IMG/VR virus record: IMGVR_UViG_3300037541_000317
Coordinates: 1 to 40,386 of that record
Source: a virus
Reading direction: 5' to 3' (one strand)
DNA length: 40,386 nucleotides
Positions 1 to 40,386 of the stretch are shown piece by piece. Each line of letters starts with the position of its first letter. The stretch's first letter is position 1. The notes beneath the pieces are model-generated. The model had not been told where the DNA came from. It worked only from the letters and a program-made list of their open reading frames with translations, and did not search any database. Made by a program: the position numbers and the translations under genes.

Positions 1-1
1 T

Positions 2-172
2 CCGCGTCGATTGGCGAATGAGCGAATCAAGCTGGTGATTGATCGGAAACCCGACGACACGATTCGCGCGAACGGATCGGATGTCGTCGGGACCGGCCAC
101 GACAGGCGTGGGCGCGGGCTTGAACCTATCGGGCGCGCGGTCTGGCGCGTTATCAACGGTGCGAGGAAATAA
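2..172 (+). CDS. 3' part of small basic protein (full copy at 40010-40210)
   Basis: This is the C-terminal 56 codons of the gene that is complete at the right end of the window. It reads from PRRLANERIKL to a TAA at 170-172. Relative to the other copy it has one conservative change (Ile for Val) and four silent ones. The product is short, Arg-rich and of unknown function; no domain is recognised. It converges on the minus-strand membrane peptide at 181-273. Confidence 0.7.
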   Translation, partial: PRRLANERIKLVIDRKPDDTIRANGSDVVGTGHDRRGRGLEPIGRAVWRVINGARK

Positions 173-180
173 ATTATTTC
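166..180. repeat. AT-rich palindrome between convergent genes
   Basis: The sequence GAAATAAATTATTTC has 7-base arms around a single central base and covers the stop codon of the plus-strand gene and the gap before the stop of the minus-strand gene. It could be a protein-binding site. It is a poor intrinsic terminator because the loop is too small and the stem is all A/T. The other copy (40204-40218) keeps all but the outermost pair. Confidence 0.35.
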
Positions 181-273
181 TCACGACACCACCCTGACGG
201 CGACGTTAATCGCTACCGCAGCGCCCACCACCCACGCGAACAACTGCGAATAGGCGATGAGGTGGCGGATCAT
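181..273 (-). CDS. 30-residue single-pass membrane peptide
   Basis: The ATG at 273-271 overlaps the stop of the HTH gene upstream (ATGA, 270-273), so the two are translationally coupled. The peptide starts MIRHLIAYSQLFAW and is mostly one hydrophobic helix of about 20 residues with an Arg near each end. The second copy near the window end differs at five bases: three silent, plus Val to Ile and Val to Ala. That pattern is what selection on a membrane segment would leave and supports real translation. Function unknown; a role in lysis timing or superinfection exclusion would be guesswork. Confidence 0.55.
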   Translation of the reverse strand: MIRHLIAYSQLFAWVVGAAVAINVAVRVVS

Positions 274-476
274 GCGGCCCTCGCCGCAGCGGGGAGCTTT
301 ACGCCAGTGCGCGCCGCCGCCGATTGGATCAGGGGAACGCGCCAGCGAGGGATGCCGTTGGAAATCCAGTTCTGCACGGTCGTAGGTGGGCAATCGAGCG
401 CGCGGGCCGCAGCCCGAGTGCCGCCAAACGCGGCGACGACCTTTCCGGCGGTTTCGGGATCGATAGACTTCGACAT
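270..476 (-). CDS. Cro/YdaS-like helix-turn-helix regulator
   Basis: A 68-residue protein from the ATG at 476 (MSKSIDPETAGKV). Residues about 9-42 form a helix-turn-helix in which the segment AARALDCPPTTVQNWISNG has the shape of YdaS/Cro recognition helices: a gene-silencing or anti-repressor type protein that binds an operator. It is transcribed away from the repressor at 570, the classical immunity-region layout. A longer reading from 533 would run back through the promoter, so 476 is preferred. A sigma70-like promoter (483-511) would start RNA almost exactly at the ATG. Confidence 0.75.
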   Translation of the reverse strand: MSKSIDPETAGKVVAAFGGTRAAARALDCPPTTVQNWISNGIPRWRVPLIQSAAARTGVKLPAAARAA

Positions 477-482
477 TCCTCG

Positions 483-511
483 GTTATACCGAAAGCGAAC
501 ACTCAAATCAA
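483..511 (-). promoter_or_regulatory. Promoter of the Cro-like gene
   Basis: On the minus strand there is TTGATT (rc 506-511), a 17-base spacer and TATAAC (rc 483-488). The predicted start is near 476, which is the first base of the Cro-like ATG. If so the mRNA is leaderless or nearly so. Confidence 0.6.
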
Positions 512-519
512 GCGATTTG
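504..519. promoter_or_regulatory. Candidate operator palindrome
   Basis: CAAATC-AAGC-GATTTG is a perfect inverted repeat with 6-base arms. It covers the -35 element of the minus-strand promoter, so a protein bound here would block the Cro-like gene. It lies in the 93-base gap between the divergent Cro-like and repressor genes. Confidence 0.55.
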
Positions 520-569
520 TTCGATTTTGGCAATATGCCGGGTTTTGCACCGCGTTATATGATGCCTGC

Positions 570-932
570 ATGTTGAAAAATCAGTGGCTTCAAGACCGTC
601 TGGACGCGCGAGACGAAACGCAATCGGCGCTGGCCCGCGCCATCGGAGTGCAGCCGGGGAAGATCAATCTTCTCATTCGCGGGGCGTGGGGGATGAAACC
701 CCACCACATAGCAAAAGCGGCTAAATTCTTGGGCTATACCGAAGCCGAGCTTATCTCGCTCCTGAGCGGCGAGCCCCTACCGCCCCCGTCCCCACCGGAC
801 AAGGGGCTGGACCCGTTTACTGCCGCCGTCGTCGCGGTTGAGGCTTTCGCGCAGGATTCGCCGCTTTCTCCCGAGCGGAAAGCCGCGCTAATCCAGCGGA
901 TAAACGCGGCTCTTCGGCCAAAACCCGAGTAA
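570..932 (+). CDS. Repressor-like HTH protein (CI-type role)
   Basis: 120 residues from the ATG at 570. The N-terminal half (about residues 10-60) reads as an XRE-type helix-turn-helix: QSALARAIGVQPGKINLLIRG followed by HHIAKAAKFLGYTEAEL. A proline-rich linker (LPPPSPPDKG) leads to a helical C-terminal piece of about 45 residues. There is no LexA/S24 peptidase domain, so it is shorter than a lambda-type CI. Its divergence from the Cro-like gene and the operator between them suggest it is the lysogeny repressor. A TTATAT hexamer at 555-560 could be its -10, again giving a very short leader. Confidence 0.7.
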   Translation: MLKNQWLQDRLDARDETQSALARAIGVQPGKINLLIRGAWGMKPHHIAKAAKFLGYTEAELISLLSGEPLPPPSPPDKGLDPFTAAVVAVEAFAQDSPLSPERKAALIQRINAALRPKPE

Positions 933-1041
933 GCGCCTGAATGGCGCGAGTTACGCCGAGCATCGCCGGTCGCCCCAATTTAGCATTTTCCTGCTGTAGT
1001 ATTCGGGACACCGTAGCTGCGACATTATTCTTGTCAATCAA
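817..1041 (-). CDS. Small protein encoded antisense to the repressor 3' end
   Basis: 74 residues starting at a TTG (1041) with a good GGGAGG ribosome-binding site eight to nine bases upstream. The N-terminal 45 residues (MIDKNNVAATVSRILQQENA...) look like a helical protein; the C-terminus is Arg/Lys rich. The last 116 bases overlap the repressor gene on the opposite strand. A promoter (1091-1119) shares its upstream box with the divergent early promoter. No family recognised. Transcription here would run antisense through the repressor, which could silence it. It may be only a chance frame; the promoter and RBS are what keep it. Confidence 0.45.
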   Translation of the reverse strand: MIDKNNVAATVSRILQQENAKLGRPAMLGVTRAIQALTRVLAEEPRLSAGLARLSAREKAANPARKPQPRRRRQ

Positions 1042-1090
1042 TGGCTTGGCCTCCCGCCGTGTTATCGGTGGTTGTTAGCTTTATTTCCAG

Positions 1091-1119
1091 ATATCAACCG
1101 AAAAACCAGCGAGCGGCAA
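1091..1119 (-). promoter_or_regulatory. Minus-strand promoter of the divergent early pair
   Basis: TTGCCG (rc 1114-1119), 17 bases, TGATAT (rc 1091-1096). The 11-mer AATTTACTTGC, on the minus strand, ends inside its -35. The predicted start near 1084 leaves a leader of about 43 bases to the TTG at 1041. Confidence 0.4.
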
Positions 1120-1191
1120 GTAAATTTGCGGCTTAATGATTGAAAAATAACGTCGATTTGGAGATATACTTTTCTAGAACAATTTACTTGC
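1116..1191. repeat. 11-bp inverted repeat on both divergent promoters
   Basis: GCAAGTAAATT at 1116-1126 is the exact reverse complement of AATTTACTTGC at 1181-1191. Each arm sits at the same place relative to the -35 of its own outward promoter. An 8-base palindrome TTCTAGAA lies between them at 1172-1179. This has the geometry of a paired operator that lets one regulator control both directions. Which regulator binds is unknown; the repressor at 570-932 is the nearest candidate. Confidence 0.6.
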
Positions 1192-1216
1192 ATTGCCTAT
1201 GCGGTTTCGGTACAGT
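1188..1216 (+). promoter_or_regulatory. Early plus-strand promoter
   Basis: TTGCAT at 1188-1193, a 17-base spacer and TACAGT at 1211-1216, with a predicted start near 1223. It is followed by a GGGAGAG ribosome-binding site (1232-1238) and the ATG at 1244. It would drive the unbroken plus-strand operon to the integrase. Confidence 0.55.
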
Positions 1217-1243
1217 CTCTCACATCAACACGGGAGAGACACG

Positions 1244-1423
1244 ATGACCGAACCCCACGAACAACGCGAAGTGCTGGCCCGCTGCCTCCGCTTCTTGGCT
1301 GACCTCAACGGCGCGAATTGGATTCCCGGCAACGGCGCTGGCGAGGTCGATATGCGCCAGCGCGCAAAGGCGCTTCAGGAATTGGCTTTCGTCGCGCTCA
1401 ACAAGTCGGGGGCCGCGCAATGA
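1244..1423 (+). CDS. First gene of the early operon, unknown
   Basis: 59 residues, MTEPHEQREVLARC..., helical, with no recognised domain. The start is chosen for the GGGAGAG site at 1232-1238; the in-frame ATG at 1193 lies inside the promoter. The stop overlaps the next ATG (1420-1423, ATGA). The position directly behind the early promoter is where small early regulators or host-takeover proteins usually sit, but nothing in the sequence says what it does. Confidence 0.65.
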   Translation: MTEPHEQREVLARCLRFLADLNGANWIPGNGAGEVDMRQRAKALQELAFVALNKSGAAQ

Positions 1424-1839
1424 CCGCGCCCCTCACCGTCGCCCCCATCGCACAGAAGCCCGACCTGGGCGCGCTCCGCGTCTTGCTCGCGTCCCTGTCG
1501 CCCCGCTCGTCGGTATCGGATGGCGTCCGCGCTGCCGAAGCGATGGTGTCGGCGGGTATCGAGATCAGCGACGACGAGGGCAACTACTACGAAGCCGACG
1601 ACCTGATCGACAAGCTTGGCGGTCCCGAGTTCTCGACCGGCGATTACTGGTTCTGCGAGGGGTACTGGCAGGCGAAGGAAAACCACGCCTCCGCCGAGGA
1701 CTTCCGCCAAGAGGGAGCGCAAGAGGGTGCGGCGTTTTTCTGGAACGTCTATCGCGGGATCAACCGAGCGGTTGAGTGCCACCAATGGCGCGACCTCGGG
1801 GGACCGCCGAGCGATTACATGCGGAGGGCTGCGGAATGA
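1420..1839 (+). CDS. Early hypothetical protein, acidic
   Basis: 139 residues starting MTAPLTVAPIAQKPD. The middle is acidic (ISDDEGNYYEADDLIDKLGG) and the C-terminal half is aromatic-rich (YWFCEGYWQAKEN). The ATGA overlaps at both ends place it firmly in the operon. I do not recognise the family. Confidence 0.7.
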   Translation: MTAPLTVAPIAQKPDLGALRVLLASLSPRSSVSDGVRAAEAMVSAGIEISDDEGNYYEADDLIDKLGGPEFSTGDYWFCEGYWQAKENHASAEDFRQEGAQEGAAFFWNVYRGINRAVECHQWRDLGGPPSDYMRRAAE

Positions 1840-2054
1840 GCCGCCGCGCCAACCTCGCCCTGTTCTACTGGTCCGCGTCCCAGCATGTCCGCGAATGCCG
1901 CCGGGAACAAATCCCGATGGACGCCAGCGATATCCGCGACCTTATCCACGCGGCAACCGTGTTCGCGCGTTCGGACTGGCCGACGCTTCGCCGTGTCGCA
2001 CAACGGAATCTGCCGGTTGTCGTGACGAGCCGTAGCCCCACGGGTGCCGCATGA
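1836..2054 (+). CDS. Small early hypothetical protein
   Basis: 72 residues from the ATG at 1836 (MSRRANLALFYWSASQHVRE). The start overlaps the previous stop (ATGA) and the end overlaps the next start at 2051. Basic and helical, no recognised motif. Confidence 0.6.
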   Translation: MSRRANLALFYWSASQHVRECRREQIPMDASDIRDLIHAATVFARSDWPTLRRVAQRNLPVVVTSRSPTGAA

Positions 2055-2233
2055 TGTGCTTTCGAGACATGACGTTTTGCAGCGCATATCCGACGCGATG
2101 CAAGAACATGAACTGCCGCCGCGCGTTTACCGAGCTTGAGCGCGAGGCCGCGCGCCAATGGTGGGGCAACGACAATGCGCCCGTCGCCATGTCTGACTTT
2201 TCCGACAACTGCGCGGAACGGGTGCCCGCATGA
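2051..2233 (+). CDS. Small Cys-rich early protein, possible zinc finger
   Basis: 60 residues. The N-terminal half carries Cys at residues 3, 10, 17 and 22 (MMCFRDMTFCSAYPTRCKNMNC), an arrangement that resembles the short zinc ribbons of Ogr/Delta-type phage regulators, though the spacing is not canonical. Coupled by overlap to both neighbours. It could bind DNA or RNA; that is inference only. Confidence 0.6.
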   Translation: MMCFRDMTFCSAYPTRCKNMNCRRAFTELEREAARQWWGNDNAPVAMSDFSDNCAERVPA

Positions 2234-2457
2234 TCTGCGCCCTCATTCTGTGCGCCCTCCTCGCCGGTTCCGGTACGTGCGACCGCGACAAGACTCCCGA
2301 GATTATCGACTACCCCGCGATAACTCGCGCGACGGACTGCCAGCAATTCGGCGCGTTCATCCGGTCGGGCGGTCTGCCTGTTCCGGGCAATTTCAGGCTG
2401 ATGCGGACCGAGATGATCGAAGCGCCGAAACCGCAAACTCAGGAGGCCCGCAAGTGA
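2230..2457 (+). CDS. Small protein with N-terminal hydrophobic signal
   Basis: 75 residues. The first 17 (MICALILCALLAGSGTC) look like a signal peptide or lipoprotein signal with a Cys near the end, followed by a polar domain. It may be exported or anchored in the inner membrane. It overlaps the GTG of the nuclease gene (2454-2457). No family recognised; a superinfection or envelope role is a guess. Confidence 0.6.
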   Translation: MICALILCALLAGSGTCDRDKTPEIIDYPAITRATDCQQFGAFIRSGGLPVPGNFRLMRTEMIEAPKPQTQEARK

Positions 2458-3320
2458 CTGACAAGCCCGGCATCTACGCCAACGTCCCGATGGCCGACTA
2501 TCTTAGCCAGCTTACGCCGACCGAATCAATTAGCGGCAGCGGGCTCGCCATGATCGACGCCATGAGCCCGGCGCACTGGTTCGCCACTAGCTATAAGACG
2601 CCCAACCCCGAGCCCCGCGACACGCCCGCCACCATCTTCGGCACGGCGATGCACGCTTACTTTCTGGAAGGCCCCGACGCCTTTCACGCGCTGTTCCGCG
2701 TCAAGCCCGAGGGGATGAACTTCGCCACGAAGGAAGGCAAGGAATGGAAAGCCGCCGACACGCGGCAAATCCTGACGGTCGAGGATTACGACCGCATCAA
2801 GGCTATGGACGCCGCCATCAAGGCAAAGCCCAAGACTGCGGCGCTGTTCAAGAACACCGAACGCGAAGTCACGCTTGTTGACGAGACGCGCGGCATCTGG
2901 ACGAAGGCCCGCCCCGACGCGCTTTCCCGCAAGTTCAAAATCGCCGTCAACCTCAAGACATGCGAGGACGCGCGGCCCGACGCGATCCGCAAGGCGCTAC
3001 ACAATTACGACCACTATGTTTCCGCCGCCCTGTGCGTTGACATGCTCAAGGCGCTGACGGGCGACGATTACCAATACGTCCTCGTCTTTGTCGAAAAGTC
3101 CGCGCCGCACGAAAGCGCCCGTGTGATGCTCCCGCCGACCGTCCTTGATTGGGGCCGTCTGCGCTACCGCCGCGCGCTCAACATCTTTGCGGAGTGCGTC
3201 AAGTCGGGACACTGGCCCGGCTTCCGAGACGAGACGATTACCGCCGATCTGCCGCCGTGGGCCGAAAAGACCCTACAGGCGCGGCACGAGGCGGGCGAAT
3301 TCACACAGGCAGCGGAGTAA
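2454..3320 (+). CDS. RecB/exonuclease VIII-like PD-(D/E)XK nuclease
   Basis: 288 residues from a GTG that overlaps the previous stop (GTGA). The fold markers of the phage PDDEXK (YqaJ/ExoVIII-C/DUF3799-like) family are present: GSGLAMIDAMSPAHW, FGTAMHAYFLEG (about 62-73), RPDAL with Asp155, then NLKT with Asn166 and Lys168, and the C-terminal LRYRRAL helix. It should resect double-stranded ends for the RecT protein next to it. In the family the second motif is normally D/E-x-K; here it is Asn-Leu-Lys, so activity needs checking. The rest of the protein looks intact. Confidence 0.8.
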   Translation: MTDKPGIYANVPMADYLSQLTPTESISGSGLAMIDAMSPAHWFATSYKTPNPEPRDTPATIFGTAMHAYFLEGPDAFHALFRVKPEGMNFATKEGKEWKAADTRQILTVEDYDRIKAMDAAIKAKPKTAALFKNTEREVTLVDETRGIWTKARPDALSRKFKIAVNLKTCEDARPDAIRKALHNYDHYVSAALCVDMLKALTGDDYQYVLVFVEKSAPHESARVMLPPTVLDWGRLRYRRALNIFAECVKSGHWPGFRDETITADLPPWAEKTLQARHEAGEFTQAAE

Positions 3321-3325
3321 CCGAC

Positions 3326-4192
3326 ATGGCCGAACCGTCCAACGTCACGACCCTGCCGACGCGCAACAGCGTTTCGGTGGACACGAACAACCCCCTCGCC
3401 CTCTATCTCGATACGGGCGTTTTCGCGCAGTTGCAGCATGTCGCCAACGTGCTTTCTGCCAGCAGCTTCGTTCCCAAGCACTTGCAGAACAAGCCCGGCG
3501 ACTGCCTTTTGGTCGTGGCGCAGGCGATGCGCTGGAGAATGGACCCGCTCGCCGTCGCGCAGCATACGTTCGTGACGCAGGGCAAGTTGGGCTACGAAGG
3601 CAAGCTGATTGCCGCCGTGGTCAACGCCTCGCCCAAGCTGGCGCAGACGCTTCGTTACGCCTATTCCGGCATGGGTGACGCCCGCACCGTCAAGGTCACG
3701 GGCTCGCTCGTTGGCGATATCGAGCCGCGCGAAGTCATCGGCACCGTCAAGGAATGGAAAACGCAGAACGACAAGTGGGCCAAGATGCCCGACCAGATGC
3801 TTGCCTATCGCGGAGCGCGCGAGTGGTCGCGGCGACACATGCCGGAAGCGGTGCTTGGCGTCTCGCAGACCGACGACGAAATCCCGCAGGCGCATTTCGG
3901 CCCCGACAACGCAATCGACATCACGCCCGGCAACCCCGCCGACCTTGACGCGGCCCTAGCCGCCGAAGCCGCGCAGGCCGTTGTCGTGACGGAACCGGAG
4001 CCGCCCGCCGAATACATCGAGTCCATCAAGGACAGCGCGCGCGGGCTCTACAAGCGGTTCCGCGAGGCCAAGACACAGGACGCGGCGGACCTTCTCATGG
4101 CCGAGTTCCAAGAGGAGCTGAACACCATCAACCGCGTCGCGCCCGATATCTACGCCAAGATTTCCGAACACTTCATCAAGGAGCAAAAGTAA
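3326..4192 (+). CDS. recT: RecT-family single-strand annealing protein
   Basis: 288 residues from the ATG at 3326. The middle is typical of RecT: FAQLQHVANVLSASSFVP, GDCLLVVAQAMRWRMDPLAVAQ, GKLGYEGKLIAAVVN, and the end of the core with MLAYRGAREWSRRHMPEAVLGV. The C-terminal 100 residues are acidic and helical. It binds ssDNA left by the exonuclease upstream and anneals it to homologous DNA. The pair forms a phage recombination module used in replication and circularisation. A small protein with an SSB-like tip follows directly. Confidence 0.9.
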   Translation: MAEPSNVTTLPTRNSVSVDTNNPLALYLDTGVFAQLQHVANVLSASSFVPKHLQNKPGDCLLVVAQAMRWRMDPLAVAQHTFVTQGKLGYEGKLIAAVVNASPKLAQTLRYAYSGMGDARTVKVTGSLVGDIEPREVIGTVKEWKTQNDKWAKMPDQMLAYRGAREWSRRHMPEAVLGVSQTDDEIPQAHFGPDNAIDITPGNPADLDAALAAEAAQAVVVTEPEPPAEYIESIKDSARGLYKRFREAKTQDAADLLMAEFQEELNTINRVAPDIYAKISEHFIKEQK

Positions 4193-4437
4193 TGAGCGAC
4201 CGTTTCGACGTTGTGACGTTCAAGGAAACCCAAAACGGCAAGACGTTTGCCGTCCGTCTCGGCAGCGCCGTTAAGTCCAAGAAGGGCGACGGCTGGAACC
4301 TCTACCTCGACGCCATGCCCGCGCCGGTAGACGGGCAATTCCGCCTGTCGGTGGTCCCGCCCCGTGAGAGGCAGGATGACGGCAACTCGCGCAAGCCCGC
4401 GCCCGCTGGCGACGACGGCGACGGAATTCCGTTCTGA
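4192..4437 (+). CDS. Small protein with SSB-like acidic C-terminal tip
   Basis: 81 residues, starting one base inside the recT stop (TAATG). The N-terminal 60 residues are predicted beta-rich (FDVVTFKETQNGKTFAVRLG...WNLYLDAMP), followed by a polar linker and a tail ending DDGDGIPF. Bacterial SSB ends in an acidic run and IPF, which recruits partner enzymes. The tail plus the recT neighbour suggest a minimal SSB-like or SSB-mimic protein. The core is much shorter than an SSB OB fold, so DNA binding is uncertain. Confidence 0.65.
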   Translation: MSDRFDVVTFKETQNGKTFAVRLGSAVKSKKGDGWNLYLDAMPAPVDGQFRLSVVPPRERQDDGNSRKPAPAGDDGDGIPF

Positions 4438-4763
4438 TGTTACCGCGCCGCCTCGAAAAGCCCCCTCGGTTCAACGCGCCCAAGCGGGTGCGGAGTCCGG
4501 GGCACCTGAAATTTGTAAGGGGCTTCGCGTGCGTCGCGTGCGGGTCTGGCGAGCAAATCCACGCCCACCACGTTCGCCTAGGGACGCACTCTCCGATGGG
4601 CGCGAAGCCGGATGATTCGTTCGTGGTGTCGCTTTGTTGGCGGTGCCACGCACGCTTGCACATCATAGGCGAGGCGACGTTTCAGAAAACCCTCGGGATA
4701 GACCTTCTGGCGCTGGCGGCGGAGTTCGTCGCCAAGTCGCCGCACAGGAGCAAGTTCAAATGA
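4437..4763 (+). CDS. HNH/DUF968-like zinc nuclease (Ref/NinB-region type)
   Basis: 108 residues. CVAC (Cys32, Cys35), IHAHH (His42-45) and CWRCHARLH (Cys67, Cys70, His71, His75) form the two zinc knuckles and His pair of the treble-clef HNH/DUF968 fold, found in phage recombination nucleases such as P1 Ref. It is coupled to the SSB-like gene by a one-base overlap. A role in processing recombination intermediates fits the place. A purely structural zinc protein is possible. Confidence 0.7.
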   Translation: MLPRRLEKPPRFNAPKRVRSPGHLKFVRGFACVACGSGEQIHAHHVRLGTHSPMGAKPDDSFVVSLCWRCHARLHIIGEATFQKTLGIDLLALAAEFVAKSPHRSKFK

Positions 4764-4963
4764 CGGACCACTCCCTAGTCGTCCACGTTCACAGCAACGG
4801 CGGCGTTTCGGAGGGCGGCGAAACGCACCAGTACGCGGCGCGCAGCGTGACAATCGATCTTGGGCGGCGGTCAATGTTTGTCCACCGCAACCCCTACGGC
4901 GTCGAGATTCAGTTTGAGGAAGGCAAGCACATAGAAATCGACATTAGCCGGAGCCTTGCATGA
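4760..4963 (+). CDS. Small early hypothetical protein
   Basis: 67 residues from the ATG at 4760 (MTDHSLVVHVHSNGGVSEGG), overlapping the stop upstream by four bases. Predicted almost all beta strand with many His residues (5 in the first 45). No recognised family. Confidence 0.6.
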   Translation: MTDHSLVVHVHSNGGVSEGGETHQYAARSVTIDLGRRSMFVHRNPYGVEIQFEEGKHIEIDISRSLA

Positions 4964-5394
4964 CCGACGCCGCATTTCAGGGAACGTTCTCGGATTTCCG
5001 GCTCGTCAAAAGCCGAGGCGTCGCCCAATTCACAATCGAGACGCCGCTTGAACAGGCCGACGCCGCCCTAGCTATGCTCGGGGGCGTTCCGAAGCCCGGT
5101 GTTGAATTATGGGTGGCAATCGCGCGACTGGTCGCAAAGCCCGCCCCCGACAAGCCCCCGCGTCAACGGCTGACGAGCGAGCGCGCGGCGATGCTGTGCA
5201 ATGACGGGGTGTTCGCGCGATGGCTGACGGATGAAGAATACCCGCCCGTCGAATACGTAACGAACGCATTGCGCGCCCGTCTCGGCATTCAGTCCCGCCG
5301 CGAGTTGGACACCGACCCCGAAGCCCGCGCCCGGTTTGAGGCGCTAGAGGCCGAATATCTCCAATCCACGGGAAGGATGGCACATGAGCGATAA
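4960..5394 (+). CDS. Early hypothetical protein of the recombination cluster
   Basis: 144 residues, starting at an ATGA overlap. The N-terminus (AAFQGTFSDFRLVKSRGVAQF) resembles small phage proteins found beside recombinases. The C-terminal half has YPPVEYVTNALRARLGIQSRREL and DPEARARFEALEAEYLQSTG, a phrase I associate with uncharacterised alphaproteobacterial phage proteins of this region. Function unknown. Confidence 0.7.
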   Translation: MTDAAFQGTFSDFRLVKSRGVAQFTIETPLEQADAALAMLGGVPKPGVELWVAIARLVAKPAPDKPPRQRLTSERAAMLCNDGVFARWLTDEEYPPVEYVTNALRARLGIQSRRELDTDPEARARFEALEAEYLQSTGRMAHER

Positions 5395-5866
5395 GATGAC
5401 GGCGGGGATGCTGACCCGAAACCAGATGGCGCAAGTGCTGCGCGAAATTGAGGCCGTACACCACAAACTACGGCCGGGCGCTAAGTGTCCATATGGCGCA
5501 CACGCCGCCGAATTGGAAGCAGCCGCGCGCCGCGAGGCCGAGCAGAAGCCGAGCGAAATGACGGACGTACTTTTGAGCCTCGCAAAGAATACTTGTGGCC
5601 CGGAAGTTTACGACAAGGCGCTTAAATCTTTGGCCGAAGATTATGAGCGCGAAGGTCCGGGCAGCGCCGCCGCTACCGACGCCGACGATCTGGTGTTACG
5701 TCTGCGTTTGCGGTTGGCCGACGCCCTTGCCGAACGTGACGCGCTCAAGGCCCGCGTGGCGCTGCTGGAACGGCTGTTGCGTTACCTCGACCGACGCGGC
5801 GGGCTTGGCCTCGATATCCACAACATGATAACCGCAGCCCTCGCGGAGGCCCCCGATGCCCAATAA
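5384..5866 (+). CDS. Early coiled-coil hypothetical protein
   Basis: 160 residues, overlapping its upstream neighbour by 11 bases and the next by 11. About residues 100-145 are a leucine-rich coiled coil (LVLRLRLRLADALAERDALK...LLERLLRYL). The N-terminal part is helical with two Cys. No family recognised. Confidence 0.65.
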   Translation: MSDKMTAGMLTRNQMAQVLREIEAVHHKLRPGAKCPYGAHAAELEAAARREAEQKPSEMTDVLLSLAKNTCGPEVYDKALKSLAEDYEREGPGSAAATDADDLVLRLRLRLADALAERDALKARVALLERLLRYLDRRGGLGLDIHNMITAALAEAPDAQ

Positions 5867-6089
5867 GACGCTGCGCGAAGAATTTGCCGCTAAAGGGTAC
5901 TTCCTTTCGCCGCAGCAGGAGAGGGACACGCGCACCGTGTTCAATAGGCTAAACCGCCTGACGCGAGCAGAGCGGGCCATCGCCGCCGAGGCGAAGCGGT
6001 GCGTTGAGTATAGGCGCAGCGGTTCGATTGCGGGTTTTACGCAGTCGCTAGACAAGCTCAACACACTGGTGGGCAAGGGGAGGAAGTGA
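5856..6089 (+). CDS. Small basic early protein
   Basis: 77 residues (MPNKTLREEFAAKGYFLSPQ), helical and basic. The stop overlaps the ATG of the 29-residue membrane peptide by one base. No known domain. Confidence 0.6.
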   Translation: MPNKTLREEFAAKGYFLSPQQERDTRTVFNRLNRLTRAERAIAAEAKRCVEYRRSGSIAGFTQSLDKLNTLVGKGRK

Positions 6090-6178
6090 TGCGAGCCGTT
6101 GGTCTAATCGTCGTGGCGCTCTTCACGATCAACTGCGTAGTCATGTGGTTCGTGCTGGCGAGACCATTTGGAGGTTAA
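6089..6178 (+). CDS. 29-residue membrane peptide
   Basis: The ATG at 6089 shares one base with the previous stop (TGATG), and an AGGAAG lies just upstream. The peptide MRAVGLIVVALFTINCVVMW continues to FVLARPFGG and is one hydrophobic helix. It is below usual gene-finder limits. The tight coupling and clean composition support it. Function unknown. Confidence 0.5.
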   Translation: MRAVGLIVVALFTINCVVMWFVLARPFGG

Positions 6179-6186
6179 TTGGAGCG

Positions 6187-6450
6187 ATGACCGACAAGCC
6201 CGACCCCGCCGCGCTCCTGCCGTGCCCGTTCTGTGGGGGCAACCGGCTGAGTGTGTGCGAGACAGATTTCCACGATCACAAGGTCTACGCTGTGTCGTGC
6301 GCCAAAGTAAAATGCCATGGCGGAATATGGGCGCTTGGGCATGGCGAGTTCCCGTCACCTGACGAAGCCGTCAAAGCATGGAACACCCGAGCCGCGTTCC
6401 AACCGCAGGGGCCAATGCTCGCCGCCGCCCCGCAGAAGGAGGACAAGTGA
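6187..6450 (+). CDS. Lar-like zinc-ribbon protein (restriction alleviation family)
   Basis: 87 residues from the ATG at 6187, with GGAG at 6181-6184. LLPCPFCGGNRL (Cys13, Cys16), CAKVKCHGG and the C-terminal PDEAVKAWNTRA are the signature of the Lar/restriction-alleviation family common in phages. Lar of Rac modulates type I restriction; most phage members are untested. The earlier in-frame start at 6145 has no ribosome site. Confidence 0.8.
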   Translation: MTDKPDPAALLPCPFCGGNRLSVCETDFHDHKVYAVSCAKVKCHGGIWALGHGEFPSPDEAVKAWNTRAAFQPQGPMLAAAPQKEDK

Positions 6451-6689
6451 CGGACAGACGCCTTATGCGCCGCCTAGAACTGGCCGCTTATCTCGGCATA
6501 GCCTCAAGCACGCTATACGAGTGGATGAGGGCCGGGAGGATACCGAAGCCGCTACCGGGAACGGAGCGGTGGGACCGTGTAGCAGTAGACGCCGCGCTTG
6601 ACCGGATGGCGGGGATAAAGAATGGTGCGCCGGATGACAGGGAAGCCCGAAAAGCGCGGTTCCTTAAATCGCGTTCGAGTGCGGCTTAA
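6447..6689 (+). CDS. AlpA/excisionase-like HTH protein
   Basis: 80 residues from a GTG overlapping the previous stop. RRLELAAYLGIASSTLYEWMRAGRIPKPLPG is the winged-helix MerR/AlpA motif that reads DNA in phage excisionases and AlpA activators. It directly precedes and overlaps the integrase gene by 68 bases, so directing excision is the likely job. Transcriptional control of int is the alternative. Confidence 0.75.
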   Translation: MTDRRLMRRLELAAYLGIASSTLYEWMRAGRIPKPLPGTERWDRVAVDAALDRMAGIKNGAPDDREARKARFLKSRSSAA

Positions 6690-7689
6690 AGACGGCTCGG
6701 TCAAGGTCTACGAGTACGTCCGCAAGCCCAAGGAGCCGTCGCGCCGACTTGTCGCGCGGGGCCATGCATTCCGGCAAATCGCCGTCGCTTATACGAATTC
6801 CCCCGAGTTCAATGGGCTGTCGGAAACGTGGCAAGCCGCGACCCGGTACTATCTCGGCATTCTGGAAAGCCGCCTCGATTGGATGACGACGACGGACTTG
6901 GACGATAGATCGTCGCGGCGGGATTTTTACGAAATCCGAGACGAGTTCGCCGCGACCCCGACCAAGGCCGACAAGCTGATCGGGACGCTATCGACGGCGC
7001 TCGCGTGGGCCTACGAGCGGGGGATGATTCAGATAAATCACGCGCGAGGGATCGACAAACTCGCCCCATCGGCGGGACGCGCGGACAAGATTTGGACGCA
7101 GGATCAAATCGCGGTTCTGTTGGCCCACGCCCCGCCCGACCTGTCGAAACTGGTCCGCATGGCGCTTCTGACGGCGGCAAGGTTGGGGGATTTGCTGGCC
7201 CTGACTTGGGAGCAATTCGACGGGCGGTGGATCGAATACACGCCCGCCAAGACGGCCAAGACGACGGGGGTTGTCGTTCGGCTTCCGGTGTACGAGTTGC
7301 CGCCCCTTGATGCGCTAATGCGGGAATTAGGCCCCTCTACGGGCCACATTCTGACGACGGACGCGCGCGGCATCCCGTGGACGATTCCGAATTTCAATGC
7401 GCGCTGGAAATCGGCCCTAGCGCGGGCGGGGTTGCTATCCGCCGACCGGCACTTTCACGACCTGCGAGGAACGGCGATAACCGGCCTGTTGAACGCGGGC
7501 GCGACGGACGCGGAAACGGCGTCAATATCTGGCCATGCCATCGGGGGGAGGTCCACGCTTCGGGCCTATGCCGCACGCACGGACGAACTGGCCATTTCGG
7601 CGTACCGGAAATTGAATCAGTCCCTATCCGCCCGTCCGGTGATTTTGGCGCTTTCCAAAAATCATCCAAACGGGCGGAAAGGTGCCTAA
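6622..7689 (+). CDS. int: Tyrosine site-specific integrase
   Basis: 355 residues. The catalytic set is complete: Arg187 in LLTAARLGDLLALTW, a Lys in the beta-turn TPAKTAKTTG (about 208-215), His279 and Arg282 in HFHDLRGTA, His305 in SISGHAIGG and Tyr316 in LRAYAAR. The N-terminal arm domain (about 60-140) is helical. It joins attP and attB to set up lysogeny. Last gene of the plus-strand operon. The ATG at 6634 is a possible alternative start. Confidence 0.92.
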   Translation: MVRRMTGKPEKRGSLNRVRVRLKDGSVKVYEYVRKPKEPSRRLVARGHAFRQIAVAYTNSPEFNGLSETWQAATRYYLGILESRLDWMTTTDLDDRSSRRDFYEIRDEFAATPTKADKLIGTLSTALAWAYERGMIQINHARGIDKLAPSAGRADKIWTQDQIAVLLAHAPPDLSKLVRMALLTAARLGDLLALTWEQFDGRWIEYTPAKTAKTTGVVVRLPVYELPPLDALMRELGPSTGHILTTDARGIPWTIPNFNARWKSALARAGLLSADRHFHDLRGTAITGLLNAGATDAETASISGHAIGGRSTLRAYAARTDELAISAYRKLNQSLSARPVILALSKNHPNGRKGA

Positions 7690-7849
7690 GTCAATGATTA
7701 CATTTCAGAATATTTGCCGTCCTTGGAAATAGCAGCCTTTGATATCAATGGCCTTGGATGCCGTTTTGCCGCCATGCCCCGTCAAATTCCGGCGATTTTC
7801 TGCAATGTGCGGGCGAAAAGCGGTCCGACTGGCTGAAGAAAAATAATAG
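7690..7849. other. Gap between integrase and holin; possible attP region
   Basis: 160 bases between the convergent int and holin genes. The first 60 bases are A/T-richer than the surroundings. The position just behind int is where attP often lies, but I see no tRNA fragment or clear core repeat, so this is positional inference only. No convincing terminator hairpin either. Confidence 0.3.
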
Positions 7850-8254
7850 TTAGCGGGCCACGCCCTTCACCTTCTCGTAGGTCCGGAACGCCCCGAGCCC
7901 GAGCATCCCGAACATGAGTTCCCACACCCCGTTGTCGAACGTCGGGGGCTTCGGCAAGGGATGCCCGACGACAAACCCGATCCACATGACCACGGGGGCG
8001 ACGACGTACTGCCAAGCAAAGGCGGCACCGCACACCCACAGGATGAACGGGCGCGCCCGACTGGTGAACGGGTCGGAGCTACCCGCCTCGATCTTGTTTA
8101 TCTCCGCTTGGGCCGCGTCCGACTTGACGGCCATATCGGTAACCTTGTCGAGAATTTCCGCCTGAGCCCGCGCGGCGGCGTTCTTGTCGGGGATTACCTT
8201 GTCGAGGATGTTTGGCAGGACTGAGGTTAGGAGCGGGATAAGGGCTGCGGCCAT
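7850..8254 (-). CDS. Holin, GTA-like three-helix family
   Basis: 134 residues. The N-terminal hydrophobic stretch (MAAALIPLLTSVLPNILDKVIP) precedes a charged helix (AAARAQAEILDKV...AEINKIE), then FTSRARPFILWVCGAAFAWQYVVAPVVMWIG and a final LMFGMLGLGAFRTYEKVKG. This layout and the R-PFILW motif fit the GTA holin (3TM) family of alphaproteobacterial gene-transfer agents and phages. It permeabilises the inner membrane for the endolysin encoded upstream. Its GGAG site lies in the loop of an inverted repeat (8255-8279). Confidence 0.85.
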   Translation of the reverse strand: MAAALIPLLTSVLPNILDKVIPDKNAAARAQAEILDKVTDMAVKSDAAQAEINKIEAGSSDPFTSRARPFILWVCGAAFAWQYVVAPVVMWIGFVVGHPLPKPPTFDNGVWELMFGMLGLGAFRTYEKVKGVAR

Positions 8255-8279
8255 GTTAAAAAATCTCCGGATTTTTAAC
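8255..8279 (-). promoter_or_regulatory. Inverted repeat framing the holin ribosome-binding site
   Basis: GTTAAAAA (8255-8262) and TTTTTAAC (8272-8279) are perfect 8-base arms. The 9-base loop contains the holin GGAG (rc 8265-8268), 10 bases before the ATG. Holding the site in or near a hairpin would tune holin translation and lysis timing. The A/T stem is weak, so control would be gentle. Confidence 0.5.
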
Positions 8280-8284
8280 GTATG

Positions 8285-8293
8285 TGCTAGAAT
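8285..8293 (+). promoter_or_regulatory. Extended -10 candidate facing the structured region
   Basis: TGCTAGAAT matches an extended -10 element (TG-N-TAnAAT) and would start plus-strand RNA near 8300, exactly where the pairing of the structured region begins. No good -35 is seen, so this is a weak call. Confidence 0.3.
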
Positions 8294-8300
8294 ATGTTAA

Positions 8301-8416
8301 GTCCTAGCTACCTTCGGGGAGGCTAGGCCGTCCGGGTTGATCGCCGGGCGTCTGTGATTGCCTGCCGCGTCCGAACGCTTACGCCATGCGTGGGACGGTC
8401 CCGAAAGGGCTAGGAC
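8301..8416. ncRNA. Candidate structured RNA between endolysin and holin
   Basis: No gene fits this 116-base stretch, but it folds. P1 8301-8308/8409-8416 (8 bp, perfect) closes it. P2 8328-8333/8393-8398 (6 bp, perfect) encloses three hairpins: P3 8345-8350/8359-8364, P4 8367-8370/8375-8378 and P5 8381-8384/8388-8391. A short GAAA-capped stem is at 8400-8409. The 5' strand CCTAGC can instead form a local C(UUCG)G hairpin with 8322-8327, so two states compete. Two G-U pairs in P3 favour the plus-strand RNA. On the minus strand it would be the holin 5' leader. Family not recognised. Confidence 0.5.
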
Positions 8417-8431
8417 GCGGTGGGCTTTCCT

Positions 8432-8902
8432 TCACGATGTATGCGACGGAACCGGACGGGACTCGCGCCACGCCTTCACGGCGGGATGCTCTGGCCCAAG
8501 CTGGTAATGCGGCCTATCGACGAAGCGCCGCCAATCGCCTCCCCATGCTATCGGAATGCCGAGGCTGATAGCAGTCGCCTTGACCTTCGCGCCGAGTTCG
8601 TCAAACGCCTTCAGGTCCGACCAGTCGATTACCATCCTTCCCGGCTGCGCCTTGCTTGGCGTAAGCGGGGCGAGGTCCACGGCGAGCGCCGGGGTTTGAT
8701 TGTGATACGAGTTCGGCCAAGCAGCCTTCGACTGCCCCCCGTTGAACGCGGCGTCTTGCTCCGCCCTATTCCGATGCCCGCAAGTCACCATGACGGGCGT
8801 ATCGGCGGACACGGCCTCGACAAGGCGGATCAGGTCGGGGTGACAGGTCGCAAGGCGGGACTTACTGACCGTCGATAGCGCGCGGGCGACTGTGGCGGTC
8901 AT
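8432..8902 (-). CDS. Endolysin, peptidase M15-type
   Basis: 156 residues from the ATG at 8902, which overlaps the previous stop (ATGA). Motifs of the M15 (VanY/T5 endolysin-like) zinc peptidases: CGHRNRAEQDAAFNGG, SYHNQTPALAVDL (His67, Asp76), IAWGGDWRRFVDRPHYQL (His132). It should cut the L-Ala-D-Glu or D-Ala cross-link of peptidoglycan once the holin lets it through. There is no signal peptide, which agrees with holin-dependent release. The longer reading from 9112 runs back through the upstream gene and is rejected. Confidence 0.88.
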   Translation of the reverse strand: MTATVARALSTVSKSRLATCHPDLIRLVEAVSADTPVMVTCGHRNRAEQDAAFNGGQSKAAWPNSYHNQTPALAVDLAPLTPSKAQPGRMVIDWSDLKAFDELGAKVKATAISLGIPIAWGGDWRRFVDRPHYQLGPEHPAVKAWRESRPVPSHTS

Positions 8903-9132
8903 TTGCTCGTCAACTCCGTAACCTTGCGGATCATCCCCCGAGGGATCGTTACATCCCCGTCGCAGTCGTCGCCGTGGATCGTCGCGGCTATCGTTATGTG
9001 GCCCTTCGTCTCGCGGAGTATCCAACCGACGGACTTGCAGACGGGCGGCTTCTGCGCCTGAACGTCCGCGATCTTTTTCCAGCCCGCGTCGTCCGTGACG
9101 GCATCGAGCCATTCGATCAAGACGAGCTTCAT
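8899..9132 (-). CDS. Small phage hypothetical protein in lysis block
   Basis: 77 residues (MKLVLIEWLDAVTDDAGWKK), coupled by ATGA overlaps to the phosphoesterase upstream and the endolysin downstream. The text KSVGWILRETKGHITIAATIHGDD and the ending GDVTIPRGMIRKV resemble a widespread short phage protein family without assigned function. Mostly beta with an acidic middle. Confidence 0.7.
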   Translation of the reverse strand: MKLVLIEWLDAVTDDAGWKKIADVQAQKPPVCKSVGWILRETKGHITIAATIHGDDCDGDVTIPRGMIRKVTELTSK

Positions 9133-10127
9133 CCGTAGAGGCTTTCGAGTTCGAGCATGGACACGAACTTGGCGGACTCGATATGCCCCGCGCGGATCAG
9201 CAATTCATAGACACCCCATGTCCAGCCCGTGAGGGCATCGCGGGCGTAGTCCTCGACGTGGCCGTTAGGAAGGGCGCAGCCGAGGTTGAGCACGGTGACG
9301 TGCTGATAAGGTCCGATCTTGGGCTGGCGTATCTGCCTTGCGACGTGGCTGTGCCCGATGACGAGATCGTGGACGGCATCGTTGGCGATGGTGTTCTCGG
9401 CGTTCTTTCCGCCGTAGGTTTTGCCCAGCCGGTTAAGCGCAGCGTGAACACAGCCGACACCCCCGAGATAGAAGATTTCTCCATAGGGCCGCGTCTCCCA
9501 TCCTTCTGAATGGAAAGCCGATAAGAGCGGGCCAGTGAGAAGCCCTGCGGATTCGGGATTTTGATCTTCGTACAGCCAAGCGCGGCGTTCGTGATTTCCG
9601 AGCACGACGACCTTACGGCACGAATGATCGCCAATCCCCGCGCTAAACTCCCGAATACTCTTCGCTAGGCTCGTCAGGTCATCGATAAACGGCGATTTCT
9701 GCTTGGCCTGCAAAGTCTCGTTCGGAATATGTGAGTTGAGGCTGTCGAGTGTCGCCCAATCCCCGATCTGCACAACGTAGTCCGCCTTCATCGCGGCTGC
9801 GTGCTTGCCGAACCAGCGGAAGCGGTCCTTCGGAATATGCGGGTCGTCGTGCGCGTCTCCGATTGCGAGAACCCGATAGCCGGTCCCCGTGGGTGCTGCG
9901 ACCTGCATGCGAACGCGGGGCTTGACGTGTAGAACCTCGACAACCTCGGATGCCGCTTCCGCCTTGGGCGAGTGCTCCCGCTGCCACGTCCGCGCCGCCT
10001 GATAGCGGGCGTCCATTGTCCCGCGAGGAACGCCGATCTTCCTTGCTGCCTTAGTGACGCTGCCGTGCGTCTCAACAAGGTTTAGCGTCTTGATATGGTC
10101 CGCTGGCGTCCGGGCGGTTGTCGCCAT
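9129..10127 (-). CDS. HTH-metallophosphoesterase
   Basis: 332 residues. The calcineurin-type motifs are in order: GDAHDDPH (Asp91, His93), IGDW (about 121-124), GNHERR (177-182), His about 229 and GHSH (258-261). The N-terminal 50 residues carry a helix-turn-helix (VETHGSVTKAARKIGVPRGTM) of the kind seen in transposase or terminase-small-like proteins. A two-metal phosphatase or nuclease coupled to a DNA-reading domain. Substrate unknown. It sits inside the lysis genes rather than with replication. Confidence 0.82.
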   Translation of the reverse strand: MATTARTPADHIKTLNLVETHGSVTKAARKIGVPRGTMDARYQAARTWQREHSPKAEAASEVVEVLHVKPRVRMQVAAPTGTGYRVLAIGDAHDDPHIPKDRFRWFGKHAAAMKADYVVQIGDWATLDSLNSHIPNETLQAKQKSPFIDDLTSLAKSIREFSAGIGDHSCRKVVVLGNHERRAWLYEDQNPESAGLLTGPLLSAFHSEGWETRPYGEIFYLGGVGCVHAALNRLGKTYGGKNAENTIANDAVHDLVIGHSHVARQIRQPKIGPYQHVTVLNLGCALPNGHVEDYARDALTGWTWGVYELLIRAGHIESAKFVSMLELESLYG

Positions 10128-10130
10128 GCG

Positions 10131-10355
10131 TCACCGGAACGGGATAAGCGGGATGAACTTGCCGACGAGCGCGCCGATAGCCGCCGCTGCCCCGGCAATT
10201 CCCATCATCGTTTTCCACGACCCACGGGCCTCTTGCGTAAATGCCAGCATTTCCCGAACGTCCGACTTGATGTCCTTCAAGTCGTCCTTAACATCCCGCA
10301 TTTCGGCTTGGAGCACGGCGATGTCCCTTACGGTCGTATCGTCTCCCACGCTCAA
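10131..10355 (-). CDS. XhlA-like coiled-coil/membrane protein
   Basis: 74 residues: an acidic coiled coil (DIAVLQAEMRDVKDDLKDIK...) and one C-terminal transmembrane helix (MMGIAGAAAAIGALVGKF). This is the build of haemolysin XhlA/holin-partner proteins. The gene lies in the lysis block with a four-base overlap to its upstream neighbour. It is likely a holin accessory or spanin-like factor. Confidence 0.72.
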   Translation of the reverse strand: MSVGDDTTVRDIAVLQAEMRDVKDDLKDIKSDVREMLAFTQEARGSWKTMMGIAGAAAAIGALVGKFIPLIPFR

Positions 10356-10690
10356 GCCCCCTGCCCGCGAATAGCCATGAACAGCGCCGCCGGAATCTGA
10401 TCCACGAACACGACGCAGTTATCCGAATACGCAATGAGAAGGACGAACGGCACGCCTTCCGCCACGAACACGGCGACGAAGTCCGCAACGTGCTCGCTGA
10501 TCGGCTCTAGCTGGTTGTACGCATGAACCATCTGCGCCGCCGAACCGCCCGAGAGGATTTCGAGGATACGGGCGTGGGGAACCGATGCCGTCGCCTGAGC
10601 CGCTACGACTCCCGGCGGCGTGCAGACTTGCGCGCTGGCCGGTTGAAGGCACAAAAAAACCGCCACGAAGGCGGTTGCTAACGCGCGCAT
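10352..10690 (-). CDS. Small exported protein of the lysis block
   Basis: 112 residues. MRALATAFVAVFLCLQPASA is a clear Sec signal peptide with an ASA cleavage site. The mature part is about 90 residues with two Cys, which could pair in the periplasm. No family recognised; a spanin, Rz1-like or lysis-timing role is guesswork. Unusually, codons 5-13 also form a perfect intrinsic terminator (10653-10676). Confidence 0.72.
   Translation of the reverse strand: MRALATAFVAVFLCLQPASAQVCTPPGVVAAQATASVPHARILEILSGGSAAQMVHAYNQLEPISEHVADFVAVFVAEGVPFVLLIAYSDNCVVFVDQIPAALFMAIRGQGA
10653..10676 (-). terminator. Intrinsic terminator inside the signal-peptide codons
   Basis: On the minus strand AACCGCC-TTCGT-GGCGGTT is followed directly by five more T, giving seven T in a row. 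It lies within the first 13 codons of the exported-protein gene (10352-10690), so it would stop most late transcripts before the lysis genes unless RNA polymerase is modified or a translating ribosome masks the stem. Confidence 0.8.
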
Positions 10691-10712
10691 GACTGCTGCC
10701 TTTCGGTTGGAG

Positions 10713-11165
10713 TTACGACGGCCAGCCCGCCGTCAGGTCGATAGCTGCGCGGGCCGCAGCGTCTGCCGCGTTGTCGATAGCCGCCGACAGGACGGCCTCG
10801 CGGTCGAAGCACGCTTGGATATGAGCGGCGACGGCATCGGCAACGGAGATGATGGTTGCCGCGTCGAGGGACACGAAACCGGCGGGGGTTTTCCAGTTGA
10901 CCGTGTAGCCCGCGTTTTCCTTGGCGAGGATGCGGGCGGCGATGAGCTTGGCCTGTGTCTCGCGGTCTGTGGCAACCGGAGCGCCGCCGACGACGATCCC
11001 GCCGACTTCCTTGGCGTAACGGATCGCGGCGAGTTCTGACTTGCGGGCGGCGGCGGACTTGGCAGCTAGGTCGGCGGTGGCCCATTCGGCGCGGACGGCT
11101 GCGGCCTCTGCGTCCGACAGTTGGCGCGTGGTGCCGTTCTCGAAGGCGAAAAGCGGATCAGACAT
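10713..11165 (-). CDS. Tail fibre assembly-like protein (DUF4376-like end)
   Basis: 150 residues, directly behind the tail fibre gene. The middle and end (RYAKEVGGIVVGGAPVATDR, ILAKENAGYTVNWKTPAGFVS, FDREAVLSAAIDNAADAAAR...LTAGWP) match the DUF4376 module that ends many phage tail-fibre assembly or baseplate-distal proteins. It probably chaperones or attaches the fibre. Confidence 0.75.
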   Translation of the reverse strand: MSDPLFAFENGTTRQLSDAEAAAVRAEWATADLAAKSAAARKSELAAIRYAKEVGGIVVGGAPVATDRETQAKLIAARILAKENAGYTVNWKTPAGFVSLDAATIISVADAVAAHIQACFDREAVLSAAIDNAADAAARAAIDLTAGWPS

Positions 11166-11166
11166 A

Positions 11167-12522
11167 TCAGGTCACCCCCAAGATGCGGATCGATGCGGTG
11201 GAAATGTTCGTTCCTGACGGGAAGAACCGAAGCCCGTTGATGGGCGAAAGGTTGCCCCACAAGGCCCCGTGTGCGTTGGCGTTGAAAGTTCCGGTCGTGT
11301 TCGCCGTGGCGTCGAAGTCCACGGACGGACCCGCACCCGCCATCACCTTGGCCTTGCCGTTCGCCCCCGGCGCGTGAATCCAGAATTGCGCAGATACGAC
11401 GGATGCGCCGGTATTGTCTGCGCCGCCGTCTGTCAATTGGATAGACGACGCACTCGCGCCCGCCGCGCTGTCGTAGTAATCGGACGCGCCGCTTAGATAC
11501 GTCGTCCCGTTGTCAACCGACATTTGCAGTTTGAGCGAGCGAGAGCCGGAGCTAAACGTCAGGTTCGACACGATGACGAGATATGCTGAATAATTGTTCG
11601 ACAGGTTCGTCGCGTTGACGGTTGCGACATTGGAGCTAATGTTTCCGCTATAAAGCGTCGTCATCGCGCCGGAAGAACTTGAAACAACCGCCGTCCCGTT
11701 AGCCCGCATGATGTCCACGACTTCTGCCGTCGTGTTCCCCGTGGGACGCAGGACGAGCGTGTCGTTCGCCGCTCCGGTGTAGTTACCGCCGGGAACGGAG
11801 ATGTTCGCGCCGTTCGTGATGTTGATCGCGGCACCCCCGAGCTTTACTCGGAGTTCTGGCAGGCCGGACAGACCGGAGAACGTATCAATCGTCGCGTTGC
11901 CGGTGAGGTTGATCGCGACGGTACTCGCGTTGATCGCGGCAAGGTTCGTGGTCGCGTTCGCGGCTACGTCCTGATACGACGATCCGACGATGCGAAGGGC
12001 GGTCAGGGAGTACGGGCGAATCTGGAACTGCGTCCCGTCGTAGACGATTTCGTATTGCTTACCGGCCTCGATAGCTCCCGCAGCGAGAGCCGACCCGCTC
12101 GAATAGATGTTCTTTGCAGCCAAGCCCGAGACTGCGACCGTCGCCGCTCCGGTGTTCGGGGAAGCGCCTGCCGTGAAGCGGAACGTCTGACCGGCTGCAT
12201 ATGCCGTGATGGCGGGAGTGGGCGTGAGCGTGAGCGCGTTTGCCGTGCCGCCAGCGGTGCCGCACCAGATAAGGGACGAGTCTTGAACCTGACCCGCACT
12301 CGCGTACATCGTCCGCGTGGCCGCGTTCGACACGTTCGTATGGCCGAAGCCCGTCATCGGGAGGTTCGCGGTAATCGGGGTTTCCCCGTTCGCCGCGACC
12401 GATCCGGTTAGGGCGTTGGCAATATCCGACAGGTCGGAGTTAACCGCCGTCGAACTGATGACCGTTCCCGATACGAAGGGGGCCTGCGGAAGGCTGTACG
12501 TCCCCGCGCCGTTTCTCGCCAT
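11167..12522 (-). CDS. Tail fibre/receptor-binding protein
   Basis: 451 residues. The N-terminus (SLPQAPFVSGTVISSTAVNSDLSDIANALTGS) is the usual virion-attachment motif of phage fibres, followed by long Ser/Thr/Ala/Asn-rich beta repeats and a compact C-terminal domain. It has very few charged residues, as expected for a trimeric beta fibre. It should bind the host surface. It begins after a terminator and has GGAG ten bases before the ATG. Confidence 0.82.
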   Translation of the reverse strand: MARNGAGTYSLPQAPFVSGTVISSTAVNSDLSDIANALTGSVAANGETPITANLPMTGFGHTNVSNAATRTMYASAGQVQDSSLIWCGTAGGTANALTLTPTPAITAYAAGQTFRFTAGASPNTGAATVAVSGLAAKNIYSSGSALAAGAIEAGKQYEIVYDGTQFQIRPYSLTALRIVGSSYQDVAANATTNLAAINASTVAINLTGNATIDTFSGLSGLPELRVKLGGAAINITNGANISVPGGNYTGAANDTLVLRPTGNTTAEVVDIMRANGTAVVSSSSGAMTTLYSGNISSNVATVNATNLSNNYSAYLVIVSNLTFSSGSRSLKLQMSVDNGTTYLSGASDYYDSAAGASASSIQLTDGGADNTGASVVSAQFWIHAPGANGKAKVMAGAGPSVDFDATANTTGTFNANAHGALWGNLSPINGLRFFPSGTNISTASIRILGVT

Positions 12523-12540
12523 GCTTTTGAAACTCCAAAC

Positions 12541-12567
12541 GAAAAACCCCGCCGGATTAGGGCGGGG
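12541..12567 (-). terminator. Intrinsic terminator before the tail fibre gene
   Basis: Minus strand: CCCCGCC-CTAATCC-GGCGGGG followed by TTTTTC. A perfect 7-bp GC stem with a T tract. It ends the ejection-protein transcript and separates it from the tail fibre and lysis genes. Confidence 0.82.
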
Positions 12568-12587
12568 CTGTGGTAGGATTTGCGGCT

Positions 12588-12764
12588 ATGGACCCCTTGG
12601 CCCGCGCCTTTTTGATCGTCGGAAACGTCGCCGTTATCGCCGTGCTCGTCGGCATCGCCCATGTCGTTGGATGGGCGGGGCCGAGTTACGCGGCGGGCGT
12701 GTTGACGGGCGTTTCAGTGTTCTTCTGTTGGTACAAACTTAGGAACGGTCGCTGGCCCGATTAG
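12588..12764 (+). CDS. Lone plus-strand two-helix membrane protein
   Basis: 58 residues from the ATG at 12588 with AGGA nine bases upstream. Two hydrophobic helices (about residues 9-28 and 35-52) and a basic C-terminus (YKLRNGRWPD). It is the only plus-strand gene inside the minus-strand virion block. It is tucked behind a terminator and overlaps the end of the ejection gene by four bases, the usual setting of a moron. Superinfection exclusion or an envelope change in the lysogen is a guess. The sequence TGGTAGGAT (12571-12579) could be an extended -10 or just the ribosome site. Confidence 0.5.
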   Translation: MDPLARAFLIVGNVAVIAVLVGIAHVVGWAGPSYAAGVLTGVSVFFCWYKLRNGRWPD

Positions 12765-14770
12765 GGGGCCGAGTAACCGCCGACGACGGCACCGCCGCCC
12801 ATAAGCGCCCGAGCAAGTCGCGCGCGGTCCTGTTGGGACATTTGAACCGACTGCATCGCTTGATTGAGCGCCCCCGGATCGCGGCCCGCGAGCACTTGAG
12901 CAAGGCGAGCGCGGACGGGTTCCGGCGTTGCCATGCGCGAGGCTTGGTCCCCGAGATACCGGACGCCAGCGCGAACGTAGTTCATGGGGTTAAGCGGATT
13001 GGACGCAATCCCCACCATGTCCTGAGCCATGCCGCCGGGGTCGCGGTTCAAATCGGCGTCGGCTGCGAGGCGTTCGGCGGTTTTCGAGTTCGCCTTGATG
13101 CTCGCGTAACTGTCGAACATCGCCCGCTCGTTCTTGAGCATGTCGATATAGCGACGGAACGTGTCCCTGTCGCCAAAGGCAACGCGAATACGATCTTCAA
13201 GCGCAGGAATGTCCATGACGCGCTTCGTGGCGTCCGACCTGACGTTGAGGTTGTCGAGTTTGTCCTTAATCGCCTGCGCCGCGCCCATGCGGAACGCTTC
13301 CCGATCCTCGGGCTTCATCTTGGCGAGTGAAGCGGAGATATCTTTCGCGCGGCCAAATTCGGCGCGGTTCATAAACGCCGTTCCGGCTTCTGCCGCTTCC
13401 GTCGTGCGCCAAGCGGCGGCGGTATTCGTGCGGCCCACGTTGTACGCCTGACCGCCCTGCCCCGACGATTCAATGGCCGCAATCAGTTTGTCTTGAAACT
13501 CCCGAATTTTTCCCTTGGAAACATTCCCCATCGAGTTTCGGGATTCACCCGACGACATAAGATCGTCAATCGCCATCTTGGCTTGATGCAGGGTGTCTAT
13601 CGTGATTTCCGGGCGCGCGTCGTCGTCAACGAGGAAGCCGCGAACCTTCTGCAACGCAGACTTGATGCCGCCCTTGGCTCCGGCAATTTCCGCATCCAAT
13701 TCCTTGAGCATGGGCGCAACGTCTACAAGGTCGCCCGATGCCTTGGCGGCTTCGTAGTTTACGCCCTGCGCCTTGCGCTGCGCCGCCGCCTTGGCGAGTG
13801 TCGCGTCAAACTTGTCGGGTATAAGACCATCAATCCCCGCCATGACGCGCTGCGTTTGCGAGCCGGTCAACACGTTATCCGCGTTGCGCGTGCCCTCTTG
13901 TCGGGCCGTCACGAAACTATCGAGCGTCTTTTTACCGGCACCCGGAGCCCGCGCCGTTGCCGCGCCTAGGGCTTGTGTGTTTGGGCCAATGTCGAGCAAC
14001 GCCGCGTCCGGTCCCATTGCTGCAAGCCGCGCCGCCGCATCGTTCGGCGTCATCCCGTCGCGCTGTAATGCTTCCGCGACCTTCCGGCCCGCAACCGTCG
14101 CTTGGTTGGTAGCGCCCATGCGCCCGATGGTCTGGTCCGCGAGGAACCGCGCGCCGCGTGCGACACCTTCAACCGCTGCCGGGGCCAACGCGCCCACCGC
14201 ACCGCCGACGAGACCGCCAGTAAGCGCCCCTTCCCCACGGTCGCCAAGGTCGCCTTCCGCCGTGTTGAAGCCGTAGGCCGCACCGCCAGCCGCACCGCCA
14301 GCCGCCGAACGGGCCGTGTTCGCCAGCATGGACCCGCCAGCCGTCGAGCCCGGCAACAGCCGCGAAAGGGGGTTGGCCATGCCCGCGACCATATCGACGC
14401 CGAAAGCCGTCACCGGGGCCGCGTCCCTGCCCGCTTGCGCCCGCTTTACGCTATCGTTGCGACCGGACGAATACGCTTCAGCAACCGACTGCTGATTGGG
14501 CGCGGGCTGGTACTGCGGTTTCGGCAGGCCGAGGCGGTCGGCAATAGCGGACGCCCCCGCGAACGCTCGATCCTGAGCGCCTTGCAGAATGGGCGCTGTG
14601 GCACGCGCCAGCCCCGCCATGTCGTGAGACAGGCCGAGGGTGAATGTCTCTTTGCCAACGTCGGCAAGCGAACCGGCGGGCGGTGCTTCCGGGGCACGCG
14701 GCTTTCCGGCCGCCTTTGCCTCTAGCTCGGCAAGCCTACGAAGGGCTGCCAATTCCTCGCGCGGCGTCAT
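12761..14770 (-). CDS. Large internal virion/ejection protein
   Basis: 669 residues. Ala/Gly-rich, with a long helical body and a glycine-zipper membrane-like stretch (GGSMLANTARSAAGGAAGGAAYG, GALTGGLVGGAVGALAP; about 150-205). The C-terminal half is helical with many charges. Position behind the tail hub and the amphipathic make-up fit the pilot proteins that short-tailed phages eject ahead of DNA (P22 gp16-type role). No sequence-level family claim. Confidence 0.65.
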   Translation of the reverse strand: MTPREELAALRRLAELEAKAAGKPRAPEAPPAGSLADVGKETFTLGLSHDMAGLARATAPILQGAQDRAFAGASAIADRLGLPKPQYQPAPNQQSVAEAYSSGRNDSVKRAQAGRDAAPVTAFGVDMVAGMANPLSRLLPGSTAGGSMLANTARSAAGGAAGGAAYGFNTAEGDLGDRGEGALTGGLVGGAVGALAPAAVEGVARGARFLADQTIGRMGATNQATVAGRKVAEALQRDGMTPNDAAARLAAMGPDAALLDIGPNTQALGAATARAPGAGKKTLDSFVTARQEGTRNADNVLTGSQTQRVMAGIDGLIPDKFDATLAKAAAQRKAQGVNYEAAKASGDLVDVAPMLKELDAEIAGAKGGIKSALQKVRGFLVDDDARPEITIDTLHQAKMAIDDLMSSGESRNSMGNVSKGKIREFQDKLIAAIESSGQGGQAYNVGRTNTAAAWRTTEAAEAGTAFMNRAEFGRAKDISASLAKMKPEDREAFRMGAAQAIKDKLDNLNVRSDATKRVMDIPALEDRIRVAFGDRDTFRRYIDMLKNERAMFDSYASIKANSKTAERLAADADLNRDPGGMAQDMVGIASNPLNPMNYVRAGVRYLGDQASRMATPEPVRARLAQVLAGRDPGALNQAMQSVQMSQQDRARLARALMGGGAVVGGYSAP

Positions 14771-16101
14771 CGGCCAAGCATCTTTCGGAGTTGCTGCAAT
14801 TCCGCCTGTTCCTCAGCCGTCAAGTCGCCGCCAGCCGCAGGCGGATTCATGGCACCCGTCGCCTGTCCGGTCTGCGGCATCTTCGCTTCGGCCCGCGCAC
14901 GGGCGGCGATAGCAACGTCGCGGAGTTCACCAAGAGCCTGCCGAAAATCTTTTTCCGAAAGGCTGGTGTTAAGGCGCGCAATCGCCTGTTCGGCCTTCTT
15001 GCCTTCGACTTCGGTAATCGTGCCGCCGCCCTTGAGGCTCTGAAACGCCTGCAAGAACGCCTGCCCTTGAAGCTGCTGCACACGCTGGCCGAAGTCGTAC
15101 TGTTCCGTTCCGGGTATAGCGTTGAGGAACGAGGTCTTGCCCGTGCCCCAACTCATCCCCGGATGGCTCAAGATGCCGTCGATTGTCTGAAGCGTGCTGT
15201 TTGCGGAAACGACTTCCTGCGGGGCCTTCGCCTCATCCTCGCCAGCGGCCTTGCCCGTCGCCGTCGCCCTAGCGGCACCCGCCAAGTCCTTGGGGATCGT
15301 CCCCATGAGATTGCCGTTGCGGTCAAGGACGCCCCACGTTGTGCCGAGGTCCACGCGCTGCGTACCGGGCGACGGAGACACACCGGGCGGCAACTGCGCC
15401 GGGCGAACGGTCCCGCGACTGCCCATTTGCAACATGACGGGGTTGCCCTGCGCGTCCGTCCCGTAGGTCGGAGTAATACCGAATGTCTCGGGGCCGCTAC
15501 CCTCCGCCCCAAGGCGCGCTTGTTCCTTCTGGAAATCCGCGAGAGAACCCGTATAGCCCTGCGCCTTATAGGCTTCGTAAAGCCGCACGGCGGGAAGCTG
15601 CTTGGACGGGTCGTTCTGGATTTTCCAAGCCTCAAGGTCTTTCGCGGCCTGTGCGCGGCGCTGCTCCGTCGCCATAGCGGCTTCCTGCGTCATCGCCGCC
15701 TGCATCAGGGGCCGAGCCGCTTCCATTGCGTAAGGCGACTGGAACCGCCCGGCGCGCTCGCTCAATTCCGCGTAGTTCGCGGGCCGCATCGTCGCACCGC
15801 CCGGACCCTGACGAGGACCGGGGCCTGCCGCGCCCTGCTCCATGACGGGGGCCATAAAGCCGCGCATGTCGTTCTGATACGCTTCCGCCTGCCCGCGATA
15901 TTCGCTGTCGGCCTTGTCCTCCAAGCGGTTTCCGGCAAGCGCCTGAGCGAGACGCGCAAGGCCCTGCGACCAATGCCCCACGGGGGACGTATCCGCACCG
16001 GACATCTGAAGCTGCTGCGCGAGGCGAAGGCGCGGGTCTCGCATATACGCCATTTGCAGACCCTGCGGCGCGCCAGCCATGCCGCGATTGAGGATTGCCA
16101 T
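14767..16101 (-). CDS. Internal virion protein (ejection type)
   Basis: 444 residues, coupled to the next gene by a four-base overlap. Mostly helical, Gln/Ala-rich (RLAQQLQMSGADTSP, GLARLAQALAGNRLEDKADSEY) with a Pro/Gly-rich middle. The C-terminus is a charged helix (LTAEEQAELQQLRKMLGR). Probably one of the proteins packed above the portal and delivered with the genome. Confidence 0.6.
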   Translation of the reverse strand: MAILNRGMAGAPQGLQMAYMRDPRLRLAQQLQMSGADTSPVGHWSQGLARLAQALAGNRLEDKADSEYRGQAEAYQNDMRGFMAPVMEQGAAGPGPRQGPGGATMRPANYAELSERAGRFQSPYAMEAARPLMQAAMTQEAAMATEQRRAQAAKDLEAWKIQNDPSKQLPAVRLYEAYKAQGYTGSLADFQKEQARLGAEGSGPETFGITPTYGTDAQGNPVMLQMGSRGTVRPAQLPPGVSPSPGTQRVDLGTTWGVLDRNGNLMGTIPKDLAGAARATATGKAAGEDEAKAPQEVVSANSTLQTIDGILSHPGMSWGTGKTSFLNAIPGTEQYDFGQRVQQLQGQAFLQAFQSLKGGGTITEVEGKKAEQAIARLNTSLSEKDFRQALGELRDVAIAARARAEAKMPQTGQATGAMNPPAAGGDLTAEEQAELQQLRKMLGR

Positions 16102-16113
16102 TCTCGCGGCTCC

Positions 16114-16971
16114 TTACTGCCAGAACTTCGACATGAGGCCCGCACCGCCGAGGCCGAACAGACCGCCCATCGCGGCGTTGTTCTGCGAGGTCGCCATCTG
16201 CTGCTGCATGAGCGCGTTCTGCTGGTTCATCCCGAGGGCTGCCGACGTATCGACGCCAGCGACTTGGGTTTGCGGCGTCCCTGTGAACTGCGGCGAATTC
16301 ACCTGAGCACCCGAGAGAAGCGCCGAAAGCGTGTTCAATTCCTGATTTCGCGGGAGGTACGCTTCGTTGATCCGGTCGTTCCGGCCTTGGCGCATACGGC
16401 CATATTCCGCCGACGCCGCGTTACCGGCGTTGAGGTCCGCCCCGAGAAGGAAGTCGTTGTAGCCCTTCTGGAAGCGCGTAAGCTCGTCGTTGTAAGCTTG
16501 CGAGCCGATGCCGATGCCCTGATTTGCCAACTGCGTTTCGAGAGACGAACGCTGGCGGTCCCAATCCGGTTGGGCGCGGGAGATAAGCGCCTGTCGCTGC
16601 GCGTCGCGGAATGCCGTGTCGTAGGTCGGCGCGGAACCAAGGCCCGACAGGTCAACCGGCGAGGAAATCAGGTTGCGGACGTTGCCAAGCAACTGATTGC
16701 CCGCCTGTCCGTAACCGATGGCCCCCTGTTCCCCGAGGTCCGCAATCTGCTGCTGATTGGGCGTGAGCGTCTGCGTGACGTTGAACCGGGGCGTTCCGTC
16801 CGACCAAGTTCCGTTCTGCGAGTATTCCAGCGACCCTTGCGGGGTATACTGGTTCATCGCGTTGAGGCCGGTCTGTGTAATGGCGGTTTCCTTGTTCGCC
16901 GCACCTTGCGCGCGGGCCGTCGCCGCCGGATCAATCTGCGGCGGGGCGGAGGGGGAACGCTTGCTGCCCAT
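16114..16971 (-). CDS. Virion protein, probable ejection protein
   Basis: 285 residues. Starts KRSPSAPPQIDPAATARAQG, a phrase typical of N-termini of short-tailed phage internal or needle-region proteins, followed by Gln/Asn-rich helices (SLETQLANQGIGIGSQAYNDEL) and a Gly-rich hydrophobic end (MGGLFGLGGAGLMSKFWQ) that could insert into membrane. Third gene of the likely ejection set. Confidence 0.62.
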   Translation of the reverse strand: MGSKRSPSAPPQIDPAATARAQGAANKETAITQTGLNAMNQYTPQGSLEYSQNGTWSDGTPRFNVTQTLTPNQQQIADLGEQGAIGYGQAGNQLLGNVRNLISSPVDLSGLGSAPTYDTAFRDAQRQALISRAQPDWDRQRSSLETQLANQGIGIGSQAYNDELTRFQKGYNDFLLGADLNAGNAASAEYGRMRQGRNDRINEAYLPRNQELNTLSALLSGAQVNSPQFTGTPQTQVAGVDTSAALGMNQQNALMQQQMATSQNNAAMGGLFGLGGAGLMSKFWQ

Positions 16972-16973
16972 GT

Positions 16974-17417
16974 CTACTTTCCAAACCGCCGCGCGTAGTC
17001 AGGCGACAGCATCCGACAGATAATCGCGTGGGTGCCCTTGCCATAGTGGTGGCCGAGGGTTGCCTCGCGCTTGAAACCGATATGCTCGTTGACCTTCAGC
17101 GCCCGCTCGTTCGTGTGCGGTGTCGCCGTCCAAACCTTGAAAACCTTGAACTGCTCGAACGGAACGGACAGAAGTGCTCGAATCGTGTTCCGCGTGGCCC
17201 ACATGGGGCTCTCTGCCGCCATGCTCAACTGAACCGTCCCCGCGTCCTCGTTGTATTCGTGATAGACGACGCCAGCGAGTGCGCGACCGTCAGCGCCGAT
17301 AACCGCTATGCCACGGCAAGGACCGAAGCCCGCCGCGCCGACATGCGGAATGCGCGAGGCGACCCATCCGGCTACGTCGTTGTCGTAGCCGGTCAACAGC
17401 GTAGGTTCGGGCCTCAT
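16974..17417 (-). CDS. GNAT-like N-acetyltransferase
   Basis: 147 residues. The fold elements of GNAT are visible: beta strands GIAVIGADGRALAGVVYHEY, the segment AAESPMWATRNTIRALLSVPFEQFKVFKVWTATP, and NERALKVNEHIGFKREATLGHHYGKG, which is the classic end of a small acetyltransferase. The gene sits inside the virion block, overlapping its upstream neighbour by four bases. It may modify a virion or host protein; the substrate is unknown. Confidence 0.78.
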   Translation of the reverse strand: MRPEPTLLTGYDNDVAGWVASRIPHVGAAGFGPCRGIAVIGADGRALAGVVYHEYNEDAGTVQLSMAAESPMWATRNTIRALLSVPFEQFKVFKVWTATPHTNERALKVNEHIGFKREATLGHHYGKGTHAIICRMLSPDYARRFGK

Positions 17418-18409
17418 TTACCGGCGAGCAATTCCGCGAGGCGCTTGCGCGTCTTGTCGGGACCGCCGAGGCGCTTAACGTCCGACGATTTGATGACATA
17501 CTCGCCGTGATCGAGCGCGGCATAGCCATCGTCGGGGCCGGGCGGATTGGGTCCGATAAGACGGTCGCGCGTAACGTGCCCGCCCTTCTCAAAGCCGCCG
17601 GGCGCGTCGCTACCACTGCCGTCGTTCATTCCGGCACCGTAGCCGCCGCCGTCGTATCCACCGCCCCCGCCGCCGTAGCTGTTCGGGTCTACGCCGCCGT
17701 AGGGGTCCGCTGCCGGGTTGGAGAACGGGTCGGCCATACCACCGCCGCCGTTGTTCGGATCGACATTGCCGTAGGGGTTTGCGGCAGGATTGGCGAACGG
17801 ATCAACGGCGGGCGCGTTGTAGCCGTCCTGCGGATCGACCATGCCGTAAGGCGAAGCCGCGTTGAGCCTGTCGCCCCACTGACGGCCCACATTATCCCCG
17901 AGAAGCCCAAACGATGCGTTGTTGAGAACGCCCGAGAGATATCCGCCAAGGCCGATACCCGGCAGTCCCGTGGACGCAAGGCCCTTGTTTGCCGTCGATA
18001 CGTCGAAGCCCGTTCCGATGGCATTGCCGACAAGCCCGGCACCCGGAATGCCGCCAGCAAGGCCAAGGCCCATACCGATCATTCCGCCGAAGCCGCCGTT
18101 GCCGTACCCACGGCCCGGAAAGCCGCCGCCGAAGGCACCCGCAGGCGAAGCCATTTCTCCCGTTGTCTCGCCCTTCGTGCTATCCGAAACAGTCGCACCA
18201 AAGGGGTCCGTGGTGTCGTCCCGACCGCCCGATCCGTCGCCCGAGGACATGCCGCTTCCGAACTGTCCCGGCTTCGGCGCGCCCGTCTGCTGTGCGGGCT
18301 GTTCCGTAAGCGGATCACCGGCGAGCGCCGCCGCGAGCGGATTCCACCGCGTAACGTACTCCTTGCCGCTCGGCGCGTAGGTGCTACGCAACCCGCCATA
18401 CTGCATCAT
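17414..18409 (-). CDS. Gly-rich virion protein with tandem motif
   Basis: 331 residues. A Gly-rich centre (FGGGFPGRGYGNGGFGGMIG) leads to repeats of DPFxNPAAxPYGxVDPN (about 195-250), a further Gly tract and a folded C-terminal tail (KGGHVTRDRLIGPNPPGPDDG...EYVIKSSDVKRLGGPD). That tail resembles ends of uncharacterised virion proteins of short-tailed phages. Sits between the tail hub gene and the GNAT gene. Confidence 0.62.
   Translation of the reverse strand: MMQYGGLRSTYAPSGKEYVTRWNPLAAALAGDPLTEQPAQQTGAPKPGQFGSGMSSGDGSGGRDDTTDPFGATVSDSTKGETTGEMASPAGAFGGGFPGRGYGNGGFGGMIGMGLGLAGGIPGAGLVGNAIGTGFDVSTANKGLASTGLPGIGLGGYLSGVLNNASFGLLGDNVGRQWGDRLNAASPYGMVDPQDGYNAPAVDPFANPAANPYGNVDPNNGGGGMADPFSNPAADPYGGVDPNSYGGGGGGYDGGGYGAGMNDGSGSDAPGGFEKGGHVTRDRLIGPNPPGPDDGYAALDHGEYVIKSSDVKRLGGPDKTRKRLAELLAGK
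17685..17860 (-). repeat. In-frame tandem repeat in Gly-rich virion gene
   Basis: Two full and one partial copies of a unit coding about 24 residues with the core PYGxVDPN. Adjacent copies differ at several codons, so they are not fresh slippage products. Low-complexity repeats of this kind are prone to length change. Confidence 0.6.
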
Positions 18410-19932
18410 AGCTGCCCACCCGGAATGAACGTGAAGTCGGTCGCGATCCAGCCGCTTGTGAGAGTTGTCGAGGCTGTCTGCATCCGAAGCGCTGCCGAAC
18501 GGCCCATGCCCCTAAGACCGAGCCAGCCGTCGTAAATGTCCGTGCCGCCGCCCCACAGACCGACATCCCACAGTGCGGTGTCCCAAACGCCGCCGTTTCC
18601 GGGGAGTGTGGTGGGGACGCTTTCGGGCGGGAAGATGCGGAAGTCCGTATTGAGTTCGACGGCAATCGAGGGTGCTTCGTTCGACTCAAAGATCGGACGG
18701 GCGCGCTTGAAGGCTTTCGACTGACCGGGCGAACCGAAATAGTTGAACGCCTGTAGAGCGTCCGTCGTGATGTTCGTGCCCGCGTCCGCCGTTACGTCGC
18801 CGTCGAACTTGTAGACCGTGCCGTTACTCGATCCGAAATACAGATTGTTCCCCGCAAGAGACCACGAGACTGCGGGAATACCCGTGAACCGACACGGGGC
18901 GCGGGTAATCGTGTTGAACGCGATTTGGTAGGCTTGAGTCGACGAAATCGGCACGTTGAATAGAAGCATGGTTCGGCGCGGGTAGATGACCGGCTGCCAG
19001 CCGAACAGCGACCCGTAGGAGCGGACGTACTCGTTAAACGCTCGGTTTATCTGCGAGGTAATCGCGACCCGCTCTGTCTGCGAGCGGTCAATCGAGAGAA
19101 CCGCCGACAGGGGAACGATACCTTCGTCGGTAACAACGAGAAGGTCCGCACCCGCCTTGATGAAGCACCTGCGCCCGATGGGCTTGCCCATCTGATAGAC
19201 GCCGATCAAGGACCACGTTGCAGCCGCCGAAGGGTCCGTGCCTTGGTAGACAATCGCCTGCCCCTCAGACGTGAGGAATACGGCGATATCATCCATGCCG
19301 TCGCCGCCGTCGCGGGACCACGTACCCATGCCCATGATGTAACCGCCACGGGTAGCAAGCCCTGCAATCGAGAACGACGTAGCGGTGCCTGCAATCGAGT
19401 TGACGGCGAGATACCAAGCCGTCAGCGAGTCACGTTCGCCAAACCACAGCCGTCGTTGGTGTGCATTGATCCACACCAGATTCGCCGCAGTCGGGCCGGT
19501 AATCGACGGGTTGGCCCATACCGACCCGTTGTAGCTGATCGGAGCGTCCGCGCCGTTTACCGCGACGATGAACTGCCCGCCAGCCGTGCCGAAGTTTACG
19601 TACTGCCAACGCGCATTCGTCAGGCTCGACAACTCAGCAGAACCGACCGCACCCGCCGAGGTAACGTCGTAGATGTTCGATCCCGCCGCGCCGAAAATTT
19701 CCGCCGTCCCCGTCTGCGGGACATACTCAAAGAGCGTTTCGACGGCAGCGCCCAAGCCCGTCGCGTGGGATGCGTAGCCCGGACGGATGTTTACCTTGTC
19801 CGTCGTCGGGAACCAGTTGTCTAGCAGGACGGCCCGCAAGGGGGGCATGTCTGCGAGAGCCTCTCTGGTATCCCAGCCCTCTACCGGCGCTGCAATCGTC
19901 TTGCTAACGCTGCCCGCAATCGAACCGCTCAT
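18406..19932 (-). CDS. Tail hub/stabilisation protein (P22 gp10-like role)
   Basis: 508 residues from the ATG at 19932, which overlaps the upstream stop (ATGA); a TTG three codons earlier is less likely. Predicted all-beta with repeated blade-like strands (LTNARWQYVNFGTAGGQFIVAVNG, QRRLWFGERDSLTAWYLAV, AAATWSLIGVYQMGKPIGRRC). Opening GWDTREALADMPPLRAVLLDNWFPTTDKV... is typical of tail-stabilisation proteins in short-tailed phages. It likely plugs and extends the portal. Confidence 0.75.
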   Translation of the reverse strand: MSGSIAGSVSKTIAAPVEGWDTREALADMPPLRAVLLDNWFPTTDKVNIRPGYASHATGLGAAVETLFEYVPQTGTAEIFGAAGSNIYDVTSAGAVGSAELSSLTNARWQYVNFGTAGGQFIVAVNGADAPISYNGSVWANPSITGPTAANLVWINAHQRRLWFGERDSLTAWYLAVNSIAGTATSFSIAGLATRGGYIMGMGTWSRDGGDGMDDIAVFLTSEGQAIVYQGTDPSAAATWSLIGVYQMGKPIGRRCFIKAGADLLVVTDEGIVPLSAVLSIDRSQTERVAITSQINRAFNEYVRSYGSLFGWQPVIYPRRTMLLFNVPISSTQAYQIAFNTITRAPCRFTGIPAVSWSLAGNNLYFGSSNGTVYKFDGDVTADAGTNITTDALQAFNYFGSPGQSKAFKRARPIFESNEAPSIAVELNTDFRIFPPESVPTTLPGNGGVWDTALWDVGLWGGGTDIYDGWLGLRGMGRSAALRMQTASTTLTSGWIATDFTFIPGGQL

Positions 19933-20633
19933 GTCATCCAATAACCTTCCGGAACAACAATGCCCGGATAGCGGCCATACTCAGGAGCGCCCGCGAGGCT
20001 TACGGTGCGCTTCGGCCCGTCGCCCGTGAGGTACTGCCTAACCTGTTTCTCAAACCGCGCTTCGGCGTCAACCGCGCCCGGCTGGCCTTCCGACCGGAGA
20101 TAGAGTGCGACGATGCCGAGCGTGAATAGTTCCTCGGGAATGCGCCCCGTGTCGGTGTCAGCCGTCCACGTCGCTTGAGCAGTACCGCCGGAGGACTGGC
20201 AGAACTTTGACGAGATGTATTCAAACGCAAACGTCTCACCGGCAGGCGGAACCGGGTTAACGTGGATGTTCGTGCCGTAAACCGTGAACGTGTCCTGTAC
20301 CGGCGAGGTCGTCCACGACTTGATCGTCTGCCACTGCTGGGCGTTCATCGGACCCTGAAGCGGGCGCTTGCGTGTCCGATTCCAGAACGTCTCGTTGACG
20401 AACCGCGCGAGGTCGGACGGGACCATGCCCGTCTGTTCCTCTTGCGCCAGACTGGTAAACGTCGAGGGCGTGCGAAGGTTTTGCCACTCACCGCGAAGGG
20501 GGAGTTCGCGGCCAAGGCGCTGCGCATAGCGGAGCATGTCCACGACTTCCACATCGGGATTGCCGATGACGGACGCCGGGACGCGCAGCTTCATTTCCTT
20601 GGCGGCATCGCCTATGATCGTGAGCAGGGTCAA
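19929..20633 (-). CDS. Head-tail adaptor/tail accessory protein (P22 gp4-like role)
   Basis: 234 residues from a TTG at 20633 with GGAG eight bases upstream. Helical N-terminus (LTIIGDAAKEMKLRVPASV), then a beta domain (TFTVYGTNIHVNPVPPAGETFAFEYISS), then helices (EELFTLGIVALYLRSEGQPGA...). This arrangement and the phrase ELPLRGEWQ are typical of adaptors that sit below the portal in short-tailed phages. Confidence 0.7.
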   Translation of the reverse strand: MTLLTIIGDAAKEMKLRVPASVIGNPDVEVVDMLRYAQRLGRELPLRGEWQNLRTPSTFTSLAQEEQTGMVPSDLARFVNETFWNRTRKRPLQGPMNAQQWQTIKSWTTSPVQDTFTVYGTNIHVNPVPPAGETFAFEYISSKFCQSSGGTAQATWTADTDTGRIPEELFTLGIVALYLRSEGQPGAVDAEARFEKQVRQYLTGDGPKRTVSLAGAPEYGRYPGIVVPEGYWMT

Positions 20634-20645
20634 CGATGTTCTCCG

Positions 20646-21230
20646 CTAGGCGGCTTGCTTCGGAGGCCGACCGGGGCCGCGCCGTTCCGTCATCCCGGCT
20701 TGGGCGGCAAGCGCCTTGACCGTGGATGTGAGTTCTTCGATCTGCGCCTTCAGCGCCGCGTTTTCCGCGTCACGCACCGCAAGCGCTTCCTCGATCTTTG
20801 CCGACCCCTGCTTGTTCGCGATAAACGCGCGGGCCTTCTCACGCATCGAGCGCGCACCCATGCCGATCTTTTCGAGGTCGCTATCGGTAAGCGCGGCGAT
20901 ATCCTCGACCGTGCGAACGTGCATCAGCTTCAGACGATCCGCCTGCCCCGAATTGACACCAGCCCAAGCGGCCAACGGGGTGCCGTCTACCGGCTCATCC
21001 TGACCCTTTTTCCAGTGTTCATAGGCACGCTCAAGAACGGGCCAGAGTTCCTCAGACTTCTTGAGCCGCGCGACCTTTTCCTGCGTCGTGGCACCGTTGC
21101 CGCCGACCTTCACCCACTCGCACCAGTCAACCGCATTGGGTTCGCCGGGCTTCCCCTGCACGTCCTCATAAGCGGTCCAGAATTTCGTGACGCGGATACG
21201 GGGCGCGCCCTGCCCCTGTGGTTCGTTCAT
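20646..21230 (-). CDS. Virion-block protein with HhH and AT-hook-like end
   Basis: 194 residues from the ATG at 21230 (AGGGGA upstream). Residues about 100-135 (LKLMHVRTVEDIAALTDSDL then EKIGMGARSMREKARAFIA) form a helix-hairpin-helix-like pair. A coiled coil follows, and the C-terminus RRGPGRPPK resembles an AT-hook. Both features suggest contact with DNA, odd for a gene between decoration and adaptor genes. It could bind the packaged end of the genome. Confidence 0.62.
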   Translation of the reverse strand: MNEPQGQGAPRIRVTKFWTAYEDVQGKPGEPNAVDWCEWVKVGGNGATTQEKVARLKKSEELWPVLERAYEHWKKGQDEPVDGTPLAAWAGVNSGQADRLKLMHVRTVEDIAALTDSDLEKIGMGARSMREKARAFIANKQGSAKIEEALAVRDAENAALKAQIEELTSTVKALAAQAGMTERRGPGRPPKQAA

Positions 21231-21243
21231 AGTTTCCCCTTCC

Positions 21244-21278
21244 AAAGAAAAAGGGCGAGGCCCGCGAAGGCCCCGCCC
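21244..21278 (-). terminator. Terminator after the decoration-protein gene
   Basis: Minus strand GGGCGGGGCC pairs with GGCCTCGCCC (one G-U) across a short loop and is followed by TTTTTCTTT. A strong intrinsic terminator between the decoration gene and the HhH gene. Confidence 0.82.
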
Positions 21279-21296
21279 CTAGTCGTCAAGCGCCCG

Positions 21297-21779
21297 TTAC
21301 TCCGGGCAGGTCACGAAAACGATCTTCGCCGTAGCGTCGACCGCGATAGCCGCGATGTGGTCGGTGACGAGGGCCGACACGTCGAGCGTGCCGTCCGTCG
21401 AACCAACCGGGGTCAGCGCGTTGCCGTCAGCGCCAGCCGTCAGCGCCGTGGTGAGCGTTGCCGGGCCGGAAATCTGAATCCAGCCGTAGTCGCCGCTCGC
21501 GATGACAGCCTGAAGGACGCCTGCGCCGACGCCTGCCGAATCCGACAGGTCCGACGTGACAACCGTGGTTGCACCCGCCGAAGTGCCGGACGGGGCGTAG
21601 TAGTAGCAGAAGTTGCCAGCCGCAGCCGCGACCGCACCGGCCCCGCTGTTGTACTGGATGAACTTATACTTTTTGCCGTTGCCGTCACGGTAGATATCGC
21701 CAACGGCCCAACCGGTGCCGCTGGTCTGAAGCGTAGCGGAGGTGTAAGTCTCCGTCAGCTTGGCTCCAAAGTTCGCCAT
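21297..21779 (-). CDS. Capsid decoration/cement protein
   Basis: 160 residues, Gly/Ala/Thr/Ser-rich and predicted all beta (FGAKLTETYTSATLQTSGTG, WAVGDIYRDGNGKKYKFIQYN). It lies immediately downstream of the major capsid gene and between two strong terminators, so it has its own high-expression segment. Small beta proteins in this place stabilise the capsid surface. Function is from position and composition. Confidence 0.68.
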   Translation of the reverse strand: MANFGAKLTETYTSATLQTSGTGWAVGDIYRDGNGKKYKFIQYNSGAGAVAAAAGNFCYYYAPSGTSAGATTVVTSDLSDSAGVGAGVLQAVIASGDYGWIQISGPATLTTALTAGADGNALTPVGSTDGTLDVSALVTDHIAAIAVDATAKIVFVTCPE

Positions 21780-21798
21780 GCTGTTGTTCCTTTCCTTG

Positions 21799-21830
21799 GA
21801 AAAAAGAAGGGGCCGGTGTTACCCGGCCCC
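21799..21830 (-). terminator. Terminator after the major capsid gene
   Basis: Minus strand GGGGCCGG-GTAACA-CCGGCCCC followed by TTCTTTTTT. Perfect 8-bp GC stem plus T tract, in the 57-base gap before the decoration gene. Confidence 0.85.
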
Positions 21831-21836
21831 GATTGG

Positions 21837-22802
21837 TTAGGCGGCGTCGATCAGGATGCCCTGAAGCGCACGGTTCGAGCAGGTGAGATTGCCCATCCAC
21901 AGAAGCGGGATCACAACGCCGTCCTGATTGACGCTCATCTTCTCGTCCATCGTCGTCCACCGCGCTTCGCGATGCTCGACCATTTCGAGATAGTTCGTGT
22001 TCAGGAAGTACATGCGTTCCGCAGTCGTGGCGAAGTTCGTGTTGCTGTCGAAGATCACGTCAGCATCAACGTACTTGAGCGACTTGAAGCCAGCAGTGGC
22101 CGAGTCCGACTCCGCGTAACGCTGGAGGTCCTGAAGAGACTCCCAATACATCGCGAAGAAGTCGTGCGAGGACACGATGAGGTCCGGCTTGTCCGTGCCG
22201 CGAACGAGGTCGAGATAAAGGGTGTTCATAAAACCCTTGATGTTCGCCTTCGTAACGAGGTTCGTGCCGGTCGCTTCAAGGAACTTGTTGCGCCAGAAGG
22301 TGTAGGTGGCGGAGTCGATACCGCCGACCGTGCCCTGACCGTTCGTCTGGATGATGTGCGAAAGACCGCCCATCTGGTTGGCAAGAGCGCCCGACGAGTA
22401 GAGGTCGATGCTCATGTTATTCGCGGCGGTGCGCTGCGCGTTCTTCAGGCGAGCCGCAGCCAGATCGATCAGCTGCTCCTTGCCGGAGTTCATACGCAGT
22501 TCCTTGCCCGACGCGACGACGTTGATTGCGGCCTGCACCCAATCGAACTTCGCGGCGGTCAGAACGTCCGACGCATTGACGTTGAGGGTGTCGAAGCCCG
22601 AATAACGCTGGTAGGTGCCGTTCTCGGCGTAGTCGAGCGGACGGACGATCTCGTAACCGCCCGAGAGCGCCTTGATCTTTCCGCGCTTCTTGAGGCGGGA
22701 ATACAGGGCGTTGTTGGCCGAGACGTTATCCGAAACCTCGCTGGGATGGTTGCGGAGGGTGGTCGTCACCATTTCGGTGAACACACTGTTGGGCGAAGGC
22801 AT
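21837..22802 (-). CDS. Major capsid protein
   Basis: 321 residues. NHPSEVSDNVSANNALYSRLKKRGKIKALSGG and the C-terminal region (RMYFLNTNYLEMVEHREARW...NQDGVVIPLLWMGNLTCSNR) are characteristic of an HK97-fold major capsid family found in short-tailed and other proteobacterial phages. It follows the scaffold gene, as expected, and is closed by a strong terminator. There is no N-terminal delta domain, consistent with a separate scaffold. Confidence 0.88.
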   Translation of the reverse strand: MPSPNSVFTEMVTTTLRNHPSEVSDNVSANNALYSRLKKRGKIKALSGGYEIVRPLDYAENGTYQRYSGFDTLNVNASDVLTAAKFDWVQAAINVVASGKELRMNSGKEQLIDLAAARLKNAQRTAANNMSIDLYSSGALANQMGGLSHIIQTNGQGTVGGIDSATYTFWRNKFLEATGTNLVTKANIKGFMNTLYLDLVRGTDKPDLIVSSHDFFAMYWESLQDLQRYAESDSATAGFKSLKYVDADVIFDSNTNFATTAERMYFLNTNYLEMVEHREARWTTMDEKMSVNQDGVVIPLLWMGNLTCSNRALQGILIDAA

Positions 22803-22828
22803 AGCGCCTATTCCTTTTCAAAGTTGGA

Positions 22829-23947
22829 TTAGGCCGCGCTCATGTGCCGGTCATAGACTTCGGACATGATCTCTTCATGCGACTTGGATCGGGAAGGTGA
22901 AGCGCCAACGGTTCCCTTCGTCGCCACGTTGATCGAGGCGGCCTTGCGGGCTTCCGTTGCTTTCTTCTCGGCTTCGGCTTTGCGGGTCGCTTCCTCTGTC
23001 GCGCGCTGGCTTTCGATTACCTTTGCGCGAACCGTAGGATTGGCCCACATGGCCTTTTCGTAGGCGTCTGAGAGGTCGGACGCGAGACCGCCTTGGATGA
23101 GCTTCGCCATGTCCTGACGAAGTTCTTCGAAGTGCGCGTTCTTCGGGTCCGACTTGAACGCCTCGATACGGCCATTTAGTTCTGCCGTCTGCCGTTCCTG
23201 CTCGGCTCGCTGTTGCGAGATAAGCAGCGCTTCCAACTGTCCAAGCCGCTGCTGAGTTGCGGCCAGATGTGGATCAACCGGCGCGGATTGCGTCGGCTGC
23301 ATGGTGCCAAGCTGGTCAAGCGCAATTCCACGCTGTTGGGCGAACCATCGGACAAAACCGGCGGGATCGTTCGAGGCGAAGTCGGACAACTGGAACAGGG
23401 TTTCGAGGCCCTTTTCCGGCGTGCCGTACTGCGCTGCGAGCATCTGCGCGCGGGGTCCGATGACGCCTTGCAGCGTTTCGGCGGCTTTCAGCTTGTCCGC
23501 GTAAGACTTGATGCCGGTCGAGGCTTCCTGCTCCCGCTTGAGAACCGCCTGTTGAACGGCGGGGGGGAGCGAAGCCCACACGGCCTTCGCGTCTTGCGAC
23601 CAAGAGGTCGGCGGCGTGACGGCCTGCGTTGGGGCAGGAGCGTCAACCTTGGCCTCTTGCGGCTGGTCGCTGATCTGTTTGGCGGGCGCGGCCTCTACCG
23701 GCGCGGCTTCCGCCTTTGTGTCTTTCGAAAGGAACTTGCCATCGGGGCCGCGCGGCCTGTCCGGGCTGGACGAAGGCGACGGCTGCTCGGATTCAACCTC
23801 TGCCGATGGAAGGCCCGCGTCTCCCGGAGGGGAAGCGGCAGGCGCGGACTCCGTGGCGTGGGCCTTGTCGAACACCGCCGCCATTGTTTCTTCAATAGAC
23901 GGCTTCTCGCTGGCGTTTTGATCCGCCACGTTGGCAACGTCGGTCAT
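22829..23947 (-). CDS. Scaffolding protein
   Basis: 372 residues. A disordered Pro/Ala/Glu-rich N-terminal third with the RGPDGKFLSK motif common in phage scaffolds, then long charged helices (QQRLGQLEALLISQQRAEQE) and a short basic, helical C-terminus (SRSKSHEEIMSEVYDRHMS) that would bind capsid protein. Located directly upstream of the capsid gene. No protease signature. Confidence 0.8.
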   Translation of the reverse strand: MTDVANVADQNASEKPSIEETMAAVFDKAHATESAPAASPPGDAGLPSAEVESEQPSPSSSPDRPRGPDGKFLSKDTKAEAAPVEAAPAKQISDQPQEAKVDAPAPTQAVTPPTSWSQDAKAVWASLPPAVQQAVLKREQEASTGIKSYADKLKAAETLQGVIGPRAQMLAAQYGTPEKGLETLFQLSDFASNDPAGFVRWFAQQRGIALDQLGTMQPTQSAPVDPHLAATQQRLGQLEALLISQQRAEQERQTAELNGRIEAFKSDPKNAHFEELRQDMAKLIQGGLASDLSDAYEKAMWANPTVRAKVIESQRATEEATRKAEAEKKATEARKAASINVATKGTVGASPSRSKSHEEIMSEVYDRHMSAA

Positions 23948-23960
23948 ATTCCCTCTTGTG

Positions 23961-24251
23961 TTAGGTGGTAGGCAGACGGACAGGGGCGACAGGATCGCCG
24001 CCGAGTTTCAGCCCGTTTTTCTTCGCAAACCGCTCGTTCCGGTACACCGGCTTGAATTCGCTCGGGTCAACCTCACGGCATCCCGAACGCTTCAGGTCTT
24101 CACGCCGCGCAACGCGGCCATCCACGACGCGACCCGTAACAGGCGAGACATACGCGGGCGTATCTCGAAGAATGAAAGGCCCGACGCTTTCGCCCTTCGG
24201 CAACGTCGAGATATCCACCCAATCATCGCCGCCCCATACAAATCTCGTCAT
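23961..24251 (-). CDS. Small structural-block hypothetical protein
   Basis: 96 residues (MTRFVWGGDDWVDISTLPKG), ATGA-coupled to the gene upstream. The segment GPFILRDTPAYVSPVTGRVVDGR... resembles short conserved phage proteins seen before scaffold genes, without known function. Confidence 0.68.
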   Translation of the reverse strand: MTRFVWGGDDWVDISTLPKGESVGPFILRDTPAYVSPVTGRVVDGRVARREDLKRSGCREVDPSEFKPVYRNERFAKKNGLKLGGDPVAPVRLPTT

Positions 24252-24664
24252 GCCTCGAATAGAAGAAGCGCAACGGCTTCTTCTTCCTCTTGCTCGATAA
24301 GTGCCCGTTCATGCGCGGCCATCAGCGCGCGAACCGCGATCAGGTCCGCCGCGAGTGCCGCAAAGTCGATAGCCGCGACCGGTGGCAACGCCGCATCGGA
24401 CGGGGCTGCGTGTTCCGCAACCGCGCTCCGAACGTCCGCAACCGGTGCGACGTGCCGAAGTTCGCCGTGAAGGTCGGCGTAGATATCCCTTAGTTCGGAT
24501 TCAAGGTTCCGATCTGGCTTGTCCCACTCAAGCCCGCGTGCCTTGCGCTCGCCCTTACGATAAGGCCGATGCCAACCGCCGCCCGTCGCCGCTGTCGGCT
24601 CCGGTGAAGCACCAGCACCCCACCAGTCACCCGTGGTTTCGCCGGTCCACTGGCCGAACCACAT
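24248..24664 (-). CDS. Structural-block hypothetical protein
   Basis: 138 residues. Trp/Gly-rich start (MWFGQWTGETTGDWWGAG), a basic middle and an acidic helical end (ERALIEQEEEEAVALLLFEA). Overlaps both neighbours by one to four bases. The WFGxWxG start resembles small virion proteins located next to TGTG-repeat proteins. Not further assigned. Confidence 0.65.
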   Translation of the reverse strand: MWFGQWTGETTGDWWGAGASPEPTAATGGGWHRPYRKGERKARGLEWDKPDRNLESELRDIYADLHGELRHVAPVADVRSAVAEHAAPSDAALPPVAAIDFAALAADLIAVRALMAAHERALIEQEEEEAVALLLFEA

Positions 24665-25503
24665 CAGGTTACATCCCGACCCGTGACCGTGCGCGTGCCG
24701 CTCGAATAGGTTGCCGTGATCCTGTCCGTCGTGCCGTCCAAGCCCTTAAACGTCGGCGTCCCGTCCTCAAGGCCCGATGCGTCGCCCTGCACCGCAGCAG
24801 CGATCAGCTTGAGGATTTGCGCCGCCGTGTAACCGGACTCGATAACTTCGGTCCAAGGGTTGCTAGCCGAACCGGCGTCGTTGAGCTTTTCGCCCATCGA
24901 ACCCGCCGTGTTATTGGCCGACGCAATCGCCGCCCAAACCGCAGGCCCGACGTTGGCCGTCGTCAACCCCGTACCCGTCACCACTAGGTCAGCCGCCATC
25001 GCACCGACACCCGTAAGCGTCGATCCGTTGGCCGTTCCCGTACCCGTCAGCGCGGCTAGGAGCGCGCCTAGACCCGTAAGCGTGCCGTCCGCGTCACCCG
25101 TACCCGTAAGGGCTGCGGATAGCTGTAGAAACGCCTTGATATCGGCGTCGGATATCGTGCCGCTGCCAGCAATGGCCGCGATAAGCTGGACGATCAGACT
25201 ACCGGTCGCCGTAAGCGTGCCGGTGCCCGTCAGCGCGGCTTGGGCGAGCTTTACGGCCCACATATCCGCGTCGGACACATCGCCCGTACCCGTCACCGTA
25301 TCGTGCGCCACAATGCGCCCCGCCGTTCTCGGGGGGATCATGCAATGCGGAAAGTAGAGGCCCGTCGAGTACGCGCTAAGTTTCGTGAACCCTTCCACGT
25401 TCGACTGGTTCATCACAGCCGTGTCATGGACGAAGTTCTGCCAAGCAAGACCCGTCAGCGATAGCGGGATGACGTTTGACGAAAGCCCGTTACGAAGCAG
25501 CAC
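24664..25503 (-). CDS. Virion protein with TGTG-type internal repeats
   Basis: 279 residues from a GTG at 25503 with GAGG seven bases upstream; the reading from 25578 would run through the upstream gene. Residues about 65-200 are five to six degenerate repeats built on (A/V)TGTG followed by a helical DADxxAxxxxxAAL. The end (GYTAAQILKLIAAAVQGDASG...GTTDRITATYSSGTRTVTGRD) is a small domain common at the C-terminus of phage structural proteins. Confidence 0.65.
   Translation of the reverse strand: MLLRNGLSSNVIPLSLTGLAWQNFVHDTAVMNQSNVEGFTKLSAYSTGLYFPHCMIPPRTAGRIVAHDTVTGTGDVSDADMWAVKLAQAALTGTGTLTATGSLIVQLIAAIAGSGTISDADIKAFLQLSAALTGTGDADGTLTGLGALLAALTGTGTANGSTLTGVGAMAADLVVTGTGLTTANVGPAVWAAIASANNTAGSMGEKLNDAGSASNPWTEVIESGYTAAQILKLIAAAVQGDASGLEDGTPTFKGLDGTTDRITATYSSGTRTVTGRDVT
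24960..25300 (-). repeat. Degenerate in-frame repeats (CCCGTACCCGTCA core)
   Basis: On the plus strand the words CCCGTACCCGTCA and close variants recur about every 50-60 bases, coding the TGTG repeats of the overlapping protein. Repeats differ in the bases between cores. Confidence 0.55.
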
Positions 25504-25657
25504 GGATAGCCTCGGCCACTTCCAGCTGGCCCATGCTTTCCGCGATTTCCGCTGCGTCTTGGCGCTGCTGTTCCGCAACCTTCATCGCAAGCGTAAAGGC
25601 GTTTCCGCCCCATGCCGAGATGTTGTTAACGAGGTCGCGGACTTCCTTAGCGGTCAT
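25490..25657 (-). CDS. Small helical protein, 55 residues
   Basis: From the ATG at 25657 (MTAKEVRDLVNNISAWGGNA), one base inside the upstream stop (TGATG). All-helical (EQQRQDAAEIAESMGQLEVAEAI). Overlaps the next gene by 14 bases. Found in the virion block; function unknown. Confidence 0.6.
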   Translation of the reverse strand: MTAKEVRDLVNNISAWGGNAFTLAMKVAEQQRQDAAEIAESMGQLEVAEAIRAAS

Positions 25658-26826
25658 CAGCCCCACCCGAAGTCCATGTAGCCCATGATCGGCGTGTTGG
25701 AGGCGGTCGCAGCGCCGGGGAAGAACAGAAGGTTGAGGCAAGCGCCGTCATAGATGCGCGGGAGGGACGGAAGCTGCATCACCATCGAGCGTTCACCGGC
25801 AACCGCCGCCGTAACGATGGGGATCGTCGCAAGCGGCTTGCACAGGACTAGCGCGCCCGCATGAGCCGAACCGTATGCCGTCGAAAGCGCGTACTGAGTC
25901 GCACGCCGAACGCCAACGTCACCCGCCTGTAGGGGCAGATACGGGGCGAAATTCGACGCCGCAACGCCAGCGTGGAAAATCTTTCCGGTCGGGGGGATGG
26001 ACGTACCGCCGACCGTGTAGTTCGTCACCGCGCCAAGAACACGCCCGCCGTTTCCGGCGCTGTTCGTGTACTGGAAGTTCGTCGCGTGGACGACGGGGGT
26101 TAGGGTGTTCGTCACCGTCGCCGTTGCGACCGAGTACATACGAAGGCCAGCGCCGTCCGCGTAACGGTTCGGCGTGACCGTCAGGGTGTTCGTGCCCGAG
26201 CCTGCGTCGGTATAGGCGACAAAAGTTCCCGCGATAGCATTCGCCTCCGACGTGGCGACCTTGGAAGTCGTGGACGACTGACGGACAAGGTAGAAAACAT
26301 CCGTATTGTTTAATCCCGTCGGCAATACGCCCGTGGTCGTAAACGTGACCGATGTGTAGTGCGTGGCCGATCCGAAATCGTTGGTATAGGTGAGCAGCAA
26401 ACCGCCAGAACTGGACGCCGTGAACGTGTTGGAATTGATAAGCGTCTGCGTCGAGGTCGTGTTGTTTGCCACTGCGGGGTAGTACATCACCACATCAACG
26501 AGATGAGCAATACCCGGAACCGCAGTGGCGACCGACGAATACAAGCCCATGTTCAACAGGTGCTTCGTATCCGAAGACACGTTGCCGCCGTGGTAGATGC
26601 CCCACGACGCGCCGATAGCCGCACCGCCGTTCTTGTCGGTCGGGGTCTGTGCAACGAGCGTCGTGCCGGGGTAGGTGTTTGCGACCGGAGCGCCCGCATA
26701 GATGCTCAGATCGTACATATTTCCGGCGACGAAGTTGTTGGCACCGGAGCCTTTGGCAATGTCCGCGCGCCAAGACTTACCGGCGGACAACTCCGCGACC
26801 ATGTCGTCAACGCTCGAATAGCTCAT
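25657..26826 (-). CDS. Structural protein, long paralogue with inserted beta domain
   Basis: 389 residues. It is a paralogue of the gene upstream: both share the start (AG-PVAN-Y-TTLVAQ in this copy), the middle GIAHLVDVVMYYPAV, and the final F-WG. About 88 residues are extra here (roughly 128-215, STQTLINSNTFTASSSGGLLL... to GSGTNTLTVTP), a beta-rich Ser/Thr module. Likely virion surface proteins. Confidence 0.7.
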   Translation of the reverse strand: MSYSSVDDMVAELSAGKSWRADIAKGSGANNFVAGNMYDLSIYAGAPVANTYPGTTLVAQTPTDKNGGAAIGASWGIYHGGNVSSDTKHLLNMGLYSSVATAVPGIAHLVDVVMYYPAVANNTTSTQTLINSNTFTASSSGGLLLTYTNDFGSATHYTSVTFTTTGVLPTGLNNTDVFYLVRQSSTTSKVATSEANAIAGTFVAYTDAGSGTNTLTVTPNRYADGAGLRMYSVATATVTNTLTPVVHATNFQYTNSAGNGGRVLGAVTNYTVGGTSIPPTGKIFHAGVAASNFAPYLPLQAGDVGVRRATQYALSTAYGSAHAGALVLCKPLATIPIVTAAVAGERSMVMQLPSLPRIYDGACLNLLFFPGAATASNTPIMGYMDFGWG

Positions 26827-26827
26827 T

Positions 26828-27697
26828 TCAACCCCAAACGAATGAGAGTTCGCCGTGCAGCGTTGTCGGAGAAGCCGTCACCGTGCCGCGTGCGATCATG
26901 TGTATGTATGCGCCGTCGCCAACTTCGCTCATACGCAAGCGGTCGCGCATGTAATCGACTTCAATCGGCACCAGTAGCTCCTGCCAACTGATCGTGCCCA
27001 ACGGCTTCACGATGCAGGCCGCGAAGATGCCGCCAACCGCCGTAGGGAAGTTGATGTTGTCGATACTGTTGATCCCCGCCGACCCTTGCGCGAGGTTCAG
27101 GTACGGGTTGCCGACGTTGTAGTTAAAAACCCCAAGCGCAGTCGCATCCACGGGCGACAAGACTTGCCCCGCCGTCGCCGTGTTTCGCGTGTAGACCGGC
27201 GAAATTGTCCGCTGTACGCCCGCCGTGTCCGTGTAGGTAAGAGTTGCGTCCACCGCGTCCGCAACGCCCGCACCCTGCGACACCATCAGAATCTTGCAGC
27301 CCGTCCCGCCGTCATAGCGGAGCGTGCCGAGGTTGTTCACCATGTCCTGCGACCCGCCGTCGCCATCGACGAACGGATACACCGCAACGATATCGTGGAC
27401 GATTGCCGTCACCGTCCCGACAGAAGTCGCGGGAGGCAGAAGCATCGCCTTGTGCAGATATTTCTTGTAGCCAGCCGAGTTGACCGAAGGCCCGTGTACG
27501 ATCCCCTCGTTTGCCGAAAGCTGTGTCGCCACAAGCGGGGTCGCTGCGTAGTAGTTCGCAACGGGAATGCCCGCTGCGTAGCTAAGGTCCGTCCACGCAC
27601 CCGCCGTCATAGCGGGACCGCCGCGCCGCATGTAACCCGACCAATGCCGCCCCGCTGTGTAAGCGTCGGCAACGCCCGCGACGTTCGTGATCGTCAT
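26828..27697 (-). CDS. Structural protein, short paralogue
   Basis: 289 residues (MTITNVAGVADAYTAGRHWS). Shares with the downstream protein the AAGIPVANYYAATPLVATQ and IVHDIVAVYPFVDGDGGSQD regions and the C-terminal GELSFVWG. The tandem pair arose by duplication. Member of the virion block between portal and scaffold; precise place in the particle is unknown. Confidence 0.7.
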   Translation of the reverse strand: MTITNVAGVADAYTAGRHWSGYMRRGGPAMTAGAWTDLSYAAGIPVANYYAATPLVATQLSANEGIVHGPSVNSAGYKKYLHKAMLLPPATSVGTVTAIVHDIVAVYPFVDGDGGSQDMVNNLGTLRYDGGTGCKILMVSQGAGVADAVDATLTYTDTAGVQRTISPVYTRNTATAGQVLSPVDATALGVFNYNVGNPYLNLAQGSAGINSIDNINFPTAVGGIFAACIVKPLGTISWQELLVPIEVDYMRDRLRMSEVGDGAYIHMIARGTVTASPTTLHGELSFVWG

Positions 27698-27698
27698 G

Positions 27699-27971
27699 CT
27701 AGGCGTTCCGGCCCGTTACAGCCGCCTTGATCTGGTTCCAGCCGATCTTCGCGCGCGTACCGACCGACGCACCGCCCTTACCGACGCAAACCGCCGTGCG
27801 GGGTGCAATGATCCGATGCCCGCACGCCTCGCCACAGGGACGGGTAACGGTCGGCTCTTGGCCTTCGCGCGTCGTCACCTTGACACCACGCAAGCAATCT
27901 TCGCAGTAGTACAGCGGCGGGCCGATCTTATCCCATAGGAGCTTTTGAAACTCCGACCGCTGGTCAGGCAT
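27699..27971 (-). CDS. Small Cys-containing virion-block protein
   Basis: 90 residues. YYCEDCLRGVKV and RPCGEACGHRI give a C-x2-C plus C-x3-C pair that could bind zinc. The C-terminus is basic (GTRAKIGWNQIKAAVTGR). It lies between two structural genes, with one-base overlap to its upstream neighbour. Function unknown. Confidence 0.65.
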   Translation of the reverse strand: MPDQRSEFQKLLWDKIGPPLYYCEDCLRGVKVTTREGQEPTVTRPCGEACGHRIIAPRTAVCVGKGGASVGTRAKIGWNQIKAAVTGRNA

Positions 27972-28402
27972 CAGGATTCCGTCACCGTCAGCGCGCCCGC
28001 TGCAAACTGCGGGGTAATGCCCGACGAAACCGCGAGCGGCGAGTTAAGCGAGCCGTAGTGCCAAACCGTGCCCGCCGATGCGAGCGTGGTCCCAATCGCA
28101 ACGTCCGTGAGTGTCGCGCCCGTCACGCCACACTGTGGAAAGCTGATCGATGCCGCGTTGGCCGTAGCACCACCCGATGCCGCGTCCCAACCCGTCGAGC
28201 GGGCGACGGCCTGTCGGGCATAGTTTGTGTACGCGGTTTCGTTGGTCGTCTGGTTGTTCCCGGTGCCCGGCGATGCCGTGTGCAGCGAAACATAGGTGTT
28301 CGTGAACGGCGTCGATGCGGCGTTATCCGCCACGTTGGCCCAAGCCGTCGCGCGATACATCAGGTTGATGATCGAATTGCAGGTAGATGTGGATTTCGGC
28401 AT
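27971..28402 (-). CDS. Phage structural protein of the SLHTASPG type
   Basis: 143 residues. NTYVSLHTASPGTGNNQTTNETAYTNYARQAV, then RSTGWDAASGGATANAAS and FPQCGVTGATLTDVAIG, are the conserved words of a widespread phage virion protein family of about this length. Predicted beta sandwich. Follows the portal gene. Exact role not assigned. Confidence 0.72.
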   Translation of the reverse strand: MPKSTSTCNSIINLMYRATAWANVADNAASTPFTNTYVSLHTASPGTGNNQTTNETAYTNYARQAVARSTGWDAASGGATANAASISFPQCGVTGATLTDVAIGTTLASAGTVWHYGSLNSPLAVSSGITPQFAAGALTVTES

Positions 28403-28404
28403 TT

Positions 28405-30606
28405 CTAACCTTCCTCTAGGCTCGCGCCGGTCATACGGCCATCGGCCCCACGCTCGACCTTGACGCGCTTGTTTCCACCGGACGGAAGCGGCACCACGAT
28501 CACTTGCGGTGCGCTTTCCTTCGGTTCCTTGGCTTCTGACTTTTCGTGCGCCTTCTGCTGCGCCTGAAACTCGCGTTCCTGCGCGCCGTTTAGCGACTGT
28601 TCTGCGCGGGCTTCCCGACCGTCCTGCAACTTGGCGACTTCCAGCGAGGTGCGCGTTTCCATCTCGCGCTCTTTCAGTCCCGCCTCGCGTTCGCGCAATG
28701 CAAGCTCGCGCTCCTTGAACTGGATATCGAGCGCCAGCCGCTGCTGTTCGATTTCCAACTCCGCGCGCATCTTCTCGACTTCCATCGCCGCGCGCTGCTG
28801 TTCGATCTGTAGCTTGACGCCCTCGGATTGCGTGCGCGTCTGGATTTCAGCCTGCTTGGCCTGCAATTCCTGCTGCTTGCCCTGCGCCTCCATCTGCATC
28901 TTGACCATTTCAGGGTCAGGCGGCGGGGGCTGCGGGTTGGCCTTCTGCTGTTCAAGTTTCGCGGTCGTCTCTTGTTCCCACTTGTCCAAGGCGTCCTCGG
29001 CCTGCTTGCCGAGTTTGAACGGGCGCGCGAGACCCATAAACAGCTTGATCGCAACGTCGGGCGGCATGGCACCCGTCTGCACGGCGGGGCCGATGGCTTG
29101 GAAGAACGTCCCCGCGCCCTGAATGAACTGCCCGGCCTGCTGCTGCGCGCGGATAACGTCGGCCTGTATCGTGCTGTCCGTCTCGATGTCGATCCGGTAC
29201 GCGCGCATCAGGTCGGAGCGAAGGATTTGCTCCATTTCCGGAGTGACTTGGACACCGGAAATCATCGAAAGCGTCTGAGCGCCGAACTTCGTGCAGATAA
29301 TCTCGGCCTTGAGCCTCAGAAGGTCGCGCGCATACCGCTGAACGTCGCCCTGTTGCTTCTGAAGCCGGAGAGAACCCCACTGCGCTTTAAGCTGCTGCGC
29401 GCCGAGCGTTTCACCGCTATCGGTCTGCCCGCGCATAACGTCGGCAACGCCGGTAATCTCGAAGATGGTCGCCTTGATCTGATCCCGCGCGAGGTAAAGG
29501 CGCTCAAGAACCGCCGACGCCACCTCAATCGGCCACTGCCAGATTGCGTTATCAAGGCCGCCCTGCATGAACTGTTCGATGTTGTCAGCCGGGACGAAAT
29601 CGCCGTCCTTAGCCGACTGCATCTGCGAGAACGCATTAGCCATCGGGCTCGCGTAAATCCCGCGAACCTTCATGACCCGCGTAATCGCCGTGATACGACG
29701 GGTTACGAGGTCTAGTTCCTCGGCCTGATCCTTATAAATCCGATACAGCTCAATCGGAACCTGAGTATCCGGCGTCTCGATAGCCAGCATCGGGCGCGGG
29801 ATGCAGAAGAAACCTTCCAACCCGAGCGGGTCGGGGTCTTTCTTCAACGGGCCGAGCTTGTACGACGGCGCGATAAAAAGAATTTCTTTTGCTTCTTTGT
29901 CCCAAATCTCCCAAACCGCAAGACGCTTGAACACGTCCGGGGTCCGGTTGTCGTCGTCGTCTTTCTTCAACCCGTCAACGCGGCTATCGAGAGGTATCGT
30001 CGCCCCGATCTTCTTATTGAGCGCCATAACCTGTTCGCGCGTCAGGTAGTGCCTAAACGCGATCCACGGCGTCTTGGACCACACCCGAGCGGGACCAATG
30101 CGAAAATCCGCCCACTCGACCGGCTCGCACGTCACGGCCTCGTATGCGACCTGTCCCTGATCGTCAAACTTCGGTTCATAGCGAACGCGGGTAACGGCAC
30201 GGCCCGGCAAGAGGCGGTCCTTAACCGCATCTTCCATGACCGAGTTAAAATCGTATGTGTCAATCGAGAACGACAGCGCGCGCTCGATGACTTGTGCGAC
30301 TTGCTTATCAAGCGGATTGCCCGCCATGTACCGGGGCCGCACGTCCGGGGTCGGGACGGAGTTGTACAGCGCGGGGGCAAGCGTCTCGGTGTTTGTGTGC
30401 AGGATGTTGAACCGCTTGGCTTTGCGGTCCTTCTCGGCATCCCGATAGATATCAATCGCGTCGGACGCGCGCTTGCGCCAGTCCTCTTCGGTCTTTTCCG
30501 AAAGCGCGATTGCTTCCAGCCAAAGACGGACTAGGCCTGCATCGCCCTCGCCCGCGTCGGCGCGCGTGTCGAATACCGCGCCCTCGGCTGTCTCGTCAGT
30601 CGCCAT
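28405..30606 (-). CDS. Portal protein
   Basis: 733 residues, the size and start of P22-type portals. WRKRASDAIDIYRDAEKDRK, FNILHTNTETLAPALYNSVP and RLLPGRAVTRVRYEP belong to the wing and clip, with ITGVADVMRGQTDSGETLGAQQ typical of the family. From about residue 560 to 690 there is a long Gln/Glu/Arg-rich coiled coil (a barrel-like extension) ending in a basic tail. It forms the DNA gate and the motor docking site. Confidence 0.88.
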   Translation of the reverse strand: MATDETAEGAVFDTRADAGEGDAGLVRLWLEAIALSEKTEEDWRKRASDAIDIYRDAEKDRKAKRFNILHTNTETLAPALYNSVPTPDVRPRYMAGNPLDKQVAQVIERALSFSIDTYDFNSVMEDAVKDRLLPGRAVTRVRYEPKFDDQGQVAYEAVTCEPVEWADFRIGPARVWSKTPWIAFRHYLTREQVMALNKKIGATIPLDSRVDGLKKDDDDNRTPDVFKRLAVWEIWDKEAKEILFIAPSYKLGPLKKDPDPLGLEGFFCIPRPMLAIETPDTQVPIELYRIYKDQAEELDLVTRRITAITRVMKVRGIYASPMANAFSQMQSAKDGDFVPADNIEQFMQGGLDNAIWQWPIEVASAVLERLYLARDQIKATIFEITGVADVMRGQTDSGETLGAQQLKAQWGSLRLQKQQGDVQRYARDLLRLKAEIICTKFGAQTLSMISGVQVTPEMEQILRSDLMRAYRIDIETDSTIQADVIRAQQQAGQFIQGAGTFFQAIGPAVQTGAMPPDVAIKLFMGLARPFKLGKQAEDALDKWEQETTAKLEQQKANPQPPPPDPEMVKMQMEAQGKQQELQAKQAEIQTRTQSEGVKLQIEQQRAAMEVEKMRAELEIEQQRLALDIQFKERELALREREAGLKEREMETRTSLEVAKLQDGREARAEQSLNGAQEREFQAQQKAHEKSEAKEPKESAPQVIVVPLPSGGNKRVKVERGADGRMTGASLEEG

Positions 30607-30770
30607 CAGGCAAACGTCCCGTTAGCGAGAAACCAGCGCACCTGTTCGCGCGTGGTGCCGCCCTTGATGCCGAGATTGAACAGTCGGCTCGCACGCTCCC
30701 ACGGGTCGCGTATCTCGTTCGCCCAAACGATTGCGAACGTCCGCGACACGATCATGGTTTGCGTGGTCAC
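30606..30770 (-). CDS. 54-residue protein between portal and its upstream gene
   Basis: From a GTG at 30770 that overlaps the stop upstream (GTGA) to a stop sharing one base with the portal ATG (TGATG). Sequence starts MTTQTMIVSRTFAIVWANEI and ends REQVRWFLANGTFA. Helical, with no known family. The overlaps at both ends make it a convincing small gene; without it there would be a 160-base hole in an otherwise gap-free operon. Confidence 0.62.
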   Translation of the reverse strand: MTTQTMIVSRTFAIVWANEIRDPWERASRLFNLGIKGGTTREQVRWFLANGTFA

Positions 30771-31075
30771 GAAATCCCCGAACGAAGGATCGGCGCGAAG
30801 TTTACCGTCGTCGGACCAGCACCGGAGCCGATGGCCGCAACGTGCGTGACCTGCGCGTTCGCAGCGAGGATGACCGAACTCATCGGAGCTAAAACAACGT
30901 CCGTCGTCAGCACCGCAGTCTGCGCGCCCGCACCCACGCGGACGCCAACATGGAGCGTGGTCGAGGTGTTCGTGACGCGGATCGCATCGCAGCCGGTGCA
31001 GGTGATCGTTCCGCCAACGCTCGACGCCGTGGCCGCGACGTTTACCGCCGTGCCGGGGACTACGGAAATGGTCAT
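30767..31075 (-). CDS. Small beta-rich virion protein
   Basis: 102 residues, almost all small and Thr/Val/Ala (MTISVVPGTAVNVAATASSV...), with two Cys spaced by two residues (CTGCDAIRV). Predicted single beta sandwich; possible decoration or head protein. Lies between terminase large subunit and portal. Confidence 0.62.
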   Translation of the reverse strand: MTISVVPGTAVNVAATASSVGGTITCTGCDAIRVTNTSTTLHVGVRVGAGAQTAVLTTDVVLAPMSSVILAANAQVTHVAAIGSGAGPTTVNFAPILRSGIS

Positions 31076-31076
31076 G

Positions 31077-32465
31077 TCAATCCTCTGATCTTCGACCGCG
31101 CTCTTTCCGCGCGATGATTTCCTTGAACGTCAGGCCAGACTTCATCGAGCCATCGGGAAGGCCGACGAATTCAAACTTGGGTTCGGGCTTTGGCGGTTCC
31201 TGTCTGATTTCCCGCCACGCAAGGCCGAGATACCGGAACGCCGACCCAATGTGCTCGGCCCAATCTTTGACCGGGTTGTCGCGGAACCGCTTGAAGTCGT
31301 CGTCCCACTCGCGGCGATAGGCCCGCAAACCGTCTAGGCCGTCCGCACAGCGCGTCTTGTCGAACGTCGCTACCTTGATCGTCTCGCGGCCTGCATTGAT
31401 GCCGTCGGCCACCGTAACGCGCTTGATGGGCACAGGCTTTCGCCCGTAGTCCTGCATCATTTGCACGCGGGTACGCTTGGCACCCCACGATTGCTGGAAG
31501 ATATCGTGCGGGACGTAATCCTTGCCGTTGTAGCCCTTGTCATTGAGCCAGCGGCACCAGTCCTCTAGGTCCTCTGTCGTCGGTCGGAAGAAATCGACAA
31601 TCCGAATCTTGTTCGCCACGACCTGAAAGCACCAGATCGGGTTGTTGGCCGGTGCGCCCAAGTCCCACGCCGTATGCACGGGCTGGCTATGGTCGATAGG
31701 CACATCGCAGACGCGCCCCTCGCGCTCCGCAATGTTTAGTTCCGCACCCCAATACGAACCGATAAGCGCGCCAGCGAATGAGCAATAGAATTCCTGCTCA
31801 ACGAGCATGTCGGCCATCTCTTTGCCGAACAGTGCTTCGTATTCGCCGCGCTGATCCTCGATTGCCTCGGCGCTAATCGCCTTCGTGTCCGCCGCCGTCA
31901 GGACTTGGCAAAACCATTTTGGATCGTGCTGGAACCGATCCAGCATCGCCTTGATGTGGTTGTTTCCGCGCGGCGTCGTAATGAACGAAGCCCAACCGCC
32001 GTTCTCGGCGAGGATGGGCGAGAGGTAGGCCCACGCCGTAGGGTTGGCGAGCGCCCATTCCGAACACGTCAGGCCGACCGGCGGCGTACCGACGAGGCTG
32101 TCGTAGTTATCCGACCCCACGACCTGCCACGTTGAACCGTTGACGAACCGAATGAACATTTCGGTGTCGTTCCGGTTCGCCACAATCTCGCGCGGGAACG
32201 CTTCGTCAATCCGTCGCTTGCCAGTGTGCGGGTTGACCGCGTTCCAAATCGCCTTCCTCGCTTGCTCGTACAGCGGCAGCATGTGCCAGTACGTCCCGAC
32301 GCGGTTGAACGCGCCGACTGCGTGCATTCGCAGATTTATGTCGTCCTTGCCCGCGCGGCGATGCCACACGAGTAGCTGCCTGTTGCAGCCGTCTAGCCAG
32401 CTATCCCACGCGGACCGTTGGTACGGTCGCGGCTCCCATTCATGCGGGAGTGCGATTTGGGGCAC
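31077..32465 (-). CDS. terL: Terminase large subunit
   Basis: 462 residues from a GTG at 32465. ATPase: WHRRAGKD (34-41, an adapted Walker A), GLTCSEW (131-137, Walker B with Glu), and the coupling motif FITTPRGNNH (161-170). Nuclease: the first acidic motif HTAWDLG with Asp268, and the later segment DGINAGRETIKVATFD near the active site. It cuts and pumps the genome into the prohead. It overlaps the terminase small gene by 26 bases. Confidence 0.92.
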   Translation of the reverse strand: MPQIALPHEWEPRPYQRSAWDSWLDGCNRQLLVWHRRAGKDDINLRMHAVGAFNRVGTYWHMLPLYEQARKAIWNAVNPHTGKRRIDEAFPREIVANRNDTEMFIRFVNGSTWQVVGSDNYDSLVGTPPVGLTCSEWALANPTAWAYLSPILAENGGWASFITTPRGNNHIKAMLDRFQHDPKWFCQVLTAADTKAISAEAIEDQRGEYEALFGKEMADMLVEQEFYCSFAGALIGSYWGAELNIAEREGRVCDVPIDHSQPVHTAWDLGAPANNPIWCFQVVANKIRIVDFFRPTTEDLEDWCRWLNDKGYNGKDYVPHDIFQQSWGAKRTRVQMMQDYGRKPVPIKRVTVADGINAGRETIKVATFDKTRCADGLDGLRAYRREWDDDFKRFRDNPVKDWAEHIGSAFRYLGLAWREIRQEPPKPEPKFEFVGLPDGSMKSGLTFKEIIARKERGRRSED

Positions 32466-32706
32466 GCTGTACCACGCTAATGGAAATCCGCCCGTCCAAG
32501 TTTGCGTTGACCTGAAGCGGCAAAACCTTGCCGATCAACGTCAAATACGCCTGCGGATTTTTCGCGGCCTGCTCAACCAAATAATCAGCGCCGCCGACCG
32601 TATCGAAAGACGCCAGAATCGCTTCTTTCACGTCAGCGGTAATCTTGTTCGGCGTTCCCGGCTTGCGCCCTTTCGGGTTGCCTGACTTGCCCTTCACAAA
32701 CGGCAT
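32440..32706 (-). CDS. Terminase small subunit-like protein
   Basis: 88 residues. Starts FVKGKSGNPKGRKPGTPNKIT, the basic leader typical of DUF5681-type phage proteins just before terL, followed by a helical pair (ADVKEAILASFDTVGGADYLV). Short for a full TerS, so it may provide only the DNA-recognition part. The position in front of terL supports packaging. Confidence 0.65.
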   Translation of the reverse strand: MPFVKGKSGNPKGRKPGTPNKITADVKEAILASFDTVGGADYLVEQAAKNPQAYLTLIGKVLPLQVNANLDGRISISVVQRAPNRTPA

Positions 32707-33224
32707 TGCTGATCACTGTTATTTGCAATCTGCTTTGCGCCCTTGCGGCGGTTTTCAGACCTCGGAACAACGCGAAGGTTTTCGATTACATGCAGGCCGC
32801 AAACCGTGCGCCCGCGCAAAGGCTCGATATGATCAACCTCGTGTGGAACCCCCGTCGCAACGCTTATCTCGCGGGCTACTCTGTAAAGCTCGCCAATGCG
32901 AGACATGTCGGCCCAAGCTGGCGTGGCCCTCAGCTTAGCGGCCTTACGTTTCGCGCACGCGGCGACATACGCTTCCGGGCGCTTGCGATAGCTCTTCCTG
33001 ACGGCAGCGCGGACCTTCTCGCGGTTTCTCTCGCGATACTCGGACTGTCTTGCCAGCACGGACTCGCGCCGCTCGGCATACCGCTCGCGCTCGCGCCGCA
33101 AAAACTCTTCCCATTTTTCTTTTCGCTTTTGGCGGGCGATTATCGAGTTGGCCTTGACCTTCTCGGGGTTATTTAGCCGCCAAAGCCTAGAACGTTCCCG
33201 CGCGATTTCGGGATTAGCCGCCAT
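32694..33224 (-). CDS. HNH endonuclease beside the terminase
   Basis: 176 residues from the ATG at 33224. A long Arg/Glu-rich helical arm (about 1-110) leads to an HNH core: VDHIEPLRGRTVCGLHVIEN then LRVVPRSENRRKG. HNH proteins next to terminase are common and in HK97-like systems help packaging. A homing-type nuclease is the alternative. The longer frame from 33344 would run through the terminator at 33264-33297, so the internal ATG is preferred. First gene of the late block. Confidence 0.78.
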   Translation of the reverse strand: MAANPEIARERSRLWRLNNPEKVKANSIIARQKRKEKWEEFLRRERERYAERRESVLARQSEYRERNREKVRAAVRKSYRKRPEAYVAACAKRKAAKLRATPAWADMSRIGELYRVAREISVATGVPHEVDHIEPLRGRTVCGLHVIENLRVVPRSENRRKGAKQIANNSDQQCRL

Positions 33225-33263
33225 TGGCCCGTCGCGCTTCTGATCGCGCGCCTTTCCGAAATC

Positions 33264-33297
33264 CAAAGAAAAGCCCCGCAGCAATGAAGCGCGGGGC
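33264..33297 (-). terminator. Terminator between early-left and late blocks
   Basis: Minus strand GCCCCGC-(11 nt)-GCGGGGC followed by TTTTCTTT. It ends the operon coming from 39965 and sits 40 bases before the HNH gene, so any late promoter upstream of it would need antitermination. Confidence 0.78.
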
Positions 33298-33411
33298 GAG
33301 TTTAGGGAGGAGAAACACCATGACGCGGAATGATCCAGCGTCACATGGATAGTACCGTTACATCCGTAGGAATAATCGCCAAAGATGTATCATTGTGTTC
33401 GCGATTTTATT
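33298..33411. promoter_or_regulatory. Non-coding stretch with inverted repeat; possible late-control or packaging site
   Basis: 114 A/T-richer bases with no supported gene. TACATC (33359-33364) and GATGTA (33384-33389) form an inverted repeat. A TACTAT (minus strand, about 33350-33355) could serve as a -10 but no convincing -35 goes with it. A cos or pac site beside the terminase genes is equally possible by position. Confidence 0.4.
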
Positions 33412-33825
33412 TTATGCGGCGCGCTTCTCTCGATCTCGCTCGATGATCGTCAAGGCGAACTCAGCTAGGGCGCGCTCGTAGAGCCGCCACAGGCGAACGC
33501 GGCTCATCTTGTGCTTTCGCTCGGCGTTCTTCCACGGGAGGTTCGCGGCGCGCAGCCACAACAGCGCACGCCCAAGGCTATCGAGGTCCGCTTGTGCCAT
33601 CGCGGCGAGGACCATATCGAGCCGGTCGATCTGCTCGGCGGTCGGGGTGATCCGCCCGATTGTGGCCGCGTCGTACCCGTAGGACTCCGCAACGTCTCGG
33701 ATGTAATCGGGCATGGTCGAGCCGTATCCAGCTGGCCTAGTCCCGGTTCTCGGGAGGTTGTGCTGTGTCGCCCACGCTTCCCGGAGCAATCTCTTTATGG
33801 GCTTCTGCCAGTCCCTATTGCTCAT
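33412..33825 (-). CDS. DUF6362-like HTH protein, candidate late regulator
   Basis: 137 residues from the ATG at 33825 (ATGA overlap). The C-terminal half, TAEQIDRLDMVLAAMAQADL then ALLWLRAANLPWKNAERKHK and MSRVRLWRLYERALAEFAL, matches the DUF6362 pattern: a sigma-region-4-like helix-turn-helix with the WLRAAN-PWK phrase. The last gene before the late block, as expected for an activator or antiterminator of late transcription. That role is inferred from place and fold only. Confidence 0.7.
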   Translation of the reverse strand: MSNRDWQKPIKRLLREAWATQHNLPRTGTRPAGYGSTMPDYIRDVAESYGYDAATIGRITPTAEQIDRLDMVLAAMAQADLDSLGRALLWLRAANLPWKNAERKHKMSRVRLWRLYERALAEFALTIIERDREKRAA

Positions 33826-34010
33826 TTCGCGCCCTTTCCGTAAAGCCTGTTTGCGATATTGACCACGACTTGCCGCTCCCAATCGTCCGTCAGGGTATCC
33901 ACATGGATACACGCCACACGGTCGTACACCCACGCGCGGCGGCGGAATTCGGCTAACTCCCACTCGGGGGTTTTCGGACGAGGTTGGGCTCGGCCTAGGG
34001 GAGTGTGCAT
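33822..34010 (-). CDS. Small hypothetical protein
   Basis: 62 residues from the ATG at 34010 (MHTPLGRAQPRPKTPEWELA). Polar start, then helical (RRRAWVYDRVACIHVDTLTD). Coupled downstream by ATGA. No family recognised. Confidence 0.6.
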   Translation of the reverse strand: MHTPLGRAQPRPKTPEWELAEFRRRAWVYDRVACIHVDTLTDDWERQVVVNIANRLYGKGAK

Positions 34011-34011
34011 G

Positions 34012-34656
34012 TCAGGCGGCCTCGGAATCGGGTTTAGCGCCTCGCCCAGCGCCGATGCCGTGCTTTGCGCGCCACGCCAGCACCAAGGGCTTGGGAGCGT
34101 CCCACGGGCCCTCCCGCTCGGGCCTAGGGCCATATGTGTCGGGCCAATACCGTCCCGGTTGATATCTGTTCAAGCGATCCTGCCAATCGACCGGAACTGT
34201 GCCGTATCCGTCGCCCCCACTTTCTTCCCCACCCCCATCATTTCTATTAAATGGGGTTGCGGTTGCGGGGTTGGATTTAAGTTGCGATTTAGTTGCCGCC
34301 TTAGTTGAAGTCTTGTTGGGCTTTAGTTGGCGTTTAGTTGCGGAAGCCCGGCCAGCGGTAATCGCCCTCTCTTGTAAGGTCTTGGCGCGATTAAGTTCTT
34401 TCTCTACGCGCCCGTGTTTCCAGAAACCGCCGTCGATATCGAAGAAATCGGCAATGGTTTCCCGGATGCGCGGCCACTCGGACGGCGAACACCGGGAAAT
34501 AGCGGATAGCTTTCGATCATCGTCGGGCAGCGCGCCGTTGACCCAATAGTGCATCAAGAGCATCAGATAAGCGCCATGCTCGGCTGCGTCCAAATGCATC
34601 GTGTCCTTGAGGTAGTCGCCGATGACGAGGGGCATGTAGGTATCAGGCTTGCTCAT
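34012..34656 (-). CDS. DUF1376 (YdaU-like) replication protein
   Basis: 214 residues from the ATG at 34656. The N-terminal 95 residues (PLVIGDYLKDTMHLDAAEHG, AYLMLLMHYWVNGALPDDDRKL, FFDIDGGFWKHGRVEKEL) are the DUF1376/YdaU winged-helix domain found in phage replication initiation modules. A low-complexity Lys/Thr/Ser linker follows, then a Trp-rich end. It pairs with the DnaA-like gene upstream. Probably helps load the host replication machinery. Confidence 0.8.
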   Translation of the reverse strand: MSKPDTYMPLVIGDYLKDTMHLDAAEHGAYLMLLMHYWVNGALPDDDRKLSAISRCSPSEWPRIRETIADFFDIDGGFWKHGRVEKELNRAKTLQERAITAGRASATKRQLKPNKTSTKAATKSQLKSNPATATPFNRNDGGGEESGGDGYGTVPVDWQDRLNRYQPGRYWPDTYGPRPEREGPWDAPKPLVLAWRAKHGIGAGRGAKPDSEAA

Positions 34657-35003
34657 GCAGCCACGAGCCCCCTCACCTCTGCCACGGCCCGCTTTGTCTG
34701 TAGGGCGGGCGCTAGCCGTTCCTCGATAGCCGCGCGGGCGTCGGCCATCATTCTGTGCGTCTCGCAGCGTCTGGCCTTTGCGGGCCACGACCGCAGCGCG
34801 TACATGACGGTGGTGTGGTCCTTCCGCCGGAACGCGCGGGCGATTTTCGGGAGCGAATGCGTCGTGAGGTCTCGGGCCAGTGCGAAGCACATATGCCGCG
34901 CTAGTGCGATGTGAGCCGCGCGGCGTTCCGAAAGAATCTCGGTGACGCTAACGCCGGTCGCCCGAGATACCTCCTGCGCGATGATCGTCACTGTGTTGGT
35001 CAT
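34653..35003 (-). CDS. DnaA domain IV-only protein
   Basis: 116 residues from the ATG at 35003. VSRATGVSVTEILSERRAAH, ALARHMCFALARDLTTHSLPKIARAFRRKDHTTVMYALR is the DnaA-box-binding domain IV including the HTTV-type signature, with no AAA+ domain. It could mark a phage origin, or compete with host DnaA. The remaining C-terminus is helical. ATGA overlaps on both sides. Confidence 0.82.
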   Translation of the reverse strand: MTNTVTIIAQEVSRATGVSVTEILSERRAAHIALARHMCFALARDLTTHSLPKIARAFRRKDHTTVMYALRSWPAKARRCETHRMMADARAAIEERLAPALQTKRAVAEVRGLVAA

Positions 35004-35314
35004 TTCAAAACCCTCCACTCGATATTCGGATACAGGGCGACGGCGAGCTTCCACTTGAGCTTCCAGTCGCGGGTCTCGAATCCCTTCTGGTCAGCGAGCA
35101 CGCGCTTCCCCTTTTCAAAGAATGCGAAGTCGGGTCGGAGCGCGCATATCTTCGTCCCGTTGACCACGAGGGGCACCGTGACTTGACGCTCTAAGCCGGA
35201 TATCTGACCGGCGCGCTCCAACAGCTTGAGTTCGGACCATCTCCGATACTCGGCCTGCGAATCCCATCGGATGCCGTCGGCGTCTACGAAGGGTTTGTTG
35301 CGGTACTTTTTCAA
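35000..35314 (-). CDS. DUF1064 nuclease-like protein
   Basis: 104 residues. KKYRNKPFVDADGIRWDSQAE, YRRWSELKLLERAGQISGLERQV, LRPDFAFFE and VLADQKGFE carry the conserved words of DUF1064, a PD-(D/E)XK-like family of phage replication modules (Glu in SQAE, Asp in RPDF, D-Q-K). Probably resolves or trims DNA intermediates. Confidence 0.82.
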   Translation of the reverse strand: MKKYRNKPFVDADGIRWDSQAEYRRWSELKLLERAGQISGLERQVTVPLVVNGTKICALRPDFAFFEKGKRVLADQKGFETRDWKLKWKLAVALYPNIEWRVLK

Positions 35315-36201
35315 GCCGCCGCCTCGCGCCCAAACAAGTCATCTTGGCGGTCTTGCGCCTCAAGGTAACGGACGGCCTGCCTCCAATAGCTCTCTTTGAG
35401 TTCCGTTCCGACAAACCGCCGACCGAGTTTGAGCGCCGTCACACCCTCGCTTCCGATCCCAGTAAATGGCGACAAAACGATATCTTCCGGGTTGCTCCAC
35501 ATAATCAGCGCACGCTCGATTACGTCGAGTTGAAGCGGGCACAAATGCCGCTCGTCTCCAGCTTCGCGTGCGGCTTTGACGTTCAAGACGTTGGATTGGT
35601 CTACGCTCATCCATACCGGCGAGGCCCATTCCTGCCACTGATCGAGCGGAAAATTCTCAGGAGTGTGGACGATGGGGGATGCGTTCTCGCCGGGCTTGAT
35701 AAACGTAATCAGATAGTCAGGCATACCGCCGCGCGACTTGCTGCTATCCTTCATAAGTTGCTTGTAAAGAAGCCCGACATGTTTAGTCCGCGTCATTTCA
35801 ACAACCGGGCATTTCCAGATCGTCCGCCGCGAATGCATGATCCATCCGGCGTCTTCATGAATGCGGATAATGTCCCCGGAAAAATCCTTTATCCCAACCG
35901 CGCCGTCCTTCCACTTGGTCATCGGAAGGTCTGAGCAATGCACGGCGGTCAGTCTGCCGGGCTTGGTAACTCGGAACTTTTCTTTCACCAGCCATGCGTA
36001 GTGCTTGGCAAATTCGTCATCGGTCGAATTGCCCATGTCGGCGGCGCTTTCCGAATAGACAAAAAGTGACCCGAACGGCGGCGAATAGACGGAAAAATCA
36101 ATCGACGCATCCGGCATTTGCCGAACGATATCGACGCAATCCCCGTTGTACGCGGCGAACCTTGCGCCGTGCGCCTCGTTTAGGCAGCGGATTTTAGCCA
36201 T
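35311..36201 (-). CDS. Amino-group DNA methyltransferase, beta class
   Basis: 296 residues. Motif IV SPPFG (residues 40-44) comes first and motif I FTGIGSEG (about 248-255) last, the beta order. The SPP(F/Y) form is frequent in N4-cytosine enzymes but also occurs in adenine ones. The target is unknown. It overlaps the helicase gene upstream by 22 bases. Likely protects phage DNA from host restriction. Confidence 0.85.
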   Translation of the reverse strand: MAKIRCLNEAHGARFAAYNGDCVDIVRQMPDASIDFSVYSPPFGSLFVYSESAADMGNSTDDEFAKHYAWLVKEKFRVTKPGRLTAVHCSDLPMTKWKDGAVGIKDFSGDIIRIHEDAGWIMHSRRTIWKCPVVEMTRTKHVGLLYKQLMKDSSKSRGGMPDYLITFIKPGENASPIVHTPENFPLDQWQEWASPVWMSVDQSNVLNVKAAREAGDERHLCPLQLDVIERALIMWSNPEDIVLSPFTGIGSEGVTALKLGRRFVGTELKESYWRQAVRYLEAQDRQDDLFGREAAA

Positions 36202-37568
36202 ATCGGCAGTCTCCCTGTGTGCTTCGGTTCATAAGGAACGCGGGCTAGCCTCTTGGCGTCTTTTGCCCGCACCATTGCCGCCCGCATGGCGATCTTCATT
36301 TTCGCGTGGTCGGCGGTTTTGCGTTCAACAATGCGCCCGATTTCCGCCTCGCCCTCCGCAACGGCGATATGGACTTGAACCTGTCGTTTCTGGCCGAAAC
36401 GCTGGCACCGCCGCACGGCCTGATAAAATGTCTCGTAGCTATACGAGCGCCCAACGAACGCCATTCGCGCGCAATGCGACCAATCGAGCCCAAACCCGGC
36501 AAGCGATGGTTTCGTTATCAAGTGCTGTGCCTGCCCCGTGCCGAATGCCTCAAGCAACTCCTCTTTGCGCTCAGTGGATTGCGAGCCCCGAACTTCGATT
36601 GCAGACGGGATAGCGGCCTTTAGCGCATCGGCCTCATAGTCCGTATCGCACCAGATCAACCACGCTTCGTCCGGCTCGCGTGAAACAACATCGGCAATCG
36701 TCGCGGCTCGCGCCTCACTTGTCTGACGCTTAACCGCGTGCATGTTCGTCGCAGACATGCTGATGGACGCGAAAAGCCCCTCGCCACCCTGAATCGCGCT
36801 GTCCGCCGCGCGGTGACGCTGGATTGCAATCTCGGGCAAAATAAATCCCGTATCGTCTCCCCCGAGATCCGAAGGCAATTCCGCGCAACGAGCCCAAGAC
36901 GCCAGCCAGTCCCAAAAGTCTGCCTCGGCGTGGCCCTTCAAGCGCCATTCCTGACTAGCCGTGCTCGTATCGTTGATAAACCAACGCGAAAGCATTTCAT
37001 TGGCGCGCATGATTTCGAGAAACTCGGCATAGTTCCCGAGCTCCATATGGTCGTTAGGTGCTGGAGTTGCCGTCGCCGCCAGCTTGAACCTATGCCCCCG
37101 GAAAGCCTCGATCAGAGCGCGGGTCGTCTTGCCGGTAAAAGACTTGAGAATTGACGCCTCATCCAACGCGACCGCGCCGAAGTATGCCGGGTCCAATTTG
37201 TCGAGCCGGTCATAGTTGCAAATGTTGATACCGTCGCCCGCGTCGGACTGCTCTCGGATAATCCGCGCCTCATATCCCCAACGCTCAGCGCGACGCTTCG
37301 TCTGCCCGGCGACGGCAAGCGGCGTCAACAAGAGCGCCCGACCGTTCGTCGCCTCGCTGGCGTGCCTGAGATACTCAAGCTGGCATTCCGTCTTGCCGAG
37401 CCCCGTATCGAGGAACAATCCCGCCCCGCCCGCTTCAAGCGCGAACGCAACGGAATGGGCCTGATAGTTGAACAAGTGCGCCGCCAGCGACGGCACAGAC
37501 TTCAGGCCCCGCATCGGCGCGCGGACGGCTTTCGACGCCAGAAATTCAGCGTATTGCTTATCCATCAA
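36180..37568 (-). CDS. SNF2-like DEAD/DEAH-box helicase
   Basis: 462 residues. Motif I FLDTGLGKTECQ (54-60 core), Ia TPLAVAGQT, II LDEAS (136-139), III AATATPAPN, and C-terminal motifs including FGLDWSHC, FVGRSYSYETFYQAVRR and QRFGQKRQV. Overall the layout of phage SNF2-type translocases. Adjacent to two methyltransferases, which recalls helicase-methyltransferase pairs, but a replication helicase is equally plausible. Confidence 0.85.
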   Translation of the reverse strand: MMDKQYAEFLASKAVRAPMRGLKSVPSLAAHLFNYQAHSVAFALEAGGAGLFLDTGLGKTECQLEYLRHASEATNGRALLLTPLAVAGQTKRRAERWGYEARIIREQSDAGDGINICNYDRLDKLDPAYFGAVALDEASILKSFTGKTTRALIEAFRGHRFKLAATATPAPNDHMELGNYAEFLEIMRANEMLSRWFINDTSTASQEWRLKGHAEADFWDWLASWARCAELPSDLGGDDTGFILPEIAIQRHRAADSAIQGGEGLFASISMSATNMHAVKRQTSEARAATIADVVSREPDEAWLIWCDTDYEADALKAAIPSAIEVRGSQSTERKEELLEAFGTGQAQHLITKPSLAGFGLDWSHCARMAFVGRSYSYETFYQAVRRCQRFGQKRQVQVHIAVAEGEAEIGRIVERKTADHAKMKIAMRAAMVRAKDAKRLARVPYEPKHTGRLPIWLKSAA

Positions 37569-37768
37569 AACCGCCCCTGCAACGCTCTATTGAGCATGAC
37601 GGTCAGCTTTCGGAAGAATTCCTGCTGCTGCGATCCGTCCTTTGTTTTCGACGTAAACGCCACCTGAACAACGCGGCCATCGGCGGCGCGGTCAAAGTGC
37701 GCGTAGAAATCGAACGGCCCCCATGTGAAGCGCTCACAGTGGGTTTCCAAGCGGTTCGCGGGTCTCAT
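37565..37768 (-). CDS. Small hypothetical protein
   Basis: 67 residues from the ATG at 37768 (MRPANRLETHCERFTWGPFD), overlapping both neighbours by four bases. Beta-rich first half (FYAHFDRAADGRVVQVAFTS), helical end. No known family. Confidence 0.6.
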   Translation of the reverse strand: MRPANRLETHCERFTWGPFDFYAHFDRAADGRVVQVAFTSKTKDGSQQQEFFRKLTVMLNRALQGRF

Positions 37769-37977
37769 GTGGAGGAACCACAAGAAGGGGCGGGAAAGGG
37801 CTTGCGCGGGCACATCGGATTGCCGCACGTTTGCTCACTGGTCGGCGGGCAAATGCAGCCGGGACCAGCCTGCATAGGCGGCAGGCGATACGGGTCATCC
37901 ATTTGCCAACCACGGTCGCGCTCTCTCCGAACACACGGACAGTTGCCCGGAGGCCCAACACAGAAGCACAAGCTCAT
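37765..37977 (-). CDS. Cys-rich small protein
   Basis: 70 residues from the ATG at 37977 with a GAGGGGG ribosome site. Eight Cys in two clusters (CFCVGPPGNCPC and CICPPTSEQTCGNPMC), rich in Pro and Gly, with a central RDRGWQMDDPYRLPP. Could bind zinc or iron-sulphur, or be disulphide-rich. Function unknown. Confidence 0.62.
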   Translation of the reverse strand: MSLCFCVGPPGNCPCVRRERDRGWQMDDPYRLPPMQAGPGCICPPTSEQTCGNPMCPRKPFPAPSCGSST

Positions 37978-38102
37978 CGCATCCCCCTCGCCGTCGCCAT
38001 CACCCACTCTCTCCGACGCTTGACCTTTAGGCCCGGAGGGGCGGTGCGGTAGCGACGGAGCGCGATTAGGGGCGTGTAGTCGCGGAAGAGGTCGAGGGTC
38101 AC
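37974..38102 (-). CDS. 42-residue basic protein
   Basis: GTG at 38102 overlaps the stop upstream (GTGA), and its TGA overlaps the next ATG (ATGA). Sequence begins MTLDLFRDYTPLIALRRYRT and is Arg-rich. It fills the only gap in this part of the operon, so I regard it as real though it is below gene-finder limits. Confidence 0.55.
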   Translation of the reverse strand: MTLDLFRDYTPLIALRRYRTAPPGLKVKRRREWVMATARGMR

Positions 38103-38365
38103 GCCGCCTCGCTTTCCGCCGCAGGGGCGACAAGATCGAGCGCCGCCATATCCTCGGCAATCTCGGTGCGCACTTCCTCGGCCTTCATCGCGGGGTTTTC
38201 CGAAAGCAGCACGTCTGCGGCGCGCTTGATCGAGCGGTGCTTGAAGCCCTGCCCCGTAACTTCCTTGCGAAGCGCGGTCATGTCCTGAGATAGCGCCTTC
38301 TGTTCGCGCATGATGTTCGCAACGCGCTCGATAAACGCTTTCTGAATTTCGTTGATGTTGCTCAC
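38099..38365 (-). CDS. GapR/DUF2312-like protein
   Basis: 88 residues from a GTG at 38365 (GTGA overlap with the upstream stop). NEIQKAFIERVANIMREQKA, LSQDMTALRKEVTGQGFKHR is the helical start of the GapR/DUF2312 family, alphaproteobacterial DNA-binding proteins that track overtwisted DNA. Shorter C-terminus than GapR and with an acidic tail. It may act on phage replication forks. Confidence 0.65.
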   Translation of the reverse strand: MSNINEIQKAFIERVANIMREQKALSQDMTALRKEVTGQGFKHRSIKRAADVLLSENPAMKAEEVRTEIAEDMAALDLVAPAAESEAA

Positions 38366-38775
38366 GCTGCTGCCCTCATGTCTGTGCCGAGTTGTTCGTA
38401 AATTGCGGAAATTCCGCACTCGCTGCGCGCGTAGCGAAGCGGCAACTTGAGCAGGTTCGGGATGTAGCGGGAGCCGTCGTGGCGACTGCGGGGATCGTTC
38501 TCGAACCAGATTTGAAGCGAGGCCCACTTGGCGAGCGCGGCGGCGTCACGGTCGCGGCGCGTCGTCTCGTCGCGGTCGATGAATTCCGGCGCGTCGGCTT
38601 TCGGTGTGCGAAGTGCGCGCTCGGCCTCGCGACGACGGGCCTTGTACGCACGTTCCCGCCTTACGCGGTGTTCGTGCTTCCACGTTAGAACCATGTCGAG
38701 CGGGACGCCGAATTGCTTGGCGATCGAGATAGGCGTGCGACCGCCTTGGAGACATGCGCGCTCGAATGGGGTCAT
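38362..38775 (-). CDS. HTH-containing hypothetical protein
   Basis: 137 residues. The start (TPFERACLQGGRTPISIAKQ, FGVPLDMVLTWKHEHRVRRE) is a helix-turn-helix; an Arg/Ala-rich helical middle follows and the end (WFENDPRSRHDGSRYIPNLL) is a compact conserved-looking piece. The ATG at 38775 overlaps the methyltransferase stop reached after the frameshift (38772), which helps identify that stop as genuine. Confidence 0.65.
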   Translation of the reverse strand: MTPFERACLQGGRTPISIAKQFGVPLDMVLTWKHEHRVRRERAYKARRREAERALRTPKADAPEFIDRDETTRRDRDAAALAKWASLQIWFENDPRSRHDGSRYIPNLLKLPLRYARSECGISAIYEQLGTDMRAAA

Positions 38776-39651
38776 GCGGTCATTCCTTCGGCTTGGGCGA
38801 TGGCGCGGCCAATGAGTTCGGGGATTTGCGGGACGACGGCGTTTCCGAGTGCGGCGATTCGATCAGCGTCCAGTCGAGCGGGAATCCCATCATTTGTTCT
38901 ACGAATCGGGGGTTCAGACGGCCATCCCAGTTCATGCTTAAATTGATTTGCTTCCCGATCTTCATGCGGCGTTGAATGGCCGGATTGGATGGCCCCCCCC
39001 CGGTCGCGATTGTCCGAAGCCTGCGGCGTCGGCAATAGCCCGTTGCGGCGCATCACCCCCCCCATGACGCAACCCCAATTCCCAGTACTCGGCCACGGGC
39101 GCATATTGTTTTGGTCTTGCCTCACGGGCGTAGGCAACAATCCAAATTCGCTCCCGTCGATGATTGGCCCCAAGGTGGGAAGCCGGTATGCAATGCCATT
39201 CCGCATCAAACCCGACTTCGGCCAAGTCCCCGAGTATTCGGCCAAACCATCCGCCAGGTTGTTCACTTGGGCCACCAAGCAACGCTGCGACGTTCTCCAA
39301 GATGATGAAGCGGGGGCGTAAGTCGCGAGCAAGGCGGATGACTTCTCGATAAAGTCCGCTCCGCGTGTCGCCCTCAATTCCAGCTTGGCGACCGGCTTGG
39401 CTAATGTCCTGACAAGGGAACCCGCCGCAGATTGCGTCAACGGCAATTCCATCTGCGGCAAGTCTGTCTGCGGTGAGAGTGCGGATGTCATCGTATTGCG
39501 GAACCTCGGGCCAGTGTTTCGCCAGCACCTTTCGGCAAAAGGGGTCGATCTCGCAGAAGGCGACCGTCTTGAACGCGCCGCTGCGCTCTAGGCCGAGGGA
39601 AAACCCCCCGATCCCGCTGAAAAGGTCGAGCAGGCGAAACGGCTGTTTCAT
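38772..39651 (-). CDS. C5-cytosine DNA methyltransferase, frameshifted at a G tract
   Basis: Motif I LLDLFSGIGGFSLGLE, motif IV CGGFPCQDIS (catalytic Cys80), ENV in FIILENVAALL and motif VIII NHRRERIWIVA are all in the first frame (39651 to 38962). Motif X (RIAALGNAVVPQIPELIG) lies one frame over and ends at 38772, exactly where the next gene starts. Removing one G from the 9-G tract (rc 38993-39001) joins the parts into 292 residues. As written, the enzyme stops after NAA at 38962 and lacks motif X. Either a phase switch in the off state or a homopolymer error. Confidence 0.8.
38780..39491 (-). CDS. Overprinted protein within the methyltransferase gene
   Basis: From the ATG at 39491 in the frame next to the methyltransferase. 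Contains SSSWRTSQRCLV, GTWPKSGLMRNGIAYRLPTL and LLPTPQASDNRDRG, the conserved words of a phage protein family often found with C5 methyltransferases. After the same one-base G-tract change it reads on as PSNPAIQRRMKIGKQINLS... NPRFVEQMMGFPLDWT, the expected end of that family, to a stop at 38780 (236 residues). Function unknown. Confidence 0.65.
38993..39001 (-). repeat. 9-base G tract at the frameshift
   Basis: Nine C on the plus strand. Eight would restore both overlapping reading frames. A second tract of eight C lies at 39056-39063. Confidence 0.85.
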
Positions 39652-39965
39652 CCCCGCCCCTGCACTAGCTTTGCGATTTCGTTGAGTATCTTCGACGGGT
39701 CGCTTTCGGTCGCACCGATAAGCTGCATTACCAGCGCGCGGACCTCGGGGTATTCGCGCGCGAGGTCCAACAGCGCGGCGGCGGATATCGCGTGTTCGCC
39801 CCGGTTGATTCCTCCAATCGTGCGCTTTGAAACGTGGGCCTTAAACGCCAGCACCTTGCAGGTCGCGTGCGTGCGACGGAGCACTTCGGGCAGTTCGGCG
39901 CGGAGAACGGATGCCATGCTCATCGCGCTACCGAAGTTGCCGACGGCGCGGAAAGATTTGTCCAT
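39648..39965 (-). CDS. HTH regulator, first gene of the left minus-strand operon
   Basis: 105 residues with AGGAG seven bases before the ATG. The middle (LAFKAHVSKRTIGGINRGEH) is a helix-turn-helix of the XRE type; the rest is helical. It is divergent from the small basic gene at 40010 with only 44 bases between. ATGA-coupled to the methyltransferase. Likely controls this operon or methyltransferase dosage; the latter would resemble C-proteins of restriction-modification systems, but is inference. Confidence 0.7.
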   Translation of the reverse strand: MDKSFRAVGNFGSAMSMASVLRAELPEVLRRTHATCKVLAFKAHVSKRTIGGINRGEHAISAAALLDLAREYPEVRALVMQLIGATESDPSKILNEIAKLVQGRG

Positions 39966-40009
39966 CCGATGCTCCTATGTTTGAGGAACAACGAAAGGGA
40001 CGAAGCACG

Positions 40010-40210
40010 ATGAAGAAGCGAATAACTATCCGACTTGATCCGCGTCGATTGGCGAATGAGCGAATCAAGCTGGTGATTGATCGGAAACCCGACGACACGA
40101 TTCGCGCGAACGGATCGGATGTCGTCGGGACCGGCCACGACAGGCGTGGGCGCGGGCTTGAACCTGTCGGGCGCGCGGTCTGGCGCGTCATCAATGGCGC
40201 GCGGAAATAA
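40010..40210 (+). CDS. Small basic protein (complete copy)
   Basis: 66 residues from the ATG at 40010, with GAAAGGGA upstream. MKKRITIRLDPRRLANERIK looks like an N-terminal beta strand and helix, then an Arg/Gly-rich tail (GTGHDRRGRGLEPVGRAVWR). The start recalls short ribbon-helix-helix or antisense-acting proteins, but no family is clear. Divergent from the HTH gene at 39965. Confidence 0.65.
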   Translation: MKKRITIRLDPRRLANERIKLVIDRKPDDTIRANGSDVVGTGHDRRGRGLEPVGRAVWRVINGARK

Positions 40211-40218
40211 ATTATTTG

Positions 40219-40311
40219 TCACGACACCACCCGAACGGCGGCGTTAATCGCTATCGCAGCGCCCACCACCCACGCGAACAGCTGCGAATAGGCGATGAGG
40301 TGGCGGATCAT
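40219..40311 (-). CDS. 30-residue membrane peptide, second copy
   Basis: Same peptide as at 181-273, with Val to Ile and Val to Ala changes and three silent differences. Confidence 0.55.
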   Translation of the reverse strand: MIRHLIAYSQLFAWVVGAAIAINAAVRVVS

Positions 40312-40386
40312 GCGGCCCTCGCCGCAGCGGGGAGCTTTACGCCAGTGCGCGCCGCCGCCGATTGGATCAGGGGAACGCGCCAGCGA
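40308..40386 (-). CDS. 3' end of the Cro-like gene, second copy (cut by window)
   Basis: Last 26 codons of the gene complete at 270-476, identical there. The N-terminus is beyond the window. Confidence 0.7.
   Translation of the reverse strand, partial: RWRVPLIQSAAARTGVKLPAAARAA

Follow-up and report, generated by a model that had tools for sequence, protein, structure and literature searches.

Overlapping genes of a phage locus that probably encode the two subunits of a cytosine-5 DNA methyltransferase, with widespread and mostly unannotated relatives

The window analysed here is the whole of a 40,386-base metagenomic virus record, IMGVR_UViG_3300037541_000317. On its minus strand lies a predicted cytosine-5 DNA methyltransferase gene (A), and inside it, in frame +1, a second open reading frame (P0002) begins with the N-terminal part of a second protein, which we call B. 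As read, the two open reading frames (39651..38962 and 39491..38772) have 530 nt in common. The features of the locus, in the direction of the genes, are the following.

39651..38962, minus strand: gene A as read (229 aa; Pfam DNA_methylase), putative catalytic subunit of a cytosine-5 methyltransferase
39633-39586, minus strand: motif I of A
39504..39507, minus strand: GAGG, 12 nt ahead of the ATG of B and a candidate ribosome-binding site for it
39491..38772, minus strand: second open reading frame, P0002 (239 aa), frame +1 of A
39002..39491, minus strand: N-terminal part of B, frame +1 of A (phrog_1008, 8.7e-14, and family conservation)
39491-39489, minus strand: start ATG of B
39426-39400, minus strand: motif IV (PCQ) of A
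39305-39276, minus strand: B element SSWRTSQRCL
39297-39280, minus strand: motif VI (ENV) of A
39233-39177, minus strand: B element SGTWPKSGLMRNGIAYRLP
39162-39127, minus strand: motif VIII of A, which is then out of frame from the G9 tract onwards
39143-39126 and 39038-38997, minus strand: LLPTP elements of B
39056..39063, minus strand: G8 tract lying in both frames, without effect on the frame
38993..39001, minus strand: G9 tract at which both frames are lost (G8 in the relative L004)
38772..38992, minus strand: C-terminal part of A, now in B's frame (match to phrog_363 253-317)
38780..38992, minus strand: C-terminal part of B, shifted into the third frame (phrog_1008 259-286, 1e-6)
38923-38867, minus strand: motif-IX-like element of B, GRLNPRFVEQMMGFPLDWT (profile match to motif IX)
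38894-38859 region, minus strand: GIPARLDADR, at the motif IX place of A
38852-38799, minus strand: motif X of A, ALGNAVVPQIPELIGRAI, frame-shifted in the window copy
38362..38775, minus strand: next gene; its ATG overlaps, as ATGA, the stop at the end of the A-type C-terminus

The window also holds a second likely DNA methyltransferase gene (35311-36201, minus strand; YNGDCVDIVRQMPDASIDFSVYSPPFGSL), which by its motif, judged by eye, is of the N6/N4 type.

A sequence-only reading of this locus had proposed that two frames of one strand carry conserved words of phage families, that both lose their C-terminal half at the same place, and that taking one G from a 9-G tract mends both. Profile matches bear out the first two points. 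The A open reading frame matches Pfam DNA_methylase (2.1e-42) over profile positions 1-167 of 324 only, and phrog_363 at 52-232 only, and the missing methyltransferase end (phrog_363 253-317) is found in the C-terminal half of P0002. The N-terminal half of P0002 matches phrog_1008 at 67-175 (8.7e-14), and the missing phrog_1008 end (259-286, LNPRFVEQMMGFPLDWT, 1e-6) is found in the third frame, at 38965..38780. A therefore passes into +1 and B from +1 into +2, which is the same shift for both, and since a stop at 39055 closes the third frame and a stop at 38964 closes A's frame, the shift must lie between these two positions. There, the alignment with the closest relative (L004, 72% identical to the window in DNA and intact in both frames) has a single gap, which falls in the tract, G9 in the window (39001-38993) vs. 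G8 in L004; the proposed one-base repair is thus the state found in L004. No second mutation was seen in either frame of the window copy, and the methyltransferase end with motif X runs, as had been read, to a stop at 38774-38772 that overlaps the ATG of the next gene (38775). C8/G8 matches occur three times in the window, all within the A/B gene, but 2.6 are expected by chance, so the tract alone is unremarkable.

Comparative evidence indicates that B is a real coding sequence, and the proposal that both frames are genuine is supported by +1 conservation, synonymous constraint, dN/dS, and B-less controls. Of 164 loci, 162 have the B frame lying over A in +1, as do all 80 loci fetched by A alone, with a methyltransferase of another subgroup (some of these contigs being common to the earlier sets). 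Over a span defined by A, in loci fetched by A, the +1 frame is free of stops in 48 of 58 and the +2 frame in none. Under synonymous-codon shuffles of A, the B span stays free of stops in 1.4 of 131 cases; this test is partly circular, as the span was taken from B's own open reading frame, and the count over the fixed, A-defined span is the fairer one. Constraint on A's synonymous sites follows the limits of B: among pairs 85–97% alike, four-fold synonymous divergence is 0.34 before B, 0.11 inside it, and 0.41 after it, and at B's stop it goes from 0.18 in the last six codons before the border to 0.58 in the next six. When substitutions are counted by their effect on both frames, a check that the sequence-only reading had suggested, B has a dN/dS of 0.41 and 0.31; the corresponding values are 1.58 and 0.77 in the +2 frame, which is not used, and 1.0 and 0.64 in the part of the +1 frame that precedes B. 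The start of B is conserved as well. Its ATG, formed within A's Y-[DE]-D motif (TAT then G, or GAT then G), is present in 105 of 131 loci vs. 66.5 expected, ribosome-binding-like 4-mers precede B in 94 of 131 vs. 42 expected, and many relatives have GGAGGT upstream of B, inside A's WPEV codons. The case that the sequence-only reading had named as refuting, an intact methyltransferase with stops throughout the second frame, did not arise: near relatives of the window have B open, and a closed +1 frame was found only in distant, B-less methyltransferases, such as the ordinary alphaproteobacterial enzymes, all 30 of which are without B and have 5–31 stops in +1. That B is an untranslated frame, open by chance or composition, is scarcely credible: long chance frames do arise in G+C-rich DNA, and the G+C content of the span is 0.58, but the shuffles, the sharp-bordered constraint, the dN/dS values, the conserved start site, and the 30 B-less controls together refute this reading.

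Given its motifs and predicted structure, A is a cytosine-5 DNA methyltransferase with an M.HhaI-type catalytic fold. Motifs I, IV (PCQ), VI (ENV), VIII, and X follow in order (in the window, X in the shifted frame), and A aligns throughout with a profile of ordinary enzymes (1.7e-56). The AlphaFold model of a relative (A of L010) is confident for the catalytic domain and motif X and superposes on M.HhaI with a Z of 24.4 (202 of 327 residues, rmsd 2.6). A has no motif IX. At its place in the profile alignment A reads GRVADGVPxRVDR, where ordinary enzymes read LTxRExARLQGFPD, and with a motif-IX profile none of 131 A proteins reaches at least 4 bits, vs. 11 of 17 independent B-less enzymes. In addition, residues 185–267 of the L010 model, at the place of the small or recognition domain, have a pLDDT under 50, so that A does not show the motif IX and folded recognition domain that the single-chain form carries in one chain.

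B ends in LNPxWVEWLMGFPxGWT, and in a profile comparison with ordinary enzymes its sole match longer than 3 columns was to motif IX, a short and weak one (17 columns, E 0.054). The motif-IX profile is matched at 4 bits or more by 17 of 121 B proteins. This element stands 12 codons before the GNA of motif X in 78 of 112 loci, on the same DNA where A should carry its own motif IX. In some actinophages (L001 and L296) the B frame extends into motif X, and A has its stop after motif VIII. The AlphaFold model of B is poor (pLDDT 62, pTM 0.28), and the fact that no structural match was listed for it excludes nothing. Searches of Pfam, NCBIfam, and PADLOC gave no known domain in B, and sequence comparison gave no relative with a solved structure; a search for restriction-modification relatives of B on plasmids returned only a handful of methyltransferase genes and no other lead. 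Within the B family alignment (A2), two to four WPTPxAxD elements lie in a stretch that is variable in both frames, and these are possibly a recognition module. Many of the LLPTP elements of the B frame arise where A's motif VIII (WIVAYP) is read in +1.

Because A is without motif IX and a folded small domain, and B has a motif-IX-like end at that very place, and given the split form in actinophages and the parallel with M.EcoHK31I, we take B to be the small subunit. A and B are thus likely the two subunits of one cytosine-5 DNA methyltransferase of the M.EcoHK31I type, as judged from sequence, models, and analogy. In such an enzyme, B would be started from its own internal ATG within the A gene, in the +1 frame. 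A would be the catalytic subunit, contributing AdoMet binding, the PCQ loop, ENV, and motif X, and B would bind to A and give the small-domain function, with its motif-IX-like end, and would probably have a part in recognising DNA. Methylation of the phage DNA by this enzyme would most likely serve to evade restriction by the host. The G9 tract of the window copy would throw both subunits out of frame together, and as it disrupts both, the sequence as written should not yield a working enzyme.

On the other hand, B could be a real overprinted protein with a separate job, such as an inhibitor, a regulator, or an anti-restriction factor, and A an enzyme complete in itself, whose recognition region is small and unusual. 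This we consider improbable, even though B is without a known domain or solved relative, its resemblance to motif IX is weak, and the overlap by itself locks B to A with no need of a shared function. A separate job would leave A wanting both motif IX and a folded small domain, and does not sit well with a motif-IX-like end placed on the DNA of the missing motif, or with a B frame that extends into motif X in some actinophages.

Cytosine-5 methyltransferases of two polypeptides include M.EcoHK31I (YGGCCR) and M.EaeI. The large gene of M.EcoHK31I encloses that of the small polypeptide, which is read in a different frame. The nesting is common to A/B, where it was computed in the +1 frame for the two sets of loci given above (162 of 164 and 80 of 80). 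In M.EcoHK31I, motifs I–VIII and X are in the large polypeptide and motif IX is in the small one (PMC3404938); A too has motifs I–VIII and X without IX, a likeness drawn from the description of that enzyme. However, the recognition domain of M.EcoHK31I has been placed in the large subunit, not the small one (PMC3404938), whereas the region there in A is predicted to be unfolded, and this placement is a point against B as a small, recognition-bearing subunit. A/B also differ from M.EcoHK31I in that they are found in phages and prophages, where no restriction partner was seen, and in the repeated WPTP elements of B. M.AquI (alpha, beta) is another cytosine-5 methyltransferase split in two polypeptides (PMC3404938), as A/B appear to be. 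Its small subunit has both motifs IX and X, whereas in A/B motif X stays in A; the actinophage forms with motif X in the B frame are closer to M.AquI. This split form, known from the phages Firecracker (gp6/gp5) and ArV1 (067a/067b), is seen in L001 (1969-2972), L296 (903-2373), and L179.

The extra base of the window is part of a wider pattern. Two other broken copies, L005 (G10) and L030 (G9), are also broken at a G-tract and are shifted in the same direction as the window, while intact copies include L058 (G9) and L029 (G12), the latter 91.8% identical to L005 over 1078 bases. In two families, relatives have tracts of unequal length (9 vs. 8; 10 vs. 9 and 12), which makes the tract a slippage site. 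Each of the three clean frame breaks falls at a tract of at least nine Gs, and no break occurs in the 136 loci that have no tract (p = 1.7e-4, a rough value as related loci were counted separately), so the tract is the place of frame loss. Breaks at tracts are, however, predicted alike by sequence error, a dead allele, and phase variation.

The ninth G may well be a homopolymer error of sequencing or assembly, with both genes intact in the real phage. The window comes from a metagenomic virus record, the break is exactly at a homopolymer that is G8 in the intact L004, and the pattern of three breaks at nine or more Gs and none in the 136 tract-less loci is what such errors would leave. Yet tracts of G9 (L058) and G12 (L029) were assembled in frame, and short-read sequencing seldom errs on nine-base homopolymers. 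A real, fixed loss-of-function mutation in the window phage is a more doubtful cause. Inactive copies do exist in the data, as a nonsense codon in L337 (TGG to TAG, 2190-2193) interrupts A alone and leaves B intact, one base from L338, and this copy is either a natural A-only knockout or itself an error. But the other two breaks are also at G-tracts, which points to slippage or error, and the window is free of a second mutation in either frame. Lastly, the poly-G tract in the shared DNA could be a phase-variation switch in which one-base slippage toggles both subunits together, and close relatives do differ in tract length with on and off states: L005 (G10, off) vs. L029 (G12, on) at 91.8% identity, L058 (G9, on), and the window (G9, off) vs. 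L004 (G8, on), with L030 (G9) off. We think such a switch unlikely. Two lengths within one population are not in evidence, few members carry long G-tracts, and pattern scans at the two known tract sites gave no alleles beyond the contigs already in the set. Enrichment of G-tracts in the overlap is modest and in part due to related sequences, and we do not take it as proof of phase variation.

Hundreds of phages and prophages carry the A/B pair. B lies over A in all 44 matches in bacterial genomes, from groups as diverse as Alphaproteobacteria, Planctomycetota, Bacillota, Bacteroidota, and Desulfovibrio, and A/B are found in cultured phages of Mycobacterium, Arthrobacter, Paenibacillus, Salmonella, Klebsiella, Acinetobacter, Sulfitobacter, Synechococcus, and Microcystis. 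Since B is wide over the A family and absent from all 30 of the ordinary enzymes, the pair is a trait of one broad family and not of methyltransferases generally. Annotation mostly overlooks it. Overlapping pairs with the same +1 nesting are annotated in Firecracker (gp6/gp5), ArV1 (067a/067b), and the Paenibacillus phage Shelly (55/56, the latter with the record note “g55 internal gene”), where the role of B is limited to “methyltransferase” or “hypothetical.” Many records annotate just A, among them Salmonella S9-5, Klebsiella KlebP_265, Acinetobacter ABMM1, and Sulfitobacter phiGT1. Pfam and NCBIfam offer no model for the B family, although all 62 B relatives match phrog_1008. In PHROG, the families to which A and B belong (phrog_363 and phrog_1008) are both labelled “DNA methyltransferase,” and the labels are silent on the two sharing DNA or forming one enzyme. 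No published account of the A/B overlap in phages was found in the literature searched, though one may exist still.

We regard A/B as new members of a kind of two-subunit methyltransferase that is known but seldom recognised; they are widespread and for the most part unannotated, and of further interest in that one tract could switch both subunits. If this is correct, the second subunit of a large share of phage cytosine methyltransferases is absent from most annotations, and the cloning of a recoded A would silently abolish B and give a dead enzyme. A/B are also a clear and very common example of long dual coding on one strand, found in phages or prophages of many bacterial phyla, and so a good test bed for the origin and persistence of overlapping genes.

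The B frame itself takes several forms. In the enterobacterial and Acinetobacter form (L298 1180-1925, L294 1272-2186), B begins MSWLFSQAL and starts upstream of A's motif I; of the four copies in E. coli prophages, two share 94.5% identity with the one from the Salmonella phage. Another type of B is found in the L170 family genomes (L215-L242), in +1 over another methyltransferase subfamily, and spans the methyltransferase including motif I. Its N-terminal half differs (MTWLYLPPxCLPEPxTxASSASRS..., SWRGWKTRPWI), and its C-terminal half is as in the first type, with WPTP repeats and LNPLFVEALMGWPTGWT.

Follow-up and report, generated by a model that had tools for sequence, protein, structure and literature searches.

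A run of nine Gs (G9) breaks two nested genes at once in the window analyzed here, the complete IMG/VR virus record of 40,386 bases, and these genes very probably encode, as judged from their motifs and relatives, the two parts of one nested C5-cytosine DNA methyltransferase. Among relatives of this gene pair, runs of 7 to 12 Gs were found, some in frame and some out of frame, so the run may act as an on/off switch. An earlier note on this DNA had described a methyltransferase plus an overprinted protein, with two G runs as a possible phase switch. The description of the gene pair proved to be correct, as frame A is a C5-methyltransferase and frame B a constrained nested protein; that both genes are already frame-broken at G9 was absent from the note.

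The window has a GC content of 61.6%. Besides an integrase the record encodes RecT-like and exonuclease VIII proteins, an endolysin and a portal protein, and this gene content makes a temperate phage the most likely identity. In such a phage the methyltransferase of the nested pair would serve as an anti-restriction gene. The features of the window used below are the following:

6622-7689, plus strand: integrase (phrog_1)
35311-36201, minus strand: second DNA methyltransferase-like protein (phrog_67), adjoining a helicase at 36180-37568
38962..39651, minus strand: frame A, C5-cytosine methyltransferase large subunit (alpha-like) with motifs I-VIII (PF00145, phrog_363)
38772..39491, minus strand: frame B (+1), nested protein, which after G9 carries the methyltransferase C-terminus and motif X (phrog_1008 67-175, then phrog_363 253-317)
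38780..38965, minus strand: third frame, end of the nested protein, including motif IX (phrog_1008 259-286; B profile 278-338)
38867..38917, minus strand: motif IX, LNPRFVEQMMGFPLDWT, in the frame of the nested protein (translation)
38796..38846, minus strand: motif X, GNAVVPQIPELIGRAIA, shifted into frame B by the tract
38993-39001, minus strand (reads C9 on the plus strand): G9 tract, site of the frame change of both genes
39056-39063, minus strand (reads C8 on the plus strand): G8 tract, not a break point

Frame A starts at 39651 and stops at 38962, after the G9 tract and before motif X. It matches PF00145 with E=2e-42 at profile positions 1-167 of 324 only, and the translation and this match place the N-terminal catalytic motifs I, IV, VI and VIII in it; the frame A alignment of the relatives (A2) matches M.HhaI. 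Compared with phrog_363 the frame covers positions 52-232, and the lost C-terminus (253-317) was found in frame B. The nested protein is likewise divided: its C-terminus lies in the third frame, not in that of its N-terminus. Motifs IX and X do not occur together in frame A, which stops before both. Using profiles built from the relatives, we found that A and B shift frame at G9 by the identical single-base step, and the profile comparison revealed no further lesion in either gene of the window.

The two runs of nine and eight Gs, 54 bases apart inside the methyltransferase, were confirmed on the coding (minus) strand. Compared with dinucleotide shuffles of the window, runs of at least eight (2 observed, 1.6 expected, P = 0.46) and of at least nine (1 observed, 0.41 expected, P = 0.34) are unremarkable in number at this GC content. 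Only their closeness on the same strand is rare: a same-strand pair of runs of at least eight within 80 bases appeared in 0.25% of the shuffles, by a statistic that was picked post hoc. The idea that G8 is a second switch had to be abandoned. In the nearest relative (locus L082) this segment is interrupted (GGGGGCGG), and in the window the frames agree on either side of G8. The segment GLLPTPQASDNRDRG is still read in frame B between G8 and G9, and GLLPTPxASDNRDRG is read unbroken in frame B downstream of G8. As this DNRDRG-type motif, common to 33 other loci, is still read in frame B 3' of G8, the run cannot be the break point.

For the analysis of frame B, 258 non-redundant loci were collected by searches that started from A alone, from B alone and from other members. 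In all 258, B occupies the +1 frame relative to A. When the synonymous codons of A were shuffled, 500 stops were expected in the +1 frame between motifs IV and X of 143 loci and 44 were observed; loci free of any +1 stop in this region numbered 114, compared with 3.6 expected. In the +2 frame the same shuffling revealed no depletion of stops between motifs IV and X. We relied on the fixed region from motif IV to motif X, since a variant of the test with the borders of the open reading frame itself is circular. The third codon positions of A were examined in 2,593 pairs of relatives, and their divergence was 0.57 before B, 0.37 within the overlap and 0.50 after the stop of B. Depleted +1 stops and damped third-position divergence of A in the overlap identify B as a real, constrained protein. 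The possibility that B is a chance open frame was ruled out by these two tests. Pfam and NCBIfam contain nothing that matches B, and its AlphaFold model is of low confidence (pLDDT 60) with no fold or PDB match; the model of A reached a pLDDT of 79. A scan of one bacterial order detected a close relative of A in 2 of 297 genomes.

In intact relatives motifs I-VIII and X are located in A and motif IX in B. B has a conserved segment, SSWRTSQ...TWPRSGMMRNG, and a conserved end, LNPxWVEWLMGFPxGWT; the latter is methyltransferase motif IX. The same division is known from M.EcoHK31I, which has motifs I-VIII and X on one polypeptide and motif IX on the other (PMC3404938); it is present in the intact relatives and is disrupted in the window by the tract. 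M.EcoHK31I (YGGCCR) differs in being a bacterial restriction-modification enzyme, with a predicted recognition domain assigned to the large subunit, and the phage pair is likened to it by way of the described motif layout. The gene for the small subunit of M.EcoHK31I also lies within that for the large one, in a different frame, and we know of no poly-G tract reported for this enzyme. M.AquI is likewise a C5 enzyme made of two polypeptides, but its small subunit carries motifs IX and X together (PMC3404938), whereas in the intact phage pairs motif X stays in A. In Mycobacterium phage Suarez (gp7/gp6, L195) the large part stops after motif VIII and an overlapping second gene seems to hold motifs IX and X, a plan that looks nearer to that of M.AquI. 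In Paenibacillus larvae phage Lily the annotation of the DNA-cytosine methyltransferase (gp62/gp63) includes a 'g62 internal gene', for which the B profile gave a match; unlike in the window, no G tract was noted in the matched region, and the only function given for the internal gene is DNA methyltransferase.

Single-chain relatives occur in a Rickettsiales MAG and in Candidatus Bandiella numerosa (L180 and L186); in these two loci the motif IX segment lies in frame A, adjoining motif X. Their match to PF00145 is nearly whole-length (2-322 and 4-323, respectively, of 324), compared with a match up to position 177 only for A of the split type. The +1 frame of both (L180:3004-4020 and L186:2747-3766) still has a B-like protein without motif IX, and this arrangement is a possible intermediate of the subunit split. 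For phrog_1008, a family of unclear role, the analysis suggests a function in a nested methyltransferase, as the subunit that supplies motif IX. This family comprises hundreds of phage loci that are mostly unannotated or tagged just 'DNA methyltransferase', and long, strongly constrained overlapping genes can be overlooked in this way by annotation pipelines.

For the count of frame breaks at G runs the two single-chain loci were left out, which leaves 256 loci. At the site of the window tract the run is G2 to G5 in 32 of 34 motif-bearing loci and long only in L082 and in the window. With G8 at this site L082 has both frames open; the window with G9 is out of frame. A search with the exact flanks of the window tract revealed no further alleles, and a degenerate search for the window motif with a long run matched the L082 contig as its sole hit. 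In L095 and L320 the residues RGGPS at this site are spelled with an interrupting C, so the encoded residues do not dictate a pure G run. At a second site, with near-identical flanks, L136 (G9) and L107 (G12) are in frame and L083 (G10) is out of frame. L108 (G9) and L212 (G7) are out of frame at tracts of their own. Thus, all four frame-broken loci, including the window, have a run of at least seven Gs near the break. Breaks occurred in 4 of 12 loci with such a run and in none of the 244 without (Fisher P = 2.8e-6, on the assumption of independent loci, and L083, L107 and L136 are related). Tract-bearing loci are a minority (12/256) and are scattered across lineages. In the overlap seven runs of at least eight Gs were counted, compared with 1.3 expected from the flanking rate and 5.0 under a codon-order shuffle, which is not clearly an excess over the latter; for runs of at least nine the shuffle gave 1.5 and five were observed.

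From these data we propose the following mechanism. A two-subunit C5-cytosine DNA methyltransferase would be formed by A, the large subunit, and B, the small one nested in its +1 frame. The poly-G tract precedes motifs IX and X by a short distance and lies in a segment that is variable in both proteins. The tract would gain and lose bases by slippage. Length changes of three would be harmless to both frames, because G triplets encode glycine in every frame. A change of one or two bases would at once deprive A of motif X and B of motif IX, and because the motifs are split between the nested frames (I-VIII and X in one, IX in the other), one indel would disable both subunits. The G9 of the window would then represent the out-of-frame state, which is presumed to be inactive. 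Reversible switching would then be used, probably so that part of the phage population carries or loses the modification against restriction. The earlier claim that slippage toggles both proteins thus stands for G9, which shifts A and B together and has in-frame and out-of-frame counterparts of varying length in relatives, and falls for G8. For G9 alone, a phase switch is a plausible idea, with more support than was apparent to the earlier reader. That the tract is hypermutable appears probable. Whether G9 is a real off-state in this phage is an even call, and selection for switching is suggested tentatively. Taken together, a two-subunit nested enzyme with a slipping shared tract, reversible switching included, is the overall best explanation, to which we give slightly better than even chances.

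The extra G could also be a homopolymer error in a metagenomic contig, with a true tract that is in frame and two intact subunits. An in-frame G8 at the identical site in L082 is in line with this, as is the lack of another lesion in either frame, and of the remaining three broken loci, L108 and L212 at least are metagenomic contigs, as their IMG identifiers indicate. However, the IMG identifier of L083, the broken locus with G10, points to a contig from an isolate genome, and the frame-intact relatives with G9 and G12 differ by three bases, unlike the usual one-base error. In addition, none of the other 13 PHROG-matched open reading frames of the window appeared split in an unsystematic look. 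We regard an error as rather unlikely. Another explanation holds that drift produced a long G run in a variable segment rich in GC and glycine, that this run slips as homopolymers generally do, and that the methyltransferase is simply left dead, without selection for switching. The codon-order shuffle, which yields nearly as many runs of at least eight Gs as observed, the scattered presence of the tract across lineages and the existence of tract-free loss of the gene pair in mycobacteriophages speak for such a passive loss. It does not readily account for the absence of a second lesion in the broken copies, nor for the lineage of L083, L107 and L136, which keeps its tract pure while the flanks diverge; moreover, the interrupted spelling of RGGPS in L095 and L320 indicates that the protein does not need a pure run. 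On balance passive loss seems unlikely.

Long G runs can promote slippage, and this capacity would also permit a programmed event, transcriptional or ribosomal, at the tract, by which some full-length A and B, or fusions, are made from an out-of-frame template. Only 4 of the 256 loci are out of frame, and A and B are directly open in the remainder, so the family does not require slippage of this kind. We consider programmed slippage at the tract highly improbable. As a family-wide feature, a programmed frameshift was ruled out, since both frames are open in almost every relative.

The favored explanation, the slipping tract shared by both subunits, resembles the poly-G/C phase-variable loci of Campylobacter and Neisseria, including Mod and other methyltransferases, in which a coding poly-G run of about 7 to 12 sets the frame by its length (PMC6321876). 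In a survey of phase variation in Campylobacter a poly-G/C run of at least seven was the working cut-off, and lengths of 9 and 10 were the commonest (PMC6321876). Two characteristics of a poly-G contingency locus were found here as well, namely an intragenic run of at least seven that sets the frame, and in-frame and out-of-frame alleles among the relatives. The bacterial tracts switch a single frame, whereas in the phage two nested C5 frames would switch jointly. A phage contingency locus in which one poly-G run in the overlap switches both nested C5 subunits, so that each population mixes modified and unmodified particles, is conceivable and somewhat doubtful at present. Both nested C5-methyltransferases and poly-G contingency loci have precedents; a single tract that switches both nested subunits of a phage enzyme would be new, and searches of the open-licence literature turned up no report of a tract within a nested pair of this kind. 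If the switch is true, the phage would hedge its anti-restriction modification by phase variation in the bacterial style, with both halves of the enzyme under the control of one homopolymer.

Some further loci deserve mention. In Mycobacterium phage Llama (74/75, L359) a one-base insertion off any homopolymer splits both nested genes, and Jinglebell, Seabastian, Ochi17 and other related phages show a two-piece match as in Llama. As breaks of the Llama type occur away from homopolymers, loss of the gene pair can be plain mutation. A run of 16 Gs was detected outside the methyltransferase overlap on the contig of a close relative (L002:1394 and L097:1234, on the same contig). Finally, L061 has a G10 run in the overlap near motif IV (L061:3228), which is in frame and lies at a site unlike that of the other tracts.
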